Shown one piece after another: positions 1 through 64,000 of a stretch of 64,000 nucleotides of DNA. The DNA is from Nakamurella antarctica. GTDB taxonomy: Bacteria; Actinomycetota; Actinomycetes; Mycobacteriales; Nakamurellaceae. Position numbers and translations under genes: made by a program. The notes under the pieces were generated by a model. That model did no database searches and was not told where the DNA came from. It saw only the letters and a program-made list of their open reading frames with translations. The stretch is from positions 2,108,001-2,172,000 of the forward strand of contig NZ_CP034170.1 in assembly GCF_003860405.1 (NCBI RefSeq), written 5' to 3'. How positions within the stretch are numbered: position 1 is the first letter of the stretch; every line of letters starts with the position of its first letter.

Positions 1-200
1 TCATTCACGAGCCAATGCGGCTGTTGACCGTCATCCATGCACCCACCGATCGCATAGACACGATCGTCGAACGGAACCCCATCCTGCAGGAGCTCCTGCA
101 CGGCGAGTGGTTCACCTTCACCGCGCCAGATTACGAAACGGGCACCTGGAAACTCCGCACTGCCGCGGGTTGGCAGTCGTGGTCCGGACCGAGCAACTGA
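1..200 (+). CDS. DabA-type inorganic carbon transporter subunit (DUF2309/UPF0753), C-terminal fragment
   Basis: Partial gene entering from the left edge; the reading frame starts at base 3 and ends with TGA at 198-200. The visible 65 residues begin IHEPMRLLTVI, and the His-Glu-Pro plus hydrophobic strand followed by a final 'N..L..Ll...W' segment matches my memory of the C-terminal end of the DUF2309 family. Family members (DabA) are zinc proteins with a carbonic-anhydrase-like site that work with a membrane proton-channel subunit (DabB) to accumulate bicarbonate; none of the catalytic residues lies in this fragment. The PII-like gene 40 bases downstream on the same strand supports the assignment, because DAB loci often carry one. 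Identification is from a short tail only. Confidence 0.65.
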   Translation, partial: IHEPMRLLTVIHAPTDRIDTIVERNPILQELLHGEWFTFTAPDYETGTWKLRTAAGWQSWSGPSN

Positions 201-240
201 TCGCTATCCGCACCATCCACCTGAAGATAAGGAAAACAGC

Positions 241-564
241 ATGAATCGCGACAACCTGACGAAGATGACGAAACTCGAAGTCGTCGTTACCGGCGCCGAC
301 GCTCCCGCCGTGCACGACCTGTTCCGCAGCTGCGGAGCAACCGGCTTCACGAGCCTTTCCGGCGTGTCAGGCCTTGGCCATCACGGCTACCACCAAGGGC
401 GACTGCTCTTCAACCAGCAGGCAACACTCGAACTGCTCATCACCGTCGTTCCGGACGACAAAGCTGACGCTTTGCTGGCCGGACTCACCGCGTTATTCGA
501 AGAGACCGCCGGCGTGATGTTCCTGACCGACACCTACGTAAGCCGCGCGGACTACTTCAGCTGA
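241..564 (+). CDS. PII-like regulatory protein next to the DabA-like gene
   Basis: A 107-residue protein with the size and alternating strand/helix pattern of PII-like trimeric regulators: a first strand (KLEVVVTG), a helix, a glycine-rich loop around residues 35-50 with GLGHHGYHQG where PII proteins have the T-loop, then ELLITVV and a C-terminal strand FLTDTYVSRADYF. The ATG at 241 follows AAGGA with about 7 bases spacing; a second Met at 265 is possible. It lies 40 bases after the DabA-like stop, so the two are probably co-transcribed. PII-like proteins in carbon-uptake loci sense nucleotides or bicarbonate and gate the transporter; that role here is inference. The Tyr uridylylated in GlnB is not evident. 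Confidence 0.7.
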   Translation: MNRDNLTKMTKLEVVVTGADAPAVHDLFRSCGATGFTSLSGVSGLGHHGYHQGRLLFNQQATLELLITVVPDDKADALLAGLTALFEETAGVMFLTDTYVSRADYFS

Positions 565-615
565 TAGCTGGAAGGCCACCGGGGTTCACCGTCTACTCAA
601 GACGGTTCGGGCCGG

Positions 616-667
616 GATGCCGCAGCGCGACAATCGGCTCGCTGCGGCATCTCAGCCGACACGTTTT
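616..667 (+). terminator. Hairpin terminator between PII-like gene and sortase
   Basis: Perfect 12-bp stem (GATGCCGCAGCG at 616-627, complement at 640-651) with a 12-base loop, followed after ten bases by a T5 run at 663-667. It sits just after the rightward PII-like gene and just before the end of the leftward sortase gene, so it may serve the first and, as a stem, insulate both. Confidence 0.6.
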
Positions 668-672
668 TGTCC

Positions 673-1515
673 TTAGGCGGGGTGGGAAGACTCGAGCGAG
701 GCATACACGATGATATTGCTCTCATAACTTCTCGCGTTCGGATCGAACTCTCCACCGCAGGTGATCAAACGCAGGCCAGCATTGTCGATATTGCCGTAGA
801 CCTTTTCGGTGGGGAACTCGCTTTTAAGGATGGACTGGACCTCGTCCACGTTGAAGACCGCGACCGTGCCGTCATCACGAGTGACGTCTATTTTGTCGCC
901 CACTTGCATTGCCCCCAGCTTATAAAACGATCCGGGGCCGTACTTTTTACTGTCTACGTGGCCCAGGATGATCGACGGGCCAAGTACTCCGGGGGCAGGC
1001 GATTGGCGGAACCAGCCGGGCTTGGATTCTGGATCGTCCAGCGGCGGTACTTCCACCGTGCCGTCTAGATTCAGCCCCACATCGATCATCTTCGACGAGA
1101 CTCCCAGGCTGGGGATGTCAATCTTTATTGGTTGTGCGGCCGGCAAGATGAGCCCATTGTCCGGGTTTTGCGGGGCTTCTTCCGCTACGGATGCTTGCGA
1201 CGCGACTGACGGCTGACTCGTTTCGGGTGCTGCCGCAACGGGCGATTCCGCGGCGGACGGTACTGCGGCGGGCGATAGCTCCACGGACTGCTCACTCGTC
1301 GGCGCCGGTTCGGAAGTCGGCGAACTAGCTTGTGGAGCGCTTGCGACAGCAGCTGGCGCACTCGCCGCGGATCTCGTCACGTCTGACGAAGCGGGCTGCG
1401 GTGGCCCTGGGGTAGAGGAGCACGACGCGACGGTGATCAAAATGATTCCGATGATCGCGAGAAGGCCCGCTGTCAAACGCTGCAACTGCGGAGACTGCTT
1501 AAACCTGTGCAGCAC
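673..1515 (-). CDS. Class F sortase
   Basis: Membrane-anchored cysteine transpeptidase of the actinobacterial class F type. The C-terminal half carries the sortase signature: IILGHVDS with the catalytic His, LRLITCGG with the catalytic Cys, and an Arg a few residues later (FDPNARSY). The N terminus has a hydrophobic segment (LTAGLLAIIGIILITVASC) followed by about 100 low-complexity Pro/Ala/Ser/Glu residues, a wall-spanning linker. I place the start at GTG 1515 because GAGGAG lies 6 bases upstream; the open frame extends 22 codons further without a better site. The VASC end of the hydrophobic segment could also be read as a lipobox. No pilin or obvious substrate is adjacent; the only wall-anchored protein here, the ice-binding protein at 57.5 kb, carries LAITG, which is closer to the class E signal. 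Confidence 0.85.
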   Translation of the reverse strand: MLHRFKQSPQLQRLTAGLLAIIGIILITVASCSSTPGPPQPASSDVTRSAASAPAAVASAPQASSPTSEPAPTSEQSVELSPAAVPSAAESPVAAAPETSQPSVASQASVAEEAPQNPDNGLILPAAQPIKIDIPSLGVSSKMIDVGLNLDGTVEVPPLDDPESKPGWFRQSPAPGVLGPSIILGHVDSKKYGPGSFYKLGAMQVGDKIDVTRDDGTVAVFNVDEVQSILKSEFPTEKVYGNIDNAGLRLITCGGEFDPNARSYESNIIVYASLESSHPA

Positions 1516-1878
1516 GGACGGCTCCTCTATTACTTTCGTTAGTGCGACCCTACTCTCGGCGCCTATCCACCAGGCCGTCAAAAAAACGATCCTTGGTTTC
1601 GCCGAGCTGCGCTCGGTTCGGGGCGGCAGCTGATGCCGAGGGAGGTTTTGGTCACGACAGTTATCGCACGATGCATAATCGCCGCACAGCTATCCAGCCG
1701 GATTCGCTGGTATGTACAGCGTGATGGTGGTGAGCGTATGCGTGAGAACGTCCGGTGGGAAGCTTATGGACGGCGCTGGAAAATTGTTCACCCGTCGGGA
1801 CCGCTGCCTGGGCCCAGCACCACTGATGCGCGTCGAATCACGATTCCGCGCTCCCGAAAAGGGAAAAGCACCATATTG
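1516..1878. other. Intergenic region between sortase and tRNA-Pro
   Basis: About 360 bases without a gene I can support. It holds a 6-bp hairpin at 1601-1617 (CCGAGC/GCTCGG) and an A7 run at 1580-1586 that reads as T7 on the minus strand; the 14-base gap between them makes a terminator for the leftward tRNA doubtful. Short open frames on the plus strand (1633-1887, 1712-1897) run into the tRNA and show no ribosome-binding site or recognisable product. Confidence 0.5.
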
Positions 1879-1952
1879 TCGGGGTGACAGGATTTGAACC
1901 TGCGACCCTCCGCTCCCAAAGCGGATGCGCTACCAAGCTGCGCTACACCCCG
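1879..1952 (-). tRNA. tRNA-Pro (anticodon UGG)
   Basis: On the minus strand a full cloverleaf can be drawn: acceptor stem CGGGGTG/CACCCCG, D-arm with AGCGCAGCTTGGTAGCGC, anticodon stem CCGCT/AGCGG around a loop TTTGGGA giving UGG, T-arm GCAGG TTCAAAT CCTGT, and discriminator A. CCA is not encoded. Confidence 0.95.
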
Positions 1953-2053
1953 TTGACTGTTGAAACGATACCTTGCTCCTCGAGCGGTTTTTTCCAGTGC
2001 TCGGGATCGGGTAACCTTGGGACCGCACCCCGAGGCGACTCGGGAGGTCATAT

Positions 2054-2124
2054 GCGGGCGTAGCTTAGTGGTAAAGCCTCAGTCTTCCAAACTGATGATG
2101 CGAGTTCGATTCTCGTCGCCCGCT
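2054..2124 (+). tRNA. tRNA-Gly (anticodon UCC)
   Basis: Cloverleaf with acceptor GCGGGCG/CGCCCGC, a small D-arm (TAGCTTAGTGGTAAAGC), anticodon stem CAGTC-type loop CTTCCAA giving UCC, and T-loop TTCGATT. Discriminator T at 2124 is followed by an encoded CCA at 2125-2127. Confidence 0.95.
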
Positions 2125-2276
2125 CCACACAATTGCAACTCGCCCACACCATTGTTTTGGGCAGGCGTTTGACGGTGGCTTCGCCCTCACGTCCTTTTCC
2201 TCAATCCCCTGAGTCTGGTCGAAGTCGACTACTGTCTCATCCGACAACAGCACGCCGGCACCAACCAGGAGCACCC

Positions 2277-3503
2277 ATGTCGACCGATGTCCCAGCGACG
2301 GCGAGAGCCACCGGGGTCGGTCCGACAATCCTGACGGGTTTCGTGGCAGGCATCGTCGGCTTCACCTCGTCATTTGCGGTGGTTCTCACCGGCTTACGCG
2401 CTCTCGGCGCCAACGACAATCAGGCAGCGTCAGGGCTTTTCATCATCTGCCTAACGATGGGCGCTGGTTGCGTCATTTTTTCGCTCAGGTACCGGATGCC
2501 GATCACCATGGCGTGGTCTACGGCGGGCGCCGCTTTGATGGCTGGTGCTTCGGTTCCTACAGCTGGCTACGCCTCGGCGCTCGGCGCGTTCGCTTTCGCC
2601 GGCATCCTCTATGCCGCGTCGGGGCTCATTGCGCCGCTGGGGCGATGGGTGCGAATGATCCCCACCTCGCTGGCAAACGCGATGTTGGCGGGGATCCTCG
2701 TTACCCTGTGCGTCCAGCCTTTCACCGCGCTGGCAGCCAACCCGCTCTCCATTGCGCCGGTACTTCTGACATGGCTCATCATGCTGCGTATTTCCCGACG
2801 TTGGGCAGTGCCAGCAGCGTTGGTGACCGCACTGGTCGTCATTGCTGGCAGCGGTTCGCTGAGCAAATTGTCTGCCTCACAACTGGTTCCGCACATGGTG
2901 TGGACTACCCCGACGTTCAGCCTCAGCGCAGTGATCGCCATCGGTGTCCCGCTGTACCTGGTCACCATGACGAGTCAGAACATCGCTGGCACGGCGGTGA
3001 TGGCGACCTTTGGATACGCCGTTCCGCTGCGTCAAGCGCTCACTTACACCGGCGCGGCAACCGCACTTGGCGCAGGCCTCGGGGGGTTCACTATCAACCT
3101 CTCTGCCATCGCCGCAGCGATACCGGCCGGTCCCGGCTCGCATCCCGATCCGGCGAAACGCTGGATCGCGGGAGTGGGCAACGGGGTCACCTATCTCGCG
3201 TTCGGCCCACTTGCGGCAGCCGTTGCCGCGATCTCGGTTGCCGCGCCCGCGGGCATCGTTGCGTCCATTGCGGGCTTGGCCTTGATCGGCTCATTCGCAG
3301 CTGCTGCGGCTAGCGCCTTGGCCGATCCTGCCCACCGCGAGGTTGCGGCGATCACGTTTGTCGTTGCAGCGTCTGGGATGTCGTTCGCCGGAATTAGCGC
3401 CGCATTCTGGGCTTTGGTAGCTGGCGGCATGTATCTCGCTGTTATGCGAATCCCCCACATGCGGAAGGCGAAGCTGGCAGGGGCCTCCGCAGCAACAAAG
3501 TAA
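2277..3503 (+). CDS. BenE-family benzoate/H+ symporter-like permease
   Basis: A 408-residue integral membrane protein with about twelve hydrophobic segments. The start ATG at 2277 follows AGGAG 6-7 bases upstream and gives the usual family length near 400; the open frame begins earlier at 2133 but that part overlaps the end of the tRNA-Gly region and looks non-coding. Segments such as GFVAGIVGFTSSFAVVL near the N terminus, MPITMAWSTAGAALM around residue 80 and GYAVPLRQALTYTGAATALG after residue 240 match the BenE pattern of a permease importing aromatic acids with protons. No aromatic catabolic genes lie nearby, so the true substrate is open. It stands alone between tRNA-Gly and the phosphofructokinase gene. 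Confidence 0.8.
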   Translation: MSTDVPATARATGVGPTILTGFVAGIVGFTSSFAVVLTGLRALGANDNQAASGLFIICLTMGAGCVIFSLRYRMPITMAWSTAGAALMAGASVPTAGYASALGAFAFAGILYAASGLIAPLGRWVRMIPTSLANAMLAGILVTLCVQPFTALAANPLSIAPVLLTWLIMLRISRRWAVPAALVTALVVIAGSGSLSKLSASQLVPHMVWTTPTFSLSAVIAIGVPLYLVTMTSQNIAGTAVMATFGYAVPLRQALTYTGAATALGAGLGGFTINLSAIAAAIPAGPGSHPDPAKRWIAGVGNGVTYLAFGPLAAAVAAISVAAPAGIVASIAGLALIGSFAAAAASALADPAHREVAAITFVVAASGMSFAGISAAFWALVAGGMYLAVMRIPHMRKAKLAGASAATK

Positions 3504-3574
3504 ACTCAGACCCGATGGCCGGGCAGATGTGCGCTCAGCGAAATGGTAAGTAAAGCGAAAGGCTTGAAAAGGCT

Positions 3575-4798
3575 ATGACCGTGCGTAAAGTCGCCCTGCT
3601 CACCGCGGGCGGATTCGCCCCCTGCCTGTCCTCCGCCGTCGGTGGCCTGATCGAGCGCTACACCGAGCTGGCACCCGAAGTGGAAATCATTGCCTATAAG
3701 CATGGTTACCAAGGGCTGCTTGCTGCTGACTACATCACCATCACCCCCGAGATCCGCGCTGGCGCAGGACTTCTGCATCGTTTTGGTGGATCGCCGATCG
3801 GCAACTCTCGCGTCAAGCTGACCAACGCCAAAGATTTGGTCAAGCGGGGCCTAGTCGCGGAGGGCGCTAACCCACTGCAAGTCGCCGCGGAGCGCCTTAC
3901 AGCGGACGGCGTCGACATCCTTCACACCATCGGCGGCGACGACACCAACACCACAGCGGCGGATTTAGCTGCCTACCTCGCCGAGAACGATTACGCACTC
4001 ACCGTTGTCGGCCTCCCCAAGACCATCGACAACGACGTCATCCCGATTAAACAGTCCCTCGGGGCGTGGACCGCCGCGCAGGAGGGTGCTCGCTTCGCAC
4101 AGAACATCATCGGTGAGCACAACTCCGGTTCGCGGATGCTCATCGTGCACGAAGTGATGGGTCGCCACTGTGGCTGGCTGACCGCCGCGACGGCGGCCGA
4201 GTACCGCAAGTGGGTGGACGCCCAAGAGTGGTTACCGGAAATCGGGCTTTCTGCCGAGGCCTGGGATGTGCACGCCGTCTACGTGCCCGAAGCCGAGTTC
4301 GATCTTGAGAGCGAAGCGACGCGACTGCGCGAAATCATGGACCGGGTAGGCAATGTCACCATTTTCCTATCCGAAGGAGCGGGGATGGACACCATCGTTG
4401 GCCAGCTGGAAGCAGCGGGCACCCCAGCAGAGCGCGACCCCTTCGGTCACGTCAAACTCGATACCGTCAACCCGGGCGCCTGGTTTGCGAAACAGTTTGC
4501 CGAAAAGCTCGGCGCCGAAAAGGTGATGGTCCAAAAGTCCGGGTACTACTCACGGGCCGCCCCAGCCAACGCCGAGGACTTGCGTTTGATCAAGTCGATG
4601 ACGGACTTTGCCGTCGACTCCGCTTTGCGCGGCGAGTCCGGCTGCATCGGCCATGACGAAGAGGCCGGGGACGTGTTGCGCGCCATTGAGTTCTCCCGGT
4701 TGAAGGGCGGCAAAGCGTTCGACATTCACACCGCTTGGTTCGTCGACATGTTAAGCGTCATCGGCCAGCCGGTGCCGAAAGCTGCGGCCGCACACTGA
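3575..4798 (+). CDS. pfp: Pyrophosphate-dependent 6-phosphofructokinase
   Basis: Cytosolic glycolytic/gluconeogenic enzyme that interconverts fructose 6-phosphate and fructose 1,6-bisphosphate. Two diagnostic features point to PPi rather than ATP as phosphoryl donor: GGDDTNT near residue 114 (Asp where ATP enzymes have Gly) and PKTIDND near residue 146 (Lys before TIDND). The substrate motif MGRHCGWLT is present near residue 190. The 407-residue length fits the short actinobacterial PFP type. ATG at 3575 follows AAAAGG. It is flanked by the BenE-like permease and an acetyltransferase on the same strand with gaps of 71 and 130 bases, so it is probably its own transcription unit. PPi dependence makes the step reversible. 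Confidence 0.93.
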   Translation: MTVRKVALLTAGGFAPCLSSAVGGLIERYTELAPEVEIIAYKHGYQGLLAADYITITPEIRAGAGLLHRFGGSPIGNSRVKLTNAKDLVKRGLVAEGANPLQVAAERLTADGVDILHTIGGDDTNTTAADLAAYLAENDYALTVVGLPKTIDNDVIPIKQSLGAWTAAQEGARFAQNIIGEHNSGSRMLIVHEVMGRHCGWLTAATAAEYRKWVDAQEWLPEIGLSAEAWDVHAVYVPEAEFDLESEATRLREIMDRVGNVTIFLSEGAGMDTIVGQLEAAGTPAERDPFGHVKLDTVNPGAWFAKQFAEKLGAEKVMVQKSGYYSRAAPANAEDLRLIKSMTDFAVDSALRGESGCIGHDEEAGDVLRAIEFSRLKGGKAFDIHTAWFVDMLSVIGQPVPKAAAAH

Positions 4799-4928
4799 TA
4801 ACGAGCGTTGAACGACGGCGCCGTCAGCTCTTCACCACTCGGGCTGGCGGCGCTTCGCTCTATCGATCCGCGGGTCGCGCCTCCATCGCTCTGTATAGGT
4901 TTCCATCTCCCCGACTGTGTAAGGCAGG

Positions 4929-6185
4929 ATGGTCGCTATGACAGACGCCGCCAAGCCCATCGCCCAGGGGCTGAAGCTTCGCTCGCTCACTTCGGCCGAC
5001 CTTCAAAACCTTTTGGAGCTCGATGGTCGGGCGTTCCTCGAGCTCCCCCCGCAGGATGTACTCGACCAAGTGATCGCGCCCGCGCTCGAATTGGATCGGT
5101 TTACCGGAGTTTTCGACCACAACGACATCGTGGGTGCGGCAGGTATTTTCAGCAAGTCACTGACGCTTCCCGGGGGCGTGCGTGCACCGGTTGCGGCGGT
5201 TACGTGGGTCAGCGTCCAGCCCGGGTACACCGGCCAAGGCATCCTGCGCAGGCTGATGACGGATCAACTCAAGACTCTTCACGAGAAGAGGAGTGAGCCG
5301 ATTGCCCTCCTCACCGCCAGTGAATCTGGCATCTACGGGCGCTTCGGCTATGGCCTTGCAAGCCTCAGCGCTGGCCGCCAGATACCGCAGGGCCTCGAGC
5401 TGCGCTCAATACCCCAGCAAGGGTCGGTCACACACATGAAGCGGGATGCCGCGCTTCCCGCGATCCGGTCGCTGCACCAACGCATAGCCGAGCAAACAAC
5501 CGGGTTTTTGTCCCGCTCCGAGGCAACGTGGAACTACCTGTTCAGCGACCATCAGTACTTCCGCGACGGACAATCCAACCTCGAGTTTGTGCTGCACGCC
5601 GACGGCTACGTCGCCTTCCGCACCAAGGGCAGCTTTGATGCTCGCGGGCCAGCGGGCACTCTCGTCATCATCGAACTTTGCGCCGCCACCCCGCAGGCCC
5701 ACGCAGCTTTATGGGCGCACCTGCTGAGCTATTCGCTGGTACGCGAAATCAGCTACGGCAGATCCAGCCTCGACGATCCTATTCAGGACTTGGTGGTTGA
5801 CCCCCGTGCCATCCGCACCACCACCAGAGACCATCTCTGGCTTCGCATCGTTGACCTTGATCGCGCTATCGGACTGCGCTCCTACAGCTCCGCGGCACGC
5901 GTACGGGTGCGGGTCACCGACGCCACATGCCCCTGGAATGACGGCACCTGGGAGCTGACGCTTACTGCGGGGCCACGGAGCTTTGGGGCGAGTAGCGCCG
6001 TGCGGACCGCCAAACTCGCCGAGATCGTTCTGGACATCAGCGATCTGGGAGCTGCTTTCCTTGGCGGTGCCCGGATCGCGCGGCTCGCCGCAGCCGGGCG
6101 CATCACCGGGGATCATACCGCCATCGCAGACTTAGATCTGGCGATGTCCACTGCGAGCGCGCCGTGGTGTCCGGAAGGCTTCTGA
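4929..6185 (+). CDS. Eis-like GNAT N-acetyltransferase
   Basis: A 418-residue protein with the three-part Eis layout: N-terminal GNAT fold with the acetyl-CoA loop VQPGYTGQGILRRLM near residue 95-110, a central second GNAT-like region, and a C-terminal SCP-like domain ending in the short tail WCPEGF. In Eis enzymes the C-terminal carboxylate acts as general base, and this protein ends with Phe in the same way. Known members acetylate aminoglycosides or other amines; the natural substrate here cannot be told. Two Met codons, 4929 and 4938, compete; AAGG lies just before the first. Stand-alone gene; the next gene begins 25 bases later on the same strand. Confidence 0.85.
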   Translation: MVAMTDAAKPIAQGLKLRSLTSADLQNLLELDGRAFLELPPQDVLDQVIAPALELDRFTGVFDHNDIVGAAGIFSKSLTLPGGVRAPVAAVTWVSVQPGYTGQGILRRLMTDQLKTLHEKRSEPIALLTASESGIYGRFGYGLASLSAGRQIPQGLELRSIPQQGSVTHMKRDAALPAIRSLHQRIAEQTTGFLSRSEATWNYLFSDHQYFRDGQSNLEFVLHADGYVAFRTKGSFDARGPAGTLVIIELCAATPQAHAALWAHLLSYSLVREISYGRSSLDDPIQDLVVDPRAIRTTTRDHLWLRIVDLDRAIGLRSYSSAARVRVRVTDATCPWNDGTWELTLTAGPRSFGASSAVRTAKLAEIVLDISDLGAAFLGGARIARLAAAGRITGDHTAIADLDLAMSTASAPWCPEGF

Positions 6186-6209
6186 TCGGAGCGTCACACT
6201 TGCCTTTCG

Positions 6210-6962
6210 ATGGGGCATGCTCAAGGGATGGAACACACTTCCGAAACTCCGCACCGGCGCCGAAGGAGTGCAAGGCGCGAGCAGGGTCCCCCCAATGTGG
6301 CCGCCACGACAACTTCGAGCCCTGATCAGAACTCGGGCCTAGCCTCCGAGTCGGCTGCACGAGAATTGCCACAACCCGCCGCCGCTTCCCCTACTGAAGC
6401 TCCCGTTGGGAGCAAGGAGAAGGCGCGAGCGCCGCGACAGCGCGAATCGAAGCGAAGCCGTCATAGGGCCAAACTGCAAGCATTAGAAACACCCGCTCCC
6501 ACCCCTCAGGGACACCTGAAATCCCCTGAACCAGCGCACCCGGAGACGAGCAGCGACGGACAGCAAAACGTCGGTCTCGAAGCGGTCCCAGTTCAGACTG
6601 AGCATGGCGAGGAAACCAGCGACAACGGCGCACCGGAGCTCCAGCACCTTGCCAGTCGGGAACTATCCCCGCGGGAGCAGACACACCGGCAAGACGTGAG
6701 TAAACAGGAGCCCTACCGGGAGCAAACACGTCATCCACGCGATCGCCGCGCCGAAATCGCCGAGCGGGCGCTTCGCGGTTTGGTGACGACGCGTGGCACG
6801 CAGGTGACCTGGTCCGCGGCTTTGAGGGCACGAAGTCTGGCTCAGCCCAGCGCAGCCGACATCGCCGAAGCAGAAACCGATCTCGTGATTGTCCGGCGCA
6901 ACTACACCCCTGCGCAGCCCTTACCCGCGAGCAAAAAACCAGAGCGGCAGCCCCGTAGATAA
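6210..6962 (+). CDS. Hypothetical Arg-rich, mostly disordered protein
   Basis: I do not recognise a named family. The first ~165 residues are low complexity: very rich in Arg, Pro, Glu, Gln and Ser, starting with a basic cluster HRRRRSARR and containing many EQTHR/EQTR-like stretches. The last ~70 residues look ordered (RAEIAERALRGLVTTRG, then LRARSLAQPSAADIAEAETD, LVIVRRNY), with a helix, a strand and a basic tail KKPERQPRR. No signal peptide or membrane segment. It starts 25 bases after the Eis-like gene and converges on rpiB. ATG at 6228 is an alternative start. Basic ends with a disordered middle suggest nucleic-acid or membrane-surface binding, but that is only a guess. Confidence 0.6.
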   Translation: MGHAQGMEHTSETPHRRRRSARREQGPPNVAATTTSSPDQNSGLASESAARELPQPAAASPTEAPVGSKEKARAPRQRESKRSRHRAKLQALETPAPTPQGHLKSPEPAHPETSSDGQQNVGLEAVPVQTEHGEETSDNGAPELQHLASRELSPREQTHRQDVSKQEPYREQTRHPRDRRAEIAERALRGLVTTRGTQVTWSAALRARSLAQPSAADIAEAETDLVIVRRNYTPAQPLPASKKPERQPRR

Positions 6963-7085
6963 TCCTCGACGCACCGAGGCGCGAGAGGTGTCCTGCAAGA
7001 TGGTGCTGCGTAACGGGAAGTGCCGCCGTCAAGGGTCACCAATCCAGACCCGGGAGGGCTACGGAAGCTGAACTGGCACCGTTAC

Positions 7086-7556
7086 TCAGACGTGTAGCCG
7101 CTTCGGGTCCGCTTCATAAGCCGACACGAGGTCGATCCGACGCTGATGGCGTTCGTCGTGTGAGAAATCGGTAGCAATAAAGGTGTCCACCAGAGAGAAA
7201 GCGGTTGCCTCGTCGTGCATCCGGGCGCCGATTGAAATGACGTTGGCGTCGTTGTGTTGGCGACCCAACTGAGCTGTCTCGGTGGACCAGGCCAGAATGG
7301 CGCGCACTCCAACGACCTTATTGGCGGCAATCTGCTCTCCGTTTCCGGAGCCACCGATAACTACGCCAAGGCTCCCCGGATCCGCCACCACTGAGCGACC
7401 TGTCTCCAGGCAGAACGGCGGATAGTCATCAAGGCTTTCGTAGATATGCGCCCCGAGATCGACGACGTCATGCCCCGCAGCGGTGAGGTGTTGCACCAGA
7501 GCAGCTTTCAACTCGAAGCCAGCGTGGTCAGAACCCAGGTAGATGCGCATTGCCAC
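7086..7556 (-). CDS. rpiB: Ribose-5-phosphate isomerase B
   Basis: Pentose-phosphate pathway enzyme interconverting ribose 5-phosphate and ribulose 5-phosphate. N-terminal YLGSDHAGFELK carries the Asp-His pair of the RpiB/LacAB family; VIGGSGNGEQIAANK follows near residue 70. In the actinobacterial enzyme the catalytic Cys of E. coli RpiB is absent and a Glu in this GNGEQ loop acts as base, which is the arrangement seen here. 156 residues is the usual length. Start is GTG 7556 or ATG 7550, both served by AAAGGGTGGGAG. Ends 13 bases before the Usp gene's far side; rpiB lies directly downstream of usp on the same strand (13-base gap), so they may be co-transcribed. First gene of the block collinear with Rv2465c onward. 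Confidence 0.95.
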   Translation of the reverse strand: MAMRIYLGSDHAGFELKAALVQHLTAAGHDVVDLGAHIYESLDDYPPFCLETGRSVVADPGSLGVVIGGSGNGEQIAANKVVGVRAILAWSTETAQLGRQHNDANVISIGARMHDEATAFSLVDTFIATDFSHDERHQRRIDLVSAYEADPKRLHV

Positions 7557-7569
7557 AGTCTCCCACCCT

Positions 7570-8073
7570 TTAAGGGACCACCATTACTGGGAACTTCTGA
7601 GAAGCGACCACAGCTCTGGAAACCGACCCCGACGCGATCCTGTGGAGCAGCTCGGCAAAACCCGCATGCCTTTTCCCAACCACGACGCACGCTGCGTCGC
7701 GCTCGTCAGCGATCCGGATGATTTCTGTCGCAGCTTCGCCAAAGGTTGACAGCAGTTCCCACTCCACGCCTGCCAGATCACCGCCTGCCACGAGATCGGC
7801 CGAAAGTGCGGCCTCCATTTCCTTTTCGGCCGCATCCGTAACATCCATGTCTTCCTGCAGCGGGACGAACCCCTCCACCAACGGCATTATTCTGCGACGC
7901 ACATGGATCAACAGCACCGGGCGGCCCAAACTACGAGCGAGAAACACTGCGGCCCTTAAATGGCGTCCGCTGGTTGCGGCGGCGTCCACCCCTACTACCA
8001 CCGGTCCCGGTCTCAGATCAGGTGGGAGTGGGATTCCACCGGGGCTCACTCCCGTGCGCGACTTCTCGTCCAT
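7570..8073 (-). CDS. Universal stress protein family protein
   Basis: A 167-residue single UspA domain: strand VVVGVDAAATSGRHLRAA at the N terminus, RPVLLIHVRRR, then a C-terminal ACVVVGKRHAGFAELLHRIASGSVSRAVV. The last segment resembles the Usp nucleotide loop (G-2X-G-9X-G-S/T), although spacing (GKRHAG, then ten residues to GS) departs slightly, so ATP binding is uncertain. Start placed at ATG 8073 because GAAGGAG lies 6-7 bases upstream; a longer frame to 8121 lacks a site. It sits between the DsbA-like gene and rpiB on the same strand, 13 bases before rpiB. Role is presumably stress related; no partner is evident. Confidence 0.88.
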   Translation of the reverse strand: MDEKSRTGVSPGGIPLPPDLRPGPVVVGVDAAATSGRHLRAAVFLARSLGRPVLLIHVRRRIMPLVEGFVPLQEDMDVTDAAEKEMEAALSADLVAGGDLAGVEWELLSTFGEAATEIIRIADERDAACVVVGKRHAGFAELLHRIASGSVSRAVVASQKFPVMVVP

Positions 8074-8188
8074 TTCAGGCTCCTTCTGAAGGCATAACCG
8101 GTAGGAGGAAACCATGAACAACCATGGTTGACCCCTACCGTTTCACACACCGAAGACATTTTCCCGAACTCGCGCTCTCATCGACTCT

Positions 8189-8821
8189 CTAGTCGAACTG
8201 TGGGCCCTCGGTCCGTTCCCGCTTTATTTCGAAAAAGTAGGGGTAGCCAGCGAGTGTCACGGTCGCATCCCAAATTTTCCCAGCCTGTTCTCCGCGCGGA
8301 ATACGGGTCAGTACGGGGCCGAAGAACGCGACTGAGTTGATGTGAATCGTGGGGGTACCCACCCCTTTACCGACCTTGTCCATTCCAAGGTGATGGCTCG
8401 CGCGCAAAGCGGCGTCGTACTCCGACTTCTTCCCTGCTTCTGCTAGCTCAGCTGGCAGGTCCAGCTCGGCAAGGGTGTCAGCGATGACGGCTTCGAGATC
8501 CTTGTTCCCTTCGTTATGAATCCTGGTGCCCATCGCCGTATACAACGGAGCAAGAATCTCATCACCCTTCAGCTGGGCCGCGGCGATCGCCACCCGCACC
8601 GGCGCCCAGGCAGCGTCCATCATCTCTCGATAGTTATCCGGCATGTCTTGTCCCTCGTTCAGAACCGAGAGGCTCATTACATGGAAGTTGACTTCGATAT
8701 CGCGTACTTTTTCAACCTCGAGAATCCACCGTGAGGTGATCCAGCAGAACGGGCACAGGGGATCAAACCAAAAGTCGGCCACGTCTTTGCTCGCGGTGTC
8801 ACTGCTCTGAACCTCGTTCAT
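8189..8821 (-). CDS. DsbA-fold mycothiol-dependent nitroreductase-like protein (Rv2466c family)
   Basis: A 210-residue cytosolic thioredoxin-fold protein with active site CPFC in [13 protein letters not shown] near residue 23, an inserted helical domain, and a cis-Pro loop at [10 protein letters not shown] near residue 155. The WFDPLCP...WITSRW context is that of the actinobacterial family exemplified by Rv2466c, which uses mycothiol and reduces nitro prodrugs. No signal peptide, so it is not a periplasmic Dsb enzyme. Its place between rpiB/usp and pepN is the same as in M. tuberculosis. It is divergent from pepN with about 220 bases between starts that should hold both promoters. Confidence 0.9.
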
Positions 8822-9039
8822 CGTGCTCCTTGCTAGTTGGTTAATTCGTCACTCGTCGGGGCATGCTTTCAGGCAACAAAACGTTCAGCGCCGCGGGAGG
8901 CTAAGTTGTTCCCAGGGAACAACTCCCCTACGGCCAGTGGCGCCAGCGGTCCATAACCGTCCGCCGCCACCACGCGCGCAGCAGCGTGGAGCAATTCCAG
9001 ACAACTGCGCGCACCACACAAAGAAAGAGGATCCTTTCG

Positions 9040-11619
9040 GTGTCCCAAGCTCCCAACCTGACCAGAGACCAGGCACAGCAACGCGCGGCAATCCTGGCGG
9101 TGGCTCACTATGACGTCCAGCTCGACCTTACCGACGGCGCCGGCGCGCCCGGTGAGAAGACGTTCACCATTTCGGCTGCGATCACGTTTCGAGCCGCCGC
9201 TGGTTCGCAAAGTTTCATCGACTTCGTCGGAGATTCCATCACCAGCGCAGAACTCAACGGTCAGCCGCTAGACACCAGCACTTGGACCACCGTCGAAGGT
9301 CTGGCCCTGCCGAATCTGCAGGAATCCAATGAGCTCAGAATCCACGCCATCGGCGAGTACACCAACACTGGCGAGGGTCTACACAGGTTCGTTGACGAAG
9401 TAGATGGCGCCGTCTACCTCTACAGCCAGTTCGAAACCGCAGATGCCAAACGGATGTTCCCTTGCTTCGACCAGCCCGATCTCAAGGCCACCTTCTCCTT
9501 TCAAGTGACTGCCCCGACGACATGGCAGGTCATTTCTAATGGCGCAACAGAAACTGTGACGGAAGTGCCCTCGGGGTCCGGCGTCGCCAACCTGCACACA
9601 TTCGTCCTCACCGCCCCCATGAGCACGTACATCACGGCGCTGATCGCCGGCCCCTACTCCGTGGTGCGTGACACGCATGACGGTATCGACCTCGGGCTGT
9701 TCTGCCGCGAGTCCCTCGCTGAGTTCTTGGACGCGGAAAGGCTTTTCACCGAAACCAAGCAGGGTTTTGATTTCTTCCATGGTGCGTTCGGTGTTCGCTA
9801 CCCGTTCGGGAAGTATGACCAGCTTTTCGTGCCGGAATTCAATGCGGGCGCGATGGAGAATGCTGGCGCCGTTACCTTCCGTGAGGAATACGTCTTCCGT
9901 TCCAAGGTGACCCGCTACTCCTACGAGCGGCGCTGTGAGACCATCCTGCACGAGATGGCCCACATGTGGTTCGGCGATCTTGTCACAATGCGGTGGTGGG
10001 ACGATCTCTGGCTCAACGAATCGTTTGCTACCTGGGCTTCGGTCGTCGCGCAGAACGCAGCTACCGAATACACCAGCGCCTGGACCACCTTTGCAAACGT
10101 CGAAAAATCGTGGGCTTACGTGCAAGATCAGCTTCCATCCACTCATCCAATTGCCGCAGACATGGTGGATCTGGAGGCCGTCGAGGTCAACTTTGACGGC
10201 ATTACCTACGCCAAGGGCGCCTCGGTACTCAAGCAACTTGCCGCCTACGTCGGCTACGAAGAGTTTTTAGGCGGGCTGCGGGCCTACTTCGACGCCCACG
10301 CCTTCGGCAACGCGAACTTGGCGGACCTGCTGGGCGCGTTGGAGAAAAGTTCCGGACGCGACCTCTCGTCCTGGGGCCGTCAGTGGCTGCAAACCACCGG
10401 GCTCAATGTGCTTGAGGCCGATTTCGCCGTAGGTCCAGACAACACAATTACCCACTTCGCGGTCCTGCAATCCGGCGCCCAGCCGGGAGCCGGGGAGCTG
10501 CGCTCCCATCGGCTGGCGATCGGCATTTATGACGACGACGAGAGCGGCAAGCTGGTTCGCACCCACCGCATAGAGATCGACATCGACGGTGCACGAACCG
10601 AAGTCGGCACTTTGGTCGGAATAGATCGCGGCAAAGTCGTCTTGGTCAACGACGACGACCTCACCTACTGCGGCATTCGGTTGGACCCGCAATCACTGGA
10701 GGCGGTAGTTGCCAGGGCCGGAGACTTCGCAGATTCACTTCCGCGGACGTTGGTGTGGTCTGCCGCGTGGGAAATGACCCGAAATGCAGAAATGCCCGCC
10801 CGCGACTTCGTGTCGCTCGTACTGCGCGGCATCGAGTCCGAAGACCAGATCGGTGTGGTGCAACGGCTGCTCTCACAGTTGCAGGTGAGTGTCGGTTCGT
10901 ACTCGGACCCGACCTGGGCTGCCGAATCTGGCTGGCCCGCGCTAGCAAGCAGGTTGCTCGAGCTCGCCCACGCCGCCGAGCCGGGCAGCGACAGCCAGCT
11001 TGCTTACGTGTCCTCGCTGGCCTCGGCCAAGCTTGGACCTGAGCAGTTGGACGCCATCACCGGTTGGTGGGATGGCTCAGCACCGCTCGCTGGCCTCACA
11101 GTTGATACAGATCTCGCTTGGACGCTGCTGGGCGCGCTCGTTGCCCACGGCCGCCAGGCGGTAGCTGCGATCGAGACCGCTCGCGCTGCTGACGCGACTG
11201 CCTCCGGAGAACGCCGCGCGATGACGGCTACCGCCTTACTTCCCGATCTAACATCCAAGCAGCAAATTTGGGATCGCTTGATCACCGACGATTCGATGGC
11301 CAACGCACTGCAGGACGCAGCCATTGGCGGATTCACTCACCCCGCACAGGGCGAAGTGCTCGCTCATTTCACCGGTCTGTATCTCAGTGCTGCCGAGCAA
11401 GTGTGGACCCGTCGATCCAGCGAGGTGGGCCAAAAGGTAGCGGTCGGCCTCTTCCCCCGATGGTCCATTGCGCCGGAAACCGTTGCTGCCGTCACCGAAT
11501 GGGAAGCCGGGGACCATCCGGCAGCGTTGCGCCGGTTGGTGTCGGAGGGCCGCGCAGGCCTCGAACGTGCATTGCGAGCTCGCGCCGCAGACACGCATCA
11601 CGCCGCCACAGCACACTAG
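9040..11619 (+). CDS. pepN: Aminopeptidase N (M1 family)
   Basis: Zinc metallo-aminopeptidase removing N-terminal residues from peptides in the cytoplasm. The exopeptidase motif GAMENAG and the zinc motif HEMAH...E (HEMAHMWFGDLV, then LWLNESFA) are intact near residues 270-330; the C-terminal ERAP1-like helical domain follows, for 859 residues in total. I choose the GTG at 9040 (protein begins VSQAPNLTRDQA), preceded by AAAGAGG at 9 bases; the upstream in-frame ATG at 8986 adds 18 residues with no site. Ends at a strong hairpin at 11628. Collinear with Rv2467. Confidence 0.95.
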   Translation: MSQAPNLTRDQAQQRAAILAVAHYDVQLDLTDGAGAPGEKTFTISAAITFRAAAGSQSFIDFVGDSITSAELNGQPLDTSTWTTVEGLALPNLQESNELRIHAIGEYTNTGEGLHRFVDEVDGAVYLYSQFETADAKRMFPCFDQPDLKATFSFQVTAPTTWQVISNGATETVTEVPSGSGVANLHTFVLTAPMSTYITALIAGPYSVVRDTHDGIDLGLFCRESLAEFLDAERLFTETKQGFDFFHGAFGVRYPFGKYDQLFVPEFNAGAMENAGAVTFREEYVFRSKVTRYSYERRCETILHEMAHMWFGDLVTMRWWDDLWLNESFATWASVVAQNAATEYTSAWTTFANVEKSWAYVQDQLPSTHPIAADMVDLEAVEVNFDGITYAKGASVLKQLAAYVGYEEFLGGLRAYFDAHAFGNANLADLLGALEKSSGRDLSSWGRQWLQTTGLNVLEADFAVGPDNTITHFAVLQSGAQPGAGELRSHRLAIGIYDDDESGKLVRTHRIEIDIDGARTEVGTLVGIDRGKVVLVNDDDLTYCGIRLDPQSLEAVVARAGDFADSLPRTLVWSAAWEMTRNAEMPARDFVSLVLRGIESEDQIGVVQRLLSQLQVSVGSYSDPTWAAESGWPALASRLLELAHAAEPGSDSQLAYVSSLASAKLGPEQLDAITGWWDGSAPLAGLTVDTDLAWTLLGALVAHGRQAVAAIETARAADATASGERRAMTATALLPDLTSKQQIWDRLITDDSMANALQDAAIGGFTHPAQGEVLAHFTGLYLSAAEQVWTRRSSEVGQKVAVGLFPRWSIAPETVAAVTEWEAGDHPAALRRLVSEGRAGLERALRARAADTHHAATAH

Positions 11620-11627
11620 AAGCAAAA

Positions 11628-11667
11628 GCTTGTCGAGACCCCGGATTTGCCCAGGGTCTCGACAAGC
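11628..11667 (+). terminator. Bidirectional hairpin terminator after pepN
   Basis: GCTTGTCGAGACC/GGTCTCGACAAGC forms a 13-bp stem (extendable by one or two pairs) around a 14-base loop. It lies between two convergent genes, pepN and the DUF5130 gene, and lacks a long T run, so it may work in both directions. Confidence 0.65.
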
Positions 11668-11683
11668 CTTCGTCTTCAGGAAA

Positions 11684-12163
11684 TTACCAGCGCGCGCGCT
11701 CTGGCAATGTTCCGGCTTGATCGGCCAGAATCCGCAGCCCGTTGATCAGGCCGCCGCCAATCGCGCCCTCGGTTGCTGAGGCGATTACCGACAACACCGC
11801 GAGCCGCGATGCGCGATCGGTAATGCGACGGCTTGACTCTCCGCCGGTCACCACCTCTACGACGCGCTGCCCCGGCGACATGGCAAGCAGCACCGTCATG
11901 GGCGCCTCTGCTTCGAACTGAGCCAACAGCGACTCTGCTTCCGCTCGGGTATCCGTACCCAAATCGCCGAGGTACACGGCAAAGCGCAGACCTGTCTTTC
12001 GCTCGGCTTCGACCAAAACATCATCGAGAAGTTCCAGCTCGCTCGCGGATAGCGGGGAATCTGCGTACCCCTGCGGTCCGACGATGGCTGGCAGGCGCCT
12101 GTTGCGCTGTGTGGTTGCGATAATTTTGGCTTCAGTAACACTCACCAATTCACCATGTTCCAC
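11684..12163 (-). CDS. DUF5130 / TPM-domain protein, possible CtaI-like oxidase-associated subunit
   Basis: A 159-residue protein: after a short N terminus, LSASELELLDDVLVEAERKTGLRFAVYLG starts a TPM-type fold (residues ~50-130) with EAPMTVLLAMSPGQRVVEVVTG, ending in a helical hydrophobic segment AVLSVIASATEGAIGGGLING. DUF5130 is actinobacteria specific. The start is GTG 12163, five bases after GGAGG; an in-frame GTG at 12169 overlaps that site. It overlaps the upstream small membrane-protein gene by 14 bases, implying translational coupling. The pair occupies the Rv2468c-Rv2469c position; my recollection is that mycobacterial homologues of this pair were found as CtaI and CtaJ in the bc1-aa3 supercomplex, which I could not verify. 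Confidence 0.78.
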   Translation of the reverse strand: MEHGELVSVTEAKIIATTQRNRRLPAIVGPQGYADSPLSASELELLDDVLVEAERKTGLRFAVYLGDLGTDTRAEAESLLAQFEAEAPMTVLLAMSPGQRVVEVVTGGESSRRITDRASRLAVLSVIASATEGAIGGGLINGLRILADQAGTLPERARW

Positions 12164-12392
12164 GGGCACCTCCGTTTTGTGAGTTCACAATCGTGGCTGG
12201 GACGACGACGGGCTCCGAGCCAGCCCAGAGGCGGTTCGAATAGTTCCACTGATCGCCCGGTGTGTAGCGCGAACGGGCTTTCGCTCGATTCGGGACAACC
12301 GTCATCAGTCCGGTCACCAGGATGGTCGCCAGCGGGATACCCGCGAGCACCAGCAAAGTCTCAGAAGTATTCACTACCAGAAGGTATCTCAC
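12150..12392 (-). CDS. Small membrane protein, CtaJ-like (Rv2469c position)
   Basis: An 80-residue protein with one membrane helix (LLVLAGIPLATILVTGLMTVV, residues ~12-33) followed by a basic stretch and the motif RYTPGDQWNYSNRLWAG. The 'Y.PG..W.Y...W' pattern is typical of a small actinobacterial membrane protein family encoded beside DUF5130; from memory this is the CtaJ subunit of the mycobacterial cytochrome bc1-aa3 supercomplex. Start is uncertain: GTG 12392 or a GTG a few codons later (before NTSETLL). It overlaps the DUF5130 gene by 14 bases. The part after residue 60 is variable. Confidence 0.7.
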   Translation of the reverse strand: MRYLLVVNTSETLLVLAGIPLATILVTGLMTVVPNRAKARSRYTPGDQWNYSNRLWAGSEPVVVPATIVNSQNGGARGTW

Positions 12393-12461
12393 TCGTGGCC
12401 TAGTTGGTCTGCCGGGCCTTTTTCAGCGCCGCCAGCTGTGGTTATGCGGAACTCGCGCCCG

Positions 12462-13886
12462 TCATGACCACCACGGAGCAGGCCGGTGACCTGCCCACGG
12501 ATGCGCAAGTTCCAGCTGCGCGCTCAGCGAGATGAGGGTGCATTCGTCGCCAGGGCTGCCAATGAACTGCATACCAATGGGCAGCCCCTCGCTCGTCCAT
12601 TGAACCGGGACGCTGATGGCAGGTTGACCCGTCATATTCACCTGGGCTGTCCACGGCGTGAACGTCATCTGGCGCGCGAAGTCCAACGCCGGGTCGCCGC
12701 CATCGGTGAAGTACCCGACCGGACGCGGCGTTCGCGCGACCGTGGGGGTGAGGACGACGTCATAGGGCTGCATTGCCTGGATCAACCGGCGGCCGCCGTA
12801 CTGGACGGCGCTGAATGCCGCGGCGACTTCGGGGCCACTGGGTTTCGAGCCTTCGTCGAGCAAATAACGGGTGAGCGGCGTCAGGAGAGCGTGTGCACCC
12901 GGTGGTAGGGGTGTTAAGTGGGCGAGCACAGCCCAGACGGTGACGAAGGCATCCAGCATTCCCTCAGGGCTGGGGAGGTCAAGGTCAACGACCTCATGGC
13001 CCAAGTCTTGAAGCAGTTGCGATGTTGCGTCGTAAGCCTTCGCAACCTCCGAGTCGATGTGAACTCCCGCCACCGGCGTGTCAAGGGTTCGGCCAATTCG
13101 CAGTTTCCCCGGGGCTCTGGAAGCAGCCTGGAGGAAACTGCCTCCATTTGGCAGAGGGGCCACACCCGCTGGTTCCGTGTTGACCGCGACGCACATCGCA
13201 TCCAGCAACGCTGCCGCATCTGCGGTGTTCCTCGCTATCGGGCCAGCGACCGATAGACCCAACGGATCACTACCGAGCGGTCCGCGAGAGACCCGTCCGC
13301 GGGAGGTTTTGATCCCGACCAAGCCACACATTGCTGCCGGGATCCGGATCGATCCGCCTCCGTCCGTACCATGCGCAAAGGGGATCAAACCTGCGGCCAC
13401 TGCCGCGGCTGCACCGCCCGAGGAGCCACCCGCCATGCGGTCTGTGTCATGCGGGGTGCGGGCAGGTGGCGCAACCTTGTTTGCGGTGTAACACGCGAGC
13501 CCGAATTCGGGCGCATTAGTCTTTCCTACGCTTATTACGCCAGCATCACGAAGGAACCGAACAACATCGTCGTCGTAGCTGGGAACGAACTCAGCAAATG
13601 CTGCGGACCCGTAGGTGGTCCGGACGCCTGCCGTAGCAGTGAGATCCTTGATAGCGGTGGGAACCCCATGCAGGGGCGTCAACTGAGCACCGCTGGCCTG
13701 CCGTGCATCCGCGTCCTGCGCGGCCCGCAGCGCGGACTGCGCTGTCACTGTGGCGAATGCGCCCAACGCGTCCGAATAACAAGCGATGCGCTCCAGGTAA
13801 TGCGAGACCAACTGGTGCGACGTAATTTCCTTTGCCGCGATAGCTGCAGCCTGCTGCAATGCGGTGAGGTCATGGAGGTCAGACAT
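12462..13886 (-). CDS. Amidase (amidase-signature family)
   Basis: A 474-residue serine hydrolase with the complete Ser-cisSer-Lys triad: Lys in GVPTAIKDL near residue 80, the Gly/Ser-rich MAGGSSGGAAAAVAAG near 155, and the nucleophile Ser in GTDGGGSIRIPA near 178. No signal peptide. Such enzymes hydrolyse carboxylic amides; it is not GatA, since there are no gatB/gatC neighbours and the C-terminal region differs. It lies 63 bases downstream of an MFS gene on the same strand, which may form an uptake/export and hydrolysis pair, though nothing shows what compound is involved. Confidence 0.88.
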   Translation of the reverse strand: MSDLHDLTALQQAAAIAAKEITSHQLVSHYLERIACYSDALGAFATVTAQSALRAAQDADARQASGAQLTPLHGVPTAIKDLTATAGVRTTYGSAAFAEFVPSYDDDVVRFLRDAGVISVGKTNAPEFGLACYTANKVAPPARTPHDTDRMAGGSSGGAAAAVAAGLIPFAHGTDGGGSIRIPAAMCGLVGIKTSRGRVSRGPLGSDPLGLSVAGPIARNTADAAALLDAMCVAVNTEPAGVAPLPNGGSFLQAASRAPGKLRIGRTLDTPVAGVHIDSEVAKAYDATSQLLQDLGHEVVDLDLPSPEGMLDAFVTVWAVLAHLTPLPPGAHALLTPLTRYLLDEGSKPSGPEVAAAFSAVQYGGRRLIQAMQPYDVVLTPTVARTPRPVGYFTDGGDPALDFARQMTFTPWTAQVNMTGQPAISVPVQWTSEGLPIGMQFIGSPGDECTLISLSAQLELAHPWAGHRPAPWWS

Positions 13887-13949
13887 TCCCCGAACCTACC
13901 GGCAAATTCGCCGCCCTCCCTGCCCGGCGATGCCAATGACGGACATCGG

Positions 13950-15215
13950 TTAGTGCGCCAACCGCTCTTGGCGCGCCAGAGCCGGGATCACCACGACAGC
14001 CAGCAACAACGTCAACACACCCGCACTGACGAAAACTGTTGGCACGCTCCACTGCGAGGCCACCCCACCGCCAAGCGCGGCGCCGACGGGGATGACGCCC
14101 CAGGCCACCACTCGAAACGCGCTGGATACTCGCGCCACAATGGCGCGGGGTGTGTGCCGCTGCCGTCGTGTTGCCGACAGCACGTTCCAGGTTCCACCAA
14201 AGATCCCCAGCAACACGTAGGCACTCAGCGCGATCGCAGGGGTGACAAACATGCCCATCACGAGCATCGAGAGGCCCAAACCGACAATGGCAGAACCCAG
14301 GAGGGTGCTACTGGCAAATCGCCGGCTCAACCGGGCAACAATCACCGTCGCGATCAACGTTCCCACTGAGTAGGCGGCAAGCAGTGTGGGGTACACCGCT
14401 TCCGACATGTTCAACGACGTCCGAGCGTAGAGAACAAGCACCGCATCCGTAGCTGCATTGGCAACGGCAAGCACCGCTACGGTGAGCACCAATGTGCGAA
14501 GAACCCGATGCCTGAACAGGAACACCAGCCCGTCGCGAATTTCCTGCAACCGCGCTCGCAGATCGGATCTCTTACCGACGTGAGATCCGTCCACTCCCTC
14601 ACCTGCCGTGAGAGTGGCTGCGGCGACAGCGCGAATTCGACGAATCAGACCGGCGGACACTACGAACGCCAACCCGCTCACCGCAAACGGTAACCACGGT
14701 TGGAGGATGAACAAAAGTCCAGCCAGCAGTGGTCCAGCCAAGTCCAACGCAAGCGTTTCGACGGTGACAAACCGGGCATTGGCCTGCTCCAGCTGTTGGG
14801 TCGGTACGACGTGCAGCATCAAAGACTGGGTTGCGCCGTCGGCAAATGTTTCTGCGGCGGTAATCAGAAACCCGAAGACGCACAACACTAAAATGTTGAC
14901 CGAGTGCGCAACAACCACCGCGACCAAACCCAGCGTCAACGCGGCTCGGACGAGGTGCGCGGCAATGATGACACGGTTCGGAGAGAGCCTGTCTACGATT
15001 GCGCCAGCAGGCAGCGCGATCAGCAACCAAGGCAGGCTGGCAATGGCGGCAACTGCGGCAACTGCGGCGGGGCTGGGGTTGGTGGCGAGCGCCAACAGCG
15101 GAAGTGCCACCACGCGCAAACCATCACCCGACAGGGAAGCTGCCCAGGCGACCAGAAGCGATCGAAAGTCACGTGGCAATCCGGGAGCGCTATGATGCCG
15201 TCGATCCGCGCTCAA
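13950..15215 (-). CDS. MFS transporter (EntS/MFS_3-like exporter)
   Basis: A 421-residue protein with about twelve hydrophobic segments. The N terminus reads FRSLLVAWAASLSGDGLRVVALPLLAL, and the loop GAIVDRLSPNRVII after TM2 has the D-R-x-x-x-R pattern of MFS carriers; ETFADGATQSLMLHVVP is typical of the MFS_3 (EntS-like) group, which export small molecules such as siderophores or drugs. The start codon is TTG 15215 with AGGGGG seven bases upstream. It precedes the amidase by 63 bases. Substrate unknown. Confidence 0.85.
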   Translation of the reverse strand: MSADRRHHSAPGLPRDFRSLLVAWAASLSGDGLRVVALPLLALATNPSPAAVAAVAAIASLPWLLIALPAGAIVDRLSPNRVIIAAHLVRAALTLGLVAVVVAHSVNILVLCVFGFLITAAETFADGATQSLMLHVVPTQQLEQANARFVTVETLALDLAGPLLAGLLFILQPWLPFAVSGLAFVVSAGLIRRIRAVAAATLTAGEGVDGSHVGKRSDLRARLQEIRDGLVFLFRHRVLRTLVLTVAVLAVANAATDAVLVLYARTSLNMSEAVYPTLLAAYSVGTLIATVIVARLSRRFASSTLLGSAIVGLGLSMLVMGMFVTPAIALSAYVLLGIFGGTWNVLSATRRQRHTPRAIVARVSSAFRVVAWGVIPVGAALGGGVASQWSVPTVFVSAGVLTLLLAVVVIPALARQERLAH

Positions 15216-15594
15216 TCCGTCCCCCTGCCACTTGTCTGTTACCTTCTGTACCCCCGCATGATGGAGCGTAGCGGCTTCGTTGATGCGGGAATCTACCCAT
15301 CCCCACTCTTACGGCTCTCGGTTCTGCTTTCGTCATTCGGGTGGCTGCACGATTAGGCAGTCCGGGCTGAGCCGCTACAGCGATCTCACACTTCGAAATC
15401 ATTTGGGTGATTTTTCCAAAAACACCTTTAGTCTGTTTGGGTCATCTCCGAGTGAACTCTGAGACTTTTGTTACATCTCTTAGGCTTCTTACCCCTCATC
15501 TCGTCACGCGCAGTGAGGTAGATGATAATTTCGACGAAACCTCGCTGTTTTCTACGGCTACACTCCTGACAGGAGCCCGAAAACACTGCTGTGC
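15216..15594. other. AT-richer intergenic region upstream of the repeat-protein gene
   Basis: About 380 bases without a supportable gene. The stretch 15360-15560 is clearly less GC-rich than its surroundings and contains several T runs. It should hold the promoter of the leftward MFS gene near 15230-15300. A 63-codon frame at 15407-15598 has no ribosome-binding site and no recognisable content. Confidence 0.5.
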
Positions 15595-15624
15595 GTGACA
15601 AGTTGCTCACCCAGCTGATACAAT
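15595..15624 (+). promoter_or_regulatory. Sigma-A-type promoter for the RGTRVG repeat gene
   Basis: GTGACA at 15595-15600 (one mismatch to TTGACA) and TACAAT at 15619-15624 (one mismatch to TATAAT) are 18 bases apart. Transcription would begin near 15631, giving a leader of about 48 bases before the ATG at 15679. Confidence 0.5.
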
Positions 15625-15678
15625 TTGACTCCAAAGTATGAACATCCGTCTCAATCATTCTAGGTACTGGAGATCGAC

Positions 15679-15819
15679 ATGTCTGAATCCCGTGGAACCC
15701 GCGTTGGCCGTGGCACCCGTGTCGGTCGTGGCACCCGCGTCGGTCGTGGCACCCGCGTCGGTCGTGGCACCCGCGTCGGTCGTGGCACCCGCGTCGGTCG
15801 TGGCACCCGCGTCGGCTAA
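15679..15819 (+). CDS. Small basic protein of seven RGTRVG repeats
   Basis: A 46-residue protein consisting of MSES followed by exactly seven copies of RGTRVG and a TAA stop. ATG at 15679 is preceded by GGAG at 15669-15672 with six bases spacing, and by a good promoter. It contains 14 Arg, 14 Gly, 7 Thr, 7 Val and one Glu, so a net charge near +13; there is no signal peptide, Cys or hydrophobic core. All base differences between the seven 18-bp units (GGA/GGC, GTT/GTC, CGT/CGC, GGT/GGC) are silent in this frame but would change residues in the other open frames, which argues that this frame is translated and selected. I know no family for it. RG-rich repeats in other proteins bind RNA or DNA; a peptide-precursor role with repeated cores is the other idea. 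Neighbours: MFS gene divergent, HNH gene convergent. Confidence 0.75.
   Translation: MSESRGTRVGRGTRVGRGTRVGRGTRVGRGTRVGRGTRVGRGTRVG
15691..15816 (+). repeat. Seven 18-bp in-frame tandem repeats
   Basis: Unit CGTGGCACCCGCGTCGGT, with units starting at 15691, 15709, 15727, 15745, 15763, 15781 and 15799. Units 3-6 are identical; unit 1 differs at three bases, unit 2 at one, unit 7 at one. The middle units look recently duplicated, so copy number may vary between strains. Confidence 0.95.
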
Positions 15820-15846
15820 GCCTTAGCCTCATTCGGCTTTACCATC

Positions 15847-15901
15847 CGTTCCGAGAATGCGTCCTCTGGCGCTGGGACCTCGAGAGTTGTAACTCGGAAC
15901 G
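15847..15901. other. Inverted repeat between repeat gene and HNH gene
   Basis: CGTTCCGAG at 15847-15855 is repeated inverted as CTCGGAACG at 15893-15901, enclosing 37 bases. No T run follows, so it is not a clear terminator. A second, very tight palindrome GGCTAAGCCTTAGCC overlaps the stop codon of the repeat gene. Either could end transcription from the repeat gene or be a small structured RNA element. Confidence 0.4.
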
Positions 15902-15971
15902 CCGAAACCCCGGTAGCTAGTTCGTCATTGTGACGTGAGCGCGCCTACCTGCGCAAAATCTAGCTTTTTAC

Positions 15972-16622
15972 TCATGCAGCTGCACCGGCGAGCCACGGCT
16001 CCCATAGTGGGTCAGCTTCATCAACGAGCCAGAGATGCCCGCCTGGCGTGTGTTGTGGGGGGCGAGGCGTGATTCGAAGATGCCATCCCAGCTCATCCAA
16101 AGTCCTATCGGCTTTACGGGTGTTGCACCGCGAGCAACACGCGACGCAGTTTTCCCAGGTGTGCTTACCGCCCCGCGATCTCGGGATCACATGGTCCACA
16201 GTCTCTCCTTTCCCTCCGCAGTAGGCACACGCCTTTTTGTCTCGTCGGAGTATCCCCGCACGCGTCACTGAGCTTGGAGCTCTATAAGGCACGCGAACAT
16301 AACGGTTCAGCCTCACGACTGCGGGAAGTTGGATTACTAGACGCGCAGAGTGCACGGCCGATCCATCACGATCAAAAATGCTGACTGCCTTCCCAGCCAG
16401 GATGAGCACCAACGCCCTCTTGCTGGTTACCACTGCTAACGGTTCATGGGTGGCATTGAGCAACAACACCCGAGGTAGCGGCGACGTCCCCGGGTCTGGG
16501 TTTCCTCGTGTGGGGTCACAGCCCGGATCCATGCGCTGTGAAGCTCGATCCACTGACGATAGAGTCCCTAGAGCGCGATTTTTACTCGCCTCAGCTCTGT
16601 TGACACTGCGGCGAACGCCCAT
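15972..16622 (-). CDS. HNH endonuclease family protein
   Basis: A 216-residue protein. After a variable N terminus comes RVLLLNATHEPLAVVTSKRALVLIL, the signature of a common actinobacterial stand-alone HNH group, then a zinc-binding HNH domain: CAYCGG, VDHVIPRSRGGKHTWENCV with the catalytic His, and CSRCNTRKADR, ending in a Trp-rich tail. Four Cys in two CxxC pairs hold structural zinc. Such genes are often chromosomal and their target is unknown; no methylase or phage genes are near, so there is no sign of a restriction system. ATG at 16622 follows GGGAAGAGAG; a shorter start at 16532 is possible because family members often begin close to the LLLN segment. Convergent with the repeat-protein gene. 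Confidence 0.85.
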   Translation of the reverse strand: MGVRRSVNRAEASKNRALGTLSSVDRASQRMDPGCDPTRGNPDPGTSPLPRVLLLNATHEPLAVVTSKRALVLILAGKAVSIFDRDGSAVHSARLVIQLPAVVRLNRYVRVPYRAPSSVTRAGILRRDKKACAYCGGKGETVDHVIPRSRGGKHTWENCVACCSRCNTRKADRTLDELGWHLRITPRPPQHTPGGHLWLVDEADPLWEPWLAGAAA

Positions 16623-16906
16623 CGGCAGCTCTCTTCCCTACTCCGCTAGGCCGGTCGGCCCACCTCGTCTCGCGAGATCCGAGGAGCTCGTTATTCCTAG
16701 TCAACAGGTTTCTGGCCCGACATGCGAGAGTTTTTTCGGAAGACCCAGTTTCGCGGTGGCAAAAATTGCTGATGCCTGCGATGACTCACATGGAAGGCAT
16801 GCTGACTAACGTAAACCCCTAGGCCAGTTCAGCGACGCTCCTCAAGAGCCCAGCGACCCTCCATACCTCCCATCACCGAGCGCCAGCGAAAAGGAACCAG
16901 CACCTT

Positions 16907-17893
16907 ATGCTGCAGACAATTACCGAAACTGTCGCGCCGGTGTGTGCAGCGAAGCTGGGAACCTGGTGCAACCGGGTGTGGGAGTGGTGGCAAGTGGGGT
17001 GGATCGCGGAGGCAGCGGATGCGATTGTGCGCCCGGGGCTTCACATCATGCTGATTATCGTGATCGCTCTTATCGCCAGGACGCTAGTGAACAGATCCAT
17101 CAAGCGCGTGGCGAACATGTCTTCGACCAGCTCGACGCCGGGCTTGCTTCGGCCACTGCGAGACCGCGCGGATGCATTCTTGGGACCCACCACTGTGGTG
17201 AGACGCAGGGAAAGGGCGCAATCGATCGGATCACTACTGCGATCCATGTCGTCATTTGTGATTGTGGTCGTCAGTTTCATGCTTATTCTTGCCGAGCTGG
17301 GTATCAACCTTGCCCCGCTGCTCACCAGCGCCGGAATAGCGGGTGTGGCACTGGGTTTCGGCGCCCAGAACCTCGTCAAGGATTTCCTGGCTGGAATCGC
17401 CATGATTCTGGAAGATCAGTACGGAGTCGGAGACGTCGTGGATCTCGGCTCGGCTACGGGCACCGTCGTTTCCGTGGGACTACGCACCAGCGCGCTCCGC
17501 GGGACGGATGGGACTATCTGGTACGTCCGCAACGGCGAGGTCCTTCGAGTGGGCAACTCCAGTCAGGGCGAGGCAGTCGTCAATATCGATCTGCCCTTGT
17601 CCTACGACTCCGACGCTGCGCAGGCGGGCCAGATAGCAGTCGACCAAGCCGCAATCGTGGCTCAACAACCGGAATTCATCGACGCCATTATCTCCGCGCC
17701 CGTAATGCTCGGCATTGTTTCCATGACTTCCGACACCGTCATGATCCGGCTCAGCACAACGGTGCGAACTGGCTCCCAGTGGGCCTACGGCAGGGCTGCC
17801 CGCGGCGCGATCAAAACGGCCTACGACGAAGCAGGAATCAAAGCACCCATGACCCTGGTGTTGCCGCCACCATCGCCTGGCAGCCGACCATAA
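16907..17893 (+). CDS. mscS: MscS-family mechanosensitive channel
   Basis: A 328-residue membrane protein that opens under membrane tension to release solutes. Membrane segments lie near residues 45-65, 110-130 and 140-160; the third carries the pore helix [23 protein letters not shown], followed by the beta domain entry [15 protein letters not shown] and the cytosolic cage region. The N-terminal ~40 residues with three Trp are an extra extracytoplasmic piece. ATG at 16907 follows AAAAGGA. The glbO gene starts 37 bases after its stop on the same strand, so co-transcription is likely. Confidence 0.92.
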
Positions 17894-17930
17894 GCATGCA
17901 ATTTCCTATCCTGATGACTCCGAGAGGACA

Positions 17931-18332
17931 ATGGAAGGCGTGAGCAGCCCAGGAACTTTCTACGACGAGGTCGGCGGCGCTAGCACCTTCCAGTCGATCG
18001 TCCATCGCTTCTACGCGATCGTGGCGGTCGACCCAATTCTGCGCCCCTTGTACCCGGAGGAAGACCTTGGCCCGGCGCAGGACAGATTCACCATGTTCCT
18101 GGCCCAATATTGGGGCGGTCCAAGAACCTACTCGGATCAGCGGGGGCATCCGAGGTTGAGAATGCGCCACGCGCCGTTCATTATCGGAGTGATCGAACGG
18201 GATGCGTGGCTGGCTGCGATGCGCGTGGCCTTGGACGGAGTCACCCTCACTGCCGAACAGGATCAACGCTTCTGGGATTACTTGGTGATGGCGGCCGATT
18301 CCATGGTCAACAGCCCGTCGCCCAGCCACTAG
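17931..18332 (+). CDS. glbO: Group II truncated hemoglobin
   Basis: A 133-residue 2-on-2 globin binding heme and O2. [19 protein letters not shown] at the N terminus is the trHb start, and [10 protein letters not shown] near residue 80 contains the proximal His; the Trp in [13 protein letters not shown] and in RDAWLAAM (G8 Trp) are group II hallmarks. In actinobacteria this protein (GlbO) is linked to O2 handling and respiration. It follows mscS by 37 bases and precedes aglA by 74 bases; this matches the Rv2470-Rv2471 order. ATG 17931 follows AGAGGA. Confidence 0.93.
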
Positions 18333-18406
18333 GGACTGTTGCAGCAGCTCCGCTCCCACCGCGTCTGCTTGTGAGCATGCTGGGCCAGCTGGCAAGATGA
18401 CTACCT

Positions 18407-20026
18407 GTGACTTCTCCCGCCAACAGTTCAGCAGCCTCCTCCTCAACCTCCGCTTGGTGGTCCGGGACCGTCGGGTACCAGGTGTACATCAGGAGTTTTG
18501 CGGATTCGAACGGCGACGGCGTCGGTGATTTGAGGGGTATTCGTGAACATTTGGGATACCTCGAGCTCATCGGCGTCAAGACCATTTGGATTACCCCCTT
18601 CTATCCGTCTCCGATGAACGATGCCGGCTACGACGTATCGGATCCTCGCGATATTGATCCGAGTTTCGGCACGCTGGCCGACCTCGACGAGTTGGTCGCC
18701 GAAATACACGATCGAGGCATGAAGTTGCTCATCGATGTGGTGCCCAACCACTCCTCATCAGAGCACCCCTGGTTTGTCGAAGCTCTCGCTGCGGAGCCGG
18801 GGAGCGCGGCGCGGGACCGCTATATTTTTCGAGAGGGGAAAGGCCCCGAAGGCGCGGAGCCCCCCAATAACTGGAAGTCAATTTTTGGCGGCTCAGTCTG
18901 GCAGCGAGTGCCTGACGGCCAGTGGTATCTGCATATTTTCGACGCGTCTCAGCCCGACTTCAATTGGGATAACCCGGATGTCCGAGAAGACCTCGGGACC
19001 ACTCTGCGTTTCTGGTTCGACCGCGGTATCGATGGTCTTCGCATCGACGTCGCCCACGGGATGGCTAAACCCGAGGGTCTACCTGACGTCCCTGCCGATT
19101 CCCCCGTCGCCCACGCCGTCCACCACGACGGCGGCGGAGTTATTCCAGTAGCCGAAGGCGCGTCCGATCCACGATTCGACAACGACGGCGTGCACGACAT
19201 CCACCGCTATATCCGCAGCGTGGTCGACGAGTACACACAGCGCGCCTCTATCGGCGAGGTCTGGGTGGCTGATCCCGCTCGTTTCGCCGACTATCTGCGT
19301 CCTGACGAGCTACATCAAGCTTTTAGTTTTGGTCTCACCGAGGTGGCCTTCGATGCGGAGCAGATCGTGGCCGCTATCACGCGAGAATTGGCCACTGTCG
19401 CGTCAGTGGGCAAAGTGCCCGCCTGGACGTTGTCCAATCACGACCTCACCAGGCCTGCCACGCGGTACGGCGACGGTGAACTCGGCAGAATGCGGGCACG
19501 GGCCATGTTGCTTGTCGAGATGGCATTGCCAGGGGCGTTCTACCTGTATAACGGTGAAGAACTGGGATTACCGAACATAGAAATTCCCGACGGAGCCTTG
19601 CAGGATCCAACGTGGGAGCGCAGTGGGCATACTGAGCGTGGCCGCGACGGCGCACGATTGCCGCTGCCGTGGGACGGCGAAAAGCCTCCATTCGGTTTTT
19701 CCACCAACGCACATCCATGGCTGCCCAGCCCGGTGGAATATGCGCCCTTAACAGTGGAAAAGCAGCTGGAGGATCCTCACTCCACACTGAACTTGGTGCG
19801 GCTGGCGATCGAAATTCGCGAAAGCAACCCTGCACTCTCCGGCGATCACATTGATTGGTACGGGGCGCCTGCAGGCTGCTTCGCCTTCCGCCGTTCTGGC
19901 GGATTGGTCTGCGCGCTTAACAGCAGCGATGTCGCAATTGACTTACCACCGGGGGACGTAGTGGTTTCGTCGATACCCCTCGTCGATGGTCAGCTGCCAC
20001 CCAACGCTGCCGTCTGGCTGGTCTGA
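18407..20026 (+). CDS. aglA: GH13 alpha-glucosidase
   Basis: A 539-residue cytosolic glycoside hydrolase cleaving alpha-1,4/1,6-glucosidic ends of maltose-like or isomaltose-like sugars. The (beta/alpha)8 barrel motifs are present: VVPNHSS (region I), GIDGLRIDVAHGM with the nucleophile Asp (II), IGEVWV with the acid Glu (III) and LSNHDLTRP with the third Asp (IV). The start is GTG 18407. It lacks a signal peptide. Position after glbO corresponds to Rv2471 (aglA). The gene ends four bases before the stop of a convergent gene. Confidence 0.92.
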   Translation: MTSPANSSAASSSTSAWWSGTVGYQVYIRSFADSNGDGVGDLRGIREHLGYLELIGVKTIWITPFYPSPMNDAGYDVSDPRDIDPSFGTLADLDELVAEIHDRGMKLLIDVVPNHSSSEHPWFVEALAAEPGSAARDRYIFREGKGPEGAEPPNNWKSIFGGSVWQRVPDGQWYLHIFDASQPDFNWDNPDVREDLGTTLRFWFDRGIDGLRIDVAHGMAKPEGLPDVPADSPVAHAVHHDGGGVIPVAEGASDPRFDNDGVHDIHRYIRSVVDEYTQRASIGEVWVADPARFADYLRPDELHQAFSFGLTEVAFDAEQIVAAITRELATVASVGKVPAWTLSNHDLTRPATRYGDGELGRMRARAMLLVEMALPGAFYLYNGEELGLPNIEIPDGALQDPTWERSGHTERGRDGARLPLPWDGEKPPFGFSTNAHPWLPSPVEYAPLTVEKQLEDPHSTLNLVRLAIEIRESNPALSGDHIDWYGAPAGCFAFRRSGGLVCALNSSDVAIDLPPGDVVVSSIPLVDGQLPPNAAVWLV

Positions 20027-20030
20027 GAGG

Positions 20031-20699
20031 TCAAAACAGCAGCGGCAGCAACGAATGACGGCGGCGAACGACGGCGCCATAGGTGGAGTCGAGCCGAAGC
20101 CAGGAGTCAGTCGCGTACACCGTTACGGCATCGGTGCCGACGCCGGCAAAACCCATGCCGGACAACGCAAACAGGCACCGCATCGGGATAATCACCTTCA
20201 TTCCTTCGCCGCTGACAGTGAGGACTTCCGAGTCAAGAAGCGATGACGACGTGCCACCGGCCGGGCTGATGCTGTCCTTTGCCGCAATATTTCCCGCTTC
20301 TGTGAGCTCGACAATCACCGAACCAGGAATCTGGTCTACGGCAACCCATCCAGTCAACGGAGGCAGCTGAGAGCGCCACAGTCCGTCAACCACCGGTCCA
20401 GGGTCCACCTGATCTGCGCGCGAAATGCTTAACGCGGGCAGCAAATTCGAACCGCGAACCGTGACATCGCTGGGTTCCACCAGCCCACCCACGCTTCTGG
20501 TCACCATGGCGTCGAACGGAGTGGTGGCCCAGAGTTGGATCCGCGAGGCTAGCGCCATATTGCGCATCCGCACCACCACCTCGGGATCCATCCGTACCGC
20601 TCTGGCCACGAAGGCACCCGCGTCCGCACGGTCTCCAGAGTCTGTGATGGTGACACGCGCGGTCCCCGGGTAGATGCCGCTGGAGTCCGTGCCCGTCAT
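20031..20699 (-). CDS. Conserved hypothetical protein (Rv2474c position)
   Basis: A 222-residue protein that I do not recognise as a named domain. It begins MTGTDSSGIYPGTARVTITDSGDRADAGAFVARAVRMDPEV-like in predicted strand/helix alternation, has no signal peptide and no clear catalytic motif, and ends RRRHSLLPLLF. It overlaps the thioesterase gene upstream by four bases (ATGA), so translation is coupled. The same neighbours flank the hypothetical Rv2474c in M. tuberculosis, which suggests an actinobacterial family. Function unknown. Confidence 0.75.
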   Translation of the reverse strand: MTGTDSSGIYPGTARVTITDSGDRADAGAFVARAVRMDPEVVVRMRNMALASRIQLWATTPFDAMVTRSVGGLVEPSDVTVRGSNLLPALSISRADQVDPGPVVDGLWRSQLPPLTGWVAVDQIPGSVIVELTEAGNIAAKDSISPAGGTSSSLLDSEVLTVSGEGMKVIIPMRCLFALSGMGFAGVGTDAVTVYATDSWLRLDSTYGAVVRRRHSLLPLLF

Positions 20700-21151
20700 C
20701 GGTCAGCCCCCGTCAACCCCGGTGTACCCACGACGGGGCCAGCATGTGGGGCGGCGAAGCGGGCGAGGAAGGTGCGCTCGGCCTCGCCCAGTCGCCGCGG
20801 CCGCCCATCTGCGAGTTCGATGGGCACGAGGACAGTGGAGGCGAGCGCAACTACCTCGTTATCCGAGGTCACGACGTAATCCACCGTGAACGAGGCGGAG
20901 CCGACGTGTGAAACACCCAACGACACCACCGCTGGTGGGCCCATCAGGATGGGGCGTTTGTAGTCGATACGCAGCGCAGCCACAACAATCGCCTTTATCA
21001 ACAGATCCGCGCCATGGCGCGGTGCATCCACCCATAACCAATCGACCCGCGCTTCCTCCAGCAACGTGACCACTCGGGCGTTGTTGACGTGCCCTTGGGC
21101 GTCGAGGTCGGAGTACCGGACCCGCACCTCACTCACATACCGCTCTGGCAC
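20696..21151 (-). CDS. Hotdog-fold acyl-CoA thioesterase
   Basis: A 151-residue 4HBT-type hotdog protein. YSDLDAQGHVNNARVVTLLEEARVDWL near the N terminus has the Asp and the GHVNN motif of the YbgC/FadM group that hydrolyses acyl-CoA thioesters; the following RIDYKRPI and VSHVGSASFTVDYVV are the central strands. GTG 21151 follows GGAGAACCT. It is coupled by ATGA overlap to the hypothetical gene downstream and lies 88 bases downstream of gdh on the same strand. Collinear with Rv2475c. Confidence 0.88.
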   Translation of the reverse strand: MPERYVSEVRVRYSDLDAQGHVNNARVVTLLEEARVDWLWVDAPRHGADLLIKAIVVAALRIDYKRPILMGPPAVVSLGVSHVGSASFTVDYVVTSDNEVVALASTVLVPIELADGRPRRLGEAERTFLARFAAPHAGPVVGTPGLTGADR

Positions 21152-21238
21152 AGGTTCTCCTTTAACACTCCCGTGCGGGGTGCACGGCAGGTAGCGCTCT
21201 TAGTGAACCTAGTGTGGCCCACCTCGGGGGTGCGGTAG

Positions 21239-24200
21239 CTACCGAACCAGCGAATTGATCTCCCTCGCTGCCACTGACAGCGCGGCCAGGTTGTTAGCTC
21301 CCGACCCCGCAATTTGGCCCAGCGTTCGGCGCGCCCGCTCCAAACGGAATCGGTTGTCCTGCTCCCATTGGTCGATCTTTGACTGCGCGCCGACCTCCGG
21401 GCTGCTGCTGGACAAGACATCGGCCACGATGGCTCGCAATGAGCTGTACAGACCATCACGCACAGCCTGGCGTGCCAACGCGTGCCATCGATCGCCCCGG
21501 TCCAACGCCGAAACAGACGACAGGATGTTATCTAGACCCAGATGAGCCGACAGCGCGAAGTACAACTCCGCCACCTCCTGCGGTTCACGCCCAGATGCGA
21601 TGGCGACATCAACCACATCGAGCAGGCTGAAGGTGAACAGAGCGTATGCCACTCGGTGTGCGAGATCAGCTGGTGCGCCGAGGTTCTGCAGACGCACCAC
21701 ATCTGCGTGGACGGTTTCGTGCTCGACTCCAACGAGCAGTCTAGGCATCCGTGGCGTCAACGCGTGCACGATCGCCGCGTAGCGCTCGATTTCTGCGGTG
21801 ACATCCAGCGGTTGAGGACGGGAGGAGAGGAACCACCGCGCGGCGCGGTCAAGCAGTCGCCGAGTCTCAAGCGTCAACCGATCTTGGACAGCAGCGGGCA
21901 CCACGTTGTTCACCTCGGCAATATCGGCCCACAACTCAGGCAGCCCAAATACTTTGGTGGTAGTCCGGTAGCTGCGAATCGAGTCGATCGCGGTGGCGGC
22001 CACTTCCTCCGTCAACCGGTAGACGAACGATAATCCGCCACCGTTGACTACCTCGTTAGCCGTCATGGTGGTGACAATTTCGCGACGAAGAGGATGGGCG
22101 GCAATAGCTTCCCCGTAACCGTCGCGCATCTGCTGCGGAAAGTAATCCGGCAGCTGGTCGGCGAAGGCGGACAGTTCCGGGAGTTCGGATCTGATCATTT
22201 CTTTGGATAGGTCTGCTTTCACATACGACAACAGCACACTCAGTTCTGGCGATGTCAGGCCCTCGCCGGCAGCGCCGCGCTGGTTTATTTGGGCCTGGGT
22301 AGGCAAAAATTCCAACCCACGGTCCAGGTTGCCGCGCGCCACCAGGTCGTCGATAAGCCTTGCATGCACGTTCAGCATGGACGGTGCGTGAAGCCGAATT
22401 ACGCCGAGAACCCTGTTCTGGTCGATGTTGTCGGCCAAAACCAGTTCCGCGACCTCGTCCGTCATCGACACCAGCAACGCGTCGCGGTCAGCGACCGTCA
22501 AGGTCCCTTCGGAAAGGAGCGGCTGGAGCGCGATCTTGATGTTCACTTCATGGTCAGAGGTGTCGACCCCCGCCGAGTTGTCAATGGCGTCGGTATTGAT
22601 CCGGCCGCCGATGCGGGCGAATTCGATCCGGCCGAGTTGAGTGACCCCCAGGTTGCCGCCCTCCCCAACCACCTTGACGCGTAGTTCGCCGCCGTTCACG
22701 CGGACCGGATCATTAGCCTTATCGCCGACCTGGGTGTCGGATTCGGTGGAGGCTTTGACATACGTACCGACCCCACCGTTCCAGAGCAGATCCACCGGCG
22801 CCAGCAGCACCGCATGCATCAACTCATTGGGCGTGAGGTGCGTGATGTCGTCATCGAGTCCCAGCACTTCCCGCATCTGTGCCGTTATTGGCACATTTTT
22901 CAACGTCCGCGAGAACACACCACCACCAGCAGAGATCAAAGATGGTTCGTAATCCGCCCATGAAGATCGGGGCAGGTCGAAGAGCCTGCGTCGTTCTACG
23001 AACGATGCAGCCGCATCCGGCGCAGGGTCGACGAAGATGTGGCGATGGTCGAAAGCAGCCACCAGCGCGATGTGCTCGGAGCGGAGCATGCCGTTGCCGA
23101 AGACATCGCCGGACATGTCCCCTACCCCCACCACGGTGAAGTTCTCCGTTTGGGTATCCACTCCCAGTTCGCGGAAGTGGTGCTTCACCGACTCCCATGC
23201 GCCGCGGGCGGTGATGCCCATCCCCTTGTGGTCGTAGCCTGCACTGCCGCCGGAGGCGAAAGCGTCATCGAGCCAGAACCCGTTGTCGGCGGCCACCGCA
23301 TTGGCGGTATCGGAGAACTTTGCGGTTCCCTTATCCGCAGCGACCACCAAGTACGGGTCATCCTCGTCATGGCGCACTACCTGCTTCGGCGGCACAATTT
23401 CGCCATCAACACGGTTGTCGGTGACGTCGAGCATGCCTTGGATGAACATTTTGTAGCAGTTGATTCCTTCTGCGGCGAGGGCGTCACGGTCGGCTACCGG
23501 GTCACCGGTCGGTGCTGGCGCCTGCTTGAGGACAAACCCGCCCTTGGCCCCCACGGGCACAATCACCGCATTTTTCACCTCTTGGGCCTTGACCAGGCCC
23601 AGTACTTCGGTGCGAAAATCCTCGGGTCGGTCGGACCAGCGAAGGCCTCCCCGGGCTACGTCGCCGAAACGGAGGTGAACTCCCTCCAGACGCGGAGAGT
23701 ACACCCAAATCTCATGCACTGGAACAGGTTTGGGCAGGTCCGGGATCTTTCGCGGGTTCAATTTAAAGGATATGAACTCGCGCAGTCGCTCGTTGCTATC
23801 GGTGCGGAAGGCATTGGTGCGGTCGGTTGCAAGGATCAACCGCAGGAAGGAACGGAGTATCCGGTCGGCATCCAAGCTGCTGACCAAATCAAGCGCGACG
23901 GTGATTTCCTCGGCCAAGGTGTCACAGGTTTCTTCCCGCCCGTCCTCTTCGGCGGGATCGAATCGAGCTTGGAACAGCCTTGCTAGCGAAGTAGCGATGG
24001 CAGGGTTGGTCGTGATGACCGACTCGATGTAACCCTGGGTATACGGGGAACCGATCTGGCGCAGATAGTGCGCGTAAGCGCGGAACACCGCAACCTGCCG
24101 CCAATTCAAATCGGCCGCCAACACCAGGGTGTTGAAACCGTCCACCTCAGCTAACCCACTCCACGATGCGGTAAACGCGTCGGTGAAGCGCGCCCGAACC

Positions 24201-26191
24201 TCCAGGACACTGCCATCATCGGCCAAATACTGGTCGGGGAACTGTAAGCCGAAGTCGTAGATCCGCGAGGGTGTTCCGTCGGTTCGCGTTACCTGATAGG
24301 GGTTTTCATCAATAACTTCGGCGCCCATACTTTGCAATAGCGGCAGCGCCCTGCTCAGTGTCACAGTGCCACCGGTGACGTAAGCCTTCAACCGGCGGTT
24401 GCCACCGCGCCCCGGTGGGGAGTCGATGATGGAAAGCGCCAGATCCTCCGGTCCCCGGAGTGCGTCGAGTAACTGTAGATCCATCACTGCGCTGGCAGGC
24501 GAGTAGTCGGCCTTGTACGCCTGATCAAACGCCTCGACGTATCTGGTCCGCTCCCCCGCGGTATCAAGAACCTCGTCACCACCGATGGCGGCTACGAGTT
24601 CGTCCTCCCAGGTTCGGATTGTCTGGCGAACCTTTTCCGTCATCCGTGGAAGGTCCACCACCACTGCGCTCTCGGGGTTGGTGGTAACGATGAAATGCAC
24701 TGCGGCTAAAGCCGAGTCGCCGACACGAGCCGTGTAGCGAATGTCGGAGCCTTGGAGCTCGTCCAACAAAATCTTCATCATCGCGAGGCGACCAGCGGTG
24801 GTGTACCTATCGCGGGGTAGGAACACCAGCGCAGACACGAAGCGGCGGTAGGGATCTGCCTGCAGAAAAATACGCAGCGCCCGACGGCTCGTGAGCTGCA
24901 AGACGCCGCGGACCAACTCAACGACCTCAGAAACACTCGCCCAGAACAATTCTGCCCGTGGATAGGTGGCAAGCAAATCCAATGCGCGCTGGCCCGTGTA
25001 GGAGTCGACCGATGAGCCCAATGCGAGCAGGACCTCGTCCACAACGCGGCGCAGCACCGGGGTGCTCTGCACCTCGGCATTGAGGGCCCTTGGAGTCAAC
25101 AGACCGATGAATTGGTGCTCACCCACTGCGACGCCGTCTTCATCGAATTCGCGAAGGGCGAGATAGAACGGCTGTGCGTTCTTTGCCAAGCTGGTGGGCG
25201 CCGACGATCGCGTCAGCACCATCAGCCGGTTATGGTCGAGCGGAGAGTGCATATTGGCGGTGAAGCCCTCAGCGCTAGCATTATCACGCAGGAGGCCGAG
25301 CCCACTGGTCGGCGCCGGGGTCATCGGCGTTCCGGTCGGCCCATCGCATTGTTGGTAGCCAACAAAGGTCAAGTGTCCGTCGGCGAACCAATCGAGCAAA
25401 TCGGCCGCTTCGATAATCTCCTGTGCGGCAAGCGGTGGCGGGTTCCGACGCAGCGAGACTGCGAGTTCCTTTGCCGTTCTTGCCATCTCGTCCGTGTCTT
25501 CGACCACATCCCGCACCTGCGAAAGTGAAGCAGCGACCTCGAGTTCAATTTTCTCAGCGCGCTCAGCGTCGGTGATGCGGTCGATCAGAATGTGCGCCCA
25601 AGACTCTCGCACCACGTCTCGGCCGCGGAAACCACCGGTGATGCTGGACTTTGCCGAAGACCCCAATACCTCCACGAGCGTCCCGGCGCTGTCTCTACGG
25701 ACATCCAGGATCGGGTGCAATACGCGAAGAACAACCGCACCCGCCTCGGTCAGAGTGCTGATCACCGAGTCGACCAGGTAGGGCATGTCGTCGTTGACGA
25801 TGTTGACAATCGTTGACCCCGCCGACCACGCGTCATCGGCGTTTTGTGGGTTGAAGACCCTGATTTTTGGGCTGCCAGCACTTCGATGCTGAGCAAGACG
25901 CTGGTGGGCTGTCACGACCGCAACCACATCCTCAGCCCTCGTCGGAAGGTCCTCGGCGGGAATATGGCGGAAGTACCGTGAGATCAGCGTTTCCATCTCC
26001 GGGTGCTCCGCTGCAGCTTGTTCAACGGCTGTGTTCGCGACTGTTGCGGCGGCCTCCGATCCGCCTTGCCCGGACCGAATACCGTAAGCGTCCTTGCCCG
26101 CTACCGCGATCTTGTTCCTCTGCTTCCTCGCAGTACTTGGAGAGCCGTCCTTTTCGATGCCGGTGTGATCAGACGCGACAATCTCGGTCAT
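21239..26191 (-). CDS. gdh: NAD-specific glutamate dehydrogenase, large (180 kDa) class
   Basis: A 1650-residue enzyme converting glutamate to 2-oxoglutarate and ammonium with NAD. The long N-terminal third holds ACT-like regulatory regions; the catalytic part lies near residues 790-1150, with FRTEVLGLVKAQEVKNAVIVPVGAKGGFVLK (substrate Lys region) and VVGVGDMSGDVFGNGML (dinucleotide-binding region). I start at ATG 26191 (MTEIVASDHTG), preceded by GGGAGAT about seven bases upstream; the open frame runs 100 codons further upstream but that part is Cys/Arg-rich and unlike the family. Homologues are often allosterically controlled and, in mycobacteria, inhibited by unphosphorylated GarA. Next downstream are the thioesterase and hypothetical genes, as in Rv2474c-Rv2476c. 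Confidence 0.95.
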   Translation of the reverse strand: MTEIVASDHTGIEKDGSPSTARKQRNKIAVAGKDAYGIRSGQGGSEAAATVANTAVEQAAAEHPEMETLISRYFRHIPAEDLPTRAEDVVAVVTAHQRLAQHRSAGSPKIRVFNPQNADDAWSAGSTIVNIVNDDMPYLVDSVISTLTEAGAVVLRVLHPILDVRRDSAGTLVEVLGSSAKSSITGGFRGRDVVRESWAHILIDRITDAERAEKIELEVAASLSQVRDVVEDTDEMARTAKELAVSLRRNPPPLAAQEIIEAADLLDWFADGHLTFVGYQQCDGPTGTPMTPAPTSGLGLLRDNASAEGFTANMHSPLDHNRLMVLTRSSAPTSLAKNAQPFYLALREFDEDGVAVGEHQFIGLLTPRALNAEVQSTPVLRRVVDEVLLALGSSVDSYTGQRALDLLATYPRAELFWASVSEVVELVRGVLQLTSRRALRIFLQADPYRRFVSALVFLPRDRYTTAGRLAMMKILLDELQGSDIRYTARVGDSALAAVHFIVTTNPESAVVVDLPRMTEKVRQTIRTWEDELVAAIGGDEVLDTAGERTRYVEAFDQAYKADYSPASAVMDLQLLDALRGPEDLALSIIDSPPGRGGNRRLKAYVTGGTVTLSRALPLLQSMGAEVIDENPYQVTRTDGTPSRIYDFGLQFPDQYLADDGSVLEVRARFTDAFTASWSGLAEVDGFNTLVLAADLNWRQVAVFRAYAHYLRQIGSPYTQGYIESVITTNPAIATSLARLFQARFDPAEEDGREETCDTLAEEITVALDLVSSLDADRILRSFLRLILATDRTNAFRTDSNERLREFISFKLNPRKIPDLPKPVPVHEIWVYSPRLEGVHLRFGDVARGGLRWSDRPEDFRTEVLGLVKAQEVKNAVIVPVGAKGGFVLKQAPAPTGDPVADRDALAAEGINCYKMFIQGMLDVTDNRVDGEIVPPKQVVRHDEDDPYLVVAADKGTAKFSDTANAVAADNGFWLDDAFASGGSAGYDHKGMGITARGAWESVKHHFRELGVDTQTENFTVVGVGDMSGDVFGNGMLRSEHIALVAAFDHRHIFVDPAPDAAASFVERRRLFDLPRSSWADYEPSLISAGGGVFSRTLKNVPITAQMREVLGLDDDITHLTPNELMHAVLLAPVDLLWNGGVGTYVKASTESDTQVGDKANDPVRVNGGELRVKVVGEGGNLGVTQLGRIEFARIGGRINTDAIDNSAGVDTSDHEVNIKIALQPLLSEGTLTVADRDALLVSMTDEVAELVLADNIDQNRVLGVIRLHAPSMLNVHARLIDDLVARGNLDRGLEFLPTQAQINQRGAAGEGLTSPELSVLLSYVKADLSKEMIRSELPELSAFADQLPDYFPQQMRDGYGEAIAAHPLRREIVTTMTANEVVNGGGLSFVYRLTEEVAATAIDSIRSYRTTTKVFGLPELWADIAEVNNVVPAAVQDRLTLETRRLLDRAARWFLSSRPQPLDVTAEIERYAAIVHALTPRMPRLLVGVEHETVHADVVRLQNLGAPADLAHRVAYALFTFSLLDVVDVAIASGREPQEVAELYFALSAHLGLDNILSSVSALDRGDRWHALARQAVRDGLYSSLRAIVADVLSSSSPEVGAQSKIDQWEQDNRFRLERARRTLGQIAGSGANNLAALSVAAREINSLVR

Positions 26192-26430
26192 TGCAGAGAT
26201 CTCCCTAGATTCTGGCGCCTCATTGCGCCATCGATGCACCAACCCTAACCCTGCGGCGTGAACACGGGACAGCAACCCACGGCAACACTCACGCAGGTGT
26301 GAGGTATTCGCCATCCAGGTCCGTGGGACAGCACATTCGATACCTCTGACGCAACAAATTGTGCAGTCGAGGCCAGAGCTGCGGGCGGCGCCCCAAGCAG
26401 TCCCGAGGACGTGCGCTGGTGGATACAGCG

Positions 26431-26474
26431 AAGCGGGCCGGCCCTGAGAATTCCTTCTCACCCCCGACCCGCTT
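26431..26474 (-). terminator. Hairpin downstream of ettA within the ettA-gdh gap
   Basis: AAGCGGG at 26431-26437 pairs with CCCGCTT at 26468-26474, extendable through CAGC/GCTG with one bulge, and an inner TGAGAA/TTCTCA pair. It lies 25 bases after the ettA stop, read on the minus strand, without a T run. The rest of 26192-26498 must hold the gdh promoter; I see nothing else there. Confidence 0.45.
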
Positions 26475-26498
26475 GCTGAACGCAGCGGCAACTGCCGA

Positions 26499-28175
26499 CT
26501 AGTCGCGCGTCAACTTCCGGTGGGTGACACGGTGTGGACGGGCGGCTTCGGTGCCCATCCGAGAAACCTTGTTCTTCTCGTAGTCGGAGAAGTTTCCCTC
26601 GAAGAAGTACCACTTCGATTCATCCTCGTCGGTGCCCTCCCACGCCAGGATGTGGGTGCAGACCCGATCCAGGAACCAGCGATCGTGGGAAATAACCACG
26701 GCGCAACCCGGGAACTGTTCCAACGCGTTCTCGAGCGAACCGAGCGTTTCAACATCGAGATCGTTGGTGGGCTCATCGAGCAGGATCAGGTTTCCGCCTT
26801 CTTTGAGGGTCAGGGCAAGGTTGAGCCTGTTGCGTTCACCACCAGAAAGGATGCCCGCTGCTTTCTGCTGATCGGGGCCCTTGAAACCAAAGGCCCCAAT
26901 GTAGGCGCGGGAAGGCATTTCAACGTTCCCAACCTTGATGTGGTCAAGGCCGTCGGAGACCACTTCCCACACATTCTTCTTCGGGTCGATGCCGGCGCGA
27001 TTCTGATCAACGTAGGACAGCTTGACCGTTTCGCCGACGTGGACCTTTCCGGTGTCAACCTGTTCCAAGCCGACGATGGTCTTGAACAGCGTGGTCTTAC
27101 CCACGCCGTTCGGTCCGATAACACCAACAATCCCGTTGCGCGGCAACGTGAATGACAGATTATCGATAAGGACCCGATCGCCGAAGCCCTTCTTGAGGTC
27201 ATTCACCTCAACCACCACCGAACCCAGTCGAGGTCCGGGCGGGATCTGGATTTCCTCGAAATCGAGCTTGCGGTGCCTGTCGGCTTCCGCCGCCATTTCC
27301 TCGTAGCGGTCGAGTCTGGACTTCGACTTGGCCTGGCGTGCTTTGGCGCCGGAGCGTACCCACTCAAGTTCCGCGCGAAGACGCTTGGCCAGTTTCGCAT
27401 CCTTCTTGCCCTGGACCGCGAGCCGCTCGCCTTTCTTCTCCAGGTAGGTCGAGTAGTTGCCCTCGTAGGGGTGCAAGCGACCCCGGTCCACTTCGGCGAT
27501 CCAGTCGGCCACGTTGTCCAGGAAGTATCTATCGTGGGTCACCGCCAAGACAGCCCCCGCGTAGCTAGAAAGATAGGACTCGAGCCACTGCACGCTCTCG
27601 GCGTCCAAATGGTTGGTGGGCTCATCGAGGAGCAACAAGTCGGGCTTGGAGAGCAGCAGCTCGCAGAGCGCCACGCGGCGTCTTTCACCACCGGAAAGAA
27701 TACTGACGTCCGCGTCGCCCGGCGGGCAACGCAGCGCGTCCATCGCCTGATCGATTTGAGCATCAAGATCCCACGCGTTGGCATGGTCTAGCTCTTCTTG
27801 AAGCTCGCCCATCTCAGACATCAGCTCGTCTGAGTAGTCCGTTGCCATCAGTTCGGCAATTTCGTTGAAACGAGCCATCTTCGCCATGGTCGGTCCGAAC
27901 GCCTGCTGAATGTTTTCGAGGACGTTTTTGGTTTCGTCGAGCGCCGGCTCCTGCATCAAGATGCCGACCGAGTATCCGGGTGTGATGAAGGCCTCGCCGT
28001 TGCTGGGCTGATCCAAGCCCGCCATGATCTTCAAAATCGTGGACTTACCCGCGCCATTGGGTCCGACGACGCCGATTTTTGCGCCCGGAAAAAAGGACAT
28101 CGTGACATCGTCGAGAATGACCTTGTCGCCGACGGCCTTGCGCGCCTTCTTCATGGTGTAAATAAATTCAGCCAC
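26499..28175 (-). CDS. ettA: Energy-dependent translational throttle protein EttA (ABC-F ATPase)
   Basis: A 558-residue soluble ABC-F protein that binds the ribosomal E site and links translation to ATP level. Two ABC domains: Walker A GPNGAGKST and GPNGVGKTT, signatures LSGGERRRVA and LSGGERNRLN, Walker B LLLDEPTNHLD and LILLDEPTNDLD, with the linker between them at residues ~240-330. Start is GTG 28175 (VAEFIYTMKKARKA), six bases after GAGG; this matches the canonical EttA N terminus and length (E. coli 555), whereas the frame open to 28301 does not. Lies between ssb and gdh as Rv2477c does. Confidence 0.96.
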   Translation of the reverse strand: MAEFIYTMKKARKAVGDKVILDDVTMSFFPGAKIGVVGPNGAGKSTILKIMAGLDQPSNGEAFITPGYSVGILMQEPALDETKNVLENIQQAFGPTMAKMARFNEIAELMATDYSDELMSEMGELQEELDHANAWDLDAQIDQAMDALRCPPGDADVSILSGGERRRVALCELLLSKPDLLLLDEPTNHLDAESVQWLESYLSSYAGAVLAVTHDRYFLDNVADWIAEVDRGRLHPYEGNYSTYLEKKGERLAVQGKKDAKLAKRLRAELEWVRSGAKARQAKSKSRLDRYEEMAAEADRHRKLDFEEIQIPPGPRLGSVVVEVNDLKKGFGDRVLIDNLSFTLPRNGIVGVIGPNGVGKTTLFKTIVGLEQVDTGKVHVGETVKLSYVDQNRAGIDPKKNVWEVVSDGLDHIKVGNVEMPSRAYIGAFGFKGPDQQKAAGILSGGERNRLNLALTLKEGGNLILLDEPTNDLDVETLGSLENALEQFPGCAVVISHDRWFLDRVCTHILAWEGTDEDESKWYFFEGNFSDYEKNKVSRMGTEAARPHRVTHRKLTRD

Positions 28176-28409
28176 TGAATACCTCGAACTCTCTTTGCTG
28201 CGAACAGGTGTGTCTAGGCGTTCAGCGCACACGCGCAGAACGGGGGCCGACCGTCGCATCGGCGCATCACACAGCCGCGCTGCGGCGCTAAGTCGACCCA
28301 CCCACAGTCTGCCTCACTTGGGTGCTTCGAGGTATTCGCAGGCGCGCTCGCGGCAATGCAAGATCCCTGCGCGTTTACTAACGGCCAGCCCTGAGCACCA
28401 GCGCAGCTG

Positions 28410-28973
28410 CTAGAAAGGTGGCTCTGCGCCGTCGACAGCGCCAAACCCGGCGTTGCCAGCCCCGCGATCCCTGCCGCTGATCCCTGCTCCGACTAGTTCT
28501 GACGAACCGCCGCTGTCGACCTCGGCACCGATCGCATCCGTTGCCGAGGCGGCGTAGTGGTCGTCGCTGTGAGCGCCGTTGTGGTCTGTCTCGACTCCTG
28601 AACCAGCGGGCCTTAGATGGCTGCGGCGGAAGGTGTCCGTACCTCGGTTCAGGTCGTGGGACACTGTTGCTGCTTTGACTTCGGTGGCGAATCTTACGAC
28701 GCCTTCGACCTCATATTTTCGACTGATGATGCGGCCCGTGACAACTACCGGGTCACCGATCCGCACGGAGGTTTCTACTCCCCGGGCGAGCGCGCCCCAG
28801 CACACCACATTGACCGCAAACTCGTCGCCGTCCACCCACTCATTGGTAGCGGCATCAAACCGTCTCTCGCTCGCAATGACTCGAAACGAAACCCGTTCGT
28901 GGCCTGCATTTTCCATTGATATTTTCAACTCGGTGGCCACATTGCCAACCAGTTGCACTGTCGCAGATCCCAT
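28410..28973 (-). CDS. Single-stranded DNA-binding protein (second, SsbB-like)
   Basis: A 187-residue protein with one OB fold: VQLVGNVATELKI, RVSFRVIASERRF, FAVNVVCWGALARGV and VVVTGRIISRKY follow the SSB pattern over residues ~5-105. The remaining ~80 residues are a low-complexity acidic/Gly/Ser tail ending DGAEPPF, which resembles the acidic DDIPF-type tip by which SSBs recruit partners, but is not exact. ATG 28973 follows GGGAGGGG; the frame extends further upstream without a site. Position corresponds to Rv2478c, the paralogue of the main replication SSB; the main ssb normally lies by rpsF/rplI. Confidence 0.88.
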   Translation of the reverse strand: MGSATVQLVGNVATELKISMENAGHERVSFRVIASERRFDAATNEWVDGDEFAVNVVCWGALARGVETSVRIGDPVVVTGRIISRKYEVEGVVRFATEVKAATVSHDLNRGTDTFRRSHLRPAGSGVETDHNGAHSDDHYAASATDAIGAEVDSGGSSELVGAGISGRDRGAGNAGFGAVDGAEPPF

Positions 28974-29145
28974 GGTGTCCCCTCCCGCCGAAGCCCAGCG
29001 CCCCGGTCCGTGATGTACCTCACGGTGCCCATCCCGGGCAGGGGAAGCAACGGCGCCACCGCCAGATGTGGATGAAAATGGCCTTGTGGATAACGCCCCA
29101 CCCCACACCAACGCCATCCACCTACGCGCCACCAAAAAAACGACT

Positions 29146-31212
29146 TCAGCGCTGCTGACTATCCCGCCCAGCCAACTGGGTCAGCATGGCGTTGTAGGCA
29201 TCCAACTCATCATCAGACTTGACGGCGGTACCGGATTTGCGATCTGAGCGTCGCCCCTCTCGCTCGTCCGCCTTCGACCACTGCGCCATTAAAGCGATGA
29301 TGACGATGATCAACGGAATTTCGGTTCCACCCCAGGCGATTCCGCCACCAAGGTGCTGATCTGAAAGCAGGTTGGAAACCCATGGCAACTCAAGGTTTTG
29401 GTAGTACAACTGACCGATCACCGACCGAGAGTTCATCAAAGCCAGACCGAAGAATGCGTGGAAAGGCAAGGCTGCCACCAACAACGCCAACCGCACGAAG
29501 GAGCTCAGCCGCCGTGGCGACGGATCGACCCCGATAATCACCCAGTAATACAGATAGCCAACCAGGAGGAAGTGCAGGTTCATGATCAGATGGCCCGCGT
29601 GGGAGTCGATCATCGTATCGAACAGGGAGCTGAAATAAATTGCGTAGAAGCTACCTACAAAGAGCGGCAACACCACCAGCGGGTGGGTGAGCAGAGTAAG
29701 AAATCGTGAGTGCATCAAACCGACAATGCCCTCGCGAAGTCCGGGAATGTCGCCTCGCCGCGCCGCGGGCAATGCGCGCAGCGCCAGAGTAGTTGGACCG
29801 CCGAGCACCAACAGAATCGGCGCACCCATGCCAAGCAGCATGTGCCCCATCATGTGAATGGAGAACTGCGCCTCCGCGTAGCGCCCGAGGCCGCTGGACG
29901 TTGCCATCAAAAGCACGAAACATCCGACAAGCCAACTAATCAGCCGGCCCTTGGGCCATGCGTCGCCGCGCAAGCGTAGTGTGCGATAGCCCCACAGGTA
30001 GAGGCCCGCGGCGACAATTGAACCGGTCCCAAAGATGAAATCAAATCGCCACTGGGTCAACAAGTTCCACGCCGACGGGGGGCCGGAGAGGTCGTAGCCC
30101 AGGACCAGAGTGAGGTTGGTGAACGATTCTGGGGTGGGGGCGGGCGGGGCGGTCCGACCCAGTGCAACAGCGACTCCGATGGTCGCCGCCATGACGGCAA
30201 TCTCCAGTACCGCGAGGCGCAGTAGCGGGCGACGGTCCCCGTCCGTGGTGATCGCTGTCACCGACTTCCGGCGCTGTAGGTATCCGAACCCGCCCAACGA
30301 AATCAGCAAAACCGCTTTCACTACGACCAAACGGCCGTAGTCGGTGCGCCACAAATCAGAGAGATAAGAAAGCCGGATAAGAGCATTCCCCACGCCCGAC
30401 AGTGCAACCGTGATGAAAGCGATTAAAGCGACAGCGGAATAGCGGCGTGCAATGGTGTCGAGGTGCGGGCTGCGCTGCCTGGCCAAAGCCAAGAACGCGA
30501 CGAGGCCACCCACCCAGATACTGATTCCCAGCAAATGAAAAATGATGGTGTCAGAGGCGAAGTCATGGTCCCCGCTGGTTGTTGCGTGACCGCTCAACGC
30601 GACGGGCAGCATCCCCAGGATGGAAAGTCCGAAGACGGCAAACGCGCTGGCTGGCCGAAGAACCACCCTGGCAAGTACCGCGACGAGCGCCGCGACCACA
30701 GCCGCCTGCAGACTTGAAGAAGCAACATCCAAGCTCTGGAGCGCGCTTGCAATGCCGTCGCGGGAAAGGATCGTGCCAATACTGAATCCGGTGGCGTTGG
30801 ACGCGGAGAATGGGACGAGGGCCAATGCCGCAGCGCACCACACCCACGCACATTTGCTCGCAGCTTGTGCGCAGCGATAGCCGCCGACGTCAAACCCGCC
30901 GCCAGGCTTGGGTGGTGCCAGAAATACAGCCCCGAGCAACCAGCCGATGGTGAGCGCGCCAGCGTAGTCGAAAATGGTTTTGACCACTGGAAGCCCCAGC
31001 GTGGTCAGCGGGCCAGGGTCGCGCAGCAGCAGGCTGGCCGACACGGTGGTGTTCGGTAACGCGGCGGAGATGCCGATGACGACGCACGTGGCGATGAGTC
31101 CGCAGGCAAGCACCAACCACGTGACGGACCACGCGTCACGCTTTCCCGCGAGAACACCCGTTCCCACGGACCCACCCGCATTGCCGGTGGAAAGCGAGGT
31201 TGTTTGAGACAC
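29146..31212 (-). CDS. Fused CopD-like and CtaG-like membrane protein (cytochrome c oxidase assembly / copper handling)
   Basis: A long polytopic protein (688 residues from GTG 31212, 710 from GTG 31278; neither has a strong site). The first half has about nine hydrophobic segments with a CopD-type copper-resistance region (SDTIIFHLLGISIWVGGLVAFL, then YSAVALIAFITVALSGVGNALIRL). The second half matches the caa3-type CtaG domain: FSIHMMGHMLLGMGAPILLVLGGP, SHAGHLIMNLHFLLVGYLYYWVIIGVDP and HAFFGLALM, with several His and Met that may bind copper. The C terminus is charged and cytosolic. Such fusions are common in actinobacteria and act in copper delivery to the aa3 oxidase; the exact role is inferred. 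Confidence 0.87.
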   Translation of the reverse strand: MSQTTSLSTGNAGGSVGTGVLAGKRDAWSVTWLVLACGLIATCVVIGISAALPNTTVSASLLLRDPGPLTTLGLPVVKTIFDYAGALTIGWLLGAVFLAPPKPGGGFDVGGYRCAQAASKCAWVWCAAALALVPFSASNATGFSIGTILSRDGIASALQSLDVASSSLQAAVVAALVAVLARVVLRPASAFAVFGLSILGMLPVALSGHATTSGDHDFASDTIIFHLLGISIWVGGLVAFLALARQRSPHLDTIARRYSAVALIAFITVALSGVGNALIRLSYLSDLWRTDYGRLVVVKAVLLISLGGFGYLQRRKSVTAITTDGDRRPLLRLAVLEIAVMAATIGVAVALGRTAPPAPTPESFTNLTLVLGYDLSGPPSAWNLLTQWRFDFIFGTGSIVAAGLYLWGYRTLRLRGDAWPKGRLISWLVGCFVLLMATSSGLGRYAEAQFSIHMMGHMLLGMGAPILLVLGGPTTLALRALPAARRGDIPGLREGIVGLMHSRFLTLLTHPLVVLPLFVGSFYAIYFSSLFDTMIDSHAGHLIMNLHFLLVGYLYYWVIIGVDPSPRRLSSFVRLALLVAALPFHAFFGLALMNSRSVIGQLYYQNLELPWVSNLLSDQHLGGGIAWGGTEIPLIIVIIALMAQWSKADEREGRRSDRKSGTAVKSDDELDAYNAMLTQLAGRDSQQR

Positions 31213-31368
31213 ACTTCGAGGATACAAGCGTGCTGCATGTGAGGCGCCGGGTCGTCTAGACGAACGCGCAGAGTGCACGCTCGGGGCGGTGGGTCGATTT
31301 TGACAGCTTCGAGCCGGTATCCTTAGCCCGCGAGTTCAGCGTCGAACGCGCGGGCCTTTCCAGGCCCA

Positions 31369-31441
31369 GCCTCCGTAGCTCAGTGGATAGAGCAACAGAC
31401 TTCTAATCTGTCGGCCGTTGGTTCGAATCCAACCGGGGGCA
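31369..31441 (+). tRNA. tRNA-Arg (anticodon UCU)
   Basis: Acceptor GCCTCCG/CGGGGGC with one T-G pair, D-arm TAGCTCAGTGGATAGAGC, anticodon stem CAGAC-type with loop TTCTAAT giving UCU, T-loop TTCGAAT, discriminator A at 31441. CCA is not encoded. Confidence 0.95.
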
Positions 31442-31503
31442 CTGCCAGCTGCGAGGTTGCTCGAAGCCACCCTCCGCGCCCGGCGCGTGCGCCGCATCCT
31501 GCG

Positions 31504-32574
31504 ATGATGATCACTATGACCGCACCATTTTCCGTTCCGATCATCGACATCTCTCCGTACGTTCTCGGCGGCACTTCGGACGAGCGTGCGGCCGTCGCGC
31601 GGGCGATGGACGAGGCATGCCGCACCGTCGGGTTCATTCAGGTGGTGGGACACGGAATCCCCGCAGAGGCTGCCGATGGGTTGGCAAGCGCGATTGACAG
31701 CTTTTTTTCGCAGGCTCTGGCCGAGAAGAAAGCATATGTAGCCCCCATCGGCATCAATCGGGGATACACGGCGCCAAAGTCGGAGCAACTGAGTTTGAGT
31801 TTGGGGGTCGAGTCCGCCAACCGAATGAACGATTTTTTCGAAGCCTTCAATATCGGTGCCGACCCCTCCTACTACCCCGATTACGACGGCGAACTCCCCT
31901 CAGGCGACTACAGCGAAAATATCTGGCCCGCGAATGTTCCAGGTTTCCGAGAATGCGTGAATCGATGGTTCGACGAAGCCGGCGCGCTGGCCCGCATCAT
32001 GACGAGAATTTTTGCCGATGCCCTGAGTCTCCCGAAAGACTTCTTTGTCGGCTACACCGACCACTCGCTGGATGTGTTGCGATTGAACAACTATGCGCTG
32101 CCGCCAGGCGATATCACCCTCGACGGCGAGCTGATAGGCATGGGCGAGCACACGGATTTCGGCATCGTGACGCTGCTTTGGGCAGACCGGGTCCGGGGGC
32201 TTCAGGTATTGGGCCGCGACGGCAGCTGGAACGACGTTTTGCCCGCTCCCGGGGCGATGCTCGTCAACCTTGGCGACCTCACCAATAGATGGACCAACGA
32301 ACGCTGGAAGTCCACGCTGCACCGCGTCAAGCCGCCAATTGTGAACGGCGCCATCGAGCGTCGCCGGTCGGCTGCTTACTTCCACGATGGCAACATCGAT
32401 GCAGTGATCTCAGCTCTCCCAGGCTGCGTAGAGCCTGGGGACGAACCGCTGTACCCACCGATCACCGTGGGGCAACACATCTTCGGCAAACTCAATGGGT
32501 CTCGCAACCTGGTCAGTAATGCAGTAGGTACAGAACGCGAAGCCGCGAGGGTGAAGGCTGCGGGCAGTGAGTAA
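31504..32574 (+). CDS. 2-oxoglutarate/Fe(II)-dependent oxygenase (isopenicillin N synthase family)
   Basis: A 356-residue protein with both IPNS-family domains: N-terminal PIIDISPYVLGG and TVGFIQVVGHGIP (DIOX_N), then the jelly roll with the iron triad GEHTDFGIVTLL (His, Asp near residues 217-219) and STLHRV (His near 278), followed by RRRSAAYFH where Arg-x-Ser binds 2-oxoglutarate. No ribosome-binding site is obvious before ATG 31504; ATG 31516 is an alternative. Its last eight bases overlap the GTG of the phosphopantetheinyl transferase gene, so the two are coupled. Together with the Pls-like synthetase this suggests tailoring of an amino acid or peptide, for example hydroxylation; the substrate is unknown. 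Confidence 0.85.
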   Translation: MMITMTAPFSVPIIDISPYVLGGTSDERAAVARAMDEACRTVGFIQVVGHGIPAEAADGLASAIDSFFSQALAEKKAYVAPIGINRGYTAPKSEQLSLSLGVESANRMNDFFEAFNIGADPSYYPDYDGELPSGDYSENIWPANVPGFRECVNRWFDEAGALARIMTRIFADALSLPKDFFVGYTDHSLDVLRLNNYALPPGDITLDGELIGMGEHTDFGIVTLLWADRVRGLQVLGRDGSWNDVLPAPGAMLVNLGDLTNRWTNERWKSTLHRVKPPIVNGAIERRRSAAYFHDGNIDAVISALPGCVEPGDEPLYPPITVGQHIFGKLNGSRNLVSNAVGTEREAARVKAAGSE

Positions 32575-33316
32575 CTTGCGCTCGGACACCGCGTGCACAC
32601 CCTGCGAGGACAGTGCGCCCGCACCCGTGGATACTTTCCTCCTCCGAGTCTGGTGGGCTCGGCCCGATGATCTCGGTCCCGCAGACTTCTTTGCCACGTC
32701 CCTGCTCGACACTTGCGAGCTGGACCGGCTTCGACAGTTGCGCCATCGGGTGGATCGTCAGCGCTACCTGGTTCGCCACGCTCTCGCGCGCCTTATTCTG
32801 GGAGAGGCACTCAACGTCCCTGCCAGCGAGCTGGTATTCGATCGATCCTGCTCCCGATGCGACGCCCAGCACGGAAAGCCTGTGGTACTCGGGAATCCAC
32901 TGCACTTCAGCATGTCGTCTGCGGGAGACCTGGTGGTCCTGGCAACGTGTTCGCGACCCGTCGGTGTTGATGTCGAAATCATCACGCGCGTGGAGTTTCC
33001 CGGGTTCGATGGGGTGGCGTTAACGACCGACGAGAGTGCTTTGGTTGCCGCGCTTCCCGCGGGTAGAGGCGCGGCTGCCCGCGCCAGATATTGGACGCGC
33101 AAAGAAGCACTTCTCAAAGCCAGCGGCCAAGGGCTCGCCATGGATCCGCGCGAGGTGGTCGCCGAATCACGATCCGTTGCCGACGTAGATCTGGCCGCCG
33201 GATATGCCTGCGCCGTAGCGATTGATGCCGGCAAGTTTTCACCCGGCGATCAGCTCTCCTACCAACTGATCAACGCATCGCGCATTCTTCGCTACAGATC
33301 AGGCAGCGGCGCCTGA
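32567..33316 (+). CDS. 4'-phosphopantetheinyl transferase (Sfp type)
   Basis: A 249-residue enzyme that moves phosphopantetheine from CoA to the Ser of carrier domains. The two magnesium/CoA motifs are present: VGVDVEII near residue 130 and YWTRKEALLKASGQGL near residue 180; PLHFSMSSAGD is the upstream substrate loop. The GTG start at 32567 lies inside the 3' end of the oxygenase gene (8-base overlap). Its 3' end overlaps the convergent M1 peptidase gene by 25 bases. The carrier domain of the Pls-like protein, 3.5 kb away, is the obvious local target (inference). Confidence 0.9.
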   Translation: MSNLRSDTACTPCEDSAPAPVDTFLLRVWWARPDDLGPADFFATSLLDTCELDRLRQLRHRVDRQRYLVRHALARLILGEALNVPASELVFDRSCSRCDAQHGKPVVLGNPLHFSMSSAGDLVVLATCSRPVGVDVEIITRVEFPGFDGVALTTDESALVAALPAGRGAAARARYWTRKEALLKASGQGLAMDPREVVAESRSVADVDLAAGYACAVAIDAGKFSPGDQLSYQLINASRILRYRSGSGA

Positions 33317-34617
33317 AACAGCCAGCGCTGCAACATCTCCAGATCTACGCCATACCGCTGGGCGATCGCCAGGAATGCATCCGTGTTGACGAGCGAGTAG
33401 CGATTCGATGCCACCCAATCGCGCAGTAGAAGGAAAAATTGCTCGTTCCCAAGCTGTTTTCGCACCGCGTGGAGCGTCAAGGCACCTCGTTTGTAGACCC
33501 GATCGTCGAACATCAACTCCGGACCGGGATCGGTGAGAATGAGATCCTGTCGCTGCTTGCGAAGATGGCCCAGTGCGGCGATGGCGCTGACATCCGCTGC
33601 GGTCCCGCCAGAATGCTCGGCCCATAGCCACTCCGCGTAACAGGCGAACCCCTCATTGAGCCAGATATGTTGCCACGCCGAGACTGTCAGAGAATTCCCG
33701 AACCATTGATGCGCCAATTCGTGGGCTACCAATCGTTCTTGTCCCCTCTTGCCGTCGAGGTAGTTAGCCCCGAAGATCGACAAACCCTGGGCCTCCAAGG
33801 GAATCTCGAGATCATCAGCGGTCACCACCACCGTATAAGCAGCGAACGGGTAGGGACCGAATACGGACCCGAAATAGGCCACCATATCCCCCTGTCGGCC
33901 GAAGTCTGCTTTGAACTGACTTCGCTTCGAGGTGGGGATGAGTCCCCGGGTGGGCACCGGTTTGGACGTGAGTTCCACCATCTCGTACTCACCGATTTGA
34001 ACTGTCGCGAGGTAGGTGGCCATGGGTTCCTGCTGCTCGTACACCCACGTGGTCTGGCTTGCCGCTTTCTTCTTGTCAGTCAGCACGCCGTTCGCAAGCG
34101 CGTAATACGGAGAGTCGGTGGTAATTCCGATCCGAAAACTAGCTTTGTCCGACGGATGGTCGTTGCAAGGGAACCACGTGGGCGCGCCCGTAGGCTGGCC
34201 GGCGACAATGACGCCGTTGTCGAGTTCCTCCCAGCCCACCTGGCCCCAGCGGCCACCGATGGGGCCGGGATTTCCGCTGTAGGAGATGACCACCACCATG
34301 GCCGCACCCACCGCCAACGGCATGGCAGGCCAGATGTGCAATTTGCGGCCGGGCTGCGTGAACTTCGCTGCCGGGTGTGAGTTGACGCTCACTTTGCTGA
34401 CGCGCAGGCCCGCTAAATCCAGGGTGAAACGAGTCAGCGGTTGCGTTGCTACCGCAGAGATTTCGGCTCGCGCCACCAATCGATTGCTGGACATCCGATA
34501 GGTCAACGTCAGGTCGTATCTGGTGACGCGATAGCCGCCGTTGCCGTGCAACGCAACGTACGGATCACCTGCGGTAGCCGCTCCTGGGGCGGCTGCGGTG
34601 ATGGAAAGTTTGGGCAC
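33292..34617 (-). CDS. M1 family zinc metallopeptidase, possible poly-amino-acid peptidase
   Basis: A 441-residue M1 peptidase, much shorter than PepN: beta N-terminal domain, then catalytic domain with HELAHQWFGNSLT and the downstream Glu in IWLNEGFACYAEW. The exopeptidase loop where PepN has GAMEN reads LEAQGLSIFG, so its specificity differs. It lacks the long C-terminal helical domain. GTG 34617 comes two bases after the Pls-like stop (TAA), implying coupled translation. In Streptomyces poly-epsilon-lysine producers an M1-type peptidase (Pld) is encoded beside the synthetase and degrades the polymer; this gene could play that part, which is inference from context. Confidence 0.88.
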   Translation of the reverse strand: MPKLSITAAAPGAATAGDPYVALHGNGGYRVTRYDLTLTYRMSSNRLVARAEISAVATQPLTRFTLDLAGLRVSKVSVNSHPAAKFTQPGRKLHIWPAMPLAVGAAMVVVISYSGNPGPIGGRWGQVGWEELDNGVIVAGQPTGAPTWFPCNDHPSDKASFRIGITTDSPYYALANGVLTDKKKAASQTTWVYEQQEPMATYLATVQIGEYEMVELTSKPVPTRGLIPTSKRSQFKADFGRQGDMVAYFGSVFGPYPFAAYTVVVTADDLEIPLEAQGLSIFGANYLDGKRGQERLVAHELAHQWFGNSLTVSAWQHIWLNEGFACYAEWLWAEHSGGTAADVSAIAALGHLRKQRQDLILTDPGPELMFDDRVYKRGALTLHAVRKQLGNEQFFLLLRDWVASNRYSLVNTDAFLAIAQRYGVDLEMLQRWLFQAPLPDL

Positions 34618-34619
34618 GA

Positions 34620-36497
34620 TTAGCGGGGCTGCCTCAGGGCCTTGACGCCCGGTTTCGGAGGTGTCTTCACCGGCGCCTTCGCGAGAGTTTTGGCAGACTC
34701 CCGACTCGTCCAGGAGGCAATGGGGTTGCCAATCCAGCGACTGCTGTCAGGCACCACTTCACCGCGCATCACCAGCGATGCCGGACCCACCGTGGCGCCA
34801 CTGCCGATGGTGGCGGCGGGGAGTACCACGCTGTGCGGTCCGACACTCGCCCCAGCTTTCACAATCACGGTATCCATACTCATGATTCGATCATGGAATA
34901 GGTGTGTTTGCAGGACGCAACCCCGGCCGACGCTCGCACCGTCTCCGAGTTCCACCAAATCTGACTCCGGCAGCCAGTAGGTCTCCAGCCACACGCCCTT
35001 GCCGATCTTGGCGCCCAACGCACGCAGCCACCAGTTCAGCATGGGGGTTCCCAGAACTGGACCTGCGAACCAGGGCACCGCGACGGTCTCGACAAAGGTG
35101 TCTGCCAGCTCGTTGCGCCACACGAACGAGGACCACAACGGGTGCTCGACGGCCCGAAACCTGCCCACCAGCAACCACTTTGCGGCCACTGATATGAGGG
35201 CGGCAAGCAATCCACCCGCCATCAGAAGCGCTCCGGAAAGTACGCCAGCAACTGCCACGCTGGACTCGGTAATTAACCATTCCAGACCCAGTAGTATCGC
35301 GATGCCGATGCCCACCGTCACCATCGCGGGCAGCAACCTGCAGGTTTCCACCACAGCGCGGGCCAGCTTCAATTTGAGCGGCGGCGCGTAGGTGCGCGAA
35401 TCGTCGGCGGTGGCGCTATGCCGGCGTAGCTCCACGGGCGGACTGCCCAACCACGAAGTTCCGGCCTTCGCCTTCTTTGGCGTGGCCGAAAGTACTGCCA
35501 CCAAACCATTTTTTGGCACCCGGCGGCCGGGCGCCGTCATTCCCGAGTTCCCTAAGAACGCCCGCTTCCCGACTTTGGATCGTTCGACCCGGAGCCAACC
35601 ACCACCGAGTTCGTAGGAGCCGACCATCGTGTCGTCCGCGAGGAAAGCGCCGTTGCCTACCGTGGTCAATTTAGGAAGCATGATCACGGTTGATGCCTCC
35701 ACACCCGCACCCACTTTGGCGCCCAGAACCCTGAGCCAGACGGGCGTGAGGAGGCTTGCGTAGAGCGGAAATGCGACGGTTCGCGCCGAATCCATCAATT
35801 TTTCGACCGACCAGACCTGCCAGCCAATCCGGCCCCGCACCGGGTGGTACCCGGGCACTACCCCAATGCTGAGCAGCCGCACACACAACGCGGTAAGCGT
35901 GATGAATGCCGCCAATGCGAGCAGGGTCACCAGCGGTACTGCCAACATCGACGATCGAATCGCTTGGCCCAGGGTTCGAGCATCGCGAATCCACCAACCC
36001 AGCAAAGCGATACCGGGTAGCGCCGCTATCCAGGGCAGTGCGCCGAGGACAAGGGCACCAATACCGTAGGCAAAAACCCAGATCCCACCTCTGGCTGGGC
36101 GCTCTGCGGGCCACCGGTGACGCGCCTTGCCGATCCGTACTGCGGGTGAACCCGCCCACTTCTCTCCGGCTGGTACCCGGTGCGACACCGCAGACCCTGC
36201 TGCCACTTCGGCATTTTCACCGATCACCGAGCCCGGCCCCAGGGTGCTGCGGGAACCCACGGTGGCACCGGCCCCAACGGTGATGCCACCGACGTGGAGA
36301 ACGTCGCCGTCGAGCCAATACCCCGCAAGGTCCACCTCGCTGTTAATGGAACTGCCCGACCCCAACGTCAGCATCCCGGTGACGGGCGGTAAGGAATGTA
36401 GATCTGTATCGGCGCCTATTTTGACGCCCAACCCCCTCGCGTATACACCGATCCACGGAGCCCCCGCGAGATTGGTCGCTGCCATCGCCTCGGCCAA
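34620..36497 (-). CDS. Pls-like synthetase, C-terminal part (membrane/left-handed beta-helix region; frameshifted from N-terminal part)
   Basis: A 625-residue frame from the TTG 36497 that reads as the missing C-terminal half of the gene at 36343-38595. It contains three left-handed beta-helix (hexapeptide acyltransferase-like) modules, near residues 25-115, 265-330 and 520-590, each separated by paired membrane segments (LVLGALPWIAALPGIALLG, PLVTLLALAAFITLTAL, LPAMVTVGIGIAILLGLEWL, GALLMAGGLLAALISVAAK). This TM-C1-TM-C2-TM-C3 layout is that of the Pls/PosA family, in which the tandem C domains form isopeptide bonds iteratively. Frame continuity with the upstream half is restored by removing one base near 36510: the join then reads HLRIW-VAEHLAEAMAATNLAG. 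Whether the cell makes the whole protein is unknown. Confidence 0.8.
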   Translation of the reverse strand: MAEAMAATNLAGAPWIGVYARGLGVKIGADTDLHSLPPVTGMLTLGSGSSINSEVDLAGYWLDGDVLHVGGITVGAGATVGSRSTLGPGSVIGENAEVAAGSAVSHRVPAGEKWAGSPAVRIGKARHRWPAERPARGGIWVFAYGIGALVLGALPWIAALPGIALLGWWIRDARTLGQAIRSSMLAVPLVTLLALAAFITLTALCVRLLSIGVVPGYHPVRGRIGWQVWSVEKLMDSARTVAFPLYASLLTPVWLRVLGAKVGAGVEASTVIMLPKLTTVGNGAFLADDTMVGSYELGGGWLRVERSKVGKRAFLGNSGMTAPGRRVPKNGLVAVLSATPKKAKAGTSWLGSPPVELRRHSATADDSRTYAPPLKLKLARAVVETCRLLPAMVTVGIGIAILLGLEWLITESSVAVAGVLSGALLMAGGLLAALISVAAKWLLVGRFRAVEHPLWSSFVWRNELADTFVETVAVPWFAGPVLGTPMLNWWLRALGAKIGKGVWLETYWLPESDLVELGDGASVGRGCVLQTHLFHDRIMSMDTVIVKAGASVGPHSVVLPAATIGSGATVGPASLVMRGEVVPDSSRWIGNPIASWTSRESAKTLAKAPVKTPPKPGVKALRQPR

Positions 36498-38595
36498 GTG
36501 TTCTGCAACACCAAATCCTCAGATGGACGCTGCCTCCCCTCGGGAAGGTGCCGGGTTCTACCTTCCTCAGTAGCAACCGGGCACCGGCCACGGTGACGGC
36601 CATCCGGCCGGGAGGGCTCAGGAAGATGACGGTCCCCAGAAGTACCCACCACCAGGAAACAACCGGCGCCCACGGGAAGTTGCCGAACCAAGAAAGAATA
36701 TTATTCAGCGCCATCAACCAGGTCAGCCACCGCAAACCGGTCAAGGTGATGAGGGGGACGGTGAGCGCCGCCTGGATCAGCTGAGCACGCAGTGGTGTGG
36801 GCGTCACCTCGCGAGTCTGCTGCGCCCCAGCAGGAACCATCGCGTCCAAGACTGCGGCAAGCGCGCCCAGCTGGGGAGCGGCGTAGATATCCGCAACCGT
36901 GGCCTCCGGGAATCTGCTGCGCAATATCGACACCAACTGAGCGGCGGTCAAGCTACCACCACCATGAGCAAAGAAATCGTCATCAGCACCCGAAACGGCC
37001 GCTCCCAGGATGTTTCGCCATTGTTGGGCTATCCACGCGGCGGTGCCGGAAAGATTGTCACCCACGTCGGGCTCGTCGGCAGAGCCTTGCAGCGGCCACG
37101 GCAGCGCATCACGATCCACCTTGCCCGACGTTCGTGTCGGGAGCGAATCGACAATGGTCAGCATCGGGACCATGGTGGCTGGCAGCAGCTCACGAAGCTC
37201 AACGGTAGCGGCGGCCACATCGAAGTCGCGGGCTTCGTTCTCCACGGCGAGGTAGCCGACCAGGATTTGGTTGCCGGCAGGGGTGGTCCTGATTGCTGCC
37301 GCCGCACCGGCAACACCGCGCAAGGCCTGCATCGCGGAGTCGACCTCGCCTAATTCAATGCGACGACCACCCAACTTGATTTGCTCGTCCGCACGGCCTA
37401 AGAACACCAAACCCTCGGACTCGTACCGGACTAGATCTCCGCTGCGATAGGCCCGGCTCCAACCAAGCTGTGGCATGGGAGCAAACTTTTGTGCATCCTT
37501 CTCGGCGTCCAGATACCTCGCGAGCCCCACGCCGCCGATGATCAGTTCACCCGTTTCCCCTTCAGCAACTCCGAATCCCGCGGCGTCCACGACCGCAAGA
37601 TCCCAACCATCCAGTGGCAGCCCAATCCGGATCGGGCCTTGACCCGTCATCGGGGCAGCACACGCGACGACGGTAGCTTCCGTGGGCCCGTAGGTATTCC
37701 AGACCTCACGGCCGGGGTAGACCAGTCGTTCGGCTAATTCTGGAGGGCACGCCTCCCCACCAAATATGAGCAGTCGAACCGCGTCCAGCGCATGGACGGG
37801 CCACAGCGCCGCCAAGGTCGGCACGGTCGAAACGACGGTGATCTGTTGCGCCACCAACCACGGCCCCAGATCGACCCCGGTACGGACCAGGGAGCGAGGA
37901 GCAGGAACCAGCGCCGCACCGTGCCGCCACGCAAGCCACATCTCCTCACACGATGCGTCGAAGGCCACGGAAAGCCCCGCCAGCACCCTGTCCTCGGGGC
38001 CGAGCGGCTCGGTGTCCTCAGCTTGCAAAAAGATTCGCGCTTCAGCATCGGCGAAGGCAGCCGCACTGCGGTGGGTCACCGCGACGCCTTTGGGGGTACC
38101 TGTTGAACCCGAGGTAAAAATCACCCAAGCATCGTCATCGGGCCTGGGATCATTTCGACGTGCTGCACCCTGCACCGGCATATCGCGACTGCTCTCGATG
38201 CGCCCGCCTTCTCCAACCACGGCACTGACTTCGGCTTCGGAAAATACGAGGGATGCCCTTTCCGGAGGGTCTTCAAAATCGACCGGCACGTAGGCAGCAC
38301 CGACCAGGAGCGCGCCCAAAATCCAGATATACAGATCGGCAGTACCGGAGGGAATCCGAATTCCGACCCGGTCACCAGACCCCACCCCCCTGGCAATCAA
38401 ATCGTGCGCTGCCGACTCCGCTTCCAGAATGAGACTGCTGTAGCTCAGCTCTCGAGTTCCGTCGTCAAGAGCGACGGCGTCAGGGAAAAGTCCAGCAGAT
38501 GTACGCAGAATGTCTACGAGGGTGCGGCTATCGGGAGCGAAATCACCCCGCAAAAGCTCTGGGGCGTCCGCTGGGTCACCAGCGTGAGTGCTCAC
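36343..38595 (-). CDS. Pls-like synthetase, N-terminal part (adenylation and carrier domains; frameshifted)
   Basis: Adenylation domain over residues ~25-510 with FTSGSTGTPKGVAVTH (A3), NTYGPTEATVV (A5), YRSGDLVRY (A7), IKLGGRRIELGEVD (A8) and TSGKVDRDAL (A10 Lys); carrier domain with FFAHGGGSLTAAQLV, whose Ser takes phosphopantetheine; then the first membrane pair. Aligning by eye to GrsA, the pocket residues read D-A-E-S-I-G-T-V-V-K, near the lysine-type code D-A-E-S-I-G-S-V-C-K. The true frame stops being colinear at about 36510, after which 55 codons of unrelated sequence run to a stop at 36343. GTG 38595 (VSTHAGDP) is the likely start; the ribosome-binding site is weak. Repaired, the protein would be about 1324 residues, close to Streptomyces Pls (about 1319 from memory). 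Confidence 0.85.
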   Translation of the reverse strand: MSTHAGDPADAPELLRGDFAPDSRTLVDILRTSAGLFPDAVALDDGTRELSYSSLILEAESAAHDLIARGVGSGDRVGIRIPSGTADLYIWILGALLVGAAYVPVDFEDPPERASLVFSEAEVSAVVGEGGRIESSRDMPVQGAARRNDPRPDDDAWVIFTSGSTGTPKGVAVTHRSAAAFADAEARIFLQAEDTEPLGPEDRVLAGLSVAFDASCEEMWLAWRHGAALVPAPRSLVRTGVDLGPWLVAQQITVVSTVPTLAALWPVHALDAVRLLIFGGEACPPELAERLVYPGREVWNTYGPTEATVVACAAPMTGQGPIRIGLPLDGWDLAVVDAAGFGVAEGETGELIIGGVGLARYLDAEKDAQKFAPMPQLGWSRAYRSGDLVRYESEGLVFLGRADEQIKLGGRRIELGEVDSAMQALRGVAGAAAAIRTTPAGNQILVGYLAVENEARDFDVAAATVELRELLPATMVPMLTIVDSLPTRTSGKVDRDALPWPLQGSADEPDVGDNLSGTAAWIAQQWRNILGAAVSGADDDFFAHGGGSLTAAQLVSILRSRFPEATVADIYAAPQLGALAAVLDAMVPAGAQQTREVTPTPLRAQLIQAALTVPLITLTGLRWLTWLMALNNILSWFGNFPWAPVVSWWWVLLGTVIFLSPPGRMAVTVAGARLLLRKVEPGTFPRGGSVHLRIWCCRTLGRGDGSDQSRGGSVDRCIREGVGRQNRRRYRSTFLTARHRDADVGVGQFH

Positions 38596-38727
38596 GCCAC
38601 TATGATCGCAGGCCGGCCATGAGGACCCTGCATCAGGTCCCGCGATGCGACACGGATTGCGAGTAATTCGTAGGTTTAATCTTGCAGAATTAGGAACAAA
38701 CTGTCGCCTTCCAGCGTTACACCGAAG

Positions 38728-39747
38728 GTGAGCGCCCAAACACACACACTGCCGCTGTCCGTTCTCGAACTGTCTCCCGTGCTGAAGAACGCCGGAAGCG
38801 CCCAAGCGTTGCACTACAGCACCGAGCTAGCGCGATGCGCTGAAGCCCTTGGCTATCAACGGTTTTGGGTGGCCGAACATCACAACATGCCAGCAATTGC
38901 CAGCTCCTCCCCTGCCGTGTTGATCGCGCACCTCGCTGCTGCGACGTCGACCATTCGGGTGGGCTCCGGCGGCGTGATGTTGCCTAACCATGCGCCGTTG
39001 GTTGTGGCAGAACAGTTCGGGATGTTGGCCTCGCTGCACCCTGGACGCATCGATCTCGGCATCGGCAGGGCTCCCGGGACGGACGGTCGTACCGCAATGG
39101 CGTTGCGGCGCACCTCGGATGGGCTCTCAGCCGAAGACTTCCCCGCAGAACTTGCTGACGTGATGGCGATGCTGGCGGGCAGCCCCGATTTGCTCACCGC
39201 CGTCCCACGGGCGGAGACAATGCCTCAGGTGTGGCTCTTGGGCTCAAGTGGTTTTAGCGCGCAACTTGCCGGAATGCTCGGCCTGCCCTTCTCCTTCGCT
39301 CATCATTTCTCGTCCGATAACACGGAGGCTGCACTTGCCCTCTACCGCAGCACCTTTACCCCTTCGCGATTCCTCGCCGAGCCCTACGCCATGATCGGGG
39401 TCAATGCAGTTTGCGCACCTACCGATGAGGAGGCCGAATACCTCGCAAAGCCCGGCATTTTAGCGTTTCTGCGGCTGCGTACAGGGCGTCCGCAGGCGTT
39501 GGAAACGCCGGAGGATGCCGCAAAATATCAGTTCACAGATGCCGAGATGGCTTTTGCCGCCCAGCGCCGTCGCGGTCAGCTTCTGGGCTCACCGGAAACC
39601 GTGCGCGCCCAGCTTGCCCTCTTAGTAGACCGCACCCACGTCGACGAGCTCATGCTAACGAGCCAGGTGTACGACGTTGACGCCCGGATCAGGACTTTGG
39701 AATTCGTCGCTGACTTGGTCAGCGAGGGTATTCCCGCTCTGGTCTAG
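38728..39747 (+). CDS. LLM-class (luciferase-like) flavin-dependent oxidoreductase
   Basis: A 339-residue TIM-barrel protein using FMNH2 or F420. LPLSVLELSPVL at the N terminus, YQRFWVAEHHNMPAIASSSPAVLIAHLAAAT, and IRVGSGGVMLPNHAPLVVAEQFGMLASLHPGRIDLGIGRAPG are the hallmark of the MsnO8-like luciferase subfamily. Start GTG 38728. It is divergent from the Pls-like gene with 132 bases between starts. Substrate unknown; nothing links it to the Pls group except the shared promoter region. Confidence 0.9.
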   Translation: MSAQTHTLPLSVLELSPVLKNAGSAQALHYSTELARCAEALGYQRFWVAEHHNMPAIASSSPAVLIAHLAAATSTIRVGSGGVMLPNHAPLVVAEQFGMLASLHPGRIDLGIGRAPGTDGRTAMALRRTSDGLSAEDFPAELADVMAMLAGSPDLLTAVPRAETMPQVWLLGSSGFSAQLAGMLGLPFSFAHHFSSDNTEAALALYRSTFTPSRFLAEPYAMIGVNAVCAPTDEEAEYLAKPGILAFLRLRTGRPQALETPEDAAKYQFTDAEMAFAAQRRRGQLLGSPETVRAQLALLVDRTHVDELMLTSQVYDVDARIRTLEFVADLVSEGIPALV

Positions 39748-39834
39748 CGCGGCCAGCCTAGGCGATGGCCGGTCAGTGCGGGGTGTACTAGGCGTAACGG
39801 CACGAGAAAGCGACGTTACTCATCTCGGTGCCAA

Positions 39835-41604
39835 TTACCGCCGGCGTTTGGACCGAGTACCGCCGATGGTTCGTCCCAGTGACCCACCCAAGGACGTACC
39901 CAGCGAACGCCAAAAGGACTTCAGGACAGGGCTGTTGGTGAGGTCGGACAAAAATCCGCCGCCCGCATCAGCGCTCTGCGGGTCAGGTTCATAACTGGGT
40001 GCCGTAGAAGCTTGCCCTGACGGCTGATCCGGCCAAATCGGGTCCGGGAGCGGCGGAAGAGTCGGCCAATCGACCCGAGCTGACGGGGGCTGAACTGGCA
40101 CGGAACCGCCACCTGCTGCGGCGCCTGGGGCCACTTCGTTGGCTGGCGCTGCGAGCCGGCCCGTCAACATCTCGTAAGCAGATTCCCGGTCAACGACGAC
40201 TTGGTACTTCCCCGCCAAGGGCGACTGAGCTACCAACCCCGCCACCACCTCGGGGCTCGCAGGCGCCATCAAAGACCGCGGTGCGCGTACGCGGGTCCAC
40301 GCCACCGGAGTCGGTGCGCCCTTTTCACTGAGCACCGTAACAATCGCTTCGCCAGTGCCGAGACTGGTGAGGGCGGAAGACAACTCATAGTCCGACGTCA
40401 CCGGGTAGGTCTTAACCGTGGCGGCTAGCGCCTCCTGATCCTGCGGGGTGAACGCCCGCAACGCGTGCTGCACCCTGGCGCCCAGTTGGGAGAGCACAGG
40501 TCCCGGAACGTCCGTGGGAAGCTGCGTGCAGAAAAACACCCCCACCCCTTTGGAACGGATCAGTTTCACCGTTTGTGCGATGGCCGACAACAGAGCTTTG
40601 GAGGCGTCAGCAAAGAGCAAGTGGGCCTCGTCAAACATGAAGACTAGTTTTGGCTTTTCTAGATCGCCGACCTCCGGCAGCACTTCAAAGAGCTCAGAGA
40701 GCAACCACATCATGAACGTCGAGAACATGGCGGGCCGCGACTGCAAACCCGAGGCATCCAACAGGCTTATGACCCCGCGCCCATCCACACTGCGCAGAAA
40801 ATCCTGAACCTCCCACTGTGGCTCGCCAAAAAACACGTCCCCACCATCTGCTTCAAGGTTCGTGACAGCGCGGAGAATCACCCCGGCAGTCGATTTCGAG
40901 ACTCCACCCAACTCCGTCAAGTCAGCTTTGCCTTCTGCCGAAGTGAGATGCGAGATGACGGCTCGCAGATCTTTGGTATCCAACAGTGGAAACGCTTTCT
41001 GATCCGCCCAGTGGAAGATCAGACCCAACGTTGACTCCTGAGTGGCGTTCAGGTCCAGCACCTTTGAAAGCAGGATTGGTCCGAAGGAGTCGATCGTTGC
41101 CCGAAGCTGAATCGAATTACCCTGCCCTGCAAGGCTTACGAACTCGACGGGATATGCAGAGGGCTGCCAGGTGTCCCCCGTATCCGCTGCTCGGGTACTA
41201 ATCCGGTCCCCCGGAATTCCCGGCTGCGCCAAACCGGACAGATCACCCTTGACGTCGGGCATCAGAACCGCGACACCGGCGGCGCTGAGTTGCTCAGCCA
41301 TCAGCTGCAACGTTTTGGTTTTGCCCGTGCCAGTTGCCCCGGCGACCAAACCATGCCTGGTGAACATCGACAGCGGAATTTTCACCTGAGCTGCAGGATT
41401 CACCTCGGCCCCGCACACCACGGATCCCAGCGTCACCGAGGGCGCAAGGGAGGCATAGCCCGCCGAAATGCGGTCCGTAACTTCGGTTGCCGCGCTACTC
41501 AACTCCGGCCCCACCACAGCAGCGACCGGGCTCCCGCTCGCCGCTGCGCTTGCGGGCGAGAAAGCATCGGGGGCTTCTGTCGCGGCAGGTTCGGGACTCG
41601 TCAT
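39835..41604 (-). CDS. DUF853 / HerA-like P-loop ATPase
   Basis: A 589-residue protein: a HAS-barrel-like start (SVVCGAEVNPAAQVKIPLSMFTRHGLV), Walker A GATGTGKT, VAVLMPDVKGDLSGLAQPG, Walker B-like KLVFMFDEAHLLF, and a late arginine-finger region VQHALRAFTPQDQEAL. The last ~100 residues are Pro/Ser-rich with a basic end KRRR. DUF853 proteins are related to HerA/FtsK translocases; their role is unsettled. ATG 41604 follows ACGGAGGAAT with five bases spacing; the frame open to 41625 is less likely. It is divergent from orn, the same arrangement as Rv2510c-Rv2511. Confidence 0.9.
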   Translation of the reverse strand: MTSPEPAATEAPDAFSPASAAASGSPVAAVVGPELSSAATEVTDRISAGYASLAPSVTLGSVVCGAEVNPAAQVKIPLSMFTRHGLVAGATGTGKTKTLQLMAEQLSAAGVAVLMPDVKGDLSGLAQPGIPGDRISTRAADTGDTWQPSAYPVEFVSLAGQGNSIQLRATIDSFGPILLSKVLDLNATQESTLGLIFHWADQKAFPLLDTKDLRAVISHLTSAEGKADLTELGGVSKSTAGVILRAVTNLEADGGDVFFGEPQWEVQDFLRSVDGRGVISLLDASGLQSRPAMFSTFMMWLLSELFEVLPEVGDLEKPKLVFMFDEAHLLFADASKALLSAIAQTVKLIRSKGVGVFFCTQLPTDVPGPVLSQLGARVQHALRAFTPQDQEALAATVKTYPVTSDYELSSALTSLGTGEAIVTVLSEKGAPTPVAWTRVRAPRSLMAPASPEVVAGLVAQSPLAGKYQVVVDRESAYEMLTGRLAAPANEVAPGAAAGGGSVPVQPPSARVDWPTLPPLPDPIWPDQPSGQASTAPSYEPDPQSADAGGGFLSDLTNSPVLKSFWRSLGTSLGGSLGRTIGGTRSKRRR

Positions 41605-41777
41605 AGGTGATTCCTCCGTACGCACAGCCGGCGACGCGACGATGCCCTCGTTTCAGCACTGTTTTCGAGTGCGAGCTTACCGGCCGTGGGTGGGGGTAGG
41701 AGGGGAGGTCCGTTCATCGGTGTCACCCGCCCACGCCCGGCAGTTCGAACGGGCGTCAAAGGACTAAGGTTCTTCAC

Positions 41778-42401
41778 GTGAACGACAGACTCGTATGGAT
41801 CGACTGCGAAATGACCGGGTTGGACCTGAAGAAGGACTGCCTGATCGAAATTGCCGCCCTTGTGACCGACGCGGACCTCAACATCCTGGGGGAAGGCATC
41901 GATGTGGTCATCCATGCCAGCAATGATGCGCTCGCACACATGCCCGAGATTGTGACAGCAATGCACGCTGCCTCGGGGCTTACCGACGAAGTACGAGCTT
42001 CCTCGGTGACAGTGCGCGAGGCCGAAGAAATGGTCTTGGAGTACATCAAAAAGTTCGTCCCAGATCCCAAAACCGCGCCACTGGCGGGCAACTCGATCGG
42101 CACCGACCGCGGGTTCATCTCCCGCGACATGGCCGAACTAGACGAACATCTGCACTACCGAATGATTGACGTCTCCTCGATCAAAGAGCTGTGCCGCCGT
42201 TGGTACCCGCGGATCTACTTCGCCCAGCCCGCAAAAGGCATGGCGCACCGCGCTTTGGCCGACATTGAGGAGTCGATTCGCGAACTCGCGTATTACCGCC
42301 GCACTGCGTTCGTAGCCGACCCAGGTCCCAGCAGTGACGAAGCCCAAGCAGTCGCAGCCGATCTGCTTTCCGGAGTAGATGGTCGGAAGCATCACGGTTG
42401 A
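41778..42401 (+). CDS. orn: Oligoribonuclease
   Basis: A 207-residue 3'-5' exonuclease of the DEDDh type that degrades di- to pentaribonucleotides, including pGpG from c-di-GMP. Motifs: [10 protein letters not shown] (DxE), [15 protein letters not shown] (second Asp), [11 protein letters not shown] (His and final Asp). GTG start at 41778. Essential in many bacteria. tRNA-His follows 46 bases later and may be co-transcribed. Confidence 0.96.
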
Positions 42402-42447
42402 TCGGTTAGAATATTTGTGGTTGTTGCCTCGCGCAGCAGTCGCCATG

Positions 42448-42520
42448 GTGGGCGTAGCTCAGCTGGTAGAGCACTGGCTTGTGGTGCCGGTGGCCGCGGG
42501 TTCGAGTCCCGTCGCTCACC
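42448..42520 (+). tRNA. tRNA-His (anticodon GUG)
   Basis: Acceptor GTGGGCG/CGCTCAC with discriminator C at 42520, preceded by G at 42447 that can serve as the extra G-1 needed for histidylation. D-arm TAGCTCAGCTGGTAGAGC, anticodon loop TTGTGGT giving GUG, T-loop TTCGAGT. CCA is encoded at 42521-42523. Confidence 0.95.
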
Positions 42521-42526
42521 CCATGC

Positions 42527-42561
42527 AAGTAAGCCCCCGACTCCGGTCGGGGGGCTTACTT
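42527..42561 (+). terminator. Terminator after tRNA-His
   Basis: AAGTAAGCCCCCGAC and GTCGGGGGGCTTACTT form a long near-perfect stem around TCCG. Only short T runs follow, but the stem is strong and directly behind the tRNA. Confidence 0.8.
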
Positions 42562-42636
42562 CGTTCTCAGCTTCACATTCCGAGGTACCTACTCGGTGGA
42601 CAGCGACCTCAGGGAGAACCGGGAGGCGACGAGGCC

Positions 42637-43041
42637 TCAGGTCACGCCCCGCACAACGGGCCGCAGGAGTGCCGTTTCGGCATCGGTGAAGAGCCTCGAC
42701 CGAATTAAGAACCGTTTGCCCGTAGGTGATTCCACACTAAAACCGCTGCCGCGCCCTGGCACCACGTCCACCGTAAGATGGGTGTGAGACCAATATTCGA
42801 ACTGGGCCGCGGACATCCAGAACTCGATCGGCTGATCCACGCCAGCATCGAGCACACCGAGCATGACATCCTGATCACCCAGTATGAACTCACCCACGGG
42901 AAAGCACATTGGCGCAGATCCGTCGCAACATCCGCCGGATTGATGAAACATCAGTGGACCATGCACCCCGGTCAGCTCGACGAGCAGGTCGGCCGCGAGT
43001 GGGGCCAGGGCGACCCTGGCCACCACATCGGATCCGGTCAT
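42637..43041 (-). CDS. DUF779 protein linked to aldehyde dehydrogenase
   Basis: A 134-residue protein with the DUF779 core GPLMFHQSGGCCDGSAPMCFP near residues 28-48 and a second part with WSHTHLTVDVVPGRGSGFSVE. The clustered Cys suggest a metal site. Genes of this family commonly sit right behind NAD-aldehyde dehydrogenases of the AcoD/ExaC type, and here it begins two bases after the end of that gene on the same strand, so the pair is an operon. Its biochemical role is not established. Confidence 0.88.
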   Translation of the reverse strand: MTGSDVVARVALAPLAADLLVELTGVHGPLMFHQSGGCCDGSAPMCFPVGEFILGDQDVMLGVLDAGVDQPIEFWMSAAQFEYWSHTHLTVDVVPGRGSGFSVESPTGKRFLIRSRLFTDAETALLRPVVRGVT

Positions 43042-43043
43042 GT

Positions 43044-44567
43044 TTAGAAGAACCCCTGAGCGTTCTGGTTGTACGACACCAGCAGGTTCTTTGTCTGCTG
43101 GTAGTGCCCCAACATCATGAGGTGGTTTTCGCGCCCGATACCGGATTGCTTGTACCCACCGAACGCCGCATGCGCTGGGTAGTGGTGGTAGCAGTTCGTC
43201 CAGACGCGGCCCGCCTGGATGCCGCGGCCCATCCGGTATGCCCGGGCGCCGTCCCGCGACCAGACCCCCGCCCCCAGGCCGTACAGGGTGTCGTTAGCTA
43301 ACTTGAGTGCGTCGTCCTCGTCGCCGAAGCTGGTAACGGACACAACAGGCCCGAAGATCTCCTCTTGGAAGATCCGCATCGAGTTGTCGCCCTCGAAGAT
43401 GGTCGGCGTCATGTAGTACCCACCCGCAAGGTCGCCGCCAAGATCGGCCTGCATGCCGCCCGTGAGAAGCTTTGCGCCCTCGGCCTTTCCAATTTCGATA
43501 TAAGAGAGAATCTTTTCCAATTGATCGTTGGAAGCTTGGGCGCCGATCATGGTGTCAGTGTCCAACGGGTTGCCCTGCTTGATCTTTTGGGTTCGCAGAA
43601 CTGCATCCGCCAAAAAGCTGTCGTAGATCGACTCTTGGATCAACGCCCGTGACGGGCACGTGCATACTTCGCCCTGATTAAGGGCGAACATGGTGAAACC
43701 TTCCAGAGCCTTGTCGTAGAAGGCATCATTGACAGACGCCACGTCTTCGAAGAACACGTTGGGGCTCTTGCCGCCCAATTCCAACGTCACCGGGATCAGG
43801 TTCGCGCTTGCATACTGGCTGATCAACCGGCCGGTGGTGGTTTCGCCGGTGAAGGCAATCTTGCGGATCCGAGACGAGGACGCCAACGGCTTTCCCGCTT
43901 CGACGCCGAAGCCATTGACGATGTTCAGAACGCCCGGGGGAAGAAGGTCACCGATGATGTCGATGAGGAACATGATCGAGGCGGGAGTCTGCTCCGCCGG
44001 CTTGAGAATCACAGCGTTACCAGCGGCGAGCGCTGGAGCCAGTTTCCACACCGCCATCAGGATCGGGAAATTCCACGGGATAATTTGGCCGACGACGCCC
44101 AGTGGCTCTTGGAAGTGATAGGCGACAGTGTGCTGATCAATCTCGGAGCTAGTACCTTCCTGGGCGCGGATGGCTCCTGCGTAGTATCTGAAATGGTCTA
44201 CGGCCAAGGGCATATCGGCGTTTAAGGTCTCTCGAATGGGCTTGCCGTTGTCCCAACTTTCAGCCACCGCAATAGATTCCAGGTTCTGTTCGATGCGGTC
44301 GGCAATCTTGTTGAGGATGATTGACCGCTCGGTTACCGAGGTCCGTCCCCAGGCTGGCGCTGCCGCATGCGCGGCGTCCAATGCCAATTCGATATCTTCT
44401 GCTGTGGACCTGGCGATCTCGCAGAATACTTGGCCGTTCACGGGCGATGGATTGTCGAAGTACATGCCCTTCACGGGAGCAACTCGCTCGCCGCCTATCC
44501 AGTTGTCGTACCTGGCCGGGTAAGTCGCCAAGCTATCGGGCTGTCCCGGTGCTGCATAGACCGTCAT
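43044..44567 (-). CDS. NAD-dependent aldehyde (acetaldehyde) dehydrogenase
   Basis: A 507-residue ALDH oxidising acetaldehyde or other short aldehydes to acids. Motifs: [21 protein letters not shown] near 150, [21 protein letters not shown] with the catalytic Glu, and [11 protein letters not shown] with the nucleophile Cys; the GEVCTCPSR form and the C-terminal [12 protein letters not shown] are characteristic of the ExaC/AcoD group. ATG 44567 follows AAGGAGGT, a near-perfect site. Operon with DUF779; the GAF-domain regulator gene lies 89 bases upstream on the same strand and probably controls it. Confidence 0.93.
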
Positions 44568-44656
44568 ACGACCTCCTTGTCGAAGACGCACCGCCCCATC
44601 GCGGCGCAACTATCGCCAAGAGTAAGGACTGTGACGTTGCGCCAACGTTGCAACTG

Positions 44657-46000
44657 TCAGCCTTTCAAGTCAGCAAAATCCCGCTCCAACGCGGCGATGC
44701 GATCGACGATGCCCGGAGTCGCCGATTCTGGAGCGAGAGCCCTGGCACGCTGCCACAACAGAAGGTCCTCCCGCCCGAAATCAGTCCGAGCGAAGTCGTA
44801 GACGAGGTCGAAATCCGTGGCAGCCAATACGGCTTCACGCAGATCCCGTTGCACATCCGCGCGCAGTTGCCTTACCGCCGGCGCCTCCGACTCGGGCAGC
44901 ACTGGGCCGCGATACAGCGCCACCGCGCCTCGCACATCGCCTTCGGAGAGCGCATTTCGCACCTTTCCGACGTCCGTACTGAGAGGTGCTGTAAGCCGAT
45001 AGGGTCTGCCCTGCAGGGAGAGTGCGGGTAGTAACGCCCGCAGTCTCGACATCTCTGCGCGCACGGTGACAGCAGGAACATCTCGCTCATGCAGTGAGAT
45101 CGCAAGTTGGTCCGCGGTGTAACCCTGCTCGCGGGACGCCACAACAAGAAGCAGCTCTGAGTGCCGCAACGACAACCGTGACGTGACCCCCGCGGAGCTC
45201 AGGACCGCGCGGTTGACACCGAGGACACGAAGCTCGCTGACCTGGCTCATGGGGGTGACCGGCGCGATCGTGAGGGGCGTAAAACGGCCAGAGCCCGAGG
45301 TGGGAGCCATCATGGCGTTGTAGCGCAATTCGCTTTCCACTGCTGCTACCGCGGCGCGGATCAGGTCCAACACCGCTGGCGCCGCCACCTCATCTTTTCC
45401 CGTCACGTCCAACACACCGAGTAGCTGGCCGGTGAGCGGATCGTGAATCGGTGCCGCCGCACACGACCAAGCAGCCACGTTCGCTGCGAAATGCTCCCGC
45501 GAGAAAAACTGGACGGGCCGGTCGAGCCGAATAGCGGTGGCAGGAGCGTTCGTCCCCGCACTCGCTTCATCCCAGCGGGCACCGGGCATCCAATGCATCT
45601 TTTCCGCTTGCCGGACCAGGCGCGAATCCCCCTCCACCCACAGCAATCTCGCGCTCGAGTCTGCAACGGCCACGATTGCGTCGGTGCCTTCTGCTTCTTC
45701 AACCAGCAGCCGACGGATCAGCGGCATGACCGCCGCCAGCGGGTGCGCTGCGCGATAAGCCTCCAGTTCCTCGTCCGTGAGTTCGACTGGCGGCAGCACC
45801 CGATCCGGGTCCACTCCGCTGTCACGAGAAAGCTTCCAAGACTCGGCGACGATATGTCTCAGCGATGTGTTGAGGGAGCCACTACTCAGAAAGTCCTCAT
45901 GGGCTTTGGCCAAACTGCCCCGACGCTGGCGCGGATTCTCCCCCCGCGGCAACGCGAACTTCCGGTTTGCTCCCGCACGGGAAAGGTGAGGTATCGACAT
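44657..46000 (-). CDS. GAF-domain transcriptional regulator of the aldehyde dehydrogenase locus
   Basis: A 447-residue protein starting at ATG 46000. Residues ~30-210 form an AcoR-like sensor part: HEDFLSSGSLNTSLRHIVAESWKLSRDSGV, then a GAF domain with WDEASAGTNAPATAIRLDRPVQFFSREHFAANVAAWSCAAAPIHDP-like sequence that resembles the ligand region of AcoR/AcoX activators. The C-terminal half has LRHSELLLVVASREQGYTADQLA and a region resembling a winged-helix/transcriptional-activator end, without a sigma-54 AAA domain. GAF regulators of this type next to aldehyde or alcohol dehydrogenases respond to the substrate alcohol/aldehyde. It lies 89 bases upstream of the dehydrogenase gene. Confidence 0.8.
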   Translation of the reverse strand: MSIPHLSRAGANRKFALPRGENPRQRRGSLAKAHEDFLSSGSLNTSLRHIVAESWKLSRDSGVDPDRVLPPVELTDEELEAYRAAHPLAAVMPLIRRLLVEEAEGTDAIVAVADSSARLLWVEGDSRLVRQAEKMHWMPGARWDEASAGTNAPATAIRLDRPVQFFSREHFAANVAAWSCAAAPIHDPLTGQLLGVLDVTGKDEVAAPAVLDLIRAAVAAVESELRYNAMMAPTSGSGRFTPLTIAPVTPMSQVSELRVLGVNRAVLSSAGVTSRLSLRHSELLLVVASREQGYTADQLAISLHERDVPAVTVRAEMSRLRALLPALSLQGRPYRLTAPLSTDVGKVRNALSEGDVRGAVALYRGPVLPESEAPAVRQLRADVQRDLREAVLAATDFDLVYDFARTDFGREDLLLWQRARALAPESATPGIVDRIAALERDFADLKG

Positions 46001-46215
46001 CACAGCGCCGCTCTGGGCCAACGTGGCATCGGCTGCGTCATCGCTACCTCCCCTGCGTGTACGAGCGCCGAAAATGCTGCCTCACCAACATCTGCGCGAG
46101 TGTGACCGACGATACTCCAAGTGGGGAAAATGCTGGTCAGTGGAGGTGTTGCCAGGCGCACCCCGTACGACGCAGCTGGCTACAGTTTCGACCACCACAG
46201 CTTCACTCACCACGG

Positions 46216-46677
46216 TCAGGATCCAGCGAACCCCTGCTGGCGCCACGTCTCGTACACCGCGATCGACGCAGAGTTCGCCAGATTCAACGACCGACGGCTT
46301 GGCAGCATCGGAATTCGCAACGCCGCCGTCACGCGGGGTGAATACAAAACCTCGTCAGGCAGGCCCACGGATTCGGGGCCAAACAGCAAAATATCGTCGT
46401 TGCGGTAGGCAACATCCGTGAACGTCGTGGTGCCCTTACTGGAGAATGCGAAGATCCGGTCCGGGGCCAGAGCGTGCCAGGCGGCCGCTAGGTTGGAATG
46501 CACGGTGACATTAGCCAGATCGTGATAGTCCAGCCCCGCCCGCCGAAGTTTGGCATCCGAGAGGTCGAATCCCAACGGTTCAACCAGATGGAGCTCGCAT
46601 CCGGTGACAGCGGCAAGCCTGATGGCGTTTCCGGTGTTCGGCGGAATTTCGGGACAGTAGAAGACAATGCGAATCAC
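46216..46677 (-). CDS. trmL: tRNA (cytidine(34)-2'-O)-methyltransferase
   Basis: A 153-residue SPOUT methyltransferase modifying the wobble base of tRNA-Leu. IRIVFYCPEIPPNTGNAIRLAAVTGCELHLVEPLGF is the near-invariant N terminus with the NTGN motif; ILLFGPESVGLPDEVL and IPMLPSRRSLNLANSASIAVYE form the C-terminal trefoil knot binding S-adenosylmethionine. The start is GTG 46677; the frame is open to 46716 but homologues begin at this residue. Stand-alone gene. Confidence 0.93.
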   Translation of the reverse strand: MIRIVFYCPEIPPNTGNAIRLAAVTGCELHLVEPLGFDLSDAKLRRAGLDYHDLANVTVHSNLAAAWHALAPDRIFAFSSKGTTTFTDVAYRNDDILLFGPESVGLPDEVLYSPRVTAALRIPMLPSRRSLNLANSASIAVYETWRQQGFAGS

Positions 46678-46874
46678 GGTCTCAGCGTAGGGGACCCTGT
46701 TGCGGCTCGACGACAACTATCGCCCGCACACGGACCGGCGCTGCCCTCCGCAGCAAGACCGTGCTCGCTCACCTGCGGATTTATGGTTCAGGCCCGTTCG
46801 GCTGTAAAGTTACCGATCGTCCGCCTGAACGTCATGCAAGTGAATTTTTGCCTGCACAATCTGCCGGATGGTCT

Positions 46875-46947
<73 letters not shown>

Positions 46948-46953
46948 CCACCC

Positions 46954-46988
46954 GCCCTCCATCCGGTTTGTCCGGGTGGGGGGCTTTT
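46954..46988 (+). terminator. Rho-independent terminator after tRNA-Lys
   Basis: GCCCTCCATCCGG pairs with CCGGGTGGGGGGC (13 bp, two G-U pairs) and is followed immediately by T5 at 46984-46988. Confidence 0.88.
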
Positions 46989-47158
46989 TCGGTTAGCAGT
47001 GAATTATCCACCTACGCAATGGTTTTTCCACCATCATTTTGTTTACCGCCGCGATCGGATGACCCCCGCCTTCTTCACGATGTCGGACCCTCCCCCTTAA
47101 ACTCAAACCCCTATGGGCCAGGGCGCATCGGCCGTGTCGAGACTGGGAAGGCGAATCT

Positions 47159-48151
47159 ATGGCGGTTCACGACGACGTCGACATGCTGGTTGCCGCCATG
47201 TACGCAGAACGCGAGAAGCGATGGAACTACGCCCAGCGGCGGACCCGCCGATTGCTGCAGTCCCTGACCGCGCAGATTTTGTTGGGCAAGGACAAGGAAC
47301 GGCTAACCGTGGGTAAGGGCCGTATTAAAGAAGCAGCAAGCGCGTTAGGGAAAATCCGCCGCAAGCTGGGACCCAATGACCTTCCGCCGACCTCATTTGA
47401 TGAGGTCGACGCCCTTGTCAACGACGTAGTAGGAGTCCGGGTGCTCGCCAAAACACCACGCGACCTGGACGAGATCTCCGAATTGTTGCCTGCTTTTTTA
47501 TTGACTCAGACCGATATCACTTTTTTCCCCGAGGAGAGCAACGACTACGTCGCGAATCCTAAAAAGTCCGGTTACCGAGCACGTCATTACGTCATCGGCG
47601 TTCTGGACCCGGACGGTGAGCAAAAGCCCACCAAAGTAGAAATTCAGATTCGGACCCGGCTGCAAGATGCGTGGAGTGAACTGACCCACGAAGATCTCTA
47701 CAAGCCTGGTCCGCTCAAGCCCGATGATTTCCACGACAAGATCGCCCGCACCATGGCCGGGCTACTCAACGAAGTAGACGCCCTGGCCGACCACCTGGCG
47801 ATCGAACTGGACTCTGGCACCGACCCGAACGAGCGTGTCCTGATTGCCGCCGAGAATGCCCAGCCAGCAAGGACGTTGGCCACAGCTGTGGTGATCCGAA
47901 GTGGCCCCAACTACGCGCTCGCCCAGGCTAATGGCGAGCAGGGACTCGTCCCCGCTTCGGTAATCCGGCTGCTCGTCGGAGCAGAGAAACTCATCGACGT
48001 GGACGACTACCTCCAAGCCGAAGACGTCATCACCGTAGAGATTATCGAGTCGGAGAAAGGCGTCTACTACCATCCGGTTGACGCAGGTCAGCTGCGCAGA
48101 CCGCGGTCAGTAGCAGCGAGAGCCGGCAGCCCGGGCTCGGATTCGGACTGA
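47159..48151 (+). CDS. RelA/SpoT-domain protein (stand-alone alarmone synthetase-like) with C-terminal extra domain
   Basis: A 330-residue protein. Residues ~35-205 hold a RelA/SpoT nucleotidyltransferase domain: VGKGRIKEAASALGKIRRK, DVVGVRVLA, DYVANPKKSGYRARHYVIG and VEIQIRTRLQDAWSELTHEDLYK, all key positions for (p)ppGpp synthesis appear kept. There is no HD hydrolase and no TGS/ACT regulatory part. Residues ~220-310 form an additional piece with ALAQANGEQGLVPASVIRLL, an S1/OB-like pattern, ending in an acidic tail. ATG 47159 follows GGAAGGCG. Its last 64 bases overlap the convergent aroQ gene. Such proteins may make alarmones under stress; activity here is predicted only. Confidence 0.85.
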   Translation: MAVHDDVDMLVAAMYAEREKRWNYAQRRTRRLLQSLTAQILLGKDKERLTVGKGRIKEAASALGKIRRKLGPNDLPPTSFDEVDALVNDVVGVRVLAKTPRDLDEISELLPAFLLTQTDITFFPEESNDYVANPKKSGYRARHYVIGVLDPDGEQKPTKVEIQIRTRLQDAWSELTHEDLYKPGPLKPDDFHDKIARTMAGLLNEVDALADHLAIELDSGTDPNERVLIAAENAQPARTLATAVVIRSGPNYALAQANGEQGLVPASVIRLLVGAEKLIDVDDYLQAEDVITVEIIESEKGVYYHPVDAGQLRRPRSVAARAGSPGSDSD

Positions 48152-48615
48152 ACTGGGTCAGGGGTGCGCGGGGCGACGAGGCTCGCGCAGAGGAAGGTCA
48201 GCGCTGCGGCATACCCTTGTATACCTAGGCCAGCGATAACTCCCACCGATACGGCCGAGACGAATGAATGATGGCGGAAGTCTTCGCGCCGGTGGATATT
48301 GCTGATATGCACCTCCACCACCGGTACGTCCGCGGCCGCCAGAGCATCGCGGAGGGCAACCGAGGTGTGGGAGTAGCCAGCGGGGTTAATGACGATGGCA
48401 GCGGCGTCAGTCCGTGCCTGTTGGATCCGGTCGATCAGCGCGCCCTCGTGATTGCTCTGGAAGAACACCACGTGCTGCGAGTGAGCGGAAGCTGTTGCAG
48501 TACAGAGTTTCTCGATGTCGCCAAGCGTCGCCGAACCATACACATCCGGCTCCCGCAGCCCCAGCATGTTGAGGTTGGGGCCGTTGATCACCACAATGGG
48601 GAGCGCGTGCGCCAT
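48088..48615 (-). CDS. aroQ: Type II 3-dehydroquinate dehydratase
   Basis: Third step of the shikimate pathway. The N terminus IVVINGPNLNMLGLREPDVYGSATLGDI has the Asn and Tyr catalytic loop; FFQSNHEGALIDRIQQA, INPAGYSHTSVALRDAL and EVHISNIHRREDFRHHS with the catalytic His follow. The core ends near residue 150; the last ~25 residues (APRTPDPVQSESEP onward) are an extension that overlaps the convergent RelA/SpoT gene by 64 bases. ATG 48615 follows AAGGAAGG. Stand-alone rather than in an aro cluster. Confidence 0.94.
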   Translation of the reverse strand: MAHALPIVVINGPNLNMLGLREPDVYGSATLGDIEKLCTATASAHSQHVVFFQSNHEGALIDRIQQARTDAAAIVINPAGYSHTSVALRDALAAADVPVVEVHISNIHRREDFRHHSFVSAVSVGVIAGLGIQGYAAALTFLCASLVAPRTPDPVQSESEPGLPALAATDRGLRS

Positions 48616-48689
48616 AGGATTGCCACCTTCCTTCTCGCCACACTGTACTGGCCGGCAGGGGCCTAGCCGGGTATGTCAGGCTGTCGCGT

Positions 48690-48875
48690 ATGACTACTGC
48701 TGAGCCTGATCACGAATTCGAAGAGTTGGAACCAGACTCCTCCATTCCCCCGCGCCCGGAGGAGGAGGTAGCGGACGCGGCCCTTGCGACCGCGGCGGAT
48801 CAGGAAGCCGCAACCGTCAACGATAACTACGAGGGCCCACCGGCTCAGGGCTACGGCGCGCCCGACTCGCAGTAG
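48690..48875 (+). CDS. Small acidic hypothetical protein
   Basis: A 61-residue frame rich in Glu, Asp, Pro and Ala (FEELEPDSSIPPRPEEEVADA), with a Gly/Tyr tail PPAQGYGAPDSQ. No Cys, no hydrophobic segment; predicted disordered. It fills the gap between divergent aroQ and the convergent TetR gene, ending three bases before the TetR stop. No good ribosome-binding site is visible, so translation may be weak or leaderless. Composition resembles other short acidic actinobacterial proteins; no function known. Confidence 0.5.
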   Translation: MTTAEPDHEFEELEPDSSIPPRPEEEVADAALATAADQEAATVNDNYEGPPAQGYGAPDSQ

Positions 48876-48878
48876 GAA

Positions 48879-49499
48879 TCAGCTTTTCGCAACCTCCATC
48901 GAGCTGTCGACGAAATGATGGAGTAGTCGACGTGCGTCTTTCGGGGTCAGTCTTGATTGTGGGACGTATGCCTGAATCACCAGACCATCCATCATCGAGA
49001 CGAACGCGACGGCGGCGTCGGCCGGGTCCGCTGAACTCAGCGAACCGTCTGCAATACCGGCAACGATAATTTTGCGGACCTGCTCGTGCAGTTCCTGGTA
49101 GATCTGTGACTGGTAGGCGGAATATTCGGGACGATGGGCGGCAAGCGTCCAAAAGTCCAGCCACAATTTCCAATGCTCGGTCAGCCGCGGCTGGGATCCC
49201 AACAGGCCCTCAATAATCTCGCCCAATCCCTTTCTGCCGGTCGCGGCTGCCGCTGCCCGTCGCATCACCGGCGCCGAGTATCCCTGCATTTCGGCTTCCA
49301 ACACGCCCGCGAGCACTTCAGCAATCCCGGAAAAATGGTAGGTCACGGTGCCAACAGCCACTTCGCCAGCTGCTGCGATGTCACGCACGGTCGTGGCGTG
49401 TAATCCCCGGTCAACGATGACGGTTCGCGCCGCATCCATCAGCATCCGCCGGCGAATTTCGGTGGGTTGACGCTGCCGACCGTTCTGCTTCTGAGTCAC
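48879..49499 (-). CDS. TetR/AcrR-family transcriptional regulator
   Basis: A 206-residue repressor-type protein from GTG 49499 (VTQKQNGRQRQPTEIRRRML). The N-terminal helix-turn-helix is RMLMDAARTVIVDRGLHATTVRDIAAAGEVAVGTVTYHF; the C-terminal helical part (TEHWKLWLDFWTLAAHRPEY) resembles the BetI-like TetR_C group. The frame stays open to 49676 but the extra residues are unlike the family. Targets may be its own gene or the divergent gene at 49715; nothing identifies the ligand. Confidence 0.87.
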   Translation of the reverse strand: MTQKQNGRQRQPTEIRRRMLMDAARTVIVDRGLHATTVRDIAAAGEVAVGTVTYHFSGIAEVLAGVLEAEMQGYSAPVMRRAAAAATGRKGLGEIIEGLLGSQPRLTEHWKLWLDFWTLAAHRPEYSAYQSQIYQELHEQVRKIIVAGIADGSLSSADPADAAVAFVSMMDGLVIQAYVPQSRLTPKDARRLLHHFVDSSMEVAKS

Positions 49500-49714
49500 A
49501 CGAGGCCGCCGATCTGTTGTCGAAAGGGAGTTACGTTCCAATACTCGTACAAACGACCGATACGAGCAAGGAATACCTGCGTCCTGCGCGCGAGCTGCTC
49601 CACAGCGCGATCTCCGAGAGGCGACTCTGCACCAAACCCCGTCCTGCGGTACCGAAGAGGTACTTTGATCTCGCAAGGGGTTATCTTCACACGGAACATG
49701 GGCATGGTGAAGTG

Positions 49715-49963
49715 ATGCCGCGCAATTTGTATGTCATCTACGACGGGTACGCCGAGTACCCTATTCAGGCTGCGACGGATGCGGCCGCGTTGAAGCAAGC
49801 ACGACGGTGGCTACACACCCACGCAGGCGGCTACACCATCAATATGTCAACCGCTTCAATCAGCCGGTCGCTTCTACCAGGTTCCCGTTTTTTGGCCTAC
49901 CTGAAAGATATCGACGCAGCGATTCGGCAGCCTCCCGAGCACGCGGGGCGCGGACACGGATGA
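49715..49963 (+). CDS. Small hypothetical protein
   Basis: An 82-residue frame from ATG 49715 beginning MPRNLYVIYDGYAEYPIQAATDA-like, with a strand (LYVIYDGYAEY), a helix (DAAALKQARRWLHTHAGG) and a second helix (RFLAYLKDIDAAIRQ). The frame is open upstream to 49517 but that part overlaps the TetR promoter region and looks non-coding. GGTGA lies a few bases before the ATG. I know no family. The region from 49500 to 49714 shows nothing else. Confidence 0.45.
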   Translation: MPRNLYVIYDGYAEYPIQAATDAAALKQARRWLHTHAGGYTINMSTASISRSLLPGSRFLAYLKDIDAAIRQPPEHAGRGHG

Positions 49964-50050
49964 CTCTACGTCCGGAATCACCGTTGGCAATTGTGAGCCC
50001 AAAATCGGACTTGAGTGCACAAACTGAGCCAGACGTGAAACGCTGGGCTG

Positions 50051-50794
50051 ATGTGGCGTCGACTCATTCCAGCTACGGTGGCCTTTGCGCTCTCGTTCGG
50101 GGTTCTCGGTGTGCGCATGCCGGATACCGAAGCAGTGGCAGACCCTGGCGTGCAAAGAGCGCTTGACGCAGTTACCGCACAGTCTTTTGACCCGGCGAAC
50201 CCCAACTCCGCTTTTCCAACAGATTTTGCTGATGTTATGGGTTACCACGCCGCCGTGGGCCGCAATTCTGATGGGTCGCTCATTCTCTATAAACCCACGG
50301 GAGATTGTTCCTCTTTTGCTGGCCAGACGGAGTACGACTTTGACGTGGTCTGCAAGCAACACGATTTGGCCTACGACGTATTGCGATACTCCGAGCGAGT
50401 CGGTGAAGCTCTACCCGCGGCTGCTCGGGCTCAAGCGGATGCGATGTTTATGGCCGCGCTGCACCAACGTTGCACTTATTCGGATTTGGCCGGCATGAGT
50501 CTGGTCACCTGTCACCTCATGGCCGAATCGTTCGGCTGGACAGTGGATTTCAACTCTTGGCGTCAAGGGTTCCGGCCTCCCAGCCTGGGTGAATCAACGT
50601 GGGACTGGGCCGCGATTTTTGCGCTCACGCTCCTGCTCCTCGTTGTGCGGGAGGTCCAAAAGCGCTGGCGCCTTGCCACCTCTTCTCCACTGTGCGACAT
50701 CGCTACTAAGTCGAGCTGGGTCGCCGTAAGTGCCCCCCAGGCGCGCCAGGCTCCCCCTGTAGGTGCCCGCAAAGACACGGTGCTGACAGGGTGA
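50051..50794 (+). CDS. Bacterial phospholipase A2-like protein with C-terminal membrane anchor
   Basis: A 247-residue protein. An N-terminal hydrophobic stretch (LIPATVAFALSFGVLGV) suggests export. Residues ~80-150 carry the prokaryotic phospholipase A2 pattern: GDCSSF, then YDFDVVCKQHDLAYDVLRY, where His-Asp is the catalytic pair and the Cys residues form disulfides; the same C..HD..Y arrangement is found in the secreted Streptomyces enzyme. Residues ~185-205 (WDWAAIFALTLLLLVVREV) form a membrane helix followed by a basic cytosolic tail of about 45 residues, so the enzyme would be tethered at the membrane, unlike typical secreted PLA2. The stop codon overlaps the GTG of the cupin gene (GTGA), so the two are coupled. 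Confidence 0.8.
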   Translation: MWRRLIPATVAFALSFGVLGVRMPDTEAVADPGVQRALDAVTAQSFDPANPNSAFPTDFADVMGYHAAVGRNSDGSLILYKPTGDCSSFAGQTEYDFDVVCKQHDLAYDVLRYSERVGEALPAAARAQADAMFMAALHQRCTYSDLAGMSLVTCHLMAESFGWTVDFNSWRQGFRPPSLGESTWDWAAIFALTLLLLVVREVQKRWRLATSSPLCDIATKSSWVAVSAPQARQAPPVGARKDTVLTG

Positions 50795-51255
50795 TCGACG
50801 GCGGTTTCACCGATGGTCCGTATGCGCTGGCCGCGGCGCTCGGGCTGGAGCCTCTTCCAGGTGAGGGTGGCCTCTACCGACGCACCTTCGTCGGTGTCAA
50901 TTGCAGTGCCATCTTCTTTATGGTGATCGGTGACGATTTCTCCGCCTTGCATCGGCTGCCAGCGTCCGAACTGTACGTCTACCAGGCCGGCGCACCGCTC
51001 GATCTTCTTCTGATCGACAACGATGGTCCCCGCGTCCTGGTTCTTGGACCAGACCCGAGCGTCGGACACCACCTCCAGATCGAGGTGCCTCCCCATTGCT
51101 GGCAAGGCTCGTCGTCATTAGGGGAATGGACTCTCGTGACCACGGTGGTCTCGCCCGAGTTCAAGTGGGAGATGCTGGAATTGGGAGACCGCAAAAAGAT
51201 GATCGGCGCTTATCCGGAGGCAGCAGCGAGGATCACCGAACTTACCCGGGTCTAA
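50791..51255 (+). CDS. Cupin-domain protein (DUF985 family)
   Basis: A 154-residue protein with the DUF985 layout: LAAALGLEPLPGEGGLYRRTF at the start, SAIFFMVIGDDFSALHRLPASELYVYQAGAPLDLLLI in the middle (first cupin motif with His and Glu), and VPPHCWQGSSSLGEWTLVTTVVSPEF (second motif). DUF985 cupins bind metal but have no agreed activity. GTG 50791 overlaps the phospholipase stop codon by four bases; its own stop overlaps the convergent amidohydrolase stop by four bases. Confidence 0.88.
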   Translation: MIDGGFTDGPYALAAALGLEPLPGEGGLYRRTFVGVNCSAIFFMVIGDDFSALHRLPASELYVYQAGAPLDLLLIDNDGPRVLVLGPDPSVGHHLQIEVPPHCWQGSSSLGEWTLVTTVVSPEFKWEMLELGDRKKMIGAYPEAAARITELTRV

Positions 51256-52606
51256 GACTTGCGTGCGGGTATCCCCGGGGCGTCCCCGGCGGCTAAGAGT
51301 TCTGCCTTGATACGTGCCACTCGCACTCGGACATCTTCGCGGACCTGATCCTCATCCATGGTCGTAACGCGGCGGTTGCGCACCACGTGACGGCCCGCGA
51401 CGAACACATCTGTCACGTCGCTGCCAGAGGCGGCGTAATACAGGAACGATTCAGCATCGTGCAGCGGTGTCGCGGCGGTACCCGTCACGTCCACAAGAAC
51501 CACATCCGCTTGACCGCCCACGCGCAGCTCGCCAGTGGAACCGGCCCCGGCGGCACGGGCACCGCCCGCACTCGCCCATTCGAACACCTCAGCGCCCGAC
51601 AGCGCCTCTGGGTCGCATGCCACACCGCGCTGAAGTATCGCACCCGTCTTCAATTCCTCGAACATATCCAACGTGTTGTTGGAGGCCACTGAATCGGTAC
51701 CCAGCGCCAGGTTGATCCCAGCGTCCCGGTACTGCCCACGGGTGCGATCCCAGCGCCGAGCTTAAGGTTCGACACGGGGTTGTGGGAGATGCTGACATTT
51801 GCCCGTGCGAGAAGTTCGAGGTCACCCTCCAAAGGATGGACCGCGTGTGCAATGTGCAGTGTGGTTTCAAAAAGACCCAGATCAAAAACCTGCCGAATGG
51901 GGGAAACTCCGTGCTGCGCCAGGGATTGCTCGATTTCACGCCGGGTCTCCGAGAGGTGAATCTGAACGCCAATTCCCGACTGGCGAGCTCGCGCCGCTAC
52001 GTCGGCGATCAGCTCCGCCGAGCAGGTGTAGGGCGCATGCAGACCATAGGTGACGTGCACTAACGGGTCACCGCGAAATTCATCTACTAAGTGTGGTGTC
52101 TGGTCTACTACTTCTGCTCCAGTGCCACCGAAGGCCAGGGGAAAGCCGACTGAGTCGTATCCAAAGACGGTGGGCGCAGCATTGACCCGCATCCCCGCTT
52201 CCGAGACTGCCGCAAGCAACATCGAGTCCCAATGAAACATATCGATGAAAGCAGTAGTTCCGGACCTCAACATTTCTACCATCGCGAGCCGCAGCCCCGC
52301 CCGCATATCCGCGCCCGTCATTCGCAGTTCGAAGGCGCGCATGTGCTCGAGCCAAATATGCAACGGCACGTTATCGGAATATCCGCGTAGCAATGTCATT
52401 GCGGAGTGCGTGTGGCCGTTGGTAAGGCCAGCGATCACGACCCTGCCTACGCCATCGATGTCGCCAGCGCCCCGTGGCCCCCGAACTGGTCCGACGTAAT
52501 CAATCACGCCCGTCGACGAGGAGAACGCTATCTCGCTTCTCTCCAAGACCACGCCGGCGATGGGGACAATCGTTGCTCCGACGATGCGGATACTGCTGGC
52601 CGTCAT
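51252..52606 (-). pseudogene. Amidohydrolase (MTA/SAH deaminase-like), split by a one-base deletion
   Basis: Together two frames make a ~451-residue metal-dependent deaminase-type amidohydrolase. The N-terminal frame (52606 to about 51735, open on to 51650) has NGHTHSAMTLLRG, VHVTYGLHAPYTCS, IHLSETRREIEQS, THIAHAVHP-like HIAHAVH and SNLKLGAGIAPV. The C-terminal frame (about 51734 to 51252) has AGINLALGTDSVASNNTLDMFEELKTG, with the metal Asp, and ADVVLVDV. Adding one base in CTGCCC at 51732-51737 joins them as PVGQYRDAGINLALGTDS. ATG 52606 follows AAAGG. The intact family deaminates methylthioadenosine, adenosylhomocysteine or related compounds. Either a sequencing error or a real loss of function. 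Confidence 0.85.
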
Positions 52607-52678
52607 AGCCTTTATCCTTTGCGACAGAGCCACCGGGGCTCTCAAGTGAGTGAGAAACGTTGCGATACAGAGGATCTG

Positions 52679-54040
52679 TCAGCCGTTGAGACCGGACAGC
52701 GACTTCCAGTAGTCCCAGTCGACGGCCCAATCGAAGATGTCGCCGTCGGATGGCGAAAGCAGCACATCAGTGCCGCTGACTTCCACCGGGTCGCCGTAAA
52801 GAGCAGAGTCGTAATAGGACTTCGCGTCGGGGATCGAGAGGTTGACGCAGCCGTGCGTCACATTGCTGGTTCCCTGAGCATCAACGCTATTCGGGTTGGA
52901 GTGGATGAATTCACCATTGTTGGAAATTCGAACAGCCCATTTTTCCGGAATGTTCGTATACCCATAGCGCGGATTCGACATGAGTTTGGTCTCAAAGAAT
53001 TCGGAGACGACGTGGATGCCCGAACGGGTGGTCAAATCGTTGTTTTCGCCGCCGCCTCGACCAAATGACGCTTCGTAGGTTGCCACCACGTTTCCATCTC
53101 GCTTCACGACGAGCTCGTGTGAGTTGACGTCGGCGATCACCACTTGATTACGACCAATCGTAAAATCGCTGGTGAGATCCTCCCGGCCCCAGTACCCATT
53201 ACCGAAATCTGTACCGTAAAGGTTGGCTTCGACGTGAACTACGGTCCCAGATGGCCAGTAATTCTGCGGTCGGTAGTCCAGTGCCCACAGGCCTCCGTCG
53301 TGTTGAATCCATGCCCACGCACCCTCCACCGCTGGTGTGGTGGTAATGGAAATTCCCTTTTCGATGGCGGCGCGGTCGAGGGGCTTCACGCCGAACGTGA
53401 TCATCACCGGCGTTGCCACACCCACCACCGCACCATCAGCAGGCGACATCGTGGTCCTCGCAGTACCAGAAGCGGGAGTGAGTGTGGTGTAGGTGCCAGC
53501 GATCAATACCGCCACACCATCGGCTCCCACCGCAGATCCAGCCGCGGTATAAACCTTTCCGTACCCCAGTTCCTCGCTCGCGGTCCAAGTTGCGCCGTCG
53601 CCGCTGACCGTGCCTGCGACCGCTTTGCCATCGGGGTTGGTTAAGGCGAAATCCTTGATGGTGCCTGCTGCCACGGTCACCACAATCGGCGTGCTCGGCG
53701 ATATCCCCACCGCTCCCAATGGCGGCGTGGAGCTTACGCTCGCCGGCGGCGGCGGGGGTGGCGTGGCAGTACTGAGAGAGGCCGATGCCGTCGCGGGAGC
53801 TGCCGTGACGGCAGTGGCTGAGCTGGACGACGCGCTCGCCGTAGGCGATGTTGGGATGGCCGCGGGAACAGTGGCTATCCCGGTGGGATCCACAGATGCG
53901 GACGGCGTCGTCACGGCCGATGACGCGGGGGTAGAGGAGCTCAGCGGCATCGAAGTTGCCGATGACGAAGTACAACCCGCAACACAAATTAGGAGCGTCG
54001 CGCTCACCATTGCGGGAAAAAGGGTTCGAACAAATGTCAT
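52679..54040 (-). CDS. L,D-transpeptidase lipoprotein (YkuD, LdtMt2-like)
   Basis: A 453-residue cell-wall enzyme making 3-3 cross-links in peptidoglycan. The N terminus has a lipoprotein signal ending LLICVAGC, so it is anchored to the outer face of the membrane. A ~90-residue Ser/Thr/Ala linker follows, then two Ig-like domains (residues ~105-275) and the YkuD domain with IHSNPNSV and the catalytic motif THGCVNLSIPDAK near 395. A C-terminal extension contains DWAVDWDYW. The order Ldt-DUF3618-Bcp is the same as in mycobacteria. Confidence 0.93.
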   Translation of the reverse strand: MTFVRTLFPAMVSATLLICVAGCTSSSATSMPLSSSTPASSAVTTPSASVDPTGIATVPAAIPTSPTASASSSSATAVTAAPATASASLSTATPPPPPPASVSSTPPLGAVGISPSTPIVVTVAAGTIKDFALTNPDGKAVAGTVSGDGATWTASEELGYGKVYTAAGSAVGADGVAVLIAGTYTTLTPASGTARTTMSPADGAVVGVATPVMITFGVKPLDRAAIEKGISITTTPAVEGAWAWIQHDGGLWALDYRPQNYWPSGTVVHVEANLYGTDFGNGYWGREDLTSDFTIGRNQVVIADVNSHELVVKRDGNVVATYEASFGRGGGENNDLTTRSGIHVVSEFFETKLMSNPRYGYTNIPEKWAVRISNNGEFIHSNPNSVDAQGTSNVTHGCVNLSIPDAKSYYDSALYGDPVEVSGTDVLLSPSDGDIFDWAVDWDYWKSLSGLNG

Positions 54041-54196
54041 TGAGCAGATCCGCCTAGCTGGTGTTTCCGGAGTATGTATTCGACTCTGGATGCATCACAG
54101 CTGCGCGGCCAAAGCTTCGCCTATCAAGATACCGGAGCGCGGGGTTCTCGCGGGCGAATATCTCTAGACGTGTGCCGCGCGGAAAACACCCGCTGG

Positions 54197-54418
54197 CTAC
54201 TTCAGGATGCGTCGGACAATCAATGCACCGATAAGCACGCCCACGCCGATCAACGCGTACTTAACCTTGGGCGCAGAAAGTTTGGAGGTGACTGTCTGCT
54301 TAGCGTCATTCACCAGTTTTTTTGGATTGGCGCGGATGGTCAGCTCATCCACGGTGACAGCAAGCGCATCTCGAGCGCGCTCGATCTCCGCCTGGATGGT
54401 GTCAGCATCGCGGGCCAC
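54197..54418 (-). CDS. DUF3618 membrane protein
   Basis: A 73-residue protein with an N-terminal amphipathic part (DTIQAEIERARDALAVTVDEL, then ANPKKLV) and a C-terminal membrane helix (YALIGVGVLIGALIVRRIL). This is the DUF3618 pattern. GTG 54418 follows GAGGGAG with about seven bases spacing. It is divergent from bcp with 66 bases between starts. Function unknown; membership in the Ldt-Bcp neighbourhood is conserved. Confidence 0.88.
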   Translation of the reverse strand: MARDADTIQAEIERARDALAVTVDELTIRANPKKLVNDAKQTVTSKLSAPKVKYALIGVGVLIGALIVRRILK

Positions 54419-54472
54419 TGTTTTCTCCCTCACACGTACCTACCGGACACAGGACTGCATCGGGCTAGCTAA

Positions 54473-54478
54473 TACCCT
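54473..54478 (+). promoter_or_regulatory. -10 element implying a leaderless bcp transcript
   Basis: TACCCT (TAnnnT) ends six bases before the bcp ATG at 54485, so transcription would begin at or next to the start codon. No ribosome-binding site is present, which agrees. No clear -35 box. Confidence 0.4.
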
Positions 54479-54484
54479 ACTTGT

Positions 54485-54961
54485 ATGACCACACAGCCAA
54501 TTGACGTGGGCGATGACGCCCCAGCATTTTCCCTTCCTGACAGCTCCAACACAGAGGTGAGCTTGAGCGACTTCACCGGCAAAAAAGTCGTCCTGTACTT
54601 CTACCCAGCGGCGCTCACACCGGGCTGCACCACACAGGCCTGCGATTTCACAGCAGCGAGAGGCGTGTTTGATACATCGGGCTACACCGTGATCGGTATC
54701 TCCCCCGATGCACCCGCCAAGCTGGAGGCGTTCCGGGCGCGAGAAAATCTAGACCTTCTGCTGCTGTCAGACCCAGAAAGGAAGGTGCTCTCTTCGTATG
54801 GTGCCTTCGGCGAAAAGAAGAATTATGGCAAAACGGTGATGGGCGTGATCCGCTCGACTTTCGTTATCGACGAACGGGGCAAGGTCGAGAAGGTCTGGCG
54901 AAACATCAAAGCGACGGGTCATGTGGCAAGGCTGATCAAAGAGCTGGGAGTGGGCGAGTGA
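54485..54961 (+). CDS. bcp: Thioredoxin-dependent peroxiredoxin (BCP type)
   Basis: A 158-residue peroxidase reducing H2O2 and organic peroxides. APAFSLPDSSN at the start and LYFYPAALTPGCTTQACDFT with the peroxidatic Cys and the resolving Cys five residues later (C-x4-C) are characteristic. GEKKNYGKTVMGVIRSTFVID is the C-terminal family signature. No signal peptide. Probably leaderless. Confidence 0.95.
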   Translation: MTTQPIDVGDDAPAFSLPDSSNTEVSLSDFTGKKVVLYFYPAALTPGCTTQACDFTAARGVFDTSGYTVIGISPDAPAKLEAFRARENLDLLLLSDPERKVLSSYGAFGEKKNYGKTVMGVIRSTFVIDERGKVEKVWRNIKATGHVARLIKELGVGE

Positions 54962-55062
54962 TCCAGAGCCAGCGCTCCGTCCATTTTCACCGGTACGGAA
55001 CATAGCTCGGTGCCCGCTAAACTGATGAACGTTGTCTGGCTCGCGAGAGTGCTGACGACGCT

Positions 55063-55136
55063 GGGGCCGTAGCCCAATTGGCAGAGGCACACGGTTTAGG
55101 TCCGTGCCAGTGAGGGTTCGACTCCCTTCGGCCCCA
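55063..55136 (+). tRNA. tRNA-Leu (anticodon UAG) with a short variable loop
   Basis: Acceptor GGGGCCG/CGGCCCC, D-arm GCCCAATTGGCAGAGGC, anticodon stem CACGG/CCGTG with loop TTTAGGT giving UAG, variable loop CCAGT of only five bases, T-arm GAGGG TTCGACT CCCTT, discriminator A. Total 74 bases. UAG reads the Leu codon CUA. Bacterial tRNA-Leu is normally class II with a long variable arm, so the short loop is unusual. Confidence 0.88.
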
Positions 55137-55225
55137 CACAGGTATTACCCGCTGACCAGCAATAAGCTCTTGGAAAATGCCTCAGTTTCAGGTGGAGCGC
55201 CGGGCAAGAGGTGAGCGGAAGCACC

Positions 55226-55648
55226 CTAGGTAAGCACAGAGCTCAGCAGCAAACTTGTCTCGCTGTTCACGACTCCCTCGATCGACCGGATGCGGCCCAG
55301 TACGCGGTCAAAACCGGCAAGACTGTCGGTGCGTATGTCGGCTACAAGGTCCCAGCCACCATTGGTGGTGTGTAGCGCTTCTACTTCGGCGAGGCCACGC
55401 AGCCGCCTGATGACCGAGTCGGTACTTCTTCCCTCTACTTCGATGAGCGCGATCGCCCTCACCGTGGACGAGTCGGGAAATTCTCGAACACGCACCGAAA
55501 AGCCAACCACAGTGCCAGTTTCCATCAATTTCTCTAGCCGCGCGGCGATTGTGGCGCGGGTAACACCCAGCTGTCGGCTGAGGCTGGCAACGGGTTCGCG
55601 CGCGTTGACCCGTAAAAGTGCCAGTAGTCGTTGGTCAAGGTCATCCAT
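55226..55648 (-). CDS. Lrp/AsnC-family transcriptional regulator
   Basis: A 140-residue regulator: N-terminal winged helix-turn-helix (DDLDQRLLALLRVNAREPVASLSRQLGVTRATIAARLEKL), then a RAM ligand domain (AIALIEVEGRSTDSVIRRLRGL and GGWDLVADIRTDSLAGFDRVL). ATG 55648 or 55663 starts, both without a visible ribosome-binding site. It is divergent from the CtlX-like gene with about 120 bases between starts, so it likely controls that gene in response to an amino acid such as arginine or citrulline (inference). Confidence 0.9.
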   Translation of the reverse strand: MDDLDQRLLALLRVNAREPVASLSRQLGVTRATIAARLEKLMETGTVVGFSVRVREFPDSSTVRAIALIEVEGRSTDSVIRRLRGLAEVEALHTTNGGWDLVADIRTDSLAGFDRVLGRIRSIEGVVNSETSLLLSSVLT

Positions 55649-55768
55649 GCACAGAATGTACATCGGGACTATTCAGAGTGAATGTTTGACAGCACATATT
55701 GATGCTCTTTTTGGATTGTGGGTGACTATTCAGACGTTCTACGGTGAGGAGAACCCTGAGGAGTCTCG

Positions 55769-56701
55769 ATGTCTATCCAAGCGCCTGCGTCGATCGTCAT
55801 GATCAGACCGCACCACTTCCTGCCCAACCCGCAAACCCTGAGCGACAACTCCTTCCAGGCTCCCATCAGTAGCTACCACCCGGACGTAGCGGCTCGAGCT
55901 TTCCAAGAAGTGACCGCCGCAGCGCAGACCCTGCGATCTCACGGTGTCTATGTCCACCTGTTCGACGACGAAGGCACGGCAACACCCGACAGCGTCTTTC
56001 CTAACAACTGGTTCAGCACTCATGCGGGGGGTCACGTGGCGATCTACCCCATGACGGCTCCGAACCGGCGGCGCGAACGCAGAAGCGACGTCATCGAGCT
56101 CCTCAAACGTGACTACCGAGTGCAAGACGTCATCGATTACTCAGGTTTGGAACAGGATTCGATCTTCCTCGAAGGCACCGGCGCTATGGTCCTGGATCAC
56201 ATCACTCGGATCGCTTACGTGGCGCGATCCAACAGAGCCGACCCGATCGCGCTCGAACGCTTCTGCACTAACTTTGGCTACGAGCCCCTAGCGTTCGACG
56301 CGCGCGATGAAGCCGGAATACGTTGCTACCACACCAATGTCATGTTGTGCGTCGGTACCGATTTTGCACTCGCCGGCCTGGTCATGATCAGCGACCGAGA
56401 GCGACGCGCTGAGGTTGCGCAGCGACTCGCCGCACCTGGCCGTCAGGTAATCGAACTAAGTCACGCCCAAATCGGCGAATTTGCTGGAAATGCCCTGGAA
56501 CTTCAAGGAGATCACGGTCGCATTTTGGCCATGTCAACCCGAGCCGAACGCTCACTCACTCCGTCACAACGAGCGCGCGTCGAGCACAGCTGCATCATTG
56601 TGCCCCTCGAGGTACCGACCCTGGAACTTGCAGGCGGGTCGGTCCGTTGCATGATCGCCGGAATCCACCTTGAGCCCCGGTTCGCCCCAGCCGTGAGCTA
56701 G
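55769..56701 (+). CDS. CtlX-like amidinotransferase-fold hydrolase (citrulline/arginine catabolism)
   Basis: A 310-residue pentein-fold enzyme. TPDSVFPNNWFSTH near residue 72, LEGTGAMVLDH near 135, CYHTNVMLCVG near 188 with the catalytic His, and LELAGGSVRCMIAGIHL at the C terminus with the catalytic Cys are the family motifs shared with arginine deiminase and DDAH. The match to CtlX (citrulline utilisation hydrolase) is by motif memory; DDAH-like activity is an alternative. ATG 55769 follows GAGGAG. Divergent Lrp gene suggests amino-acid-dependent control. Stands alone. Confidence 0.88.
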   Translation: MSIQAPASIVMIRPHHFLPNPQTLSDNSFQAPISSYHPDVAARAFQEVTAAAQTLRSHGVYVHLFDDEGTATPDSVFPNNWFSTHAGGHVAIYPMTAPNRRRERRSDVIELLKRDYRVQDVIDYSGLEQDSIFLEGTGAMVLDHITRIAYVARSNRADPIALERFCTNFGYEPLAFDARDEAGIRCYHTNVMLCVGTDFALAGLVMISDRERRAEVAQRLAAPGRQVIELSHAQIGEFAGNALELQGDHGRILAMSTRAERSLTPSQRARVEHSCIIVPLEVPTLELAGGSVRCMIAGIHLEPRFAPAVS

Positions 56702-56713
56702 GAAGCGCACCGC

Positions 56714-57169
56714 TCAAAAACGATCGTTGTGGTCAGGATCGAAAATGTGCATCGCTGCTTCCTCTGCGCTGGCTGCGCCCCCGGAAAACCCGACATCCTC
56801 GGCTATCAAGCTCTTCTCATTGTCGTCGTAGCTGCCGTCGCCGGAATCCACGAGACGGCCCGCTCGCACTTCGCCCAACTCGAGTGCTTCAAATTCGCTA
56901 TCATCCTCGGTCTCGGCGCGTTCGAAGACGTCAGGAGTTTCCGCTGCTAACAACTCGTCGAGGCTCAGACCCTGAGCTTCCTCGGCTTCTGTGGGGATCT
57001 TTGTATTCGGCTCGTAGTCGGGCGGCGAATACCCTTCGTCGAGTGGATCTTCGAGTCCGCGATCAACAAGCGTGTCCTCTGCAGACAGCTGCTCGGTGCT
57101 GGAGTCACCCCCATCGTTCACGTCGCGGGAGCCATCTCGGTCGGACACTTCGAAACTTACTTCTGACAT
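56714..57169 (-). CDS. DUF5709 acidic protein
   Basis: A 151-residue, strongly acidic protein of an actinobacterial family: QLSAEDTLVDRGLEDPLDEGYSPP near the N terminus, VRAGRLVDSGDGSYDDNEKSLIAEDVGFSGGAASAEEAAMHIFD at the C terminus are the conserved blocks. No membrane segment or catalytic motif; probably largely disordered. ATG 57169 follows AAAGGAAA. Function unknown. Confidence 0.88.
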   Translation of the reverse strand: MSEVSFEVSDRDGSRDVNDGGDSSTEQLSAEDTLVDRGLEDPLDEGYSPPDYEPNTKIPTEAEEAQGLSLDELLAAETPDVFERAETEDDSEFEALELGEVRAGRLVDSGDGSYDDNEKSLIAEDVGFSGGAASAEEAAMHIFDPDHNDRF

Positions 57170-57544
57170 TTCAGGGTTTCCTTTTCACTCATTTGCCGTG
57201 ATTTGCTTCCTTCACTATGCCCTTCATTGAACGTTTCATGGTGAGAACCCACTCGTTCATGGCTACCCGAATGGCCTACTGACACTCAGCTGCAGTGCCA
57301 ATCGCACTCCAAAGGTGAAGCGCCTTCTGTACACGCAGTTGCCACATCGGTGTCCGAAATGCCCCAATTTTCTTGACCGGGTGATTTGAGTGAATCCCCT
57401 GTGAAAACCCCAGGGTATGGCCTACCTTCTGTTCACAGACCTTCGCACGGCCAACTGAAAGACGGGGACCTCCCCGAGGCTCGGTTGTTCCCCCCCGATG
57501 TGCGCGGAACCTGTTTTTCCAATATCGCGGAGAGTTGGAACCCG
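57170..57544. other. Divergent intergenic region before the ice-binding protein gene
   Basis: 375 bases between the divergent starts of the DUF5709 and ice-binding protein genes; both promoters should be here. The frame of the ice-binding gene is open upstream to 57386 but that part looks non-coding. A small palindrome (CCCCTG...CAGGG around 57396-57415) is present. Nothing else recognised. Confidence 0.5.
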
Positions 57545-58771
57545 ATGTCGCCCAGAACGTTTGCCCTCCCTCCCGTTCTAGCCGCAGCGAGTTCCATTGC
57601 TCTTGTGGCAGCCGTAACGCTTTTCACGGCTGGCCACGCCAGTGCCGCCGAATCTCCCGTTGCGCTCGGCGTTCTGAGCAGTTACTCGGTGATCGGTGGG
57701 TCAGCTGTCACGAACACGGGATCGTCAGTGGTGGGGGGTGGAATTGGAGTATCCCCCGGCACTGACCACTCTGGCATGGATCAAGCGGTCATCGGAGGAG
57801 CCATGCACTTTACCGACACCGAAGCCAGCCAAGCCCAGCTGGCGCTTGTGGGCGCGTACGACGACGCGGCCGGCCGAATTCGCACTCCCGTCGCCAGCGA
57901 ATTGGGCGGACAGACATTTCTTTCCGGGGTCTACGGAGGCCCCACACTTGGCATTACGGGGACGGTGACATTGGATGCTCAGCAGAATCCGGACGCCGTC
58001 TGGATCTTCCAAACTGACAGCACTTTGATCACCGCGACCGCCAGCTCGGTGTCGTTGATCAACGGCGCGCAGGCGTGCCACGTGTTTTGGCAGGTGCAGA
58101 GCTCTGCCACTTTGGGAACAGGCTCCACCTTCGTCGGAAATGTCTTGGCGCTCACCTCGATTACCGCTACTACGCAAGCCACCATCCAAGGCAGACTTTT
58201 GGCGCGCAACGGCGCGGTAACACTGGACACCAATACGATCACTGGCGCCGAATGCAACGGCGACACTCCACCGACATCCAGTGGAAGCGAGAGCTCCAGC
58301 AGCAGCTCTACATCCACTGGCTCCGGTTCGTCCAGCAGCTCCAGCAGCAGCTCTACATCCACTGAATCCGGTTCGTCCAGCAGCTCCAGCAGCCAGGGTT
58401 CGACCTCGAGCCAAACCAGTTCGACGAATGGCTCACCAACGACGCCTACCGCCAGTGAAGCTGAGGGGTCGAGTAACTCCACAGCCCTATCGACCACACC
58501 GTTGACCGGCCCAGTGATTACTTCGCCGGCAACAACTTCTCAGGTGACGCAGTCGTCGGTCACGAGCAAACATCCTTCCACCACGGGGAAAACCGGCGTT
58601 ATCACTCAAACTGGACAACACGGGATCGATACCGGGACGAAACAGCTGGCGATCACGGGCACTAACTCCGGCCCCATCGCAGGCGCCGCAGCGGCCTTGA
58701 TCGCTTGTGGAACCGTCCTCCTCCTCTCCGGTAGACGGCGCCTTTCTCCCCCACCGCGGCATCGCTCTTGA
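57545..58771 (+). CDS. DUF3494 ice-binding-like protein with sortase-type wall anchor
   Basis: A 408-residue surface protein. Signal peptide at the N terminus (SSIALVAAVTLFTAGHASAAES). Residues ~35-235 form a DUF3494 domain: LGVLSSYSVIGGSAVTNTGSSVVGGGIGVSPG, then PDAVWIFQTDSTLITA, HVFWQVQSSATLGTGSTFVGNVLA and GRLLARNGAVTLDTNTI, the beta-solenoid repeats of type 1 ice-binding proteins. A ~120-residue Ser/Thr linker follows, then QLAITGTNSG, a membrane helix (IAGAAAALIACGTVLLLSG) and RRR: an LAxTG sorting signal. ATG 57545 follows GGAGAG. The protein would stand on the wall and may bind ice or another surface; ice binding itself is unproven because DUF3494 also occurs in adhesins. Confidence 0.88.
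   Translation: MSPRTFALPPVLAAASSIALVAAVTLFTAGHASAAESPVALGVLSSYSVIGGSAVTNTGSSVVGGGIGVSPGTDHSGMDQAVIGGAMHFTDTEASQAQLALVGAYDDAAGRIRTPVASELGGQTFLSGVYGGPTLGITGTVTLDAQQNPDAVWIFQTDSTLITATASSVSLINGAQACHVFWQVQSSATLGTGSTFVGNVLALTSITATTQATIQGRLLARNGAVTLDTNTITGAECNGDTPPTSSGSESSSSSSTSTGSGSSSSSSSSSTSTESGSSSSSSSQGSTSSQTSSTNGSPTTPTASEAEGSSNSTALSTTPLTGPVITSPATTSQVTQSSVTSKHPSTTGKTGVITQTGQHGIDTGTKQLAITGTNSGPIAGAAAALIACGTVLLLSGRRRLSPPPRHRS
58292..58393 (+). repeat. 45-bp tandem repeat in the Ser/Thr linker
   Basis: Two full 45-bp units beginning AGCTCCAGCAGCAGCTCTAC at 58292 and 58337, and a partial third at 58382, encoding Ser-rich stretches with a TSTGSG/TSTESG spacer. Units 1 and 2 differ at two or so bases, changing Gly to Glu. 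The linker length may vary between strains. Confidence 0.85.
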
Positions 58772-58788
58772 CGTCTCCAATCGTCAAG
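58767..58788 (+). terminator. Possible weak terminator after the ice-binding gene
   Basis: CTTGACG and CGTCAAG form a 7-bp stem around an 8-base loop, overlapping the stop codon. No T run. Confidence 0.35.
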
Positions 58789-58823
58789 GAGCATCGGGGA
58801 GCGAGCCCCCGCGGCCACAACGC

Positions 58824-59426
58824 TCAGATCAGCCCGAGGGCCGCCTTGAGCTGCGGCAGCATTAAGGCGGTGGCTAGACCGCGATGCGACTGCGCGTCCT
58901 TCTCTGCGGGCGTCAACTCCGCCGAAGAGCGACCGTCGCCACCCTCGGGCACGAAAATGGGATCGTAGCCAAAGCCGTTGCTGCCGCGCTCTTCTCGGAT
59001 TACTACCCCGCGCCACTGGCCGCGGACCACTCTCGGCTCCTCGCCTGGCACCGCGAGCGCGAGGGCGCAGACGAATTCGGCCCCCCGACGTTCGTCGGGC
59101 GTGTCGGTCAGCTGCGCCAGTACGAGCTGCTTATTCGCATCGTCATCGCCATGGTGACCAGCCCACCTAGCGGACAGCACGCCAGGCATCGAGTTCAGCG
59201 CATCAACACAAAATCCGGAGTCGTCGGCCAACGAGATCTCACCTGTTTCCCGCGCCGCCTGGACCGCCTTGTCCACCGCGTTTGCTTCGAAAGTGGCGCC
59301 TGTTTCGGGTTCCTCGGGAAACTCGCGGACGTCGGAGAGCCCGAGAACCTTCACGCTGTCACCCAGGATGCGTTGCAGCTCGGCGAGTTTTTTGGCATTT
59401 CGGGTGGCAAGCAGAATGCGGCTCAT
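58824..59426 (-). CDS. rdgB: Non-canonical purine NTP pyrophosphatase (RdgB/HAM1)
   Basis: A 200-residue house-cleaning enzyme hydrolysing ITP, dITP and XTP. LLATRNAKKLAELQRIL at the N terminus, TFEANAVDKA, LADDSGFCVDAL and GSNGFGYDPIFVPEG, plus the end motif SHRGLA, are the family signatures. It shares one base with the rph stop codon (TGATG), so the two are an operon, as is usual in actinobacteria. Confidence 0.95.
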   Translation of the reverse strand: MSRILLATRNAKKLAELQRILGDSVKVLGLSDVREFPEEPETGATFEANAVDKAVQAARETGEISLADDSGFCVDALNSMPGVLSARWAGHHGDDDANKQLVLAQLTDTPDERRGAEFVCALALAVPGEEPRVVRGQWRGVVIREERGSNGFGYDPIFVPEGGDGRSSAELTPAEKDAQSHRGLATALMLPQLKAALGLI

Positions 59427-60193
59427 CAGTTTTTTACCGATTTCTTGGGCTCGGGCAGCTGTTTTGGGTACGGCGCTGCCAGCGCTTCACGCTGCAGCCT
59501 TGTCAGGACGTGAATACCAGCCAGCGCAGAATCGATCATTGTGTTCAGGGTGGCTCTCGAGAATGTGGCGCCCTCCCCCGTGCCCTGCACCTCCACGATG
59601 GTCCCAGCGTCCGTGGCCACCACATTCATGTCGACCTCAGCGCGCGAATCTTCCTCGTACGGCAAATCCAGCCGCACTTTGCCGCCGACTACACCGACCG
59701 AGACTCCGGCGATCTGGCAGGACAACGTTTGCGGGTGGGCCAACACGCCAGAGGCGTGCATCCAGGTCAATGCATCTGCCAGCGCCACGTACGCGCCCGT
59801 GACGGCTGCGGTGCGAGTACCGCCATCTGCTTGCAGTACATCGCAGTCGATAGCGATGGTGTTCTCCCCCAGCGCGGCAAGATCAATGCAAGCACGAAGT
59901 GACCGACCTATCAGCCTGGATATCTCGTGGGTCCGACCACCGATTTTGCCGCGCACCGCTTCCCGATCCGATCTGGTGTGGGTTGCCGACGGCAACATCG
60001 CATATTCGGCGGTAAGCCACCCTGAGCCAGAACCTTTGCGCCACCGCGGAACTCCCGGAGTCACACTTGCGGCGCACAGCACTTTAGTCCCGCCAAATTC
60101 CACCAAAACACTGCCAGCGGGATGCAATTGATAGCCGCGAGTGAACCTTACGGGCCGGAGTTCGTCGTCGTTTCTGCCGTCGTTACGCACCAT
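59426..60193 (-). CDS. rph: Ribonuclease PH
   Basis: A 255-residue phosphorolytic 3'-5' exoribonuclease trimming tRNA precursors. [56 protein letters not shown] and [20 protein letters not shown] are the conserved blocks, including the phosphate-binding GGTR. The start is ATG 60193. First gene of the rph-rdgB pair; the rhomboid gene lies 32 bases upstream on the same strand. Confidence 0.96.
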
Positions 60194-60225
60194 GGGTGAA
60201 GGGTAACGGTTGAAAGGATGTGGAT

Positions 60226-60918
60226 CTATGCGGCGGCAGGTCCGAAGCCCTCACTCTGTGCCTGGGTCCCAGCCGACTTCCGCGTTCGCGGCCCGTCAGC
60301 TTTCGACACTAGGAACGCAGCCACGAGACCGCCGATGGAACCGAACAGGTGAGCCTGCCACGAAACCTGGTTAGCCGAGGGCAATACGCCCCAAAAGATG
60401 GAGCCCCAGATTGCGAGAAGCACTATGCCCATTACGATCTGCCAGAAGTTCCGGGTGAACACACCGCGGGTCACCAGGTAGGCAAGCCAGCCAAACACCA
60501 CACCTGAAGCCCCGATCACCACCGAATTGCCGTCCCCGGTGAGCCAGGTCCCCATGCCAGCGATCAGCCACACCAACACGGTGACAGCGATGAATTGCTT
60601 GGCCCCATTGACCATCAGGAGGAAACCGAATACTAAGAATGGGATGGTGTTCGCGAAAAGGTGACCCCAATTGGCATGGACAAACGGCGAGGTGATCACC
60701 CCGACCAAGCCATCAACCTGCCGTGGTTCTACACCTGCAAAGTGGACCAGAGCGGCATCTCCAGCGGCAGGCATTACCGCCTGCACCAACTGCACGAGAT
60801 ACATCACTACCAAAAACGCACCAGGAACGATCAACGCCTGCTGCCACTGAGCGGGAATGAGGTCTTTCTTACTCGCCTTCCCGGGCTGCATGGACGGAGT
60901 GGACGCCGAAAGAGTCAT
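60226..60918 (-). CDS. Rhomboid-family intramembrane serine protease
   Basis: A 230-residue membrane protein with six hydrophobic segments. [22 protein letters not shown] holds the Asn/His of TM2, [12 protein letters not shown] the GASG nucleophile Ser in TM4, and [17 protein letters not shown] the catalytic His in TM6, so the Ser-His dyad is complete. The C terminus ([14 protein letters not shown]) is cytosolic. Substrate unknown. Located between DUF2017-clpS and rph-rdgB, in the same order as Rv1337 relative to rph, though murI and cyclase-like neighbours are missing here. Confidence 0.92.
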
Positions 60919-61023
60919 AGCTTCAGCCTAAGGCAGTCCTTCCAAGGGCGTACCCGGGTAAACCCTGAAAAAGTACTGAAAATCAGCGCATCAAGGCGTA
61001 TACCACCGAGTCTTGAAGCTCCG

Positions 61024-61527
61024 TCAACCAACGGTAGACGTTGAACATGGCGGGACCCGCCCCTCCAACTCCTCGCGTTCCAAGTCTGGTTCGCCGTCAT
61101 CAGACGTGATATTGAGACGCACGCCGAGCGCTAGCCGCACATCGTTGAGAGCTGCGGCCCAGGTTTGCGCCTCATCGGGGTCCAGTCGCACCGCTCCGCC
61201 GCCCAGCGGGAGTGAGTCCAGGAGTGCGATCGCCGCGGCGTCCTTGGCCGCTAACAACTCCGGTTCGTACAGCATCCGCATTCCGCCAGCGAGGTCCGCA
61301 TCACTACGGTGAAAATCCGGCAGCAACCGCGCCAACGCCGGGTCTTCTGGAGCAGTGCTGGGCGCCGTCGCCATTCCGGTGATGGCATCGAGCGGATCGA
61401 GCGGGGCTTGAGCCCGTCGCCCGGCCAGCATCTGCCGGATTTGGTTCATCAAGTCAGCCAACAACTGTGATTCGGCAGGCTCAAGGTGGCCCACGATGTG
61501 GCCCCGGTGCCGCTTAAACGATGCCAT
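61024..61527 (-). CDS. DUF2017 protein
   Basis: A 167-residue helical protein of an actinobacterial family encoded beside clpS. FKRHRGHIVGHLEPAESQLLADLMNQIRQML is the conserved start; LARLLPDFHRSDADLAGGMRMLYEPELLAAKDAAAIALLDSL and AQTWAAALNDVRLALGVRL follow. No catalytic motif. Four bases after clpS on the same strand, so an operon. Function unknown, possibly tied to N-degron recognition. Confidence 0.88.
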   Translation of the reverse strand: MASFKRHRGHIVGHLEPAESQLLADLMNQIRQMLAGRRAQAPLDPLDAITGMATAPSTAPEDPALARLLPDFHRSDADLAGGMRMLYEPELLAAKDAAAIALLDSLPLGGGAVRLDPDEAQTWAAALNDVRLALGVRLNITSDDGEPDLEREELEGRVPPCSTSTVG

Positions 61528-61530
61528 TTG

Positions 61531-61821
61531 CTAGTTGTCCTGCTGCAGCGTGGCCCATAACCCTGCGCCTTGGAGCTTCGCGACATCGATCTCCATGGCT
61601 TCACGAGTGCCCGAGGACACCGCTGCCTTGCCTTTGACGTGTACGTCAGACATCAACTTCTCCGCCTTGGACTTCGGATGGCCCAGCAGCTTCACGAACA
61701 CCATTGTGACGTACGACATCAAGTTGACCGGGTCGTTCCAGACAATCGTCACCCACGGGTGGTCAGCAGAGGTCACCTCTTCGGCAACTTCAACAGGCGG
61801 GGCGATCGGGGCAGAGGTCAC
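61531..61821 (-). CDS. clpS: ATP-dependent Clp protease adaptor ClpS
   Basis: A 96-residue adaptor delivering N-degron proteins to ClpAP/Clp[27 protein letters not shown] has the Asn-Asp and Met of the N-degron pocket, [26 protein letters not shown] has the conserved His, and the C terminus LWATLQQD is typical. GTG 61821 without a ribosome-binding site suggests leaderless translation. Divergent from pncB with 118 bases between starts. Confidence 0.94.
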
Positions 61822-61939
61822 GAAGCCATTGTTTCACGCTGCCAACGCCCCCCGCGCGCCACGTGCGACGGCGGTTGTGCGCGCTCCGCCCTGAGTCCCC
61901 GCGTCCACGAATGCTCTCGCGGCTTTGTAGGCTTGCCCA

Positions 61940-63247
61940 ATGACAGCCGCACCGCATTCGCCGTATCGCCGCAGTACCGCTCTGATGACAGACCACTACG
62001 AGCTAACGATGCTGCAAGCAGCGCTGGCCGAGGGCAGTGCCGATCGGTCTTGCACGTTCGAGGCGTTTACCCGGCGGCTACCAGAGGGGAGGCGCTACGG
62101 CGTAGTGGCGGGGATAGGCCGCGTCGTAGAGGCGCTGCACGACTTCACTTTCGGGGATGACGAACTCGCGCAGCTCGCACCCATTCTCGACGAAGCAACT
62201 CTGACCTACCTCTCGAACTACCGCTTTGATGGCGACATCGACGCCTACCCCGAAGGCGAGCTGTTCTTCGCCGGCTCCCCTATCTTGACGGTCCGCGGAA
62301 GCTTCGGATCGGCCTGCATCCTGGAGACGTTGATCCTGTCGATCCTCAACCACGACTGCGCCATCGCCTCCGCCGCAGCCCGGATGGTCTCAGTAGCGGC
62401 TGGCAGGCGCCTGATCGAAATGGGATCGCGCCGTACCCACGAGGAATCTGCGGTTGCCTGCGCGCGCGCGGCTTACCTTGCCGGCTTCGGATCTACCTCG
62501 AATCTGGAGGCGGGACGCCGCTACGGGATCCCCACCGGAGGCACCGCCGCCCACTCATTCACGTTGCTGCACGACACAGAAGAAGCCGCCTTCGTCGCGC
62601 AGATCGCTTCTCTCGGGGTGGACACCACCCTGCTGGTTGACACCTACGACATCACCCAAGGCATCGCCACCGCGATCAAGGTCGCGGGCACCGATCTGGG
62701 CGCCATCCGCATTGACTCGGGAGACTTGGGCGTACTGGCCAGAGCAGCTCGGGATCAGCTCGACGCGTTGGGTGCAACGAAAACGAAGGTAGTGCTCTCC
62801 GGTGATCTCGACGAATATGCCATCGCGGCGCTTCGATCGGAACCTGTTGATGTCTACGGCGTTGGGACCTCCGTCGTCACCGGATCAGGTGCGCCTACCG
62901 CGAGTATGGTCTACAAACTGGTCGAAGTGGATGGCCGGCCCGTCGCAAAACGCAGCGAAAACAAGAAGTCGTACGGCGGGCGCAAATCAGCGCTCCGCCG
63001 CTATCGCGACACGGGCACCGCCACCGAAGAGGTTGTCTACCTTGCTGACGGTCCTGCGCCCGAGAGCCTTGCGAACGACAAGATTTTGCCGCAGCCGCTC
63101 CTCCGTGCCGGCAAGCCCGTCGAAGGTCTACCGAAACTCCAGGACTCCCGGCAGCACCTTGCCGCCGCACTTGTCAGCCTGCCGTGGGCTGGACTAAAGC
63201 TCTCTCGAGGTGAGGCAGCCATCCCCACCACGTCGTTAATTCCCTGA
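61940..63247 (+). CDS. pncB: Nicotinate phosphoribosyltransferase
   Basis: A 435-residue NAD-salvage enzyme making nicotinate mononucleotide from nicotinate and PRPP. ALMTDHYELTMLQAALAEG is the family start; EMGSRRTHEESAV has the phosphoryl-acceptor His region, FGSTSNLEAGRRYGIPTGGTAAHSF and IRIDSGDLGVLARAARDQLD form the PRPP site, and GVGTSVVTGSG follows. It precedes pncA by 28 bases on the same strand, so nicotinamide is deamidated and used in one operon. Divergent from clpS, as Rv1330c-Rv1331. Confidence 0.96.
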   Translation: MTAAPHSPYRRSTALMTDHYELTMLQAALAEGSADRSCTFEAFTRRLPEGRRYGVVAGIGRVVEALHDFTFGDDELAQLAPILDEATLTYLSNYRFDGDIDAYPEGELFFAGSPILTVRGSFGSACILETLILSILNHDCAIASAAARMVSVAAGRRLIEMGSRRTHEESAVACARAAYLAGFGSTSNLEAGRRYGIPTGGTAAHSFTLLHDTEEAAFVAQIASLGVDTTLLVDTYDITQGIATAIKVAGTDLGAIRIDSGDLGVLARAARDQLDALGATKTKVVLSGDLDEYAIAALRSEPVDVYGVGTSVVTGSGAPTASMVYKLVEVDGRPVAKRSENKKSYGGRKSALRRYRDTGTATEEVVYLADGPAPESLANDKILPQPLLRAGKPVEGLPKLQDSRQHLAAALVSLPWAGLKLSRGEAAIPTTSLIP

Positions 63248-63275
63248 CACCTACCTCTGATAAAGGATTTTGGAC

Positions 63276-63863
63276 ATGACTTGGACCTACACTCCCGCAA
63301 CGGCGTTGATTGTGGTCGATGTGCAGCACGACTTCGCCGACCCTGCGGGCTCGCTGTATGTGCAGGGCGGCGAGGATATTCTCCCGGGCGTTGCGGCCGA
63401 AATTGCGGCAGCAGAAGCCGCTGGCGGCCTCATTGTCTATACCCAGGACTGGCATCCGGAGTCCACGCCACACTTCGCCAAAGACGGCGGAATATGGCCG
63501 GTGCACTGCGTTATCGACAGCATGGGCGCAGCATTCGCACCGGGATTTCCCATCGTCGGCCCTGTGGTGCGCAAAGGCTCCGGGCCCGAAGACGGCTACT
63601 CGGGATTCTCCGTCAAACACCTGGAAACCGGTGTGGTCCGCGGCACCGAACTGTCCACCATTCTGGACGAGAACGGGATCATGTCCATTGTGGTGATCGG
63701 CTTGGCCGGCGATTGGTGTGTCAAAGAAACCGCCATAGACGGCGTGAAGCTCGGATACGACGTTGCCGTCCCGCTCGCTCTCACCCGGTTCGTTGAGTTG
63801 CGGGCCGGTGACGGCGAAGCGGCGGTGGCTGCAATGCGGGAAGCGGGCGTCAAGCTCATCTGA
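63276..63863 (+). CDS. pncA: Nicotinamidase (isochorismatase-like hydrolase)
   Basis: A 195-residue enzyme hydrolysing nicotinamide to nicotinate and ammonia. ALIVVDVQHDFADP has the catalytic Asp, QDWHPESTPHF the metal-binding Asp and His residues, VVRKGSG the catalytic Lys, and GLAGDWCVKETAIDG the nucleophile Cys with the cis-peptide just before it. ATG 63276 follows AAAGGA. Directly behind pncB. Homologue of the enzyme that activates pyrazinamide in mycobacteria. Confidence 0.93.
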   Translation: MTWTYTPATALIVVDVQHDFADPAGSLYVQGGEDILPGVAAEIAAAEAAGGLIVYTQDWHPESTPHFAKDGGIWPVHCVIDSMGAAFAPGFPIVGPVVRKGSGPEDGYSGFSVKHLETGVVRGTELSTILDENGIMSIVVIGLAGDWCVKETAIDGVKLGYDVAVPLALTRFVELRAGDGEAAVAAMREAGVKLI

Positions 63864-63890
63864 TAACGACGGTCCCCGATTTGAAGCCTG

Positions 63891-64000
63891 CTAGCGCACC
63901 AAGGTCACCATGCGGGCAGCGAGCCCGACGAATACCGTGCCAGCCACGCGATCGAGAGCTCGGCGCACCTTGGCGCGCGCAAAGAACCCTTTTGCACGGT
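63891..64000 (-). CDS. LysE-family transporter, C-terminal fragment
   Basis: The 36 residues visible before the right edge read RAKGFFARAKVRRALDRVAGTVFVGLAARMV and end LVR with TAG at 63891-63893. A basic loop followed by the last membrane helix 'ALDRV.GTVFVGL' is the usual C terminus of LysE/RhtB amino-acid exporters. Only the tail is present, so the substrate cannot be guessed. Convergent with pncA. Confidence 0.65.
   Translation of the reverse strand, partial: RAKGFFARAKVRRALDRVAGTVFVGLAARMVTLVR

Follow-up and report, generated by a model that had tools for sequence, protein, structure and literature searches.

The window is a 64,000-nucleotide stretch of the 3.38-Mb genome of Nakamurella antarctica, and it contains a short open reading frame (ORF) composed almost entirely of one repeated hexapeptide. 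The repeat ORF is flanked by a divergent MFS transporter gene and a convergent HNH endonuclease gene, and several further genes around it serve as locus markers. Features are given by window position and strand.

8986..11619, + strand: PepN-like gene, presumably so from its HExxH stretch; locus marker (gene cluster C1 in the locus comparison)
11684..12169, − strand: DUF5130 gene; locus marker (Pfam scan)
13950..15215, − strand: MFS transporter gene, divergent neighbor; in 7 of 8 Nakamurella loci and 0 of 10 loci compared from family f14
15595..15624, + strand: promoter-like GTGACA-18-TACAAT with TG before the second hexamer (-10); a consensus match only
15660..15806, − strand: open antisense frame (PRPTRV)n, silent to the same five base differences as the ORF; not judged a gene
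15669..15672, + strand: GGAG, a likely Shine-Dalgarno site, with the ATG six bases on
15679..15819, + strand: repeat ORF MSES(RGTRVG)7 with a TAA stop, 46 residues; identified by translation and by relatives at the same locus
15691..15816, + strand: seven 18-bp units, each translating to RGTRVG, with five differences, every one at a third position
15972..16622, − strand: HNH endonuclease gene, convergent neighbor; locus marker (Pfam PF01844)
16907..17893, + strand: MscS-type channel gene; locus marker (Pfam scan)

Translation and a site scan confirm the preliminary description of this ORF as MSES followed by seven RGTRVG units and a stop, preceded by a promoter-like pair, a GGAG site and an ATG. 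Tandem Repeats Finder returns the array as 18 bp × 6.9 copies. Positions 15200-16700 contain three promoter-like sites on the two strands, against a mean of 0.5 in shuffled sequence. The protein has 14 Arg and 1 Glu, so the net charge of about +13 given earlier is right. A leader-peptide or attenuator role is rejected because the next downstream gene, HNH, runs the opposite way. At the gathering score, Rfam identifies six tRNAs and nothing else in the whole window, and a second tandem repeat with a 45-bp period and 2.3 copies lies at 58292-58393.

All five base differences among the units are silent in the sense frame, as first described. The companion claim that other frames would change residues holds for four frames (5 of 5 differences) and fails for the antisense (PRPTRV)n frame, in which 5 of 5 are silent. 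Since the differences are silent in both the sense frame and one antisense frame, the window alone cannot choose the strand. Selection on the peptide, which had been argued from the window, does not follow from the window alone and is supported instead by the relatives. The (PRPTRV)n frame is treated here as a probable by-product of codon phase.

Comparison of loci shows a predicted small-protein gene conserved at one chromosomal position in Nakamurella and in f14, another family of the order that is probably Pseudonocardiaceae. Across 18 loci, 8 from Nakamurella and 10 from f14 (the latter chosen for GTRVT matches), the repeat ORF lies between the PepN-like/DUF5130 side and the HNH/MscS side. 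A simple gene caller recovers the PepN-like cluster in 18 of 18, DUF5130 in 15, HNH in 13, and MscS in 13. HNH adjoins the repeat ORF convergently in three more loci (G007, G013, and G143) and was not placed in G254 and G409. The predicted proteins are shown to open with a short head that varies among them and to continue as repeated copies of a strand-like motif of five residues, small-x-Arg-[V/I/M/F]-[G/T/S/H]. Position, shared C-terminal tails, and a shared upstream element tie the f14 versions to one another, and position and motif tie f14 to Nakamurella.

The search for repeat ORFs of varying copy number that the preliminary description proposed finds members in f14 and at the HNH locus in 11 of 17 Nakamurella genomes, with the arrays of one genome masked. 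Tandem-hexamer ORFs occur in 8 of the 17, and three more genomes have an ORF at the HNH gene. Ten hexamers are found across the 11 genomes: RGTRVG, FGTRVG, RGARIG, RGSRIG, RGCRIG, RAVRVG, RGIRMG, RGVRVG, RGGRFG, and RGTRIG. The hexamer is near-uniform inside each ORF and different between genomes. Nakamurella members are 28-56 residues long, and each of the 12 readable tandem ORFs ends with a whole unit directly before its stop codon. The members are as follows.

G000: the window genome, tandem hexamer ORF
G009 and G004: MFAA- or MSAA-RGTRVG(FGTRVG)5
G007: MFEQNASTA(RGARIG)6
G012: two genes with (RGSRIG)5
G011: four tandem genes with RAVRVG units
G013: (RGIRMG)4
G008: (RGCRIG)2, two hexamers only
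G006: three RGVRVG with unrelated 9-residue spacers between them
G001: three RGGRFG, spaced copies with no tandem array
G015: two copies of MSQSRGTRIGRGT, then masked bases; the N. silvestris locus is alike

The four tandem paralogs of G011 (L112, 9018-9765, − strand) lie beside HNH, and every one of them has a start and a Shine-Dalgarno site of its own. The N. endophytica contig encodes the same ORF as G007:C5. Relatives of the window HNH include those of N. silvestris and N. lactea, with 70% identity. In N. silvestris (L042, near 4924-4988, − strand) and its counterpart L177, the repeat arrays read as N. Three Nakamurella genomes (G002, G005, and G016) have the HNH gene and no motif ORF in the stretch read, and three others (G003, G010, and G014) have no HNH match at 1e-40 and nothing beside weaker HNH matches. 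The N. lactea and N. aerolata loci that were read contain no repeat ORF.

The f14 repeat proteins emerged from a profile search across 397 genomes of the order; they are encoded at the same locus and are longer than those of Nakamurella. They have a head of about 16-60 residues followed by 2-37 copies of GTRVT, GVRIS, SVRIT, GVRIH, or GIRVT. The GTRVT profile matches 109 of 249 f14 genomes at 1e-8 and the GVRIS/SVRIT profile 95 of 278 genomes; combined, they match 190 different genomes, 14 of them by both. Some weak GTRVT-profile matches, such as one in an 11,945-residue frame, are probably chance. The window's own genome has a second weak match at 3.8e-10 in a 103-residue frame (L162, G000:C1:2516833-2517111, − strand), for which the repeat filter returned nothing. 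The highest copy number among members is 37, in L022 (G029) and L227 (G203), both of which have GTRVT-type copies joined by irregular linkers, and G195 has only two GVRIS copies. Of eight f14 genomes picked without GTRVT matches, five (G397, G400, G214, G238, and G273) carry a GVRIS, SVRIT, or GVRIH version at this locus, and no repeat ORF was read in G187, G398, and G399. All 11 further f14 genomes read downstream of HNH carry a version, five of them already being GTRVT-profile matches (G203, G161, and G137, with G149 and G090 weakly so).

Elsewhere in the order, 18 genomes representing 12 families (f2-f10, f12, f15, and f16; one to three genomes each) yielded no repeat ORF under narrow filters that divergent members may have escaped. 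The loci read in Pseudonocardia eucalypti, Actinomadura, Actinocorallia, and MAGs contain no repeat ORF; should f14 be Pseudonocardiaceae, then that family has a member, P. eucalypti, without the gene. Class-wide, the GTRVT profile matches 15 of 394 genomes, comprising three family members (G000, G029, and G041) and 12 others outside the order. In nine of these 12, the match falls in a GC-rich repeat that is read in another frame or lies within a long ORF, and the remaining three (G712, G893, and G042) gave nothing under the repeat filter; all 12 are judged to be chance or doubtful matches. The class-wide GVRIS profile matches 1 of 276 genomes, and that one is f14. A long ORF with NGTRLGKGLRLGKGLRLG (L028, G093:C38:50664-50744) probably resembles the repeat by chance and encodes an unrelated protein.

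Differences within the arrays are mostly silent in both branches. In 12 Nakamurella tandem ORFs, units compared with their own array consensus have 66 silent and 14 non-silent differences, with an expected silent fraction of 0.32; because units share ancestry, the binomial P of 3e-20 overstates their independence. G006 and G001, which have no tandem array, are left out of this count. Ten of the 14 non-silent differences are in G011, and four are in G004 and G009, whose first unit has R in place of F. Within the motif copies of 17 f14 proteins, 537 differences are silent and 5 non-silent with 0.33 silent expected; since a copy had to match at 4 or more of its 5 residues to be included, the non-silent count is biased downward. 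Even so, the 14 copies of G254 encode one amino-acid sequence with 14 different DNA sequences. The sense frame exceeds the (PRPTRV)n antisense frame in silent:non-silent counts both in Nakamurella (66:14 versus 55:25) and in f14 (351:6 versus 327:30), and the start, Shine-Dalgarno site, and stop of the relatives are on the sense strand. The relatives settle the strand in favor of the sense frame, though by silent counts not overwhelmingly. The repeat ORFs almost certainly constitute a real protein-coding family, whose translation we infer from sequence.

A longer period is superimposed on the GTRVT motif. Across 41 GTRVT arrays, of which many come from related genomes, R/non-R agreement at the residue before GTRVT is 0.66 at lag 3, 0.42 at lag 1, and 0.26 at lag 2, and is also raised at lag 4 (0.53). 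Within-array shuffles of five arrays reach the observed value in 0 of 5000 cases. Third-base identity is flat at 0.44-0.47, so the three-unit, 18-residue period is no echo of 54-bp duplications. This super-period looks to have been selected in the protein.

Searches of Pfam, NCBIfam, and PDB sequences uphold the claim that the protein belongs to no known family, the only exceptions being weak matches to hexapeptide repeats. Against PF00132, which has a cut-off of 27 bits, the window protein scores narrowly above at 28.3, G007 36.1, and G012 27.3, with G009 below at 12.8; the four f14 proteins scanned give no row. Other Pfam rows for the repeat proteins are below their cut-offs, and NCBIfam rows (beta-helix enzymes, collagen-like adhesins, and others) are far below. 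PDB sequence matches are weak and mostly to beta-helix enzymes, with a best value of 1.9e-4. AlphaFold gives the window protein a pLDDT of 43 with no secondary structure and a 141-residue f14 protein a pLDDT of 50 with a ladder of two-residue strands. Literature text searches with the motif strings returned no paper on the family by title among the matches listed, with subscription papers outside their scope.

The repeat resembles the left-handed beta-helix of PF00132 (PDB 3mqg and others) in its period of six, with V/I facing inward, Gly next, and a small T/S/A/V/C four residues later, and in the 18-residue super-period of the GTRVT branch. Read as V-G-R-G-T-R, the window unit fits the consensus [LIV]-[GAED]-X2-[STAV]-X as quoted in PMC12081914. 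Unlike PF00132 proteins, the repeat proteins have no catalytic domain, are as short as 28-56 residues in Nakamurella, include orthologs spaced at 8-9 residues, and have no confident fold. Motif starts in f14 are 6 to 22 residues apart, and six-residue spacing is not kept family-wide. A left-handed beta-helix is therefore rejected as a settled fold, given the unconfident AlphaFold models and the broken spacing of orthologs, and is kept only within the stacking hypothesis below.

The f14 proteins also have a distinctive C-terminus. LAA ends 37 of 72 distinct f14 proteins, which are related and thus not independent, often as [DE][FYL][SAT]LAA. Host tmRNA tags in ten genomes end in EFALAA, EYALAA, DFALAA, or AFALAA, and f14 tails such as GDFALAA, QADFALAA, SEYALAA, and NDFSLAA resemble the host tags ending in DFALAA or EFALAA. 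Unlike the tmRNA/ssrA tag, the f14 tail is encoded within the gene. It is absent from the Nakamurella members read, including the window protein, which ends in RVG with no C-terminal Ala-Ala; the tmRNA tag of its host is ADNSQREFALAA. A terminal Ala-Ala is the key ClpXP signal in E. coli (PMC7652416), and the LAA tail of f14 proteins is likely a ClpXP degron.

The best mechanism, which is put forward tentatively from sequence patterns, is that the motif proteins may be multivalent, beta-prone proteins that stack on themselves. The motifs would be short beta-strands that stack on their own copies within and between molecules, producing a beta-helix-like, fibrillar, or condensed assembly with an outward Arg ladder. 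In f14, ClpXP, acting through the LAA tail, would limit the amount of protein, and the window protein, which has no such tail, would act as a short form whose assembly takes place mainly from one molecule to another. Under homotypic stacking, each strand must fit its copies, so every copy must match its neighbors, yet the motif they share could change from species to species; this would explain uniformity within proteins and change between species most simply. The fit to the beta-helix consensus and the PF00132 scores also favor it. Eighteen residues make one beta-helix coil, and in arrays with six-residue spacing the 18-residue period agrees with stacking. Three hexapeptides joined in a designed unit of 18 residues are reported to self-assemble into a beta-helix (PMC12081914), so small size is no bar.

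Several observations count against stacking. The AlphaFold models are unconfident, G008 has only two hexamers, and agreement at lag 4 is raised as well as at lag 3. The f14 spacing and the 9-residue spacers of G006 would not allow a strict hexapeptide beta-helix. The tail-less Nakamurella copies and the shared ancestry of the f14 LAA proteins likewise weigh against the account. The RHIM tetrad is [IV]-Q-[IV]-G, and the motif resembles RHIM-like/BASS amyloid signaling motifs in its alternating strand-like tetrad, here V-R-I-[S/T/G]. Unlike those systems, the repeat proteins contain many copies of a short motif, and no NLR/BELL gene is among the six window neighbors in the Pfam scan (MFS, HNH, MscS, globin, DUF5130, and amidase). 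A fuller version of the stacking account is a self-recognizing micro-protein whose beta-motifs stack species-specifically into beta-helical or amyloid-like forms, with its level in one branch set by an encoded degron resembling the tmRNA tag; this version is possible, if doubtful.

A multivalent linear-motif scaffold or sponge is nearly as likely as stacking and is itself a tentative proposal. Each small-x-R-Phi-small copy would bind one partner site, and the protein would gather or titrate partners much as the repeats of CsoS2, the alpha-carboxysome scaffold, gather shell proteins. CsoS2 is disordered and has repeats with short VTG and Y motifs (PMC11365436); the likeness lies in its disorder, in the high copy number of a very short motif, and in multivalency. 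No sequence relation to CsoS2 was seen, the window protein is far smaller, and no shell protein is among the six neighbors scanned. A scaffold agrees with a conserved motif whose spacers are free in length and sequence and with a copy number that varies from 2 to 37. LAA tails are also compatible with it, and in f14 they would limit the sponge or deliver a bound partner to ClpXP. However, if the partner site were fixed, the motif should stay the same, and it instead varies among species (GTRVG, GSRIG, AVRVG, GIRMG, GVRIS, SVRIT, and GVRIH) although it is near-uniform in any one protein. The 18-residue period would be unexpected for independent motifs, and no candidate partner has so far emerged.

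An unlikely alternative to stacking is a precursor that is cut, and perhaps modified, into repeat peptides such as a species-specific signal, with the head as leader and the repeats as cores. In repeated-core precursors, the cores hardly vary inside one precursor and differ from species to species, a pattern that the repeat ORFs match. The divergent MFS transporter gene beside the ORF in seven of eight Nakamurella loci speaks for this reading, but all ten f14 loci compared lack it. The six neighbors scanned with Pfam include no processing or modifying enzyme, a signal peptide is not apparent by eye, and ssrA-like tails would send the intact precursor to ClpXP.

Similarly improbable is a cationic protein that binds nucleic acid, polyphosphate, or membranes through Arg-Gly repeats. 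The net charge and RGxRxG repeats of the window protein are consistent with such binding, which had been offered as plausible, but charge is not conserved among orthologs: the FGTRVG units of G004 and G009 each have one Arg fewer, and the SVRIT units that G214 and its relatives have at this locus come with one or two Asp per Arg. Nucleic-acid binding by charge is therefore rejected as a general function. A functionless GC-rich tandem repeat read by chance as an ORF is very improbable, since look-alikes in long ORFs do occur (12 of 394 genomes class-wide outside the three family genomes) but the family has a fixed locus, starts with Shine-Dalgarno sites, mostly silent change, and, in f14, a shared upstream element and tails.

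Homotypic stacking and its alternatives concern an apparently undescribed protein family, whose sequence resembles low-complexity noise, yet in two bacterial families it occupies a fixed locus and is under strong silent-site constraint. Short repeat ORFs of this type are probably easily overlooked by ordinary annotation. The family offers a natural series of 2 to 37 copies of GTRVG, GTRVT, GVRIS, SVRIT, and other motifs in which motif stacking or binding can be tested, and it suggests that some genes bear their own ssrA-like tag.

The f14 upstream element, TTTCAC[C/A][T/C][G/A]TA[C/T]GG, lies about 58 bases before the ATG in 39 distinct f14 rows, which were picked by that pattern. It was not found at the f14 members G397, G114, and G218, and none was seen before the window ORF. 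Many f14 rows, by eye, have TTGTC(G/C), about 17 bases, and TA(G/C)(C/G)TT just upstream, and many have two copies of GTACGGGC roughly 67 bp apart. This conserved stretch around a promoter-like site, with its GTACGGGC pair in many rows, as upstream of L014, L106, L186, and L190, is a possible operator of some regulator.
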